The notes beneath the pieces are model-generated. The model was not told the DNA's origin, searched no databases, and saw only the letters and a list, made by a program, of their open reading frames with translations. A DNA stretch of 34,766 nt, from IMG/VR virus record IMGVR_UViG_3300043313_000583, positions 1-34,766 of that record; one strand, given 5' to 3'. The position numbers and the translations under genes were made by a program. This DNA is from a virus. This document shows, one piece after another, positions 1 through 34,766 of this stretch; within the stretch, counting starts at the first letter, position 1, and the number at the start of each line of letters is the position of its first letter.

Positions 1-2
1 CG

Positions 3-368
3 ATCACGGACGCCGAGCCCACCACCGAGCTGACGAAGCGCGAGCTGGAGCTGTTCCACATGGCCATGATCGAGCTGCAACCGATGGGGCACCTGGGCAA
101 CATCGACCTGCCCACGGTGACGATGTGGGCGGCCGCGTACGGGCAGTGGGAGCGCATCCACGACGCCGCGCTGGGCGACCTGTTCGTGACGGACACCGAC
201 GGCAACCGGCGTCGGAACATGGCCGTGGGGATGGAGCGCGACGCGATCGCGTCCGTGCGGCAGCTGGCCGCCGAGCTGGGCATGTCGCCGGCGTCGCGCG
301 CCGGCATGAAGCTGATGGCGCGGCCAGCTCGCAGCCTGGACGACCTGCTGGCCGGCCGGACGGAGTAG
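3..368 (+). CDS. Terminase small subunit, P27-like (5' end outside window)
   Basis: The reading frame is open from the left edge, so the true start lies before the window; 121 residues are visible. The protein would recognise phage DNA and deliver it to the large terminase for packaging. The visible part is helical: TKRELELFHMAM, then MWAAAYGQWERI, and a C-terminal LAAELGMSPASRAGM segment that matches the usual end of P27-family small terminases (LGLTPxSRxRL). It lies four bases before the large terminase, the classic order. The assignment rests on this motif and position; the N-terminal DNA-binding part is not seen. Confidence 0.8.
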   Translation: MTDAEPTTELTKRELELFHMAMIELQPMGHLGNIDLPTVTMWAAAYGQWERIHDAALGDLFVTDTDGNRRRNMAVGMERDAIASVRQLAAELGMSPASRAGMKLMARPARSLDDLLAGRTE

Positions 369-371
369 CGC

Positions 372-2231
372 GTGGCTCGCGCCGCGGCGCCGGCGTATCT
401 CCAGGCGCTGCCGATGGGCGAGGCGGTACCGGAGCGGCTGAACGGGTGGCGCGCGTGGACGCCACGGACCCGCAAGGGACCGATCGGACCCACGCGGTTC
501 AATGTCGATCGGGCCGTGCGCGTCCGGCGGTTTTTCGAGGGACCCGACGCCACGCTGTGGACGCCGGGCCACGGTGACGGCGCGCTGGTCCACACGAAAG
601 GGAAGTACGCGCGCCAGCCGTTCCTGCTGTCGGACTGGCAGTGGCGTGAGGTGATCGCGCCGCTGTTCGGCACCGAGCTGTTCGATCCGCAGCACGGCGA
701 GTGGGTGCGCGCGTACCTGCTGGCGTGGCTGGAGTGGGCCAGGAAAAACGGCAAGTCCGAGCTGATGGCCGCGCTGGGGCTCGTGTTCCTGACGGCCGAC
801 GCCGAAGAGGGTGCCGAGGTTTACAGCGCCGCGGGATCGAAGGACCAGGCGTCGTTCGTGTTCGACGTGGCGCGCCGGATGGTGCAGCTGTCGCCGGTGT
901 TCAACCCGGAGTGGGGATCGCACCCGCTGCGCCTGATCGAGAACACCAAGCGCATCATCGACGACGCGACCGGGAGCGTGTGGCGTGTCATGTCGAAGGA
1001 CGCCTATCAGAACCTGGGCGCGGACCCGCACGCGGTCCTGTTCGATGAGATCGTGTCGCAGCCCAACCAGGAGCTGTGGGGCACGCTGCGCACGGCGTTC
1101 GGCTCCATGTCGCGTCGCAACCCGATGATGGTGGCGGCGACGACCGGCGGCCCGGATGCGCGCGTGTTCGCGAAACGCGAGTCCGACCTGTCGGCGGCGA
1201 TCGCCGAGGACCCGCGACGCGAGCCACGCCGGTACGTGGTGATCCACCGGGCCGACGAGCACGCCGATCCTGGCGACCACGAGCAGTGGCACGCGGCGAA
1301 CCCGGCGCTGGGGGACTTCAAGTCGGTGGCCGCCATGGAGGCCATGTATCGCGAGGCGCTGATCGACACGGACAAGCTGGCCGACTTCCTGGTGTTCCAG
1401 CTGAACCTGTGGGGCAAGGGGCTGGGCACGCCGTGGGTGCCGCTGGCCACGTGGGACCGCGGCGGCACCACGCTGCTGTCGGACCTGGAGCGCCGCATAC
1501 GCGGCCGCGACGCGTGGGCCGGCCTGGACCTGTCCAGCACGCAGGACCTGGCGTCGCTGTGCATCGTGGCTCCCACGGGCAGGATCGTGGAGCTCGCGAC
1601 CGCGGCCGACATGCTGCTGCCCGAGGAAGCGGCCGACGCCGAGCGCGCGAAGGACGACCCGGCGATGGCGCTGCTGGCAATCCGCGAGCACATCGCGCTG
1701 TGGCGCCATTGGGTGCCCGAGGCCGCGCTGCCGGACCTGGACAAGCGCACGAGCGGCCAGGCGCGGGGATGGGTGAAGGACGGGCTGCTGTCGGTGACGC
1801 CGGGCAACGTGATCGACTACCAGGCCATAGCCGAAGAGCTGATCACCGGCGTGGGCGCGCGCGTCGCGCTGCGCGAGGTCGCTTTCGACCGCTGGGGCGC
1901 CGTCGGGTTCGTGTCGGCGCTCGCGGACCAGCTGGCCGGGATCAAGCTCGTGCCGTTCGGCCAAGGGTTCGCGTCGATGGGACCCGCGGCGCGCGAGCTG
2001 CGCCGGCTGGTGCTGGCCGGCGCGCTGCTCCACGGAGGCAACGCGCTGATGCGCTGGCAACGTGGCAACGTCAAGATGAGCAAAGACCCGGCGGGCAACG
2101 AAAAGCCGGACAAGGGGCGGGCGCTGGACAAGATCGACGGCGTGGTGGCGCTCCACATGGCCGTGGGCCGTGCGATGCTGAAGCCGAAGCGCCGCCGGCA
2201 GCAGTCGGGATTCGCGAGCTTCGGAGGCTGA
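372..2231 (+). CDS. Terminase large subunit (packaging ATPase/nuclease)
   Basis: 619 residues from a GTG start three bases after the small terminase stop. TerL pumps DNA into the prohead and cuts concatemers. The ATPase half has a Walker A-like RKNGKS at residues 124-129, Walker B AVLFDE at 221-226 (D225, E226), and a coupling-like AATTGG further on. The nuclease half begins at WAGLDLSSTQD (382-392), with D386 a likely metal ligand, and later acidic positions occur in VAFDRW and DKIDGVVAL. Length and motif order fit the Terminase_1 family used by many actinobacteriophages. Very secure as a large terminase; the packaging mode (cos or headful) cannot be read from it. Confidence 0.96.
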   Translation: MARAAAPAYLQALPMGEAVPERLNGWRAWTPRTRKGPIGPTRFNVDRAVRVRRFFEGPDATLWTPGHGDGALVHTKGKYARQPFLLSDWQWREVIAPLFGTELFDPQHGEWVRAYLLAWLEWARKNGKSELMAALGLVFLTADAEEGAEVYSAAGSKDQASFVFDVARRMVQLSPVFNPEWGSHPLRLIENTKRIIDDATGSVWRVMSKDAYQNLGADPHAVLFDEIVSQPNQELWGTLRTAFGSMSRRNPMMVAATTGGPDARVFAKRESDLSAAIAEDPRREPRRYVVIHRADEHADPGDHEQWHAANPALGDFKSVAAMEAMYREALIDTDKLADFLVFQLNLWGKGLGTPWVPLATWDRGGTTLLSDLERRIRGRDAWAGLDLSSTQDLASLCIVAPTGRIVELATAADMLLPEEAADAERAKDDPAMALLAIREHIALWRHWVPEAALPDLDKRTSGQARGWVKDGLLSVTPGNVIDYQAIAEELITGVGARVALREVAFDRWGAVGFVSALADQLAGIKLVPFGQGFASMGPAARELRRLVLAGALLHGGNALMRWQRGNVKMSKDPAGNEKPDKGRALDKIDGVVALHMAVGRAMLKPKRRRQQSGFASFGG

Positions 2232-2235
2232 TCAC

Positions 2236-3759
2236 ATGGTGATGGCGGGTCGGGACATGCGGGAGCTGGAGGCTGAGTACCAGGCGGCGCCGGCGCCCGA
2301 CGCGAGCCTGGGCGGGCTGATGCTGCCGGGCACGCCGTACTGGTGGCGCGATCGGCTGCTGCGCGGGCTCGTGCGCCGCGACAGGACGCTGCGCCGGTAC
2401 GAGGACTATTACGACGGCGAGCACCCGCTGCTGTTCCAAACGCAGGCGTTCCGAAAGGTGTTCGGCCAGCTGTTCGTGGGGTTCGCGGACAACTGGTGCC
2501 CGCTGGTCGTGGACGCCGTGGAAGAGCGGCTGGAGGTCGCAGGGTTCCGGGTCGGCACCGACCCGCAGGCGCCCGGCGACAGCGCCGCGTGGGATCAGTG
2601 GCAGCTGAACCACATGGACGCGGAATCGTCGGTGGCGCACACCGATGCGCTGATCGAGGGCGAGTCTTCCGTGCTCGTGTGGGGCTCCAGCGACGGGCCG
2701 GTGATCACGGTGGAGCACCCGCTGGAGATGATCGTGGAGTGCGAGGCCGGCAGCCGGTACCGGCGCTCGGCGGCGCTCAAGCGGTGGACGCAGGACGACG
2801 GCACGTGGCGCGTGACGCTGTACCTGCCGGACGCGCTGTACAAGTGGCGCAGCGACCGCAAGGTGTCCGACTACACGGACGTGGGCAGGATCGTGTGGCG
2901 CGAAGCGCCCGGCGCCGGCGAGCCGTGGCCACTGCCGAACCCGCTGAAGGTGGTGCCCGTGGTGCCGCTGTGGACGAAGCCACGCGGCCGGCGCGAGGCC
3001 ACGTCCGAGCTGGCGTCGGTGATCCCGCAGCAGAACATGTGCAACAAGCTGCTGGCCGACATGATGGTGGCGTCAGAGTTCGCAGGGTTCCGGCAGCGGT
3101 GGGCCACCGGGATCGAGCTGCCGGTGGACCCGAAGACCGGAAAGACCGTGGAGCCGTTCACGTCGGCGGTGAACCGGCTATGGGTGGCGAACCCGGCCGA
3201 CGAAGAGTCGCCGGCGCCGTCGTTCGGCGAGTTCGACGCCACCGACCTGAACAACTACGTGCACGCGGTGGAGCTGATCGTGCAGCACATCGCGTCGCAG
3301 ACACGGACGCCGCCCCACTACTTCTACCTGGGCGGCGGGCAGCCACCGTCGGGCGAGTCGATCAAGAGCGCGGAGTCCGGGCTGGTCGCCAAGTCGCACC
3401 GACGGATGCTGTACTACGGGCAGAGCTGGGAAGAGGTCCAGCGCCTGGTGTTCCTGGTGCTCCGCGATCCGAAGTCCGAGGCGCCGATCGAAACGGTGTG
3501 GAAGGACCCGGAGTTCCGATCCGAGGGCGAGCACGTGGACGCGATCACGAAAAAGCGCGCGCTGGGCATCCCTGACGAAGTGCTGTGGCAGGAGTTGGGG
3601 TACACGCCGCAGCAGGTGGAGTCGTTCAAGCGCATGCGGCTGGAGCAGTCGGTGGCCGACGCCGCGCTGGTCGATGCCGCGGCCGCGATCGCGCCGCCAC
3701 CAGCTGTCGCACCCGAGCCCGCGAGCGCGCCGCCCGGCGTGCCCACGCCACCTGTCTAG
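2236..3759 (+). CDS. Portal protein, SPP1 gp6-like
   Basis: 507 residues. The portal forms the dodecameric ring at the capsid vertex through which DNA passes and to which terminase docks. The N-terminal stretch with RRYEDYYDGEHPLLF and the following FGQLFVGFADNWCPLVVDAV is typical of SPP1 gp6-like portals in actinobacteriophages; the central NMCNKLLADMMVASEF and PPHYFYLGGGQPPSGESIKS motifs fit the clip/stem region of the same family. The C-terminal 35 residues are a low-complexity Ala/Pro tail. ATG at 2236 is preceded by GGAGG at suitable distance; ATG 2242 is an alternative start. Confidence 0.95.
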   Translation: MVMAGRDMRELEAEYQAAPAPDASLGGLMLPGTPYWWRDRLLRGLVRRDRTLRRYEDYYDGEHPLLFQTQAFRKVFGQLFVGFADNWCPLVVDAVEERLEVAGFRVGTDPQAPGDSAAWDQWQLNHMDAESSVAHTDALIEGESSVLVWGSSDGPVITVEHPLEMIVECEAGSRYRRSAALKRWTQDDGTWRVTLYLPDALYKWRSDRKVSDYTDVGRIVWREAPGAGEPWPLPNPLKVVPVVPLWTKPRGRREATSELASVIPQQNMCNKLLADMMVASEFAGFRQRWATGIELPVDPKTGKTVEPFTSAVNRLWVANPADEESPAPSFGEFDATDLNNYVHAVELIVQHIASQTRTPPHYFYLGGGQPPSGESIKSAESGLVAKSHRRMLYYGQSWEEVQRLVFLVLRDPKSEAPIETVWKDPEFRSEGEHVDAITKKRALGIPDEVLWQELGYTPQQVESFKRMRLEQSVADAALVDAAAAIAPPPAVAPEPASAPPGVPTPPV

Positions 3760-4535
3760 TGGTCGCGACCGCTGCCGGCGTACAGGCCACGGGTGCGTTC
3801 GCCGATCGGCTGGAGCGGCTGGCGATCGCGACCGCGCGCGAAGCGATCAACACCGTGGCGATCGAGGGCATGTGGATCAACGCTGCCGGCGGTGTGATCC
3901 GCGCCGGCCAGTCCGTCGCGGTGCGATTCTCGAGCGCGTACCTGAAGCAACTGGCGCGAGCCGAGGGCAGGAACATCACGCTGCCCGAGCCCGACATGTC
4001 GCGCGTGGGCCAACTCGCGTCGGGGATCGTCGTGGAGCGTGCGTCCGTCGCCACGGCGCTGCGCATGAAAACCGAACCGGAGCCGGCGCGCGCGCTTCGG
4101 CAGGCACGGGCCGCGATCAGCCGGCTGTCGCACGCCGCGGTCCTGGACGCCGGCCGGCTGGCGATCGGTGACGTGGTGGAGGCCGGGCCGTTCAAGGGCT
4201 GGCGGTGGCTGTCGCGTGGCACGTGCGGCGCGTGTCTCGGGCTCGACACCGGCGCGGTGCAGTCCGACGGGTCGCGCCTGGTGAGCCATCCTGGGTGCGT
4301 GTGCGTGCCCGAGCCGACGTTCCGGGCCGAGCGCGGAGGACCAGCCCGGCCGACCGGCGTGGACAGGTTCCGGCGCATGTCGAAGGTGGCGCAGGATGCG
4401 GCGCTGGGTCCCGAGGCCGCACAGGCTGTCCGTGCCGGCACGGTGACGCTGCCCGAGCTGGTGGCCACCGATCGCGTCCACGGGGCGCTCGTGGTCGTAC
4501 AGCAGGCTGTGGAACAGCTGCCGGACGCGGGGTAG
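3759..4535 (+). CDS. MuF-like minor head protein
   Basis: 258 residues from GTG 3759, which overlaps the portal stop by one base; the open frame runs further upstream but inside the portal gene. MuF-like proteins sit in the prohead near the portal and assist head morphogenesis. The N-terminal two thirds is helical; around residue 155 there is TCGACLGLD and then HPGCVCVPEP, the Cys-rich core seen in the Phage_Mu_F domain. Position directly behind the portal supports the call. The final 60 residues are Ala-rich. No toxin or enzyme domain is fused to the C-terminus, unlike some MuF polymorphic proteins. Confidence 0.85.
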   Translation: MVATAAGVQATGAFADRLERLAIATAREAINTVAIEGMWINAAGGVIRAGQSVAVRFSSAYLKQLARAEGRNITLPEPDMSRVGQLASGIVVERASVATALRMKTEPEPARALRQARAAISRLSHAAVLDAGRLAIGDVVEAGPFKGWRWLSRGTCGACLGLDTGAVQSDGSRLVSHPGCVCVPEPTFRAERGGPARPTGVDRFRRMSKVAQDAALGPEAAQAVRAGTVTLPELVATDRVHGALVVVQQAVEQLPDAG

Positions 4536-4544
4536 CATCCGGCC

Positions 4545-4862
4545 ATGGCGATCAGCGAGCGGCCGTGGTCGGACTTCAGCGACAAGGACTACACGATCCA
4601 GCAGCTCCACCGTGCCGCGCTGATCCACACGCACACCGGGGCGCCGGACACCAAGGACAACGAAAAGGTGGCCGTGCTGGAGCCCGATGGAACCCTGAAC
4701 CGAGGCGGCGTGCACGCGGCCGCGTCGGTGCTGGCGGGCGGCCGCGGAGGGGTCGATGCGCCGGCAGCAGACAAGCGCGCTGCGGCGCGGCGCCTGATCA
4801 CGCTATATGGTGAGCTGAAGGAAACGCCGCCGGAGTCGATCAAGCGACTGGCGGCCGGCTAA
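4545..4862 (+). CDS. Small conserved phage head-region protein
   Basis: 105 residues. The pattern (RPWSDFSDKDYT, then EPDGTLNRGGVHAAASVLAG, GGVDAP and AAARRLITLY) resembles a domain that I have seen next to, or fused to, capsid or prohead-protease genes in phages of GC-rich hosts; its biochemical job is not established. It lies between MuF and a putative decoration protein, so a role in prohead assembly is inferred. ATG 4545 lacks a good Shine-Dalgarno; instead TAGCATCCGGCC directly precedes the start, the same arrangement as at 33724. No catalytic residues are evident. Confidence 0.72.
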   Translation: MAISERPWSDFSDKDYTIQQLHRAALIHTHTGAPDTKDNEKVAVLEPDGTLNRGGVHAAASVLAGGRGGVDAPAADKRAAARRLITLYGELKETPPESIKRLAAG

Positions 4863-4877
4863 GTGAGGGGGTAGGGC

Positions 4878-5285
4878 ATGTCTCAACAGGCACCACTGGT
4901 CCACACCATGCGGGTTCCGTATCCGGCGGTGGCGGCCGGTTCGGACGATTCATTCCCGATCGGTGAGGCGCCGCTAAAGGGCACCATCACGCGCGCCTAC
5001 GTGATCAGCGACGGCGCGATCACCGGCGCGAACACGAACACGCGGCGCCACGAGATTCAGAACGGCGGCCAGGCCGGCGCCGGCGCGCTCGTGGCGGCGT
5101 CGAAGCAGTACGACTCCGGGGTGAACGCCGCGGCGAACGACAACACGGAGCTGACGGTGAGCGGCACGCCGGCGAACGTGGCCGTGGCGCAGGGCGACGT
5201 GCTCCGGGTGCACAGCATCCACGTCGGGACCGGCCTTGCCGATCCGGGCGGCGTGGCGTTCGTGGAGATCACGCGCGCCGACTAA
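4878..5285 (+). CDS. Putative capsid decoration/stabilisation protein
   Basis: 135 residues, Gly/Ala/Thr-rich with alternating hydrophobic residues suggesting a beta-sandwich; no signal peptide or membrane segment. A GAGGGGGTAGGGC ribosome-binding tract precedes ATG 4878. Located among head genes just before the scaffold, where many siphoviruses carry a capsid decoration or head protein. No family is recognised with certainty, so the decoration role is inference from position and predicted fold; a head fibre or a non-structural assembly factor would also fit. Confidence 0.7.
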   Translation: MSQQAPLVHTMRVPYPAVAAGSDDSFPIGEAPLKGTITRAYVISDGAITGANTNTRRHEIQNGGQAGAGALVAASKQYDSGVNAAANDNTELTVSGTPANVAVAQGDVLRVHSIHVGTGLADPGGVAFVEITRAD

Positions 5286-5312
5286 CGGCGCGCACGATGC
5301 AAGGGGGAGACA

Positions 5313-5909
5313 GTGGGCGAAGAGCAGTCGGGCTCGGGCGATCCGGGCACCGAGGGCGCCGGCGCGACGCCGGCGGCGCAGCGGGGCGATCCTGCGGCCG
5401 CGTCTAGCGGTGGGGCGAACCCACCGGCTGGAGATCAGCTAGGGGATGCAGGCAAGCGTGCGATCCAGGCCGAGCGCGACGCGCGCGAGGCGGCCGAAAA
5501 GGCATTGACCGACGCGACGGCGAAGCTGAAAGAGCTGGAGGACCGCGACAAGTCCGAGGCCGAGCGGCAAGCCGATCGAGTGGCCGAGCTGGAGCGCAAG
5601 CTGGCCGACGCCGACACGAGGATGGCGGGGCTGGTGCTGGAGCGGTACGTGGAAGAGGCGGCCAAGGCTGCCGGTGCACACGACGCTTCAGTGGTGGCGC
5701 GCCTGATCGACACGGCGTCGGTGAAGTACGACAAGGCCGGTGTCCCGACGAACACCGAAGAGCTGATCAAAGGCGTGCAGGACAAGCATCCGTTCCTGTT
5801 CACGTCTAATGGTGGCTACGGGTCGGGCGATGGTGGCAACCGAGGCGCCGAGGGTGGCGGTTCGGAGGACATGACCGCAAAGATTCGACGGGCCGCTGGG
5901 AGGGCGTGA
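5313..5909 (+). CDS. Capsid scaffolding protein
   Basis: 198 residues from GTG 5313, preceded by AAGGGGGAGACA. The first 45 residues are Gly/Ala/Pro-rich and disordered; residues about 50-110 are a highly charged coiled coil (AERDAREAAEKALTDATAKL, then ELEDRDKSEAERQADRVAEL), followed by a helical and a Gly-rich tail. This acidic coiled-coil architecture directly before the major capsid gene is the signature of phage scaffolding proteins, which template prohead assembly and leave or are degraded before DNA fills the head. No protease domain is evident in it or next to it. Confidence 0.87.
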   Translation: MGEEQSGSGDPGTEGAGATPAAQRGDPAAASSGGANPPAGDQLGDAGKRAIQAERDAREAAEKALTDATAKLKELEDRDKSEAERQADRVAELERKLADADTRMAGLVLERYVEEAAKAAGAHDASVVARLIDTASVKYDKAGVPTNTEELIKGVQDKHPFLFTSNGGYGSGDGGNRGAEGGGSEDMTAKIRRAAGRA

Positions 5910-5937
5910 ACCCTGAGCAACTGAAGGGGGTTCAGCG

Positions 5938-6873
5938 GTGCCATACAACAACCTGGTGGACCGCACGGACGCCGACGTGCCGGACCCGCAAGCCAAGGAG
6001 ATCATCCGGGGCGCGCGCGGCAAGTCGGCGGCCATGTCGCTGTTCCGAAACGTGCCGATGGCACGCGGCAAGGACCGCATCCGTGTGGAGTCGGCGCTGC
6101 CGACGGCGTATTTCGTCAACGGCGACACCGGCCTGAAGCAGACCACCGAGAGCGCCTGGGCGCACAAGGACCTGGTGGCCGAGGAGATCGCGGCCATAGT
6201 GCCGGTGCCCGAGAACGTGATCGACGATGCCGACTTCGACATCTGGGGCGAAGAGCGGCCACAGCTGGAGGAAGCGGTGGGGCGTGCGCTGGACGCGGCC
6301 GTGTTCTTCGGCACGAACAAGCCGGCATCCTGGCCGGCGGCGATCAGCCCGGCCGCGGTCGCGGCGGGCAACACGTCGAACGTCGGGACCAGCACGGCGG
6401 CCCAGGGTGGGTTCGCCGGCGACCTGGCCACGCTGTTCAACCAGGTGGAGGGCGACGGTTACGACGTGAACGCGCTGGTGGCGGCGCGCTCGATCAAGGG
6501 CAGCCTGCGCGCCACGCGTGACACGACCGGCCAGCGGATTCTCGAGATCGACCTGGCGAACAACAAGGTGGACGGTGTAGAGCTGGTGTTCCCGATGCGC
6601 GGGCTGTTCCCGACGGGCTCGGGCACCACGCAGGTGATCGGCGGAGACTTCAGCCAGGGCGTGCTCGGCGTGCGTTCCGACATGAAGTGGAAAATCCTGG
6701 ACCAGGCCGTGATCCAGGACAACACCGGCGTGATCATCTACAACCTGGCGCAGCAGGACATGCTCGCGCTGCGCGTGACGGCCAGGTTCGCGTTCCAGGT
6801 GGCCAACGGGATCAACTTCGACAACGCCGTGGACGCCACGCGGTACCCGTTCGCGGTCTTGCGCACGCCGTAG
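5938..6873 (+). CDS. Major capsid protein, HK97 fold
   Basis: 311 residues from GTG 5938 behind AAGGGGG. The protein forms the icosahedral shell. Features of the Phage_capsid (HK97-like) family include the N-arm region, the VRVESALPTAYFVNGDTGLK strand, WAHKDLVAEEIAAIVPVPEN leading to the spine helix EERPQLEEAVGRALDAAVFFG, and the C-terminal P-domain strand ALRVTARFAFQVANGINFDN. There is no N-terminal delta domain of HK97 length, consistent with the separate scaffold gene upstream. Confidence 0.94.
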   Translation: MPYNNLVDRTDADVPDPQAKEIIRGARGKSAAMSLFRNVPMARGKDRIRVESALPTAYFVNGDTGLKQTTESAWAHKDLVAEEIAAIVPVPENVIDDADFDIWGEERPQLEEAVGRALDAAVFFGTNKPASWPAAISPAAVAAGNTSNVGTSTAAQGGFAGDLATLFNQVEGDGYDVNALVAARSIKGSLRATRDTTGQRILEIDLANNKVDGVELVFPMRGLFPTGSGTTQVIGGDFSQGVLGVRSDMKWKILDQAVIQDNTGVIIYNLAQQDMLALRVTARFAFQVANGINFDNAVDATRYPFAVLRTP

Positions 6874-6928
6874 TTCGGCGCAGGAGTGGGTACAGCAGAG
6901 CTGACACGTTCGACGATCGGAGGGCACC

Positions 6929-7183
6929 ATGGCGACACGGAAGAGCACGGCAGCGAAGAGTGCGAAGGGCGACCAGTCCACGCACGAGTTGCCCGAGGGT
7001 GCCACGACCGAGCCAAGCGGCACGGTGAACCTGTCCGACACCGGACCCGGCGACGCGAGCGCCGCCGATCCGAACCCGGTGCTGGAAAAGGCCACCGAGC
7101 AGGGGTTCCTGGGCGTGGCTCCGGGCAAGGAACACGAGCACGCCGACCTGTCGAAAGGCACGGCCGGCGCGCCGGCGAAGTAG
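6929..7183 (+). CDS. Small acidic Ala/Gly/Thr-rich head-region protein
   Basis: 84 residues with GGAGGGCACC before ATG 6929. Composition is Ala, Gly, Thr, Glu and Lys with little hydrophobic content, so it is probably disordered for much of its length; a short LEKATEQGFLGVAPG segment near residue 52 may be ordered. It sits between the capsid gene and the hairpin that ends the head block. Similar small proteins occur at this place in other actinobacteriophages, but no function is known to me. Confidence 0.62.
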   Translation: MATRKSTAAKSAKGDQSTHELPEGATTEPSGTVNLSDTGPGDASAADPNPVLEKATEQGFLGVAPGKEHEHADLSKGTAGAPAK

Positions 7184-7199
7184 CCGGCCAGCGTGCGAT

Positions 7200-7235
7200 G
7201 ATGGACCCGGTGGGCACGAGCCCGCCGGGTCCATT
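7200..7235 (+). terminator. Strong hairpin, probable terminator after head genes
   Basis: Arms 7201-7210 and 7225-7234 are a perfect 10-bp inverted repeat (ATGGACCCGG / CCGGGTCCAT). Inside it, GGGC 7212-7215 pairs with GCCC 7220-7223 and T7211 can wobble with G7224, giving a 15-bp stem with loop ACGA. G7200-T7235 may add one more wobble. There is no U-run after it, as is common for hairpin terminators in GC-rich actinobacteria. It lies in the gap between the head and connector genes. Confidence 0.72.
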
Positions 7236-7252
7236 CGCATAGGGGGGACCGC

Positions 7253-7705
7253 GTGAACGTGGACAGGCAGGCTGTCGGGGACTACCTGGCGCGAGAGTTC
7301 GACCAGGGCGAGCACGCGCGCGTGGACATGATCGTGCGCCTGGCGTCGGACGCCGTGGCTGGGTTCCTGGGGATCGCGTCCGAGCAGCTCGCGTCCGACC
7401 CGCCACCACCCGCCGAGGGCGTGATCATCGCCGTGGCCGCGCGCGCCGTCGAAAACCCACTGTCGCTCCAGTCCGAAGGTGCGGGCCAGTGGTCCGCGAG
7501 TTGGGCCGAGGGCGGGTTTTCGCTGACGCGATCGGAACGGCGGCAGCTCCAGCCCTACCGTGCTTCCACGGGCGCGGTGGCGTCGGAGATCACGCTGCAA
7601 TCGCCACACCGGCAGAACGTGCCGTGGGTGGGCGCCGGCGTCGGTGGAAACCGCGTTTTCAACGATCAGGAAGGGGAGCGCGTGCCGTGGATCGCCAACA
7701 GCTGA
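7253..7705 (+). CDS. Head-tail adaptor (connector) protein
   Basis: 150 residues from GTG 7253, preceded by AGGGGGGACC. The first 90 residues are helical (LAREFDQGEHARVDMIVRLA, VIIAVAARAVENP) like the HK97 gp6/SPP1 gp15 type of adaptor that binds under the portal; the phrase NPLSLQSEGAGQWSASWAEG followed by LTRSERRQL is common in actinobacteriophage head-tail connectors. It is the first gene of the connector series and ends one base before the next ATG. Confidence 0.78.
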   Translation: MNVDRQAVGDYLAREFDQGEHARVDMIVRLASDAVAGFLGIASEQLASDPPPPAEGVIIAVAARAVENPLSLQSEGAGQWSASWAEGGFSLTRSERRQLQPYRASTGAVASEITLQSPHRQNVPWVGAGVGGNRVFNDQEGERVPWIANS

Positions 7706-7706
7706 C

Positions 7707-8075
7707 ATGGCCGTGCGATTCCCTGACGTGGTGACGATCCGCCGGCAGCGTGACGCCGGCCGCGATCGGCGTGGCAACCCGAAGCGTGAGCAGGCGTACG
7801 CGGTGGAGGTGTTCGGGTTCCTGACCACGGCCAGTTCTCGCGTGCTGCCGCTGGACCCGACGGTGCCGCAGCTGTTCGCGTCCGACACGGTGGTGCTGCT
7901 GCCGGCCGGCACCGACGTGCGCGCCGGCGATCGTGTCGAAGTGGACGGAGAACGGTTCGTGGTCGATGGCGACCCGGTGCGTGTGCGCGCTCCGATCGGC
8001 GCTCGGGTGCGCCACATCGAGGCCAAGCTGCTGACGACCACGGACGCCGTGCTGGCGCCGCAGGCGGGCGCCTGA
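7707..8075 (+). CDS. Head-tail stopper (head closure) protein
   Basis: 122 residues from ATG 7707, immediately after the adaptor stop; the longer frame upstream is a shadow inside the adaptor gene. The sequence is beta-rich (DVVTIRRQRDAG, YAVEVFGFLTTAS, TVVLLPAGTDVRAGDRVEVD, GERFVVDGDPVRVRAP) with the GDRVxVDGxxFxVxGxP pattern found in SPP1 gp16/phage head-closure proteins, which block DNA leakage at the neck. Gene order (adaptor, stopper, gp10-like, terminator) supports it. Confidence 0.76.
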   Translation: MAVRFPDVVTIRRQRDAGRDRRGNPKREQAYAVEVFGFLTTASSRVLPLDPTVPQLFASDTVVLLPAGTDVRAGDRVEVDGERFVVDGDPVRVRAPIGARVRHIEAKLLTTTDAVLAPQAGA

Positions 8076-8398
8076 TGCCGCAGCGCGCGTTCGTGCCGCG
8101 GCCCGGTGCGCTCACCGAGCTGGCGTCCGACGAACCGATGGGCAAGGGGCTGGCGCACATCGCCGGCGCCGGCGTGCCGATCGCGGCCGCGTTCGCTCCC
8201 GTGGACGAGGGCGACTACCAGCGGTCGATCCATCCCATGGTGGAGCTGACGGCGCTGGGGTTCGTGGGCTACATCGTGGCTGACGACTACAAGGCCGTGA
8301 TGATCGAGCACGGGACCGGGCCGCCAGGTCCGACGCCGGCGCACCAGCCACTGCGCCGCGCGGCCGAGGCGCTCGGGCTCCAGCTGAGGGGCGAGTAG
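8075..8398 (+). CDS. HK97 gp10-like neck/tail-completion protein
   Basis: 107 residues, ATG 8075 overlapping the previous stop in TGATG. The C-terminal half carries VADDYKAVMIEHGTGPPGPTP followed by HQPLRRAAEAL, the typical E-x-GT-x-PA.P.LR.A end of HK97 gp10-like proteins that act at the neck or in tail completion. Short for the family (usually 110-150), but the diagnostic C-terminus is complete. Confidence 0.74.
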   Translation: MPQRAFVPRPGALTELASDEPMGKGLAHIAGAGVPIAAAFAPVDEGDYQRSIHPMVELTALGFVGYIVADDYKAVMIEHGTGPPGPTPAHQPLRRAAEALGLQLRGE

Positions 8399-8818
8399 GT
8401 GGCCTACGCGACGAAGCTGGCCGACGCCGAGCAGTGCGTGGCGTGCATCCTGGACCGCGCGCCGGCCATCACGGCGTACACGCCGACGCTGGACCCGAAC
8501 ATGACGGCCGAGGACTTCCCGTGCGTCACGTTCGTGCGCGTCGGCGGTGGGCTCGTGTCGCAGGTGCCGGCGGTGTACGACGGGGCGCGCATCCAGGTGG
8601 ACGCTTGGGGCGACACGCCGGCCGACGCGTGGGACATGATGAGCACGGCGTGGCTGCGGCTGCTGCCGGTGTCGGGGATCGTGAACGACCTGGACGGGGT
8701 GCCGGCGTTCGTGGTGTCGGGCGTGTCAGAATCACTGTCGCCACGGTGGAACCCGGAGGCGGGATCGCAGAGAGCGCGCTATACGGGCGAGCTCCAGGTG
8801 TACGTTAGGGCAGCGTGA
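8399..8818 (+). CDS. Tail terminator protein
   Basis: 139 residues from GTG 8399 directly after the previous stop. The order is a helix (ADAEQCVACILDRAPAIT), strands (DFPCVTFVRVGGG, ARIQVDAWGDTPADAWDMMS), a helix (TAWLRLLP) and further strands ending in ARYTGELQVYVRAA. This alpha/beta layout with a QVDAWG strand is typical of siphovirus tail terminators, which cap the tube and join it to the neck. It directly precedes the tail tube gene, as expected. Confidence 0.77.
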   Translation: MAYATKLADAEQCVACILDRAPAITAYTPTLDPNMTAEDFPCVTFVRVGGGLVSQVPAVYDGARIQVDAWGDTPADAWDMMSTAWLRLLPVSGIVNDLDGVPAFVVSGVSESLSPRWNPEAGSQRARYTGELQVYVRAA

Positions 8819-8834
8819 CCGAAGGGAGTAGGGC

Positions 8835-9404
8835 ATGACGCTTGCACAGACCGCAGCCGAAACCGTCGTGGCAGCAGGTGGCGGCGTGTACGTGGCGGCT
8901 GCTGAAGTGGCGAAGCCGGCCACGCCGACGACGGCGCCCGGTGGATCGTTCAGCAACGTGGGGTATCTCACCGAGGACGGTGTGACGTTCGCGTTCGGAG
9001 ACAACCAGGAAGAGATGGGCGCGTGGCAGGCCGCGCTCGCGATCCGGCGCATGCGAAACGGGCAGTCGTTCACCATGAACGTGGCGCTGCGGCAGTGGAA
9101 CGACCTGACGCTGCCGGTGGCGTTCGGCGGTGGCGCGGTCGCCGGCGCGGGCCCGTACACGTACAGCTTCCCTGATCCCACCGACGCGATCGTGGAGCGC
9201 GAGTGGCTGATCAGGTGGAACGACGGCACCCGAAACTTCCAGCTGTGGGTCCCACGCGTGGTCGTGTCGGACCCGACGGAGGTTCAGCTGCAACGCGCCG
9301 GCAACTCCGACCTGCCGCTGTCGCTCGCGGCGCTCCAGCCGAACACGGGCGGTATGAAGATCGCGCAGATCGACACGGACGACGCACAGTTCGCAGCCGG
9401 CTGA
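8835..9404 (+). CDS. Major tail (tube) protein
   Basis: 189 residues with GAAGGGAGTAGGGC before ATG 8835. The tail tube subunit stacks in rings around the tape measure. Evidence: position between tail terminator and chaperone genes, right size, and beta-rich content including GYLTEDGVTFAFGDNQEEM, the long loop with GAGPYTYSFPDPTD, and EREWLIRWNDGTRNFQLWVP, an arrangement common in actinobacteriophage tube proteins. No Ig-like C-terminal extension is present. Confidence 0.87.
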   Translation: MTLAQTAAETVVAAGGGVYVAAAEVAKPATPTTAPGGSFSNVGYLTEDGVTFAFGDNQEEMGAWQAALAIRRMRNGQSFTMNVALRQWNDLTLPVAFGGGAVAGAGPYTYSFPDPTDAIVEREWLIRWNDGTRNFQLWVPRVVVSDPTEVQLQRAGNSDLPLSLAALQPNTGGMKIAQIDTDDAQFAAG

Positions 9405-9459
9405 TCGGTAGCCGGCCAGGAAGGGCGGCCACCGTGCCGCTGGGGAGACAGGGGGAGCT

Positions 9460-9891
9460 ATGCCGGAACGTGTACGGATGGACCTGGACGCGTCCAAGGC
9501 TGCTCGGCGCGAGGCACGAGGCGGCGGGCCGATCATCACGCACAACGGCCGAGAGTTCGAGCTGGTGGACGAACCCGGCGGCGACGTGGTGGACAGCCTG
9601 GAGGACGTGGGCGCCGTCCTGGAGCGCCAGGCCGAGGTTCGCGTGGAGCAGGAAGTGGCGCGCCAGGCCGGCGACAAAGACGCCGTGGCCGCGCTGGACG
9701 AAGAGCTGGGCCGGCTGGGGTTCCGGTCGCTCGCGGCGCTCCGCGCGGTGTGCCAGGGGCTGTTCCCGAACGGCAGCTGGGAGCTGTTCCTGGAGGGCAA
9801 GCCGTCGCTGCTCGACTACGCGACGATCGTGCGTGGGATCGACCAGCTGTACGACCTGTCGATGGGGGAATCGGAAGCCTCGGGCAGCTGA
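9460..9891 (+). CDS. Tail assembly chaperone (G-like)
   Basis: 143 residues, GGGGGAGCT before ATG 9460. It is the short product of the pair equivalent to lambda gpG/gpGT that keeps the tape measure soluble while the tube assembles. The sequence is acidic and helical (EVRVEQEVARQAGDKDAVAA, FPNGSWELFLEGKPSLLDYA). The same frame ends in SMGESEASGS just after a GGGGGAA heptamer, where a part of the ribosomes should shift to the -1 frame. Confidence 0.88.
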   Translation: MPERVRMDLDASKAARREARGGGPIITHNGREFELVDEPGGDVVDSLEDVGAVLERQAEVRVEQEVARQAGDKDAVAALDEELGRLGFRSLAALRAVCQGLFPNGSWELFLEGKPSLLDYATIVRGIDQLYDLSMGESEASGS

Positions 9892-10286
9892 TCCGCGAGC
9901 GGTTCGGGGCGTTAGAGGCCGACTTCCAGCGGTACTACGGGATCGACCTGCGGTGTGCGCTGTGGGGATGCAAGCACGCCGGCCGGCACGATCGCATCGG
10001 GCTGCGCCGGCTGCTGGACCTGGTGCGGTACCTACCGTCGGACAGCGCGCTGGCGACCGAAGAGCTGGGCATGGAGTGGTCCAGCATGCAGGCGCTGCTG
10101 ACGGTGAACACCGAGCTGCTGGACCTGCTCGTGCGCGCGTTCATCCAGGTGAACGGCGGCCGGCGCGTGTCCGCGATCAAGCTGCCGCGGCCACGCCGGC
10201 AGGCCGAGCCCGAGCGCAAGGGCACTACGCTCGCGGAGCTGATGGCGCACGGCATCGACGTGACGTACGTTCCACCCGAGGAGTGA
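9460..10286 (+). CDS. Tail assembly chaperone fusion (GT-like, by -1 frameshift)
   Basis: The -1 frame relative to the G-like gene is open from within its 3' end to the stop at 10284-10286 and has no sensible start of its own. Slipping back one base at 9864-9870 gives ...SMGE then IGSLGQLIRERFGALEADF and on to the RRQAEPERKGTTLAELMAHG end. The fused product is about 275 residues. The T part (ALEADFQRYYGIDL, LLDLVRYLP, FIQVNG) matches the usual T domain that binds the tape measure. It ends four bases before the tape measure start. Confidence 0.85.
9864..9870 (+). other. Programmed -1 frameshift site GGGGGAA
   Basis: GGGGGAA lies so that the zero frame reads ATG GGG GAA (9862-9870). The overlap of the two chaperone frames and this heptamer 20 bases before the zero-frame stop match the tail-chaperone frameshift conserved in long-tailed phages. 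No obvious strong pseudoknot was found just downstream by eye. Confidence 0.8.
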
Positions 10287-10290
10287 TCGC

Positions 10291-12006
10291 GTGGCAGTGA
10301 ACCTGGGCACCGGCTACGTAGCGGTCAAGCCGGACATGTCGAAGTTCGGCAAAGACCTGGGCTCGGGCGTGTCCCGATCGCTCCAGGACACCGGCCGTTC
10401 GATCAGCAAGGTGGGTGGCACGCTCACCAAGTCGCTCACGCTGCCGATCATCGGCATCGGGGCGCTGTCTATCAAAGCGTTCGCGGAGGCCGACAAGGCA
10501 GCGGCGCAGACCGAGGCGGTGCTGAAGTCCACCGGCGGCGCGGCGAACATCTCCAGCGAAGGTGTCGGCAAGCTGGCCGACAAGATCAGCGCCTATGCCG
10601 CGGTGGACGACGACGCCGTGCGCGCCGGCGAGAACATGCTGCTGACGTTCACGAACGTGCGCAACGAAGTGGGCAAAGGAAACGACATTTTCAACCAGTC
10701 CACGTCGATCCTCGCGGACATGTCGCAGGCGCTGGGCGTGGACATGTCGTCGCAGGCGATCCAGCTGGGCAAGGCGCTGAACGATCCGGTGAAGGGGTTG
10801 ACTGCGCTCACGCGGGTGGGCGTCACGTTCACCGATCAGCAAAAGGCACAAGTCGCGCAGATGGTGAAGACCGGCGACACCATCGGCGCGCAGAAGCTGA
10901 TCCTGGGCGAGCTAAAAAAGGAGTTCGGCGGGTCGGCTAAGGCGTTCGGAGACAGCGCCGCCGGCGGCCTGGCCAAGTTCAACGTCACCGTGGGGAACCT
11001 GGGCGAGAAGATCGGCGCGCTGCTGATCCCGGCCATGGAAGGGTTGACGCACGTGGCCGACTTCCTGCTGAACGTCCTGGACGGGCTCAACCCGACGATG
11101 CAGAAGGTGGTCCTGATCGTGCTGGCGATCGTGGCAGCCGTCGGGCCGCTGCTGATCATCGTGGGCAAGATGGTGACGGCGTTCGGGATCGTGAAGGACG
11201 CCATGGTGGGCGTGAAGCTGGCCAGTCTCGGCATGCTCGGCGTGTGGGCGCTGGTGGCGATCGCCGTGATCGTGCTGGTGGTCATCATCGTGAAAAACTG
11301 GGGCAAGATCAAGGCTTTCGTGCTGAAGGTGTGGCAGGTGCTGAAAGCTGCGGCGAGCGCGGTGTGGGGCGCGATCAAGAGCGCGGTGGCCACGGCGCTC
11401 GGCGCGATCCGCGCGGTGATCGTCGGTTACTTCAACATCTACAAAGCGGTGATCCTCGGCGTGTGGCATGCGATCCAGGCCGCCACGAGCGCGGTGTGGC
11501 GAGTGATCACCGGGTACGTGCAGCTGAACGTGCGGCTGATAAAGGCGGCGTTCGACGGGATCAAGGCCGTGGGCGTCGCCATATGGGATGGCATCTACCA
11601 GGCGGCGCGCACGGTGTTCAACGGGATCGCGAGCCTGTGGAACAACACCGTGGGTGCGCTGTCGTTCCACGTGCCGGGCTGGGTGCCCGGGATCGGCGGC
11701 AGCGGGTTCGACGTGCCCGACATACCGATGATGGGCACCGGCGGCGTGACGCGCGCGCCACTGATCGCGGCGCTGAACGAACGCGGGTCCGAGGCCATCG
11801 TGCCGCTGACGGGCCGCGAGGGGCGAGCTGCCATGGCGCAGCTGGCCGCGGCCGCGAGCTCCGGTGGATCGCTGCGCGTGGTCCACGGCACGCTGGACCT
11901 GTCGCGTGGCTCGCGGGCGACGATCGCCGGCTGGGCTCGTGAAGAGGACGACGCCGACGCGAGCTGGCGCCGGCGCCAGGCGCTACGGAAGGTGCAGCCG
12001 AAGTGA
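10291..12006 (+). CDS. Tape measure protein (short)
   Basis: 571 residues from GTG 10291. The tape measure sets tail length and is ejected with the DNA. The N-terminus (GTGYVAVKPDMSKFGKDLGS) is typical of actinobacteriophage tape measures; residues 30-250 are helical. Two hydrophobic segments lie at about 270-298 and 310-340 (VVLIVLAIVAAVGPLLIIVG; WALVAIAVIVLVVIIV). A Trp-marked helical repeat follows (VWQVLKAAASAVWGAIKSAV, VWHAIQAATSAVWRVITG), and the C-terminal part has GTGGVTRAPLIAALNERGSE and IVPL. At about 1.5 angstrom per residue the tail would be near 85 nm, on the short side. No muralytic domain is visible. Confidence 0.95.
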   Translation: MAVNLGTGYVAVKPDMSKFGKDLGSGVSRSLQDTGRSISKVGGTLTKSLTLPIIGIGALSIKAFAEADKAAAQTEAVLKSTGGAANISSEGVGKLADKISAYAAVDDDAVRAGENMLLTFTNVRNEVGKGNDIFNQSTSILADMSQALGVDMSSQAIQLGKALNDPVKGLTALTRVGVTFTDQQKAQVAQMVKTGDTIGAQKLILGELKKEFGGSAKAFGDSAAGGLAKFNVTVGNLGEKIGALLIPAMEGLTHVADFLLNVLDGLNPTMQKVVLIVLAIVAAVGPLLIIVGKMVTAFGIVKDAMVGVKLASLGMLGVWALVAIAVIVLVVIIVKNWGKIKAFVLKVWQVLKAAASAVWGAIKSAVATALGAIRAVIVGYFNIYKAVILGVWHAIQAATSAVWRVITGYVQLNVRLIKAAFDGIKAVGVAIWDGIYQAARTVFNGIASLWNNTVGALSFHVPGWVPGIGGSGFDVPDIPMMGTGGVTRAPLIAALNERGSEAIVPLTGREGRAAMAQLAAAASSGGSLRVVHGTLDLSRGSRATIAGWAREEDDADASWRRRQALRKVQPK

Positions 12007-13853
12007 TCCAGCGGCTGAAGGTGTCCGGCGACGCGTTCGTGCGTGAGGACCAGGTGTCGAAAAACTACGGTGCGCGCGAGCGCGTGGACCTGTCCAACAC
12101 GGCGTCTAACCGCAAGCGCGCGTTCCTGTTCTTCGGCGCCGTGCCGCGTCGCGGCGTGCTCGTGACGGGCACGCTGCGCGTGTTCATACGTGGCAACGCG
12201 TGGTCCGGCGGGCCGCACACGATCACGGCGCAGGCGATCAGCGGCAAGTGGTCCGAGGACAGGATCAACTGGACGAACCAGCCCGGTGTGACGGGCTCCA
12301 CGGCCACGGCGGCGATCACAGGCGGCGTCGCCGGCCAGCAGGTGGACATAGACGTGGCGACGATCCTGGCGCCGACGATCGCCGGCGGGGATCACTTCGG
12401 GATCCGGCTGATCGTGGACACGAACGGCGACAAGGCGCTGCACGCGTCCGAGTCGGCGCAGGCCGACCTGCGGCCGGTGCTGATCCTCAACTGGTCGGAG
12501 GCGCCGGACAAGCCGGACGACCCGGAGCCCAAGGCCGGCGGGATCGTCGGCACGAACCTGCCCATAGTCAGCTGGCGCTACCGGGACCCGCAGGGCGACG
12601 CGATCGGCGCCGCGCAGGTCCAGGTGGACGACGCCGCGGACTTCGCCACGCCGGTGTCCGACACGGGGATGGTGGCGGTGTCGGTGCCCGAGCTGACGGT
12701 GGCCGCGGCGCTCACGGCGGCCGCGGCGCGCTGGTGGCGCGTGAAACACCGGGACGTGAACGGGCATGAGTCGCCGTGGTCGGACGCGTTCCCGATCACG
12801 TACCAGGCCAAGGGCGCGCTGACGATCAACAGCCCGACGGGCGGTGGCACCACGGACGACCGCACGCCGAACATATCCACGACGCTCGCGACCGTCGGCC
12901 AGGCCAGGATCGCGTACCAGCTGGAAGAGGCCACGGGGATCGCGGACACGCCGTGGAAGGTGACGCTGGAGTTCGACCCGCATCCGGCAGCGGCGTCGGC
13001 CGGCGTCGCGTACGTGGAGGCGCTACCCGAGGGGCTGATCAAGGCCACGGGCACCAACTACCGGCTGACGGTGCGGAGCTGGGACACGTTCGACCGCGAG
13101 GCCACGCCGGCGGTGCCGGCGTATCAAGAGGCCACCGTCACGTTCACGTTCATACGCTCCGCGACGCCGGCGGCTGTCACCGGCCTGAGCATGACGCAGG
13201 TGGGCGCCGGCATGCAGCTCGATTTTTCACGCGCGAGCACGCCGGACTATTTCGTGCTGTACGCGGCGCTGGCCGGCGGCACGAAGGTCGAAGTGGCCAA
13301 GATCGACGCCGGCACGTCGTTCGTGTCCGGCACGGCGTACAGGTTCGTGTGGCTGGGTGCCGATCCGCGCACGCTGTACGACCTGGAAGTGGCGGCCTGC
13401 ACGATCGGCACGGGCAAGGATCAGATCAGCACGGGCAACAGCACGCTGTCCAACCAGGTGATCCGCCCGGTGGGCTGGTGGCTGCTGGACACCGTGTCGT
13501 TCGAGCAGCTCCAGGTGATCGACACGGACGAAGCCAGCCTGTCGCTGGGCGAGTCCGGCGACACGCTGCTGCCGATCGGCGGCGAGCCCGTGAGGATCGT
13601 GGACAGCATGCGCGGCTACGAGGGCGGCATGTCGGGCGTGCTCGTGTCGGTGGCTGCCGCGCGCCTGTTCGAGCAGCTCGTGCTCCGGTCGGTGCGATCG
13701 CCAGGCCGCGTGCGGCTGGCCATGGCGTCGGAGAACATACCCGTGCTGCTCGGGGAGCCGGACCTGGCGCCGCTGTCGGGCGGGCTCGGGACCGACTACG
13801 GCATGAAGGTGACGGTGTGGCAGCAGGGGGAGTTCACGCGGAGCTGGCCATGA
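12003..13853 (+). CDS. Minor tail protein with N-terminal DNRLRE-like domain
   Basis: 616 residues; GTG 12003 overlaps the tape measure stop in GTGA. Residues about 5-165 (GDAFVREDQVSKNYGARERV, then FLFFGAVPRRG, KWSEDRINWTNQPG, FGIRLIVDTNGDK, LRPVLILNWSE) look like a DNRLRE/carbohydrate-binding beta-sandwich known from secreted actinobacterial proteins. Residues 170-480 contain fibronectin-III-like units (SWRYRDPQGDAIGAAQVQVD; WWRVKHRDVNGHES). It takes the place of the distal tail protein after the tape measure. A cell-wall-glycan binding role is inferred. Confidence 0.82.
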   Translation: MIQRLKVSGDAFVREDQVSKNYGARERVDLSNTASNRKRAFLFFGAVPRRGVLVTGTLRVFIRGNAWSGGPHTITAQAISGKWSEDRINWTNQPGVTGSTATAAITGGVAGQQVDIDVATILAPTIAGGDHFGIRLIVDTNGDKALHASESAQADLRPVLILNWSEAPDKPDDPEPKAGGIVGTNLPIVSWRYRDPQGDAIGAAQVQVDDAADFATPVSDTGMVAVSVPELTVAAALTAAAARWWRVKHRDVNGHESPWSDAFPITYQAKGALTINSPTGGGTTDDRTPNISTTLATVGQARIAYQLEEATGIADTPWKVTLEFDPHPAAASAGVAYVEALPEGLIKATGTNYRLTVRSWDTFDREATPAVPAYQEATVTFTFIRSATPAAVTGLSMTQVGAGMQLDFSRASTPDYFVLYAALAGGTKVEVAKIDAGTSFVSGTAYRFVWLGADPRTLYDLEVAACTIGTGKDQISTGNSTLSNQVIRPVGWWLLDTVSFEQLQVIDTDEASLSLGESGDTLLPIGGEPVRIVDSMRGYEGGMSGVLVSVAAARLFEQLVLRSVRSPGRVRLAMASENIPVLLGEPDLAPLSGGLGTDYGMKVTVWQQGEFTRSWP

Positions 13854-15022
13854 GGCCACCCGCTGGACTGAGCCGTGCGCAGCTCCGCGCGTTCGAGGCC
13901 ACGCTGTGCGAGTCGCACCTGACGCGCACGAGGATCGAAGTGCTGGACCAAAACGAACAGGTGATCCGCCGATATACACCGCGTGTGATGGGTGGCCAGG
14001 TGGACGTGGACGCCGAGGCGCTACCGTCGCGCGTGGCCGACGTGGAGCTGCTCGACACGTCGGGCCGGCTGGAGTTCGTGCCCACGTCGGCGGCGACGGC
14101 CGGCGCGTTCGTGGACAACTTCCTGCGCGTGTCGCTGGACACGTACGTGCCATCGGTCGGCTGGTGCACCACGCCGCTGATCACCGGGCCGATCACTGAC
14201 GTGAACCGCAGCGGCCCGTCGGTGAGCGTGAAGGTGGACGGCAAGGAAACCCTGGCCATGGACCCGGCGGTGCTGTGGATGGGTGAGAACGCCAAGGTGC
14301 TTCAGCGCGGCCTGAAAGTCACGGACGCGATCACGCGGCTGCTCCAGGCGCAGGGCGAGCGCCGGCTGGCGATCCCGGACCTGCCACGCCGGCTCCACGA
14401 TCGCATCACGCTGGACCGCATGGCGTCGCCGTGGGCCGTCGCACGGAAGCTGGCGGCGTCGCTCGACCGGCAGCTGTTCTATGACGGCGCAGGGTTCGCC
14501 AGGCTGCGCACGCGGCCGACCGATCGCGTGTTCGCGTTCCGGGCCGGCGTCGTGGGTGGGAAAAAGTCGAACGTGCTGACGCAGCCCGAGCAGTCCTACG
14601 GGTCGGACAACATCCGAAACGTGATCGAGGCGCTGGGTCCGAAGCCCGAGGGCAAGGGGCGGATGCGCAAGCGGTTCGTGGCGATCGCGAACGGGCCGCT
14701 GTCGCCGGGCGGCCTGTCACGCAACGGCGAGCCACGGTGGCTCGTGGAGCGCATGGAGCTGGAGAACGGCAAGCGGCTGGCGACCGTGCGCGACGCCGCG
14801 CGCCGCGAGCTGGACGCGCGCACCACGATCGAAACCGAGCTGGCGTTTACGGCGCTCGTGGCGCCACACCTGGAAGAGCTGGACCGCTGCGCGCTGTGGT
14901 GGGACGGCAGCTGGTCCAACTTCACGCTGCGCCGGTTCACGATCCCACTGCTCGGGTCCGACGGCATGTCGGTGAACGTGCAGCGGCGCGTGTCGATGCT
15001 TCGCCGGCGGGGTGGGCGCTGA
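13850..15022 (+). CDS. Minor tail protein, tail-tip hub-like
   Basis: 390 residues from ATG 13850, overlapping the previous stop in ATGA; the long frame upstream is a shadow. The N-terminal region (HLTRTRIEVLDQNEQVIRRY, GGQVDVDAEALPSRVADVEL) and the central ASPWAVARKLAASLDRQLFY with FARLRTRP resemble the gp27-like hub proteins at siphovirus tail tips. The C-terminus ends in NVQRRVSMLRRRGGR, the usual exit of this family. It probably links the tube to the fibre protein encoded next. Confidence 0.8.
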   Translation: MRPPAGLSRAQLRAFEATLCESHLTRTRIEVLDQNEQVIRRYTPRVMGGQVDVDAEALPSRVADVELLDTSGRLEFVPTSAATAGAFVDNFLRVSLDTYVPSVGWCTTPLITGPITDVNRSGPSVSVKVDGKETLAMDPAVLWMGENAKVLQRGLKVTDAITRLLQAQGERRLAIPDLPRRLHDRITLDRMASPWAVARKLAASLDRQLFYDGAGFARLRTRPTDRVFAFRAGVVGGKKSNVLTQPEQSYGSDNIRNVIEALGPKPEGKGRMRKRFVAIANGPLSPGGLSRNGEPRWLVERMELENGKRLATVRDAARRELDARTTIETELAFTALVAPHLEELDRCALWWDGSWSNFTLRRFTIPLLGSDGMSVNVQRRVSMLRRRGGR

Positions 15023-18000
15023 TGCGCACCGGCCGCGTGTCCCAAGTTCTCGAGCGCGTCCGCGGGTCGGTGCTGGTCGTGGACGCCGCGGCGGCCGCCA
15101 CGACGATCAGCCTGGAAACCGTGGCCGACTTCGACGACGCCGGCGGGACCGCGCGCATCCACGACGACACGGCCGGTACCACGGCCATCGTGACGTACGA
15201 CACGCTGGACGACGACCTGAACACGCTGCACCTGACCGCCGGCCTGGCCGGCAGCTGGACGGCGCTGACGACCGCTGTGGACGTGAACCCGGCGGCCACC
15301 GACAGGATCGCGGCCGTGGTCGTGGACGACGCCGAGGCCGAGCTGGACGAAGTGGACGCGCGCGTGCCGTATAGCCTCTTCGACCGGCTGCCGGTGGGCG
15401 TGCGCACGAACAACGAACGCGAGGCCGTGGAGCTCGCGGACGCGATCACGAGCTGGGAGATCGCGGACGTGATCGGTTCGACGCCGGTGGTGGACGGGTC
15501 CTACATCGACACGACGACGCTGCCACCGAACCCGACGGACGGGCTGCCACCGACCACGAGCCCGACGCCGACGGTGATCGGCATGGTGTCGGCGCTGTTC
15601 GTGCGCTGGGCCGGCATCACGAACGCCGACGCCGTGGACTACGACGTGCACGTGTCGGCCACCACAGGGTTCACGCCTGGGCCGAGCACGCTGGTGGGCA
15701 CCACGCCGTCCACGATCGCGACGATCCGGGCGCTGCAATCCGGCGCGGCACTGCTGGCCGGCGTGCCGTACTACGTGAAGATCGTGGCACACGACGCCGA
15801 TGGGTCCGCGACCGCGAGCGCCGAGGGCTCGGGCCAGCTCGCGACCGTCACCGGGCCGGACATAGCCGTGGGCGCGATCAAGGCCGACATGATCACGGCC
15901 GGCACGCTTCAGTCCGATGTGGTCGTCGGCGGGTACCTCGGGTCCGACGTGCAGGGCGCCGCGTCGCGACATTGGGAGGCCGACGGCGCCGGCGTGCGCC
16001 TGGTGGAGTCCGACGGCACCACGCTGATCAACCTGCCCACCGACGCGCTCCAGGAAGCCGTGTTCAACGGGTCGGTGCGTGCGCTGGACCTGACGGTGCT
16101 GGCCGGCGCGCTGCTCCAGGGGCAGTCGCAGCTGGACAAGGCGTCGGTGCTGAAGCTGGCCAGCAAGCTGTCCAACCCGCTGGTGAAACCGACGCTGACG
16201 CAAGATGTGGAGACGATCGCGTGGAACACGGCGAGCGCCGAGCCACCCGAGGACCGCAGCGCGCTGTGGTACGACGGCACCAACTACTGGTACCTGAACG
16301 TCGGCGGCGAGCTGGTGAAGGTGAACAGTGCCGGCACGGAGTTGTCGCGCACGGTGCTGGCCGAGTCTGCCGACTGCGGGATCGTGAAGGTGGGCAGTTA
16401 CTGGTACGCGGCGCAGCTGACGTTCTCGGGCACCGCCTACCACCTCTATTGGGTGGTGTTCAACGACAGTGCCGGCGTGCCGGGCACGATCGCGTCCGGG
16501 CCGACGGCCGTGGTGGAGTTGTCCACCGGCGCGCTGAACACGTACACGAAGACCTACCGGCCGATGCTCACGACCGACGGCACGGACCTGTTCCTGGCGG
16601 TGTCGAACCAGCCATCGAACGCCAAGCTGTGGGTGTCGAAGTACACGGCGCCCGGCACCGGCGCGATCCCGGTGCAGTCGGGCGCTGCGGTCGTGTCCGA
16701 CGACTTGACGTGCAGCGAGAATATCCAGGCGTTCTATCGCGGGTCCGGCGACCTGGGCGCGGTGCGCAACATCGTGGCGGTGTACGCGCGGCCCAACTAT
16801 CAGAGCTACACCACCGCTGGCGTGCACACGACGACCGAGGACTGGAAGCGCGCCGGCAACGCGTTCAGCGACCTGACGAGCGAGGGGCTGGTGTACGACG
16901 GCACACAGTTCAAGGCGCTCCAGGAAACCGGCAAGGCGCTGTGGAAGTTCAGCACGTGGGTGTTCTCGGGCACCACGGCGAAGTATTGGGCGGCGTACAC
17001 CTGGTACGACAGCGCCGGCACCGTGCACGAAACCGCGCTGTCACCACGCAACAGCATCACGATGGACGAACGCCGGCGCCTGTCGGTGTCCTGGCCGACG
17101 ATCCCAGTGGGTGGTGCCGAGGACCCGGACAGCGTGCGCATCTACGTGAAGCAAGCCACGAGCGATCCTGGCGCGGCGTTCGGCAGCTACTTCAGGCAGG
17201 GCACGTCGTTCGCGGGTTCGCAGGCGTTCGTGCTGTACAGCACGGCGACCGCCGGCAGCCAGGCTGCGGTGTTCCTGGCGTCCACGCCGGGCATCATCCA
17301 GGCCGACGCCGGCGAGTGGGTCCACCGTGGCGACGGCACGCGACAGGGGCTGTACGTGCCGCTGCGGTGCTTCGAGGACTACCAGGAGTTCCTGACACCG
17401 GACACCGATCGGATGGGACCGTGGCAGCTGTTCAGCTCGGGTGCCGGCGCGGATTGGGTCGCCGGCGTCGTCGCGAGCCCGTCGCATATCGGCGTCATGT
17501 CGGGCGACACCGGCACCACGAACGCTGGCTTGTCCGGCATCTTCACGGCGGCGGCCGGGCTCCAGCTCGGCGGTGGGAAGCTGCGCACGTGGTGTCTGCT
17601 GAGGACGCCGGCGAGCCTGTCCGATACGGCGGGTGCGCAGAGCTATTGGATCGTGTTCGGGCTGGAGGACGGCACGGCGTACACGGGCAGCACACGTCGG
17701 TGTGTGATCCGCTACAGCGACAACGTGAACAGCGGCGCGTGGCAGGGCGAAACGAACGACGGCACCGACGTGTTGGACCCGCTGGACGACAACGGCGGCG
17801 CGATCACGGTGGCCGCGGCTACGTGGTACCTGCTGGAGCTGGAAGTGAACGCGGCCGGCACGTCGGTGGACTTCTACGTGAACCAGGTGCTGAAGGGCAC
17901 CATAGCCACGCACGTGCCGGCGGCCGACCAGCTGCGCATCACGGGGCAGATCGAGAAGCGCACCGGCACGGCCGCGCGCGGCATCGTCATGGACACGGCG

Positions 18001-18036
18001 TACATCTACCAGGAGTTCGCCGGCGCCAGGTTCTAA
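15022..18036 (+). CDS. Large tail fibre / receptor-binding protein
   Basis: 1004 residues from ATG 15022 (overlapping the previous stop). Residues 1-180 are a beta-rich attachment region (VSQVLERVRGSVLVVDAAAA). At about 183-277 is a fibronectin-III-like domain with a Thr/Pro hinge before it. VGAIKADMITAGTLQSDVVV at about 283 and the following GVRLVESDGTTLINLP are typical of siphovirus tip proteins. Residues about 410-650 repeat WYDGTNYWYLNVGGELVKV-like blades and may be a beta-propeller. Residues about 880-1000 look like a concanavalin/LamG domain (WYLLELEVNAAGTSVDFYVN). Most likely the host-recognition protein. Confidence 0.86.
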   Translation: MRTGRVSQVLERVRGSVLVVDAAAAATTISLETVADFDDAGGTARIHDDTAGTTAIVTYDTLDDDLNTLHLTAGLAGSWTALTTAVDVNPAATDRIAAVVVDDAEAELDEVDARVPYSLFDRLPVGVRTNNEREAVELADAITSWEIADVIGSTPVVDGSYIDTTTLPPNPTDGLPPTTSPTPTVIGMVSALFVRWAGITNADAVDYDVHVSATTGFTPGPSTLVGTTPSTIATIRALQSGAALLAGVPYYVKIVAHDADGSATASAEGSGQLATVTGPDIAVGAIKADMITAGTLQSDVVVGGYLGSDVQGAASRHWEADGAGVRLVESDGTTLINLPTDALQEAVFNGSVRALDLTVLAGALLQGQSQLDKASVLKLASKLSNPLVKPTLTQDVETIAWNTASAEPPEDRSALWYDGTNYWYLNVGGELVKVNSAGTELSRTVLAESADCGIVKVGSYWYAAQLTFSGTAYHLYWVVFNDSAGVPGTIASGPTAVVELSTGALNTYTKTYRPMLTTDGTDLFLAVSNQPSNAKLWVSKYTAPGTGAIPVQSGAAVVSDDLTCSENIQAFYRGSGDLGAVRNIVAVYARPNYQSYTTAGVHTTTEDWKRAGNAFSDLTSEGLVYDGTQFKALQETGKALWKFSTWVFSGTTAKYWAAYTWYDSAGTVHETALSPRNSITMDERRRLSVSWPTIPVGGAEDPDSVRIYVKQATSDPGAAFGSYFRQGTSFAGSQAFVLYSTATAGSQAAVFLASTPGIIQADAGEWVHRGDGTRQGLYVPLRCFEDYQEFLTPDTDRMGPWQLFSSGAGADWVAGVVASPSHIGVMSGDTGTTNAGLSGIFTAAAGLQLGGGKLRTWCLLRTPASLSDTAGAQSYWIVFGLEDGTAYTGSTRRCVIRYSDNVNSGAWQGETNDGTDVLDPLDDNGGAITVAAATWYLLELEVNAAGTSVDFYVNQVLKGTIATHVPAADQLRITGQIEKRTGTAARGIVMDTAYIYQEFAGARF

Positions 18037-18073
18037 GGGTAGGCTGGACCGACCGAGCGAAGGGGGAGACATA

Positions 18074-18859
18074 GTGCCGTATCAGATCAGGCGCCGCGAC
18101 AAGCTGCCGTTCGTGCACGATCAGCGGCTGGACCTGGACGAGATCAAGGCCGCGATCCACGACCGATGGGACCACGACGGCGGGCCGGGCCAGGTCCGGC
18201 TGCCGGACGAAGACTGGTCCGCGGACTACCTGGGCCGCGTGGAGCTGACGGACGAAGTGGTGCGCCGTGCGCACGCGCTCGTGCCCAAGGCCGTGCGGTT
18301 CCGGCTGAACGCCAAGAGCACCGACAAGGATGGCCGGCCGGACGGGCCGGTGTACCTGGTGCGGCGCGTGCCGGCGCTCACGATCGGGCCGGCAGAATCC
18401 ACGCCGGCGTGGCCGGGCTACCCGATGGACAACTGGTCGCCGCCGATGCAGCGCGTGGTGCGTGTCGCGTACGGGATCGACCACGACCTGCGATGCAACG
18501 GCGGCGCGTACACGCGGCCGGTGAACCCGCCGGACTGGTGGCATCCGGGCATGGGGCTGCCGGCGGGTTCCACGTGGTCGCAGCACGCGCGGTTCAAGGC
18601 GCTGGCCTGTCGGGGCAACGCTGCGGACCTGGTGTTCTACACGGCCGGCGGCGACGTGGACATGACGCAGCTGGACCGGCACGCGGCGCGCATGGTCGCG
18701 ATCGCGCGTGCCGGCGAGCTGCCCGAGTTGGGGCGCCTGATCATCCGCGACCACAGCTACCGCAAGTCCACCGGCTACGCGGCCGAGTCCTACGGCGGCG
18801 TGTACCACTACCACGAGCACACCGAGTCGGTGTACCAGTCGGGTCCGGTGTGCAGCTAG
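18074..18859 (+). CDS. Unknown protein, possible M15-like zinc peptidase (endolysin candidate)
   Basis: 261 residues from GTG 18074 behind AAGGGGGAGACA. No family is certain. The C-terminal half contains S169-Q-H171, then GNAADL with D185, then GVYHYHEH with H245/H247/H249: the order His, Asp, His-x-His resembles the metal ligands of M15 (DD-carboxypeptidase/VanX-type) peptidases, but His to Asp spacing is 14 rather than the usual 7. Position after the tail genes and before the small membrane proteins fits an endolysin. Residues 1-110 are a charged region of unknown role. An alternative is a tail-associated protein. No signal peptide. Confidence 0.6.
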   Translation: MPYQIRRRDKLPFVHDQRLDLDEIKAAIHDRWDHDGGPGQVRLPDEDWSADYLGRVELTDEVVRRAHALVPKAVRFRLNAKSTDKDGRPDGPVYLVRRVPALTIGPAESTPAWPGYPMDNWSPPMQRVVRVAYGIDHDLRCNGGAYTRPVNPPDWWHPGMGLPAGSTWSQHARFKALACRGNAADLVFYTAGGDVDMTQLDRHAARMVAIARAGELPELGRLIIRDHSYRKSTGYAAESYGGVYHYHEHTESVYQSGPVCS

Positions 18860-19153
18860 GTGGACACCGGCAGCTGGCTCGACCTGCTGGTGGGTCCGGG
18901 CGGGCTGCTGGTCGCGCTGCTCGTGGTGATCGTCACGGGCATGCGCCGACGGTGGGTGTTCGGGTGGCAGTACGATGCAGCACTGAAGGACTGCGAAGAG
19001 TGGAAGTCGCGCGCGCTGCGCGCGATGGGGGTGGCCGAACGTGCAACCGACACGACGGTGGCCGTGGTGAAACAGCAGGTGCTGCCACCACTGCGCGCGG
19101 CGTCGGACGACGAGCTGCTGCGGCAGGCGCGGGATCGTGGGCTGATCGAGTGA
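18860..19153 (+). CDS. Small membrane protein, holin-like
   Basis: 97 residues from GTG 18860 immediately after the previous stop. One membrane segment at residues about 9-27 (LLVGPGGLLVALLVVIVTGM) is followed by RRR and a charged helical cytoplasmic tail ending in ELLRQARDRGLIE. Its place behind the lysin candidate and before other membrane proteins suggests holin or holin-partner function; that is inference. It ends in GTGA overlapping the next gene. Confidence 0.72.
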   Translation: MDTGSWLDLLVGPGGLLVALLVVIVTGMRRRWVFGWQYDAALKDCEEWKSRALRAMGVAERATDTTVAVVKQQVLPPLRAASDDELLRQARDRGLIE

Positions 19154-19320
19154 AGCTGCCAGGGTGGTCGCGCCGGCACGAGCATGAGCGCGACCTGTCC
19201 GAGCGTGTGGACGACCAGGCGCGCGACCTGCGCGCGCTCGACCAGCGGCTGGACCGTGTGGAGCGCCAGGTGAAGATCAGCCGGCAACTCGCGCTGCGCC
19301 GGCTGGAGCGGGGCAGCTGA
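19150..19320 (+). CDS. Small charged coiled-coil protein
   Basis: 56 residues from GTG 19150, which overlaps the preceding stop (GTGA). The protein is almost entirely charged with a heptad-like pattern (LSERVDDQARDLRALDQRLD, then RVERQVKISRQLALRRLE). Its stop overlaps the next ATG at 19320. The tight double coupling between two membrane-protein genes supports a real gene; it could regulate or scaffold the neighbouring membrane proteins. Function unknown. Confidence 0.68.
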   Translation: MKLPGWSRRHEHERDLSERVDDQARDLRALDQRLDRVERQVKISRQLALRRLERGS

Positions 19321-19712
19321 TGAGCCGCACGGTGGACCTGCTGGAGCTGGTGTGGACCGTGATCGCTGTCGTCGGGTTCGTGTCGTCGATCGGCAACGTG
19401 TGGGCGGCGACCGGCGACCGGCGCCTGGCGCTGATGGCGAACACCAACGGGTACGGGGCGGCCATGCTCGGGTACACGCTCGCGCAGGAAGTCCTGCGCA
19501 TGATCGCCGAAGTGGGGTTCGTGGCCGCCGGCGCGTGGGCCATGACGCAGCCAACGCCGGACCCTGCGCCGTCCACATCGCCGGTGGCGATCGTCGCGCT
19601 CGTGGGCGCCAACCTGGTGATCAGCGCCAACAGCGTTACGACCGGGTACACGCGGCGTCGGCTCGCGAAGATCGCGCAGGACCAGTTCGAGGACACGAAG
19701 GGGGAATCGTGA
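19320..19712 (+). CDS. Multi-pass membrane protein, holin candidate
   Basis: 130 residues from ATG 19320 overlapping the previous stop. Hydrophobic stretches at about 10-29 (VWTVIAVVGFVSSIGNVWA), 57-77 (EVLRMIAEVGFVAAGAWAM) and 87-104 (PVAIVALVGANLVISANSV) predict three membrane spans, with a charged C-terminus (RRRLAKIAQDQFEDTKGES). Small size, several spans and place in the lysis block make it a good holin candidate. Confidence 0.74.
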   Translation: MSRTVDLLELVWTVIAVVGFVSSIGNVWAATGDRRLALMANTNGYGAAMLGYTLAQEVLRMIAEVGFVAAGAWAMTQPTPDPAPSTSPVAIVALVGANLVISANSVTTGYTRRRLAKIAQDQFEDTKGES

Positions 19713-19972
19713 TGGACAACGACACGACGACGACAGGTCCGGTGGATCGCACCGGCGCGTCACCGGCCGCGAGGCCGACGGAGTGGATCGCTGCCGTGGC
19801 TGGGCTCGTGACGGCAGTGGTGGCGTACCTGAACGACCGTGACGTGGCCGCGCTCGTGGCGGTGGCCACGGGTTCGCTGCCCACGATCGTCACGGCAGTG
19901 ACGGCGTGGTACGACCGCCGGCACGGTGGCGCTGTGACTGCGACGCCGGCGGGTGAGGATTCGCTGGGTTAG
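19712..19972 (+). CDS. Small membrane protein, second holin candidate
   Basis: 86 residues from ATG 19712 (GTG 19709 in frame is an alternative) with AAGGGGGAATCG before it. The N-terminal 25 residues are polar and Thr-rich; hydrophobic segments at about 25-42 (WIAAVAGLVTAVVAYL) and 47-65 (VAALVAVATGSLPTIVTAV) end in WYDRRHGG and a polar tail. Two short spans with a charged end is a common holin layout. Last gene before the hairpin at 19984-20034. Confidence 0.72.
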   Translation: MDNDTTTTGPVDRTGASPAARPTEWIAAVAGLVTAVVAYLNDRDVAALVAVATGSLPTIVTAVTAWYDRRHGGAVTATPAGEDSLG

Positions 19973-19983
19973 TCGCGCACGTC

Positions 19984-20034
19984 GGTGGCCGGCTGGTCGC
20001 GCTCGGGCTGTCTCCCCCGCGCCAGTCGGCCACC
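19984..20034 (+). terminator. 13-bp inverted repeat closing the late operon
   Basis: GGTGGCCGGCTGG (19984-19996) pairs with CCAGTCGGCCACC (20022-20034) with a single G-T wobble; the 25-base loop contains CCCCCGCG. It starts 11 bases after the last lysis-region gene and precedes a promoter-like gap. There is no U-run. It shares CCGGCTGGTCGCG with the hairpin at 33349-33403. Confidence 0.66.
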
Positions 20035-20039
20035 ATCAT

Positions 20040-20070
20040 GTCGCGGACCCGTGCTAGGGTCCTAGACGCA
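20040..20070 (+). promoter_or_regulatory. Candidate promoter/operator CTAGGGTCCTAG
   Basis: The gap before the gene at 20091 holds CTAGG-GT-CCTAG (20054-20065), an inverted repeat of five bases around two. TAGGGT inside it (20055-20060) fits the TANNNT -10 box of actinobacterial housekeeping promoters; no good -35 box is seen. The same GACCCTAG word occurs at 31393-31400. Confidence 0.4.
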
Positions 20071-20090
20071 CCACGAGGGAAGGGGAGCAC

Positions 20091-20597
20091 ATGAGCGACA
20101 CCGACACGATCCAGCCCGACCTGTTCGGCGGTGGACTGCCGGCATGCGGCGCGCTCGCGCCGAGCCCGACGGAGGACCCGTGCAGCTGGCCGGCGAACGG
20201 CCACGAGCGCCACAGCTGGCAGCCACCACCCGAGTCGTACCCGGAGGCGATCCTGGGCCAGCCGGCGTTCGACCGCGAGGCCGTGGAGCTCGCACGGACC
20301 ACGGACCCGGACACGTCACATGTGGCGGCCGCCACCATCGCGGGATCGGGCACCGTGCGCGCCATGCTGCGGCTGCTGCTCCAGCAGTTCGCCGGCGGCG
20401 AGCAGCTCACGTCCGAGCAGGCGTCGCTCCGCGCGGAGCTGGAGCCCGAGAAGTGTTCCAAGCGCACCAGCGACCTGATCCGGCTGGGGTTCCTGGCGCC
20501 GACAGGCGAGCAGCGCCTGGGGACCACAGGGAGGCCGCAGCGCGTGCTGGCCATCACTGGTCGGGGAAGGGAGGCGCTGGGCACAGGGATCAGCTGA
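20091..20597 (+). CDS. Winged-helix-like putative regulator
   Basis: 168 residues, GAAGGGGAGCAC before ATG 20091. Residues 1-60 are Pro-rich and polar. From residue 68, ARTTDPDTSHVAAATI is a phrase common in phage small proteins that carry a C-terminal winged helix; then come VRAMLRLLLQQFAGGEQLTS, SKRTSDLIRLGFLAPTGEQR and PQRVLAITGRGREAL, matching helix, recognition helix and wing. Likely a DNA-binding protein of the early region. It is the first gene after the late-operon hairpin. The target is unknown. Confidence 0.78.
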   Translation: MSDTDTIQPDLFGGGLPACGALAPSPTEDPCSWPANGHERHSWQPPPESYPEAILGQPAFDREAVELARTTDPDTSHVAAATIAGSGTVRAMLRLLLQQFAGGEQLTSEQASLRAELEPEKCSKRTSDLIRLGFLAPTGEQRLGTTGRPQRVLAITGRGREALGTGIS

Positions 20598-20606
20598 GGG
20601 CGATTG

Positions 20607-20617
20607 CAAACGGTTTG
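20607..20617 (+). promoter_or_regulatory. CAAAC-G-GTTTG palindrome
   Basis: An 11-base palindrome lies in the gap after the winged-helix gene and 130 bases before the next likely start. It stands out from the surrounding GC-rich DNA by being AT-rich and symmetric. It could be an operator. No clear -35/-10 pair goes with it. Confidence 0.3.
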
Positions 20618-20748
20618 TCACACGTGGGCGGACTGTCGCTGGACCTGCGCAGCTGCAAGGAAGACCCGTGGCTAAGGCCAGCCGAAGTCGGTGGCCATTC
20701 CTACCGCCGGACAGCGAGCCCACCTATACGGAACGAAGGGGAGACAGG

Positions 20749-21045
20749 ATGGACCCGGAACAGGGCAACAAGGCAGCACAGGCGCCGACGCTCGCACAGC
20801 AGCTGCAAGTGCTCCGCGAGCACGCGCTGTCCGAAGTGAAGGACGCCGCCGGCGACGTGGCCAAGGCCGACCGCGCGCGCACGATGGCACGCAGCCGGCT
20901 GGGGGACGCGTGCGCCGTCGCGATCGACGTGGGGCTGTCGGCCGAGGACGTGGCAGTGGCGGCCGGCGTGTCTGCCGGCACCGTTCGTGGATATGCGACG
21001 GTGGGCAAGCCGGCGAAGCCGAAGGGGGACGCGGCCAAGGCGTGA
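20749..21045 (+). CDS. Small HTH-like protein
   Basis: 98 residues from ATG 20749, chosen because GAAGGGGAGACAGG precedes it; GTG 20668 in the same frame would add 27 residues. The middle is a charged helix (VLREHALSEVKDAAGDVAKA), and residues 67-86 (GLSAEDVAVAAGVSAGTVRG) read as a helix-turn-helix with the GVS turn. Probably a DNA-binding protein. It ends in GTGA overlapping the next gene. Whether it controls its own or other phage operons is not visible. Confidence 0.75.
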   Translation: MDPEQGNKAAQAPTLAQQLQVLREHALSEVKDAAGDVAKADRARTMARSRLGDACAVAIDVGLSAEDVAVAAGVSAGTVRGYATVGKPAKPKGDAAKA

Positions 21046-21344
21046 CGCGCTACGCGAACCCGTACCGTCCGACGATCGCGCCGGCGATCACACGTCGGTT
21101 CCGGTGGTCCAACGTGGACCTGCACCTGGAGCTGGGCCGGCGTGTGGCCGACGCGATCGCGTCCGAGAACGAACCGCCGGTACTCCACAGCCGGCTGTCC
21201 GTCGTGAAGGAACGCCTGTGGCGCGCGCGCCGGTTCGCTCCCGATGGCGACCCGGTGCTGCGCTGTCTGCACCACGTGCCATTGTCCGTCTGCCCGCTGT
21301 GCGATCAGCACGAGCGCGACCGCGGGGCGTGCACCTGCTACTGA
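21042..21344 (+). CDS. Hypothetical protein with Cys-rich C-terminus
   Basis: 100 residues from GTG 21042, overlapping the previous stop. The middle is basic (ERLWRARRFAPDGD); the end CLHHVPLSVCPLCDQHERDR and CTC contains several Cys/His that could bind zinc. It sits between a putative DNA-binding protein and the ERF recombinase, so a nucleic-acid role is possible. No family recognised. Confidence 0.7.
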   Translation: MTRYANPYRPTIAPAITRRFRWSNVDLHLELGRRVADAIASENEPPVLHSRLSVVKERLWRARRFAPDGDPVLRCLHHVPLSVCPLCDQHERDRGACTCY

Positions 21345-21353
21345 GGGGGAGAC

Positions 21354-21998
21354 ATGCGAACGTCCGAGAACACGGCGGCGATCGCGGAGGCGCTCGCGAA
21401 AGCGCAGGCGTCGATCGCGAACCCGAGCGCCGACCAGCAGGCCAGGATCGCGCACAAGGGCGGCGGGTCCCACAGCTACAGCTACGCGTCGCTCGCGGCG
21501 CTGATGGACCTGGCACGCGAGGCGCTGTCGCCGGTGGGCATCGCGGTGACGCAGGAAGCGATCGGCGACACCACCACCGTCGGTGTGATCACGCGGCTGT
21601 CGCACAGCTCCGGCGAGTGGATGGAGCTGGGACCGTGGAGCACCGGCGTGACGACCGAGGCCGAAGTGAAGTCGCGCGCCATGATCCTCACGAGCCTGCG
21701 CCGGCATCACATCGTCGCGGCGCTCGGGCTCGCGCTCGTGGAAGGTGACGCCGCCGGCGAGCGCGCGCCGGCTCCCGAGGACGAACCGCCGATAGAACAG
21801 CGCCAGTCGATGATGGACCAGGACCAGGCCATAGCTGCGGTGCGCCAGCTGGGCGTGAACGCCGGCATGACGCCGACGGCGCTGGACAGCTACGTGGACA
21901 ACACGTACGGCAAGCCGATCAGGAAGCTGTCGCCGGCGGAGCTGGCCGAGGTCGCGGTGAAGCTGCGGGACACCGCTGGGGAGCTGTCGCCGGCGTGA
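21354..21998 (+). CDS. ERF-family single-strand annealing recombinase
   Basis: 214 residues, GAGGGGGAGAC before ATG 21354. ERF proteins anneal complementary single strands in phage recombination and genome circularisation. The core YSYASLAALMDLAREALSPV followed by GIAVTQEAIGD, TTVGVITRLSHSSGEWMELG and the RAMILTSLRRHHIVAALGLA helix is the standard ERF pattern (Y-A-L, L...G..., T.L.H.SGEW). The C-terminal 60 residues form an acidic linker and a small helical domain (DQAIAAVRQLGVNAGMTPTA). No partner exonuclease or SSB is seen in the window. Confidence 0.9.
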   Translation: MRTSENTAAIAEALAKAQASIANPSADQQARIAHKGGGSHSYSYASLAALMDLAREALSPVGIAVTQEAIGDTTTVGVITRLSHSSGEWMELGPWSTGVTTEAEVKSRAMILTSLRRHHIVAALGLALVEGDAAGERAPAPEDEPPIEQRQSMMDQDQAIAAVRQLGVNAGMTPTALDSYVDNTYGKPIRKLSPAELAEVAVKLRDTAGELSPA

Positions 21999-22231
21999 GC
22001 GCGGCCACGCACGTGGACGTGTTCCCGACGTTCGGCCAGTGGCAGTGGGAACCGCGCGACGGCCGTGGCCGGCCGGCATGGGTGCAGCGGCTGGAGTGGA
22101 ACCGCCACAGCGGGCTGCACGCGACCCGCGAGGCCGCCGAGAAGTCTGCCGGCCTGGCCTACCCTGGCCTGCCGATCCGCGGGCCGAAACCGCCGGCGGC
22201 ATCGAAGCGCCGGCGTCGTTCCCGCAGGTAG
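21995..22231 (+). CDS. Small basic-tailed hypothetical protein
   Basis: 78 residues from GTG 21995, overlapping the ERF stop in GTGA. The protein begins with a TFGQWQWEPRDGRGRPAWVQ strand-like part, has EAAEKSAGLAYPGLPIRGPK in the middle, and ends in SKRRRRSRR, a strongly basic tail that could bind nucleic acid. Coupling to the recombinase suggests a shared operon. No family recognised. Confidence 0.66.
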   Translation: MSAATHVDVFPTFGQWQWEPRDGRGRPAWVQRLEWNRHSGLHATREAAEKSAGLAYPGLPIRGPKPPAASKRRRRSRR

Positions 22232-22238
22232 CGGGCTC

Positions 22239-22288
22239 GCGCCAGGGCGCTTGACAGGCCGGCGCTAGGGCGGTGTACACTTCCCGAC
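22239..22288 (+). promoter_or_regulatory. Promoter with flanking direct repeats (copy 1)
   Basis: TTGACA (22251-22256) is a perfect -35 box and TACACT (22276-22281) a good -10 box, spaced 19. Direct repeats GCGCCAGGGCG (22239-22249) and GCGCTAGGGCG (22262-22272) lie 23 bases apart, one just before the -35 and one in the spacer, as an operator would. Transcription is expected to start at or just before ATG 22289. The cassette recurs at 25919-25966. Confidence 0.72.
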
Positions 22289-22321
22289 ATGGCAACAGCG
22301 AGTGAGGGAAGGGAGCAGGGC

Positions 22322-22699
22322 ATGAGCGTGCGCAAGCCGCTGACGCTTCAGCTACAGGTGCGGGTGTCCCACGTGGTCCACACGATCGACGTGCAGCTGG
22401 ACGACTGGTGCGAAGCCTGCACGTCCACCGGCGTCGTGCAGTCCGAGGAATGGGCCACGTGGCTGCGCCGGTACGAGCACGAAGAGGCACGCCTGAAGGG
22501 CGAGCACGGCGGCCGCTGGTACGCGGAGCTGACGGACGAAACGTACGTGGCGCTCCAGCTCCGCGGATGGATGGAGCCGACCGGACCCGAAGAGCTGGCC
22601 TGTGGCGAGTGCGAGGGCGCAGGGTTCCGGCCGACCGAGATCGGCAGCACGATCCTCGGGCTCGTGACGCGCTACCACCATCCGGCGGTGGCGGCATGA
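22322..22699 (+). CDS. Hypothetical protein with split DnaJ-like zinc motif
   Basis: 125 residues from ATG 22322, preceded by GAGGGAAGGGAGCAGGGC. An in-frame ATG at 22289 would add 11 residues (ATASEGREQG...) and lies where a leaderless transcript would begin. WCEACTSTG near residue 32 and ACGECEGAG near residue 96 are two CxxCxxxG halves that could form one zinc centre; between them is a charged helical stretch. It heads the transcription unit of the first promoter cassette. Function unknown. Confidence 0.78.
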   Translation: MSVRKPLTLQLQVRVSHVVHTIDVQLDDWCEACTSTGVVQSEEWATWLRRYEHEEARLKGEHGGRWYAELTDETYVALQLRGWMEPTGPEELACGECEGAGFRPTEIGSTILGLVTRYHHPAVAA

Positions 22700-22839
22700 C
22701 CACGCGAGGGTGGCTGTACGCGCTCGCGAAACTGCTGGGCGACCTGTCGGCCGTTCAGCATGGAACGGTGGGCAAGCGCATCGCGCGCCGCGCTGCCGGC
22801 CGTATCACGGGGCGCGCGCTGGGAGGGCTGTTCAGGTGA
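22696..22839 (+). CDS. Small conserved basic phage protein
   Basis: 47 residues from ATG 22696, overlapping the previous stop in ATGA. The sequence (MTTRGWLYALAKLLGDLSAV, then GKRIARRAAGRITGRALGGL) is a short amphipathic basic protein of a type I associate with many actinobacteriophages. Function is not known. The downstream lipoprotein GTG overlaps its stop. Confidence 0.74.
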   Translation: MTTRGWLYALAKLLGDLSAVQHGTVGKRIARRAAGRITGRALGGLFR

Positions 22840-23129
22840 AAGCACTAGTGGCGGTGACGCTGGCGCTGGTCCTATCGGGCTGCGCCACGAGCACCACGAC
22901 GACGACGGAAAAGCCGGCGACGACGCAGGACAGCACGTCGCCGGACGAAGCGATGGCGGCCGCGGTCGTGGCCGGGCTGTCCGATCGGCAGGCGCGATCG
23001 TTCTGCCACGCGTTCTATGCCATGGGCAGCTACCACCAGGCGTTCGTAGCGTTCCGGTCGGGGTTCACCACCGGCAGCGATCACGTCGCGCACCTGGTGT
23101 TCGACGGACTGGTGGCGCGCTGTGGCTAA
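22836..23129 (+). CDS. Lipoprotein, phage moron candidate
   Basis: 97 residues from GTG 22836 (GTGA overlap). The first 16 residues (VKALVAVTLALVLSGC) are a lipoprotein signal with lipobox LSGC, C16 to be lipidated. A Thr/Lys-rich linker follows (TSTTTTTEKPATTQDSTSPD), then a small globular domain with two Cys (SFCHAFYAMGSYHQAFVAF; LVARCG). The mature protein would face outward on the cell membrane. Phage-encoded lipoproteins are known in other systems to block superinfection; that role here is inference. Confidence 0.85.
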   Translation: MKALVAVTLALVLSGCATSTTTTTEKPATTQDSTSPDEAMAAAVVAGLSDRQARSFCHAFYAMGSYHQAFVAFRSGFTTGSDHVAHLVFDGLVARCG

Positions 23130-23253
23130 GTCCTGGAGCGGTGAAGAGCGTGGCTGTGGACCGTGGGGGTTCCTGCTGCTGCTGCTGATGATCGCGGCAT
23201 CGTGGGGGCTCGTGTGGCTGCTCGTGCTGGGCATCCGGGCGGTGTACAGCTGA
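23122..23253 (+). CDS. Tiny single-span membrane protein
   Basis: 43 residues from GTG 23122 that overlaps the lipoprotein end by eight bases. Residues 15-40 (WGFLLLLLMIAASWGLVWLL and VLGIRAVY) span the membrane. Its stop overlaps the next ATG at 23253. It is followed by another single-span protein of nearly the same size. No family recognised. Confidence 0.64.
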   Translation: MAKSWSGEERGCGPWGFLLLLLMIAASWGLVWLLVLGIRAVYS

Positions 23254-23372
23254 TGGCCGAGCTGCCGAAGGGGAGCAACCTGGTGATCGGGTGGGTGGTC
23301 GTGCTGTCGTTCCTGGCGATCGTCGTGGCGGCCACGGTGTGGCTCGTGCACGTGTTCCTGGTGGGGTGCTGA
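23253..23372 (+). CDS. Tiny single-span membrane protein
   Basis: 39 residues from ATG 23253 (overlap TGATG). After a short polar N-terminus (MAELPKGSN) there is one membrane segment (IGWVVVLSFLAIVVAATVWL) and a short end VFLVGC. It forms a tight group with the lipoprotein and the preceding small membrane protein, so a membrane complex or a toxin-like membrane action is possible. Function unknown. Confidence 0.64.
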   Translation: MAELPKGSNLVIGWVVVLSFLAIVVAATVWLVHVFLVGC

Positions 23373-23373
23373 C

Positions 23374-23565
23374 ATGGCGCCGATGTGCGGCGACTGTGGC
23401 GGCGTCCTGCTGTACGACGTGGACGCCGGCGGCTGGTGGACGCACGGGCACGACGACCTGCCGGCGGTGCGGATATTCGACAGCGGCACGGGCGGCCCGG
23501 CGATCCTGGAAGGGCTACCGCCGACGCTGCACGTCGTGAGGGGGGACCGATGGACGAAGAGCTGA
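23374..23565 (+). CDS. Small CxxC hypothetical protein
   Basis: 63 residues from ATG 23374, GGTGGGG upstream. MCGDCGG at the N-terminus is a CxxC knuckle; the rest is strand-rich (LYDVDAGGWWTHGHDD, LHVVRGDRW). Only one Cys pair is present, although two His might complete a zinc site. It overlaps the next gene by 16 bases. Confidence 0.64.
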   Translation: MAPMCGDCGGVLLYDVDAGGWWTHGHDDLPAVRIFDSGTGGPAILEGLPPTLHVVRGDRWTKS

Positions 23566-23786
23566 CGACGGCGCAGCGTCGCGAGCTGGTGAAGCGCGCG
23601 GACAGGTGGGTGCGCTCGCGAGCGCGTGAGCAGGCCGACCGTCAGGCGTTCCAGCACTACGTGGCCGAGCTGACGATCCGGGGCGCGTCGGCCGGCGCTG
23701 TGGTCCGAGGGATGGGAGAACACGCGCCGATCAGTCGGGTGCGTGTGTGGCAGATCGGGAGGGAACATGCCAGCAACGACGCGTAA
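23550..23786 (+). CDS. Small HTH-like protein
   Basis: 78 residues from ATG 23550 behind GGGGGGACCG. A charged helix (TTAQRRELVKRADRWVRSRA) is followed by LTIRGASAGAVVRGMGEHAP and ISRVRVWQIGREH, which read as a helix-turn-helix ending in a sigma-region-4 or resolvase-like recognition helix. Likely DNA-binding. Its 3' end overlaps the next gene by about 20 bases. Confidence 0.7.
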   Translation: MDEELTTAQRRELVKRADRWVRSRAREQADRQAFQHYVAELTIRGASAGAVVRGMGEHAPISRVRVWQIGREHASNDA

Positions 23787-24267
23787 GGCACCGACGCCGG
23801 CGAAGCCGGTGGACACCGACCTGATCGTGCTGGTGGTCCACCGGCGTGGCTGTCGGGTGATCGCCGAAGAGCTGGAGCCGGCGTGGTACCTGCCGGGCGC
23901 CGCGCTGATCCAGGACCCACACCACGGGCTGCTGCTCCAGGCGCGGTGCAACGACCCGAGCTGCCCGGCCGTCGTGGGGATGGCGCTGCGGCCGCTACAG
24001 GATCGGCTGCTGGCGATCGCCGAAGAGCTGGCCGTGGACGAAGCCGAAGAGGGCAGCGACGGCCACCTGCGCACCGATATGTGCGTGGGCTGCGGCCGCC
24101 AGCTCGGGTGGAACGGGTACGGGTGGGTGGCGCAAGCCACCGGGATCGAGTGCGACGCGAGCCCGGACGGGCTGCACCACGGGTCGCAGGACGAACAGCC
24201 CGAGCCCGAGGGCGCCACGATCGAGCCCGAGCCGGACGCCGGCGACGACCCGAACCTGGGCGGCTGA
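23767..24267 (+). CDS. Cys-rich hypothetical protein with acidic tail
   Basis: 166 residues from ATG 23767, chosen for the GGGAGGGAAC before it. Middle region DLIVLVVHRRGCRVIAEELE and ARCNDPSCPAVVGMAL are followed by MCVGCGRQLGWNGYGWVAQA, a CxxC knuckle. The last 35 residues are Glu/Pro/Asp-rich. Possibly a zinc-binding protein acting on nucleic acid or protein; no family recognised. Confidence 0.7.
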   Translation: MPATTRKAPTPAKPVDTDLIVLVVHRRGCRVIAEELEPAWYLPGAALIQDPHHGLLLQARCNDPSCPAVVGMALRPLQDRLLAIAEELAVDEAEEGSDGHLRTDMCVGCGRQLGWNGYGWVAQATGIECDASPDGLHHGSQDEQPEPEGATIEPEPDAGDDPNLGG

Positions 24268-24268
24268 C

Positions 24269-24496
24269 GTGTGGCGCCGGCGACGCTACGACCCGGAGCT
24301 GTTCGCGTTCCTGACGCGACTGCACCAGGTGCTGGGCGGTGACGTGGTGCCGATCGCGCGCGTGGTGCAGGCGTGGCCGTACCGCGATCCCGGCGACGTG
24401 TGGTGCATCACGCCACAACATTCAGGGTGGCTCCAGCCGGATGCTGCGGCCAACCTGATCCGCCACGAACCCGTGGCGGTACTGGTGCCGGCGTAG
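24269..24496 (+). CDS. Small hypothetical protein
   Basis: 75 residues from GTG 24269, one base after the preceding stop. Compact, with a helix (YDPELFAFLTRLHQVLG) and strands (VWCITPQHSGWLQP, EPVAVLVPA). Coding-like third positions and tight spacing support a gene. Function unknown. Confidence 0.65.
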   Translation: MWRRRRYDPELFAFLTRLHQVLGGDVVPIARVVQAWPYRDPGDVWCITPQHSGWLQPDAAANLIRHEPVAVLVPA

Positions 24497-24520
24497 GCCG
24501 GCCCGAGCGAAGGGGGAGAC

Positions 24521-25159
24521 ATGAAACACCTAGCAGCGGCCGCGCTCGCGGTCCTGTTCGTCCTGGGCGGCGCCAGCGCGGCGTGGGCCAGTGACGGCAA
24601 CACGATCCCGTGGACGGGGCACGGCGACGACAACCTGCCGTGCGAAGCGGGCGGGCATTGGGTGCTCGCGCCGGCGTTCGGCATCGACAGCGCCACGCTC
24701 ACCGTGGACGGCACCGACTACGTGATGGTGCAGAACGGTGAGGGGAGCTGGGCTGCCGATTCCGTCGGTCCGATCGACGACGGCGTGGACGCGTACGTGA
24801 CGTACACGGGCGCCGGCGACGAACGCGACCAGCTCCAGCTGTCCCACTGCACGGAGGGCAGCCCGACGCCGACACCGACGCCGACGGAGACACCGAGCCC
24901 GACACCGACCGAGAGTCCGACGCCGACGAACACGCCGACGAAGCCCACGGTGCCCGGTGGATCGACGGTGCCACCACAGGACTGTGGCGGCAAGATCAAC
25001 GCGGCGTGCTCGCACAGCACGAGCCTGATCCCGCCGGCGTCGGGCCGGCGCACGGCGTTCACCGGCGGCGTGCCGGCGTGGATGCTGTGGACGATCGGTG
25101 GCGGCCTGGTGATCGGTACAGGCGCGCTGTGGTGGACACGGCGCAGGATCACGGACTGA
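24521..25159 (+). CDS. Exported surface protein with stalk and sorting-like signal
   Basis: 212 residues, CGAAGGGGGAGAC before ATG 24521. A signal peptide (residues 1-23, cleavage after AWA) leads to a globular domain of about 90 residues with two Cys (C41, C110). A Thr/Pro stalk at 114-145 (SPTPTPTPTETP repeated with variation) and a second Cys pair (C155, C163) follow. The end has TAFTGG (178-183), a membrane span (about 185-205) and RRR: the architecture of a sortase substrate, with the pentapeptide close to the LAxTG signals of some actinobacteria. It may be host-cell-wall anchored; membrane anchoring alone is the alternative. Confidence 0.86.
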   Translation: MKHLAAAALAVLFVLGGASAAWASDGNTIPWTGHGDDNLPCEAGGHWVLAPAFGIDSATLTVDGTDYVMVQNGEGSWAADSVGPIDDGVDAYVTYTGAGDERDQLQLSHCTEGSPTPTPTPTETPSPTPTESPTPTNTPTKPTVPGGSTVPPQDCGGKINAACSHSTSLIPPASGRRTAFTGGVPAWMLWTIGGGLVIGTGALWWTRRRITD

Positions 25160-25162
25160 TCC

Positions 25163-25570
25163 ATGCCGTGGAAGCCGGCGAACCCGTGTCGCGAGCCTGG
25201 GTGCCCGAACGACGCGGGACCGTCCGGCTACTGCGCGGAGGACGCGGCAGCCCGTCGGCGTGAACACGACCGCCGGCGGGCTGGCGCAACGCACCGACGC
25301 GTGTACCACAAGGCCGCGTGGCTGAAGCTGCGCCGGCGGAAGCTGCGCGCCGATCCCGTGTGCCAGTGCCGCGGCGACTGCTGCCCGCCGAACGGATGCC
25401 ACCAGCCGGCGACGACGGTGGACCACATCGTGCCGGTGCTCCAGGGCGGCGAAGAGCTGCCCGAGCTGGGAGGACTGCTATCGCTGACGAAGAGCTGTCA
25501 CGACCGGAAGACCGCGAGGGAATCCCTACCGCGGCCAGGATCGCTCGCGCCATGGCGCAGGCCAACCTGA
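25163..25570 (+). CDS. HNH endonuclease
   Basis: 135 residues from ATG 25163. An N-terminal Cys group (PCREPGC, GYC) and CQCRGDCC precede the nuclease core VDHIVPVLQGGEELPELGGL (D87-H88) and LTKSCHDRKTARE (H113), the DH...H pattern of HNH enzymes such as those in many phages. The usual Asn and the first Cys of the CxxC before the last His are not at the usual place (GLLSLTKSCH), so activity is uncertain. It is far from the terminase genes. It might be a free-standing nuclease or a packaging helper. Confidence 0.84.
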   Translation: MPWKPANPCREPGCPNDAGPSGYCAEDAAARRREHDRRRAGATHRRVYHKAAWLKLRRRKLRADPVCQCRGDCCPPNGCHQPATTVDHIVPVLQGGEELPELGGLLSLTKSCHDRKTARESLPRPGSLAPWRRPT

Positions 25571-25713
25571 TCCGACAGGGCAAGCTGGACCTGGACGCGC
25601 GGCTGTGGTGGTGCGCGCGATGCGGCGTGCAGGGGGAGCCACCGTGCTGGTACTGCGGCAGCTCCACGTACCTGACGAAGCACGAGCCCATGGGAGGATC
25701 GGTCGATGGCTGA
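25552..25713 (+). CDS. Small zinc-ribbon protein
   Basis: 53 residues from ATG 25552, which overlaps the HNH end. The frame is open further upstream without a clear start. WWCARCGVQGEPPCWYCGSS is a two-knuckle zinc ribbon (CxxC-x8-CxxC type), flanked by a short helix and TYLTKHEP. Possibly an accessory nucleic-acid or protein-binding module. The start is uncertain. Confidence 0.66.
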   Translation: MAQANLIRQGKLDLDARLWWCARCGVQGEPPCWYCGSSTYLTKHEPMGGSVDG

Positions 25714-25912
25714 ACACGCGGAGTGGTGCGCCAAGACTGCCCGGCCGGCCGACCCGAAGCTGCGCGGGTTCGAGGACACCGGGCACGGGTCGATGCGGCA
25801 GGTGGCCGAGGCCGACTGCACCTGTGCGGCGAACCCGACGGCCAGGCTATTGAGGAAACTCAACGCGCGAGCCCTAGAATCTCGAGAATCTAGGCCGGAA
25901 AAGGGCGCCTGA
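25706..25912 (+). CDS. Small hypothetical protein with Cys/His
   Basis: 68 residues from ATG 25706, overlapping the previous gene by eight bases. It begins HAEWCAKTARP, has ADCTCAANPTARLLRKLNAR in the second half, and ends in a charged tail. The last codons lie within the regulatory palindrome at 25869-25894, so its 3' end and that element share sequence. Function unknown. Confidence 0.6.
   Translation: MAEHAEWCAKTARPADPKLRGFEDTGHGSMRQVAEADCTCAANPTARLLRKLNARALESRESRPEKGA
25869..25894 (+). promoter_or_regulatory. Palindromic operator-like site (GAGCCCTAG + CTCGAGAATC)
   Basis: Bases 25873-25894 (CCTAGAATCTCGAGAATCTAGG) read as a 22-base palindrome with two symmetric A/A mismatches, centred on CTCGAG. 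The site lies at the 3' end of one gene and about 37 bases before the -35 box of the second promoter cassette. The 10-mer CTCGAGAATC and the 9-mer GAGCCCTAG both recur in the gap at 32803-32820 in the opposite order. Confidence 0.55.
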
Positions 25913-25918
25913 CCTGCG

Positions 25919-25966
25919 GCGCTAGGGCGCTTGACGCTCCGCGCCAGGGGGTTATACAATCCCCAC
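25919..25966 (+). promoter_or_regulatory. Promoter with flanking direct repeats (copy 2)
   Basis: TTGACG (25931-25936) and TACAAT (25955-25960) form a -35/-10 pair spaced 18. Direct repeats GCGCTAGGGCG (25919-25929) and GCGCCAGGGGG (25941-25951) sit before the -35 and in the spacer, 22 bases apart, as in the copy at 22239. The ATG at 25967 is where transcription is expected to begin. The cassette is a paralogue of the first one. Confidence 0.74.
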
Positions 25967-25999
25967 ATGAGCAACAGCGAGCAGGGAAGGGAGCAGGAC

Positions 26000-26380
26000 A
26001 TGGACACCAGCACGATCAGCGTGGGCGACCGCGTGAGCTACGAGGACATGGCCAACCCACGGCGCCGCGGCATGATCGTGGCCACGGGCGACGCGTTCGG
26101 CCAGTACACGATCGCGTGGGACGACGACACCACGAGCACATCGGACTGCCGGCAGGCCGGATGGCGCCTGGAGCAGTCGGGCATCGGTGACGTGATCCGG
26201 GCAGCCAAGTGGCGCCAGGCGCGCGAGCTGGACGCGGTGGAGGCCGCGCTGCCGGCGCTCGTGGCGATCCAAGGCCGCTACCGCGGCACGCGGCACGCCA
26301 ACAAAGTGAGCACGCAGGCGCGTCGGGCCGCCGAGGCGATCGAAACCCTGCTGTCACTCACGCAGAACGTGGAGCGATGA
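26000..26380 (+). CDS. SH3/KOW-like small-domain protein
   Basis: 126 residues from ATG 26000 behind CAGGGAAGGGAGCAGGAC; ATG 25967 in frame is the alternative leaderless start, adding 11 residues whose sequence parallels the upstream extension at 22289. VGDRVSYEDMANPRRRGMIV, then ATGDAFGQYTIAWDDD and GWRLE look like a small five-strand barrel. The C-terminus is helical (LDAVEAALPALVAIQGRYRG; RAAEAIETLLSLTQ). It may bind nucleic acid. Ends in ATGA overlap with the next gene. Confidence 0.78.
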   Translation: MDTSTISVGDRVSYEDMANPRRRGMIVATGDAFGQYTIAWDDDTTSTSDCRQAGWRLEQSGIGDVIRAAKWRQARELDAVEAALPALVAIQGRYRGTRHANKVSTQARRAAEAIETLLSLTQNVER

Positions 26381-27036
26381 TGGAGCTGCTACTGACGCAG
26401 GCGCTGCCGACCACCGAGCGGGTGCGCGCCGAGCACGGCGCGAACATCGGCCGGCTGCTGACGCCGCGCCACTACCCGAGCGCGGCCGAGACTGTGGCCG
26501 CCGGCATCACGTGGGCCGCCGACAACGATGGCTGGGGCGGTGTGGACGCCGACGCGTTCCGGCGCATGCTCGTGACGCTGGCACCACACGCCAGCCACTG
26601 CCGGTTCGTGACGGTGCCCGACGTGGTGGCCGATGGCGCCGCCACGATCGCCAGCTGGCGCATGTGGGCCGACGAAGTGCGCGGACACGGGTTCCCACCG
26701 GCGCTCGTGCTCCAGGACGGCATGCAGCTCGTGGCCGACGGGATCGCCGCTGACGGCGAGCTGGTGCCGTGGACCGAGATCGGGGCGGTGTTCGTCGGTG
26801 GATCGACGGAGTGGAAGCTGGGCACCGACGCCGCAGCGGTCGCGCGCGAGGCGCACCGACGCGGCCTGTGGGTGCACGTGGGCCGCGTGAACAGCGTGCG
26901 CCGGCTCCAGCACGCGGCCGCGATCGACGCCGACAGCTGCGACGGCACGGGCTGGGTGCGGTTCAAGCGTTCGATGCTGCCGCTGTTCTCGCGCTGGGAT
27001 CAGGCCGGGCAGCCGGCGCAGCTGGTGGCCGCGTGA
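26377..27036 (+). CDS. DpdA/TGT-like 7-deazaguanine transglycosylase-family protein
   Basis: 219 residues from ATG 26377 (ATG 26380 also possible). The pattern matches the TIM-barrel of the queuine-tRNA ribosyltransferase/DpdA superfamily, which swaps guanine for a deazaguanine base in nucleic acid: TVPDVVADGA (D82 as general base), VLQDG (112-115), VFVGGSTEWKLG (138-149) corresponding to the GG substrate loop, WVHVGRVNS (165-173) and DADSCDGTGW (184-193). The zinc-binding C-terminal of tRNA enzymes is absent, as in short phage DpdA-like proteins that act on DNA. No queC/D/E or folE is in the window. Confidence 0.72.
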   Translation: MMELLLTQALPTTERVRAEHGANIGRLLTPRHYPSAAETVAAGITWAADNDGWGGVDADAFRRMLVTLAPHASHCRFVTVPDVVADGAATIASWRMWADEVRGHGFPPALVLQDGMQLVADGIAADGELVPWTEIGAVFVGGSTEWKLGTDAAAVAREAHRRGLWVHVGRVNSVRRLQHAAAIDADSCDGTGWVRFKRSMLPLFSRWDQAGQPAQLVAA

Positions 27037-27224
27037 TGGCCGGCGCATGGGCGACTCGCGCCGAGCAGCTGTACGACGTGACGCACGGCGACGGGTCGTG
27101 TGTGGAGATAGCCCGCGGACTGACGGAGGCTGTTTCGCGGCACCTGGTGGAGCACGAACAGAACGCTGGACGGTTCGCCACACGCGAGCTGTCGCAGCCG
27201 AGCTGGAAGGGGAGCGCACGATGA
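27036..27224 (+). CDS. Small hypothetical protein
   Basis: 62 residues from ATG 27036 (overlap with the preceding stop; GTG 27033 in frame). The protein is mostly helical (RGLTEAVSRHLVEHEQNAGR). It lies directly behind the DpdA-like gene and overlaps the next gene by ATGA, so the three are probably translated together. No family recognised; a role in the same modification process is only suggested by position. Confidence 0.62.
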   Translation: MAGAWATRAEQLYDVTHGDGSCVEIARGLTEAVSRHLVEHEQNAGRFATRELSQPSWKGSAR

Positions 27225-27655
27225 GGACGAAAGCCGAAGCGGACAGGGAAACACTGCACACGGCGTGGCAGCAGGTGATCGCGAACGCGCCGACAGGCGG
27301 CACACGCGGCGAGCGCCAGGCGTACGGCAACGGGGCGCGCGACACGCTGGACGAAGTGGCCGACCTGATGGAGCTGGACCGCACGGAGGACCCGTGGGAC
27401 CGCTGGCTGGCCGAGGACGACGAAGAGCCACGCTACGCGTACGTGATCCTGCACCGGCGTGGTGTGGCCGGCCGTGACTACGATTTCGTGACGCTGGAGT
27501 TGGAAACCACGCACGCCGGCACGATGCCGCGGCGCTACGTGGTCCGGTACTACAGCCTGAACGGCCAGCGCGAGCTGTGGTCGATCAACGTCGGCACGGA
27601 GTCCACGCTGGCCGCTGCGCTGATCATGTGGCGCGACGAAGAGCTGGGCGTGTGA
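27221..27655 (+). CDS. Hypothetical protein of the modification block
   Basis: 144 residues from ATG 27221 with GGAAGGGGAGC before it. The first half is helical and acidic (RQAYGNGARDTLDEVADLME); the second is beta-rich (YAYVILHRRGVAGRDYDFVT, YVVRYYSLNGQRELWSINVG). The centre is very acidic (TEDPWDRWLAEDDEEP). Located between the DpdA-like protein and the methyltransferase. Not recognised. Confidence 0.7.
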   Translation: MRTKAEADRETLHTAWQQVIANAPTGGTRGERQAYGNGARDTLDEVADLMELDRTEDPWDRWLAEDDEEPRYAYVILHRRGVAGRDYDFVTLELETTHAGTMPRRYVVRYYSLNGQRELWSINVGTESTLAAALIMWRDEELGV

Positions 27656-27843
27656 TGGCGCGCACCGTGACGAAGAGCACCGTGGCCGTGGCTTATCCGC
27701 TGGTGCCGGCGAACACGCCGGACTTCGAGCAGTGGGCACGCGCGTGGTGTGAGCGCAAGGGCTGGGCGCTGGTGGAGGTCGTGTCGCAGCGGCGCATGTC
27801 CGACGCCTGGTACCAGCTCACGGTGCGGTGGACGAAGCCATGA
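27655..27843 (+). CDS. Small hypothetical protein
   Basis: 62 residues from ATG 27655, overlapping the previous stop in TGATG; its own stop overlaps the methyltransferase start in ATGA. Beta-alpha-beta with several Trp (DFEQWARAWCERKGWALVEV; AWYQLTVRWTKP), about the size of a ferredoxin-like unit. Coupling implies co-expression with the methyltransferase. Function unknown. Confidence 0.66.
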   Translation: MARTVTKSTVAVAYPLVPANTPDFEQWARAWCERKGWALVEVVSQRRMSDAWYQLTVRWTKP

Positions 27844-28787
27844 ACCTGCTGCCGGCGGCGCCGGCGTACGGGCCGTGGATCAGACCGACCAGCCGGCTGC
27901 GGGTCCTGGACCTGTTCGCCGGCCTGGGCGGCTGGTCCGCGGCGTTCAGGCTGCGCGGCCACGAGGTCGTACGCGTGGACCTGGGGGACACGTTCGACGT
28001 GGAGCTGCACGCCGACGTGTCGAAGCTGAACGTGGACGACGTGCGAAACGCGTTCGACGATCGCCGGCTGCCGCACGTGGTGCTCGCGTCGCCACCGTGC
28101 GAAACCTTCAGCACGATGCGCATGGGGTCCAACTGGACCGAGCAGGGCACGCCACGCCGACCCGAGGCCGCGGCCGCGCTGGAGCTGGTGAACGACACGG
28201 TGCGCCTGATCGAAGAGCTGAACCCGGCGTGCTGGGTCCTGGAGAATCCGCGCGCGAGGCTCCGCACGCTCGTGTCGCTGCTGATGGCGTACGAACGGCG
28301 CACCGTGACCTACTGCCGGCTGGGCGAACGCTGGCGCAAGCCCACGGACCTGTGGGGCGGGTTCCTGCCATCCCTGGAGCTGCCCGAGACATGCCGCGCG
28401 AACCCGGACAGGTTCGGCACCTTCACGGACGCCACCGGCGTGACGTGGACGTGCGACCCGTTCGGCAAGCCGTGCCACGTGTACGCGCCGCGCGGGTCCA
28501 CCACGTCGATACAGGGCGACAGCGCCACGCGCGCGTACGACGGCGATCGGAAGCTGACGCGACAGGGCGCCGAGCAGCTCGCGGCGAACATGTCCGAGCG
28601 GCCCGATCATGTGGAGCTCGCGGAGTACGCGACCGCCGGCGCCGACGCCGGTGGCAACTGGCACAAGCCGACGCTGGCCGCGCTCCGCGCGGTCGTTCCG
28701 TACCGGCTGTCCGAGCTGGTGTGTGAGGCCGCCGAGCGGGACGTGCCCGCCGGCCGGCGATGTGGAGGGAGGGCAACGCTGTGGTGA
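27840..28787 (+). CDS. C5-cytosine DNA methyltransferase
   Basis: 315 residues from ATG 27840 (GTG 27828 is an in-frame alternative). The enzyme would transfer a methyl group from S-adenosylmethionine to cytosine C5. Motif I is DLFAGLGGWSAAF (24-36), motif IV is ASPPCETFS with catalytic C87, and motif VI is LENPRARLR (134-142), with Pro where many have Val. GTTTSI-like and QGAEQLAANMSERP segments follow in the target-recognition and C-terminal part. The QRR motif is not obvious, as in many short phage versions. No restriction partner is next to it, so protection of phage DNA is more likely than a restriction system. Recognition sequence unknown. Confidence 0.87.
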   Translation: MNLLPAAPAYGPWIRPTSRLRVLDLFAGLGGWSAAFRLRGHEVVRVDLGDTFDVELHADVSKLNVDDVRNAFDDRRLPHVVLASPPCETFSTMRMGSNWTEQGTPRRPEAAAALELVNDTVRLIEELNPACWVLENPRARLRTLVSLLMAYERRTVTYCRLGERWRKPTDLWGGFLPSLELPETCRANPDRFGTFTDATGVTWTCDPFGKPCHVYAPRGSTTSIQGDSATRAYDGDRKLTRQGAEQLAANMSERPDHVELAEYATAGADAGGNWHKPTLAALRAVVPYRLSELVCEAAERDVPAGRRCGGRATLW

Positions 28788-29113
28788 GCAACTACCGACG
28801 GACGAACCCGGAGGGCGATGCGTTCGGCGCGATCGCGACGGCCGGGCAGCGCCAGGCGTACACGATCCAGCGTGCCGGCGAAGGTATCCGCGAGGCGCTC
28901 CAGGATCGCTGCGGTGCGCAGCACGTGGACCCGAGCCTGGAGCTGGACCAGCCCACGCGAGGGCTGCTGGACCGGCTACCGGCCGACGTGCCGGCGCACG
29001 GGCACGTGTTCCACGTGTGCGGCCTGGAGTCGCTACACGGCCAGCGGCGCGACTTCACGAGCGGCGTGGCGCTCCAGCACGTGTGCAACACCTGCGCCGC
29101 TACGTGGTGGTGA
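28784..29113 (+). CDS. Small zinc-ribbon-tailed hypothetical protein
   Basis: 109 residues from GTG 28784, chosen because GGAGGGAGGG precedes it and it overlaps the methyltransferase stop in GTGA; ATG 28760 and GTG 28781 are in the same frame. The start has YRRTNPEGDAFGAIATAGQR and a helix; the end HVFHVCGLESLHG and HVCNTCAATWW suggests a zinc site. It is the last gene before the hairpin at 29122 and the long gap. Confidence 0.7.
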   Translation: MSNYRRTNPEGDAFGAIATAGQRQAYTIQRAGEGIREALQDRCGAQHVDPSLELDQPTRGLLDRLPADVPAHGHVFHVCGLESLHGQRRDFTSGVALQHVCNTCAATWW

Positions 29114-29692
29114 CAAGCGAGTGGGCCAGGTGCCCCGGGGGACACCTGGCCCGAAAGGGAGCACGTCCACGAAGGAACGAAGCTCACCCGTGAGGATACA
29201 GGGCGCGTCCGACATGGCGCAACGACCTGGGCGGTTGCAAGGTCCAGGGGTCGGGTGTAGCGTCCGGGTCCTGGTCAGACAGGACCAGCGAGCGAAAGGG
29301 AGCACGGGGCACGCCGGTGAGGGCGACCCGGTGCGCGATCCACGAAGGGAGCAGCGGTGCCACGAGCACCACCCGAACGATCCTCACAACCCTGGCAGCG
29401 AGCCCAACACGGGATCAGGAGCCGGAACGCTACACGCCGGTGAGCGCCAAGCGCCCGAGGGGAACCAGGCAGTGCCGCTGGGAAGTCGCCTGTGGAAGAG
29501 GACGGCCAGGGACATGCTCACCACACCGTTTCGCGAGCTGATCGCCAACGTGTCAGTGGCATGGGTCAAAGCGCCGAGCAGGGGAGCCGTTCAGGGGGAA
29601 TGTGGTACCAGGCCCGGCAGCTAGTGGAAGTCGGCAGGACGGCGTAGGGTCGCAAGGGGTCGATGTAGGTGGGCGAGCAGGAAGGGGAGCTG
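29114..29692 (+). other. 580-base stretch without a convincing gene
   Basis: The gap between two small genes holds a hairpin (29122-29153), several ribosome-binding-like tracts (CGAAAGGGAGCACG at 29152-29165 and 29293-29306, and CACGAAGGGAGCAGCGG near 29341) with no long frame behind any of them, and a small stem GTCCTG/CAGGAC or CTGGTC/GACCAG near 29265-29286. One frame is open from about 29190 to 29624, but its third positions are more AT-rich than in the neighbours and it has no recognisable domain. I saw no tRNA cloverleaf. It may be remnants of small genes, a regulatory RNA, or a site used in packaging or replication. Confidence 0.5.
29122..29153 (+). terminator. Hairpin after the modification block
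   Basis: GGGCCAGGTG (29123-29132) pairs perfectly with CACCTGGCCC (29143-29152); T29122-G29153 may add a wobble. The 10-base loop is CCCCGGGGGA. It begins 9 bases after the preceding stop, as expected for a terminator, but no U-run follows. Confidence 0.62.
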
Positions 29693-29941
29693 ATGCTGGA
29701 GAACGGAGGCACCGAGAACACCTGGGCACTGGAGCTGCCGGGGTTCCCGATCGTCGTGGACGCGTGCAACCTGTGCGGGGCGATCGTGCCGCGAGGGATC
29801 GTCGGGACCGGGCCGCGCCGAGGACTTCAGTACGCGGTGGCGCACGAGCGCGACTGCCGGCGCAGCCCGAGCATGGTGGGCAACAGGCCGCTGCTGTTCG
29901 ACACGGGCGAGCCCGACGACGCCGAAGCTGGTGCGCTGTGA
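29693..29941 (+). CDS. Small hypothetical protein with Cys/His motif
   Basis: 82 residues from ATG 29693, chosen for GGAAGGGGAGCTG upstream; GTG 29669 in frame is less likely. VDACNLCGAIVPRG with later HERDC could bind one zinc (CxxC...HxxxC). The end is acidic. It overlaps the next gene by GTGA. Function unknown. Confidence 0.7.
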   Translation: MLENGGTENTWALELPGFPIVVDACNLCGAIVPRGIVGTGPRRGLQYAVAHERDCRRSPSMVGNRPLLFDTGEPDDAEAGAL

Positions 29942-30216
29942 TCAGCGCCGACGTGTTCGTGCAAGAGCTGGACGGGCCGCCGGTGGCACCGGACCTGGCA
30001 GACAAGATCGCGGTGCACGTGGACGACGAAACGAAGTGGGTGCTGGTGGAGAACGGGACCACGGACGGGCACCCGTCGGTGCTGCTCGCGATCCCGCTGG
30101 GCGAGTACGACGCTGGGAAGTACGCGGTCCTGGAGCTGTCCTACGCGCTGTTCGAGACGATCGGCGCGACGTTCCGGGGCGCGGTCCTGAAGTGGCACGA
30201 CGAAGGGCGCCTGTGA
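29938..30216 (+). CDS. Small hypothetical protein
   Basis: 92 residues from GTG 29938, overlapping the previous stop. The protein is strand-rich (ADKIAVHVDDETKWVLVENG) with an amphipathic helix (YAVLELSYALFETIGATFRG). Likely a globular cytosolic protein. No family recognised. Confidence 0.66.
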   Translation: MISADVFVQELDGPPVAPDLADKIAVHVDDETKWVLVENGTTDGHPSVLLAIPLGEYDAGKYAVLELSYALFETIGATFRGAVLKWHDEGRL

Positions 30217-30425
30217 TCCCGCGCGCCGTACCGGAGCTGGGCAGCGTGTGCACGTGGCACATGGTGTGGCGCACGGTGACGTTCGGCGCCGTCGGCGTGG
30301 AGCTGCTCGGCGCGAACGCACCACAGCGCCGCTGGACCGACCTGGACCAGTGGCTGGAGGACTACCTGAACCCGGAAAGGGGAGACAGACATGGCACAGT
30401 ATCCGCTGCTCGACGTGGACAGTGA
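30213..30425 (+). CDS. Small hypothetical protein (3' overlap)
   Basis: 70 residues from GTG 30213 (GTGA overlap). The first 54 residues (ending LDQWLEDYLNPERG) look coding; the last 16 lie inside the start of the next gene, with a 35-base overlap that is longer than elsewhere in the window. It may have gained its tail by loss of a stop. Function unknown. Confidence 0.55.
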   Translation: MIPRAVPELGSVCTWHMVWRTVTFGAVGVELLGANAPQRRWTDLDQWLEDYLNPERGDRHGTVSAARRGQ

Positions 30426-30642
30426 GCAGGCCGTGGCCTACCTGAAGCGCAAGGTGCAGGTGTACCCGCAGGCGCGCACGAAGCGCGCGAGCGACGGCAA
30501 GGTGTGGGACTGGCGCCGGCTGGCGCCGAACGGTCGGAAGGTGGCCACGAGCGGCACGCAGGGGTACAGCACCCGCGCCGGCGCGTGGGCGGCCGCGGTC
30601 GTGGAGAATCCTGGCCTGGCGATCGAAGAGGCCGAAGCATGA
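30391..30642 (+). CDS. Small DUF1508-like protein
   Basis: 83 residues from ATG 30391 with GGAAAGGGGAGACAGAC upstream. DGKVWDWRRLAPNGRKVATS followed by GTQGYSTRAGAWAAAVVE fits the short DUF1508/YegP-type unit (W.WRL...NG..va.s...Y.s..ga..ai), a small alpha/beta fold of unknown action. It overlaps the next ATG in ATGA. Confidence 0.72.
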   Translation: MAQYPLLDVDSEQAVAYLKRKVQVYPQARTKRASDGKVWDWRRLAPNGRKVATSGTQGYSTRAGAWAAAVVENPGLAIEEAEA

Positions 30643-30932
30643 GGCGCCTGGTCGCTGGGTTCGTGCTCGGCGTCCTGCTGTCGATGGCGCTGCCGGCCAC
30701 AGCAGCGGACAAGGCGGCGCCGTGCTACACGGTGCGCTACCGCCGGCACGTCGTCGCGGTCCTGGGCACGTCCGAAGAGCTGCTGGGCTCGGCGCACGTC
30801 GCGTTCCTGGAGCTGCGCGCCGGCCACACGTACAAGGCGCGCGTGATCCTGCACGACCTGAACGCGTACCTGCCCACCTACTGGCAGCGCGAGGGCGCCG
30901 TGATCCGGCGATCGGTCGGGTGTGGGCTGTGA
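30639..30932 (+). CDS. Exported small protein with signal peptide
   Basis: 97 residues from ATG 30639. A signal peptide (residues 1-23, cleavage after ATAA) precedes a small mature domain with two Cys (C29 and C95), which could form a disulfide outside the cell. No lipobox. Strand-rich (YTVRYRRHVVAVLGTSEELL; YKARVILHDLNAYL). It overlaps its neighbours on both sides, showing it is part of the operon. Function unknown. Confidence 0.78.
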   Translation: MRRLVAGFVLGVLLSMALPATAADKAAPCYTVRYRRHVVAVLGTSEELLGSAHVAFLELRAGHTYKARVILHDLNAYLPTYWQREGAVIRRSVGCGL

Positions 30933-31123
30933 GGCGCCCGAAGTCGCGTCACGCCGGCCGCGACAAGGCAACCCGCCGGCACGTCTATCAGGCCATCGTG
31001 CCGCTGGTGTGCGTGGAGTGCAGCACGCCGATCGGCGCCGGCGAGCTGTTCACACGGCGCGCGCTCGGCGTCGGTGGTACCGGGCCGGTGTGCTGGCGCC
31101 ACGGCGCCATCGTTCTATCGTGA
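30929..31123 (+). CDS. Small zinc-finger-like protein
   Basis: 64 residues from GTG 30929 (GTGA overlap). Basic start (RRPKSRHAGRDKATRRHVYQ), then VCVECSTPIGAGELFTRRAL and VCWRHG; the CxxC...CxxH order suggests one zinc centre. Likely nucleic-acid binding. It overlaps the next GTG at 31120. Confidence 0.68.
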   Translation: MRRPKSRHAGRDKATRRHVYQAIVPLVCVECSTPIGAGELFTRRALGVGGTGPVCWRHGAIVLS

Positions 31124-31377
31124 GCCGGTGCAACAGCTGCGGGCACGCGATCACGTGGGCACGTTCGCTGTCCACGGGCAAGCGCATCCCGATCAACGCC
31201 GAAGAGGACCCGACGGGCAACGTGGTGCTGTCGGGCAAGATCGGCGTGGACGGCGTGCCGATCGCGATAGTGGCCGGCGCGCGCACGATCGGCCAGCTGC
31301 CTGTGGACGCCGTGCGGTACCGTTCACACTTCGCCACATGTCCACACGCCGGGTCGTGGCGCCGGCGCAAGGGGTGA
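31120..31377 (+). CDS. Small zinc-ribbon hypothetical protein
   Basis: 85 residues from GTG 31120 (GTGA overlap). CNSCGHAITWARSLSTGKRI then PINAEEDPTGNVVL and YRSHFATCPHA is a pattern that recurs in actinobacteriophages: CxxC at the start and HxxxC near the end, with a conserved P-x-[ND] between. Probably zinc-binding; the biochemical role is not known. Last gene before a regulatory gap. Confidence 0.74.
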   Translation: MSRCNSCGHAITWARSLSTGKRIPINAEEDPTGNVVLSGKIGVDGVPIAIVAGARTIGQLPVDAVRYRSHFATCPHAGSWRRRKG

Positions 31378-31392
31378 CGCCGATACAGGACC

Positions 31393-31426
31393 GACCCTAG
31401 CCCGTAGCGTGGCGCCCGTCGGCGCC
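31393..31426 (+). promoter_or_regulatory. Intergenic GACCCTAG with GGCGCC hairpin
   Basis: GACCCTAG (31393-31400), the word also present inverted at 20054-20061, is followed by TAGCGT (31405-31410), a possible -10 box, and by GGCGCC-CGTC-GGCGCC (31411-31426), a six-bp stem with a four-base loop. It could form the start of the exported-protein operon or end the previous one. No -35 box is evident. Confidence 0.38.
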
Positions 31427-31453
31427 GCGTGTGACTGCCAGGGGGTGAAAACC

Positions 31454-31942
31454 ATGGCGCAACACTTCACCAGGGCGGCGCTCGGCGCCGTCGTTCTGAT
31501 CGCAGCATTAGGCCAGGCGCTCGTGAGCACGCCGGCGCCGGCAGCTACCCGACACGTCAACCGATGGGCGGAGTGTCGATACCAGTACGCGAACGGCGCC
31601 GCCGGCTGGACGCCGTACGAAGTCAGCAGGACGATCGACTGTGCAGCGGCACACTTCGGGGTGAGCGCGTCCACGGCGCACATGGTGGCCGATCGGGAGT
31701 CTCACCACGGCCAGTTCAGCACGAACCCGTACAGCTACGCGTGCGGCGTGTTCCAGCACCTGCCGCGCTACTTCAGCGGCAGGCTGGCGGCCGTGCCCGA
31801 CTGGCTCGGGCCGTTCGGCCATCCGTGGTCCGACCCGACGGTGGTGCACGGTGCCAGGTCCTACTGCTACAACGCACGCGACAACGTGCTGGCCGCGCTG
31901 TGGATGGTCCACACCAGCGGCTGGTGGGCATGGGGAGGCTGA
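31454..31942 (+). CDS. Exported lysozyme/transglycosylase-like protein
   Basis: 162 residues from ATG 31454, preceded by CCAGGGGGTGAAAACC; GTG 31409 in frame would mask the signal peptide. Residues 1-31 are a signal peptide ending in TPAPA-A. The mature domain has ADRESHHGQFSTNPYS, with E82 in the place of the catalytic Glu of SLT/goose-lysozyme-type enzymes, ACGVFQHLPRYFSGR matching the G-[VI]-FQ motif, and NVLAALWMVHTSGWWAW matching the A..w....GW..W end. Four Cys (41, 63, 97, 138) may form two disulfides. It should act on peptidoglycan from outside the membrane, as a lysin or in another wall-remodelling role. Confidence 0.8.
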   Translation: MAQHFTRAALGAVVLIAALGQALVSTPAPAATRHVNRWAECRYQYANGAAGWTPYEVSRTIDCAAAHFGVSASTAHMVADRESHHGQFSTNPYSYACGVFQHLPRYFSGRLAAVPDWLGPFGHPWSDPTVVHGARSYCYNARDNVLAALWMVHTSGWWAWGG

Positions 31943-31943
31943 C

Positions 31944-32786
31944 ATGCGGAGACTGATCGCAACGACAGCAGCGGCGCTCGTGCTCGCGAGCTCCGCGATC
32001 GCGGCCGAGGTCGCATCGGCGCCGGTTGCGCTCGCGGCGTCGCCAGGATGGATCACGACGTGCCCACAGTCGGCGCCGGACCACGTGGCCGACCCGATCG
32101 GTGGGGCGATGCACGTGCACAGGTTCGTGGGAGCCCACGAGCTGCTGGACACGAGCACGCCGGCCACCATGCGGGCATCGGGCACCAGCTGCCTGACACG
32201 GGGCGACAGCTCGGGCTCGTGGGTGCCACAGGTGCTGGAGGACGGGCAGCCCGTCGCGACCGGACCCAAGGGCACGCTGTTCTACTACCGGCGCAAGGGC
32301 GCGCCGGCCGGCGTGCAGGTCCAGCCGTTCCCTGATGGGCTGAAGTTCCTGGTGGGGAACGCGCACGCCACCAGCCAGGCCGACAACCCGGCGATCGGCG
32401 CCGGCCACATCACGTGGAAGTGTGGGCCGGGCTCGGGCACGGAGACACCGGCGCCGCCGGCACAGTGCAGCTCGGGCGTGCTCGTGGCGGTGTTCATCCT
32501 GCCCAACTGCGGCACGGGTGCGCTGGACAGCGCCGACCACATGAGCCACCTGGCGTACCCGGTGGGCTCCAGCTGTCCGGCGTCGCATCCGGTGGTGTTC
32601 CCGCGTATCCAAGCGTTCTGGCGCTTCCAGGTGGGCACCGATCCGATCAACCTGAGCCTGGCCAGTGGGCCGTACTACACGATGCACATGGACTACCTGA
32701 ACGCGTGGGACCAGGCGGCGCTCCAGTCACTGATCGCCAGGTGTATAAACGGCATGGTGGACTGCGGCACCGATCCGGCGCCGTAG
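31944..32786 (+). CDS. Exported DUF1996-like protein
   Basis: 280 residues from ATG 31944, one base after the preceding stop. A signal peptide is present (residues 1 to about 25-32). The mature part carries the DUF1996 pattern: GGAMHVHRFVGA (54-64), the first Cys (C83), SGSWVPQVLEDG (90-101), LFYYRR, QPFPDGLKFLVGNA (127-140), WKC (158-160), ILPNCGTG, SHLAYP, CPASHPVVFP (211-220) and the final MHMDYLNAWDQAALQSLIAR with C267. DUF1996 domains occur in secreted proteins of fungi and actinomycetes; their reaction is not established to my knowledge. Conserved His (57, 59, 201, 215, 248) and Trp suggest a metal- or sugar-binding site. Confidence 0.83.
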   Translation: MRRLIATTAAALVLASSAIAAEVASAPVALAASPGWITTCPQSAPDHVADPIGGAMHVHRFVGAHELLDTSTPATMRASGTSCLTRGDSSGSWVPQVLEDGQPVATGPKGTLFYYRRKGAPAGVQVQPFPDGLKFLVGNAHATSQADNPAIGAGHITWKCGPGSGTETPAPPAQCSSGVLVAVFILPNCGTGALDSADHMSHLAYPVGSSCPASHPVVFPRIQAFWRFQVGTDPINLSLASGPYYTMHMDYLNAWDQAALQSLIARCINGMVDCGTDPAP

Positions 32787-32800
32787 CGTGTCGGTGGGGC

Positions 32801-32820
32801 GCTCGAGAATCGAGCCCTAG
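32801..32820 (+). promoter_or_regulatory. GCTCGA-GAA-TCGAGC palindrome with GAGCCCTAG
   Basis: Perfect six-base arms 32801-32806 and 32810-32815 around GAA, overlapping GAGCCCTAG (32812-32820). CTCGAGAATC (32803-32812) is shared with 25881-25890. It lies in the 48-base gap before the gene at 32835, so it could be an operator for that gene or an internal promoter site. Confidence 0.5.
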
Positions 32821-32834
32821 CGGAAGGGGGAGCG

Positions 32835-33335
32835 ATGCGGAGGATCATGGTAGGGCTCGGGGTGGCGGCGCTGCTGCTGCTGGGAGCCATCCAGGCGGTG
32901 CCGGCGCAGGCGCAGCTGATAACCGACACCGTGTGCAAGACGTTCCACAGTTTCAACGGCAACGCCAAGGTGAAGATATGCGCCGAGGCGGTGCAGCACA
33001 CCGACACGGACAGGACGCTGGCACAGACCGACGTTAGCCCGGTATCGGGCTACCAGCGGCCCAACCTTGTCACCGTGACCGTCCGGCAGTGGTCGTCCGC
33101 GACCACCGGCAACTGGTGCAGCGGGCGTCTACCGGACTGCAACGGCAGCGGCAACGTCCACGCTGATTTCACGTTCCTGCCGAACGGGACGAACACGGAG
33201 GCGCTCACGCCGAGCGAGCACCACTGCCTGATCCATGCGGAGGTCGTGGCGTATATCGCGTGGCCTGGTGGCGGCACCAGCTCACCGATCGTGAACAGCC
33301 ACGACATGTCCACCGTGCAGTCGGGGTGCGTCTAG
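32835..33335 (+). CDS. Exported Cys-containing hypothetical protein
   Basis: 166 residues, GGAAGGGGGAGCG before ATG 32835. Signal peptide residues 1-26 (cleavage after AQA). The mature protein has six Cys (VCKTFHSF, KICAEAV, NWCSGRLPDC, HHCLIHAEV, SGCV) that could form three disulfides, and is rich in strands (LVTVTVRQWSSATTGNWCSG; NVHADFTFLPNGTN). It is the third exported protein in a row and the last before the 16-bp hairpin. No family recognised. Confidence 0.8.
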   Translation: MRRIMVGLGVAALLLLGAIQAVPAQAQLITDTVCKTFHSFNGNAKVKICAEAVQHTDTDRTLAQTDVSPVSGYQRPNLVTVTVRQWSSATTGNWCSGRLPDCNGSGNVHADFTFLPNGTNTEALTPSEHHCLIHAEVVAYIAWPGGGTSSPIVNSHDMSTVQSGCV

Positions 33336-33348
33336 GCCGCGCAAGGGT

Positions 33349-33403
33349 TCGGCGCCGGCTGGTCGCGACGGACATACGGGCCGTGAGGACCAGCCGGCGC
33401 CGA
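33349..33403 (+). terminator. Perfect 16-bp hairpin after the exported-protein cassette
   Basis: TCGGCGCCGGCTGGTC (33349-33364) is the exact reverse complement of GACCAGCCGGCGCCGA (33388-33403), with a 23-base loop. Very stable, 13 bases after the stop of the last exported-protein gene, and just before the next ribosome-binding site. No U-run, but the position and stem fit termination. It shares CCGGCTGGTCGCG with the hairpin at 19984. Confidence 0.78.
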
Positions 33404-33420
33404 CTTCCAAAGGGGAGACA

Positions 33421-33714
33421 GTGAACGACCCGGACCTGTGCGCGCTGTGCTGGCACGGCCGATATGCACACTGGACGACGTGTGCTCCAGGCTGCCGGTG
33501 CCCACGGTTCGTGGAGCCTGACGCGATCATCCACACGACCGAGCTGGAGCTGGTGACGTGCCCGAGCTGCGGCCAGGATCGGCTCACGCTGTACGTGATC
33601 CGCGAGGGCACGCTGTACGCGGTCGATGGCAAGGGCACCACGCGCGTGAGGCTGTCCGGCGTGGTGTGGTGCAAGGCCGCGGGCTGCACCTTCACGGACC
33701 AGGTGGCGGTGTAG
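33421..33714 (+). CDS. Small protein with two CxxC zinc motifs
   Basis: 97 residues from GTG 33421 with AAAGGGGAGACA before it. Cys/His-rich start (LCALCWHGRYAHWTTCAPGC, RC) and CPSCGQDR later; C-terminal WCKAAGCTF. At least two zinc centres are possible, so it may be a nucleic-acid or protein adaptor. The first gene after the cassette terminator. Confidence 0.75.
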   Translation: MNDPDLCALCWHGRYAHWTTCAPGCRCPRFVEPDAIIHTTELELVTCPSCGQDRLTLYVIREGTLYAVDGKGTTRVRLSGVVWCKAAGCTFTDQVAV

Positions 33715-33723
33715 GGTCCGGCC

Positions 33724-33996
33724 ATGGAGATAGCGGTGCTCCAGGTGCGCGATCACCACGCGACGGAGGGTAGCTTCGACGACCTGACGCACCTGGACAA
33801 GCTGCTGGAGGACTTCCTGCTGGACGTGTGCGGGTTCGTGGTGGCCGAGGACGACATGTGGCTGGTGCTGGCCATGGTGCAGGCTGACGAGCGCCGGACG
33901 CAGAACACCTGGCACGTGATCAAGTCCGCGATCGTGACCGAGCGCCGATACAAGGTGGAGACAGCGAACGACCTGGAGCGCCGGCGTGGAGCGTGA
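33724..33996 (+). CDS. Small hypothetical protein, leaderless-like start
   Basis: 90 residues from ATG 33724. TAGGGTCCGGCC directly precedes the ATG, with no Shine-Dalgarno; TAGGGT could be the -10 box of a leaderless transcript. The protein is mixed alpha/beta (LTHLDKLLEDFLLDVCGFVV, DDMWLVLAMVQADERRTQNT) with a charged end. Function unknown. Confidence 0.66.
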   Translation: MEIAVLQVRDHHATEGSFDDLTHLDKLLEDFLLDVCGFVVAEDDMWLVLAMVQADERRTQNTWHVIKSAIVTERRYKVETANDLERRRGA

Positions 33997-34294
33997 GCTG
34001 GTGGCGTGCGTCCCGATCGAGCGTGGATGGTGGGAGCAGGCCACCTACGTGGGCAAGGGCGAGTTGGCCGGCCAGGCGGTGGAGCAGCTCGTGCAGGTAG
34101 GGCAGCGCCTGGCCATCTCGCAAGGTGTCAGGCTGAAGGTGCTGCGCCAGCTGTACGTGGTGCCGCTGGACGAAGCCGAAGAGCGTGAGCTATACCCGAT
34201 GATCAAGGACGGCGCCGCGTGGCTGCTGCTGCGCGGTCGGTTCACGTGCGTGCCCATGCCGGCGCACGGCCCGATGGCGAAGGGGGAGACATGA
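33986..34294 (+). CDS. Small hypothetical protein
   Basis: 102 residues from GTG 33986, overlapping the previous gene by 11 bases. The middle is helical (ELAGQAVEQLVQVGQRLAIS) and a LYVVPLDEAEERELYPMIKD segment follows. Ends in a MAKGET tail that overlaps the next ATG. No family recognised. Confidence 0.64.
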   Translation: MERELVACVPIERGWWEQATYVGKGELAGQAVEQLVQVGQRLAISQGVRLKVLRQLYVVPLDEAEERELYPMIKDGAAWLLLRGRFTCVPMPAHGPMAKGET

Positions 34295-34509
34295 TCGTGC
34301 ACGATGAGTTCACACGGGGTGAGGTCGCAGGGTTCGTGCTCGCGCTGCTGCTGGTGTTCGTGGTCGTGTTCGTCACGATCATGGTGGTGCTGTACCTGGA
34401 CTGGCGACAGGGCGATGGCATCGGCGTGCCACGGCGTGCGGACCTACCCGAGCCACCCGTGGATCAGTGGACCGAAGAGCTGAAGCGCCACGACCGGGGC
34501 GACGTGTGA
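34291..34509 (+). CDS. Single-span membrane protein
   Basis: 72 residues from ATG 34291 behind AAGGGGGAGAC. One long membrane segment at residues 12-36 (VAGFVLALLLVFVVVFVTIM and VVLYL) after a short polar start, then an acidic C-terminal tail (EPPVDQWTEELKRHDRGDV). It overlaps the next GTG. Function unknown. Confidence 0.72.
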   Translation: MIVHDEFTRGEVAGFVLALLLVFVVVFVTIMVVLYLDWRQGDGIGVPRRADLPEPPVDQWTEELKRHDRGDV

Positions 34510-34742
34510 CGTACCGCAGGGACGCGATCAGCACGGGCAACTTCGACCTAACGTCCGACGACCTGTACCTGGGCGCGGTGCTGTCGGCGTCGCAGCCGGA
34601 CCACCACCAGGGGTCCTGCTCGTGCTCGTGGCGCGGTCCTGACAGGGCGCTACAGCAGCGGGCCGCGCTGGACGTGGAGGACCACATGGCGAGCGCGCAC
34701 GGCGATCCTGGCGACCTGGGGGAGCCAGGGGGTGGGGTATGA
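34506..34742 (+). CDS. Small hypothetical protein
   Basis: 78 residues from GTG 34506 (GTGA overlap). Polar, with a CSCSW motif near the middle and a His/Asp-rich second half (VEDHMASAHGDPGDLGEPGG). One Cys pair and two or three His could bind a metal. Its stop overlaps ATG 34739. Confidence 0.6.
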   Translation: MTYRRDAISTGNFDLTSDDLYLGAVLSASQPDHHQGSCSCSWRGPDRALQQRAALDVEDHMASAHGDPGDLGEPGGGV

Positions 34743-34766
34743 GGGCAAACGCGCGCGCGCGAAGGA
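34739..34766 (+). CDS. Start of a gene running off the right edge
   Basis: ATG 34739 overlaps the previous stop in ATGA and the frame stays open to the window end with nine codons read (MRANARARR). The overlap pattern fits the other genes here, but too little is visible to say more. Confidence 0.35.

Follow-up and report, generated by a model that had tools for sequence, protein, structure and literature searches.

Exported lysozyme-like and DUF1996 proteins encoded side by side suggest an overlooked part of the phage attack on the cell envelope

Why does a phage encode three consecutive exported proteins, and do they act together on the envelope of its host? The question is raised by a virus record of 34,766 bases and 69.8% GC (the whole stretch analysed, hereafter the window), in which a lysozyme-like protein, a DUF1996-like protein and a cysteine-rich protein, here ORF1, ORF2 and ORF3, follow one another (Table 1). 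With a terminase large subunit, a portal, a major head protein, a tape measure protein (10.3-12.0 kb) and a tail protein (13.9-15.0 kb), the predicted gene set is that of a siphovirus-like tailed phage. Proteins related to its terminase large subunit in named phages are all less than 60% identical.

Table 1 Positions and assignments of the features discussed in the window
Feature	Position	Strand	Assignment
ORF1	31454-31942	+	162 aa; predicted exported SLT-type lytic transglycosylase/lysozyme-like protein
ORF2	31944-32786	+	280 aa; predicted exported DUF1996 protein
ORF3	32835-33335	+	166 aa; predicted exported Cys-rich protein, no family assigned
Hairpin	33349-33403	+	Perfect 16-bp stem just 3' of ORF3; no T-run
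Small exported protein	30639-30932	+	97 aa, 2 Cys; two ORFs upstream of ORF1; may join the same group
Likely cytoplasmic endolysin	18074-18859	+	S-x-H...G-x-A-x-D...H-x-H as in M15/VanY peptidases, by eye
Coiled-coil and membrane ORFs, holin candidates	19150-19972 (candidates about 18.9-20.0 kb)	+	Matches in contig L156

A preliminary description had placed the trio in a cassette of its own, between a motif-bearing gap and a perfect hairpin. The three ORFs lie where it put them, each beginning with a basic n-region that leads through a hydrophobic core to an A-x-A-type site; these calls, like all export calls below, rest on a home-made heuristic rule and inspection by eye. Of 60 window ORFs the rule flags 11, including several plain membrane proteins, and four convincing signal-peptide-like ORFs fall between 30.6 and 33.4 kb. 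Cysteines in the mature parts are even in number throughout: 4 in ORF1, 8 in ORF2, 6 in ORF3 and 2 in the ORF at 30639-30932, for which domain and family profile scans returned no match. The cassette is real as a run of three exported ORFs but less clearly separate, given this upstream neighbour and further exported or lipoprotein-type ORFs at 22836 and 24521. The former, lipoprotein-like, has weak similarity to two groups, Cor exclusion proteins (E 0.0014) and Rz-like spanins (E 0.004); the latter (24521-25159) ends in a sortase-signal-like C-terminal tail. No membrane ORF directly adjoins 31454-33335, where an ordinary phage lysis cassette would have its holin.

The hairpin was confirmed: its arms (33349-33364 and 33388-33403) pair perfectly, a 91-nt stretch containing it folds with z = -6.2 relative to shuffles, and its stem is the longest perfect one among the 22 listed inverted repeats of the window. 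Lacking a T-run, it is no textbook case of an intrinsic terminator. The gap motif did not hold up. The 10-mer CCGTAGCGTG at 31402 has an exact second copy at 32781, but its count with one mismatch (6, against 5.9 expected) is not above chance, and the idea of a riboswitch or other known RNA in the gap 5' of ORF1 was dropped, an Rfam scan giving nothing over threshold.

ORF1 combines a signal-peptide-like segment (residues 1-30) with a catalytic-type Glu82 and a GVFQ motif at 98-101. A codon-usage gene finder built for this analysis places its start later, at 31682; the start at 31454 is supported by aligned relatives from three contigs (L156, L158 and L161), whose signal-peptide-like starts lie at the same distance. 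Alone, the protein gives no Pfam SLT hit and has a weak PHROGs transglycosylase match (E 0.013). Matches to it were found in 20 of the 296 Actinomycetota genomes searched, mostly within one order (15 of its 27 sampled genomes), so an actinomycete host is likely. In tblastn against the fetched loci, E values went down to 9e-12. Across 13 aligned family members Glu82 is invariant, as are Ser83, Gly98, Gln101, Tyr106, Arg142 and Asn144, and three relatives (L139, L141 and L144) score 22.8-26.4 bits against the SLT cut-off of 21.3. The alignment profile matched lysozyme C chains in the PDB weakly (best E 0.0076), bringing the Glu82/Gly98-Gln101 region onto their active-site region. An AF2 model of moderate confidence (mean pLDDT 62, core 78-88) found only lytic transglycosylases and lysozymes as its top PDB matches, phiKZ gp144 being the best (Z 10.4, 118 residues aligned, rmsd 3.9). 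Homology to proteins over the cut-off, a catalytic Glu with G-[VIL]-[FYW]-Q, and the modelled fold together place ORF1, by our heuristic a predicted exported protein, in the lytic transglycosylase/lysozyme superfamily, in keeping with the original lysozyme-like call. It would presumably be catalytically active.

The identity of ORF2 is clear from its Pfam match to PF09362 (DUF1996), which covers profile positions 9-237 of 237 with E 1.1e-29 and 104.6 bits against a gathering cut-off of 27, and the DUF1996-like call is upheld. An alignment of 44 DUF1996 proteins has 20 invariant columns; the invariant residues of ORF2 include D50, H57, H59, W93, P95, D195, D198, H199, S201, H202, H248 and D250, and its conserved clusters are H57xH59, D198-H199-x-S201-H202 and H248xD250. 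The published signature of the domain reads D-x4-P, H-x-H, D-x-S-x-YW-x-P, CP, H-x-D-x3-GW (PMC4738358). ORF2 retains H57xH59, D88-x-S90, W93-x-P95, C211-P212 and H248xD250-x4-W, and departs from it in losing the P of D-x4-P through a 5-residue deletion, in having Ser92 for the Y of YW, and in having AW for GW. Most bacterial DUF1996 members also have AW.

The AF2 model of ORF2 is confident (pLDDT 88, pTM 0.83), and it found no convincing counterpart in the PDB (Foldseek best E 0.54; a single chain by VIA-align, Z 2.1) or in BFVD (best E 0.13, nothing at E 0.001 or better). The DUF1996 alignment gave only chance matches to PDB sequences, and ORF2 matched no PHROG family. A missing match to the model does not make the fold new. 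Fungal DUF1996 domains often occur with CBM or WSC domains, with a possible link to polysaccharide degradation (PMC7679414), and in the present analysis DUF1996 on Streptomyces plasmids was seen beside discoidin-domain and glycosidase genes. The Beauveria proteins localise to the vacuole and affect stress tolerance (PMC4738358).

ORF3 has a signal-peptide-like segment at residues 1-26. Profile scans (Pfam, PHROGs and NCBIfam-type) assigned it to no known family, IMG/VR gave no phage relative, and in the 296 Actinomycetota genomes there were weak matches only (best E 2e-4). Because ORF3 has no convincing relatives, the trio is not conserved as a set.

Is DUF1996 at home in phages at all? It had been described as not a usual phage gene, which holds for PHROGs and the open literature searched but not for sequence data. 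Searches of IMG/VR with ORF1, ORF2 or ORF3 as single sequences found nothing, and relatives came up by alignments only: two DUF1996 alignment scans (42 + 11) recovered 53 other viral contigs, L161 and L165 being one contig. From the first scan, 41 loci form 25 clusters at 85% identity. A GenBank phage record, MW202423, also encodes DUF1996, annotated as hypothetical. Salmonella DUF1996 records in the phage collection proved to be bacterial contigs of half a megabase or short records lacking annotation, and were set aside. Signal-peptide-like starts occur in 22 of 24 representative DUF1996 genes; in the remaining genes of these loci the figure is 34 of 324. Of the two DUF1996 exceptions, one (L017) appears truncated at its start.

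These phage DUF1996 genes cluster with lysis genes. We searched the records for endolysins of three Pfam families (GH24, GH19 and GH108), and among the eight clusters with a match, a small sample of contigs that are themselves fragments, the gap between DUF1996 and the endolysin is 2 kb or less in six, where random placement predicts 1.05 (p = 1.4e-4). A second member of one far cluster (L044), left out of the count, has a GH24 gene 970 bases from DUF1996. PHROG holins immediately precede DUF1996 in L016 and L036; in L021 the holin comes straight after DUF1996, and in L032 two genes after. The second scan, outside the statistic, added a GH108 endolysin separated from DUF1996 by one small gene (L163), a DUF1996-phosphoesterase fusion directly followed by Amidase_2 (L167) and an NlpC/P60 endolysin on the converging strand near DUF1996 (L161). 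In two contigs (L019 and L042) DUF1996 is away from any recognised lysis gene, and in three (L010, L012 and L022) it follows tail-fibre genes. Because lysogenic-conversion genes gather in lysis regions too, position is no proof of a role in lysis.

An IMG/VR profile search for relatives of ORF1 yielded six contigs. In L161, an independent phage, the gene order is that of the window: an exported SLT protein (about 5926-6375) comes directly before an exported DUF1996 protein (6507-7220), with a convergent membrane protein adjoining. In L166 four genes follow one another, coding for exported DUF1996, CAP-domain and SLT-domain proteins and then a membrane protein; the SLT and DUF1996 genes are 3.4 kb apart in L169 and far apart in L168. 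Four further records (L156-L159) have a VanY-type endolysin and membrane proteins on the other strand next to an exported SLT protein, and contain no DUF1996 gene. The flanks of another candidate, L160, held no convincing phage genes, and it was set aside. The preliminary description had made its case depend on lysozyme and DUF1996 folds and on the homologues occurring together in phages; ORF1 and ORF2 come through, their families being adjacent, separated by the CAP gene or 3.4 kb apart in these contigs, and ORF3 does not.

In a tree of DUF1996 proteins the SLT-partnered members occupy separate places (the clade of the window, L161, and L166 together with L169). More than one origin of the pairing is therefore probable. 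The closest relatives of ORF2 are four phage proteins (L162, L008, L163 and L164; 52-58% identity) and one from a Chloroflexota MAG, with support of 100/99, and no ORF1 relative was found in L008 or L162-L164.

The window phage also appears to have ordinary lysis genes elsewhere. The ORF at 18074-18859 had no Pfam, PHROG, NCBIfam or PDB sequence match, and no relatives were found; its motif is that of a likely endolysin. Downstream, 19320-19712 matches an L156 protein that lies beside the VanY-type endolysin (E 9e-7), and 19150-19320 matches the next gene in L156 (E 0.004). The segment at 18.1-20.0 kb is therefore likely an endolysin/holin module, its endolysin recognised by motif only, and we set aside ORF1 as the phage's only endolysin; if the assignment of 18074-18859 is right, ORF1 is not the main one. 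The proposed export-dependent lysis route would accordingly be an addition to an ordinary module.

What, then, might the exported set do? The likeliest reading, held at about even odds, is of a Sec-exported, envelope-attacking set accessory to lysis, made up of ORF1, ORF2 and probably ORF3. From the domain identities, the heuristically called export-type N-termini and the neighbourhoods, we infer activity, substrate and timing as follows. After holin-free export, ORF1 would cut the glycan strands of peptidoglycan. ORF2, presumably disulfide-bonded and with its conserved His/Asp set, would bind or cleave a second surface polymer, perhaps a polysaccharide or wall-linked glycan protecting the peptidoglycan or keeping the envelope together, and ORF3 might be an accessory. 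Triggering lysis would fall to the module at 18.1-20.0 kb; the exported proteins would already have weakened the envelope by then, or would remove material that the endolysin is unable to cut. An attack on the envelope from outside, as originally proposed, is well supported for ORF1 and conjectural for ORF2 and ORF3.

A lysis-accessory role gains from the family assignments of ORF1 and ORF2, the signal-peptide-like starts of phage DUF1996 genes, the DUF1996 genes near endolysins and holins, the exported pair in L161, the run in L166 and the probable repeated origin of the pairing, as well as from the fungal CBM/WSC link and the Streptomyces plasmid neighbours. Against it count the position of the set, 12 kb from the likely lysis module and among small ORFs, unlike its relatives; a domain with neither a known activity nor a solved-fold match; Beauveria data on vacuoles and stress that do not point to hydrolysis; the lack of conservation of ORF3; and the absence of an ORF1 relative in the closest phage relatives of ORF2.

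The main rival, which we consider rather unlikely, is surface remodelling in early infection or in lysogens, in which wall polymers or receptors would be trimmed or masked, either keeping other phages from adsorbing (superinfection exclusion) or giving the host a surface trait (lysogenic conversion). The same separation from the lysis module, among small ORFs, fits this reading, as do the lipoprotein-like ORF at 22836 with its Cor and spanin similarities and the phages L019 and L042, and the sortase-signal-like tail noted above would suit a surface display programme. It is weakened by the clustering of DUF1996 with endolysin and holin genes in the majority of phages that allowed a test, and a scan of part of the window's ORFs brought up no recognisable integrase or repressor. 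Of the roles first offered, an aid to lysis fits the neighbourhoods of the relatives best, with exclusion of other phages a less likely alternative.

Both families exist in the likely hosts: in the order rich in ORF1 relatives, DUF1996 is present in 16 of 27 genomes. The two genes could accordingly be passengers from a host chromosome, wall-maintenance or polysaccharide-degrading genes native to that order and without a dedicated phage role. We regard this as improbable, because in the three host genomes compared (G056, G151 and G279) the two genes lie on different contigs, which suggests that the pair was assembled in phages; moreover, ORF2 groups with the four phage proteins and the Chloroflexota protein, not with DUF1996 of the order itself, and the pair recurs in unrelated phages. 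A virion-associated tail lysozyme and depolymerase acting on entry, as DUF1996 genes behind tail-fibre genes might suggest, is very improbable given cleavable-type signal peptides and even cysteine numbers that point to export and oxidation rather than cytoplasmic virion assembly, and given the distance of the window genes from the tail genes.

Dozens of other phages have related pairs or lysis genes near DUF1996, which suggests that this domain is an overlooked component of the phage attack on the cell envelope. More tentatively, DUF1996 could be a widespread, unannotated, phage-exported envelope enzyme with a fold unrepresented among solved structures. Its cutting of a secondary wall or surface polymer would then be a dedicated second lysis step, and an exported lytic transglycosylase its repeated partner. 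If true, phages of high-GC bacteria and proteobacteria would have an exported arm of lysis that current annotation libraries miss. Phages offer small single-domain versions of DUF1996, a domain otherwise known from fungi and soil actinomycetes, and their recurrent place in lysis regions, with export signals, gives a testable idea of its function: that it breaks or binds an envelope polymer. No paper searched connected DUF1996 with phages. DUF1996 as a recurrent phage gene tied to lysis genes or an exported SLT protein was not found in the literature searched, which covered few subscription journals.

Exported phage muralytic enzymes are already known. Holin-independent Sec-exported endolysins include a signal-peptide type, Lys44 of Oenococcus phage fOg44, and SAR endolysins (PMC7143992, PMC7312051). 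Like them, ORF1 would be a lysozyme-type muralytic enzyme with its own export signal and no need of holin passage; it differs in its pairing with DUF1996, its predicted cleavable-type signal peptide with A-x-A, and its place apart from the likely endolysin/holin module. Phage transglycosylases of the SLT family such as phiKZ gp144 share the fold of the ORF1 model, but gp144 is only 14% identical to ORF1, which is short and carries a signal peptide. With the DUF1996 proteins of fungi and actinomycetes ORF2 has in common the domain and the signature residues H-x-H, D-x-S...W-x-P, CP and H-x-D; it differs in being phage-encoded, in a shortened loop after DPI and in Ser for the Tyr of YW, and phage DUF1996 genes have lysis or phage genes, rather than glycosidases, as neighbours. 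Mycobacteriophages lyse their hosts with two enzymes, LysA and LysB, the second of which removes a non-peptidoglycan layer of the envelope. LysA has been described for phage Ms6 (PMC3111421). The scans run found no LysB family match in the window set, and DUF1996, unrelated to LysB by Pfam, carries a signal peptide. The proposed set would nonetheless follow the logic of LysA/LysB lysis, that of a second enzyme for an envelope layer other than peptidoglycan.

Many of the DUF1996 proteins encoded by one group of phage loci (L013, L016, L018, L021, L024 and L032) carry long N-terminal extensions, which often open with a short W/Y-L-x-x-G...C pattern. In phage locus L167, the domain is fused to a phosphoesterase, and an Amidase_2 endolysin gene and two small membrane-protein ORFs follow directly. 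On two Streptomyces plasmids (L003 and L004), chromosome-type DUF1996 genes adjoin genes for discoidin-domain proteins together with arabinofuranosidase or GH3 genes; these neighbours hint at polysaccharide chemistry.

Further features of the window and of phage loci
Locus	Coordinates	Feature	Detail
Window	22836-23129	Small lipoprotein-like ORF	Lipobox of sequence LSGC
Window	24521-25159	Predicted exported protein, 212 aa	Thr/Pro/Ser-rich stalk, C-terminal tail
Window	26380-27036	Relative of DpdA-like tRNA-guanine transglycosylase	
Window	27828-28787	C5 cytosine methyltransferase domain	
L156	6650-8244	Lysis-type module	Genes for a VanY-type endolysin, a 56-aa coiled coil and two membrane proteins
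L162	5956-6453	CAP-domain (cysteine-rich secretory protein family) gene near phage DUF1996	
L166	6677-7081	CAP-domain (cysteine-rich secretory protein family) gene near phage DUF1996	Signal-peptide-like start
L167	5827-7551	DUF1996 and calcineurin-like phosphoesterase domain, one fused protein	

Elsewhere in the window, the 138-aa and 56-aa members of the phage L156 module have relatives at 19320-19712 and 19150-19320, respectively. The 212-aa protein ends, as read from its sequence, in TAFTG, a hydrophobic stretch and RRR; this tail resembles the LAxTG type of sortase sorting signal, and display of the protein on the host wall is conceivable; family searches with this protein returned low-complexity matches only. 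The lipoprotein-like ORF matched the Cor exclusion protein and Rz-like spanin families, both weakly and through its N-terminus. The tRNA-guanine transglycosylase relative and the methyltransferase-domain gene are possible DNA-modification genes.

Downstream of ORF3, the window's gene for a predicted exported Cys-rich protein, lies a strong hairpin lacking a T-run (33349-33403). ORF3 itself adjoins the DUF1996 gene, and further, unrelated predicted exported proteins are placed in a like manner in phage loci L158 (5339-5815) and L164 (4625-5140), each directly beside an exported SLT or DUF1996 gene.
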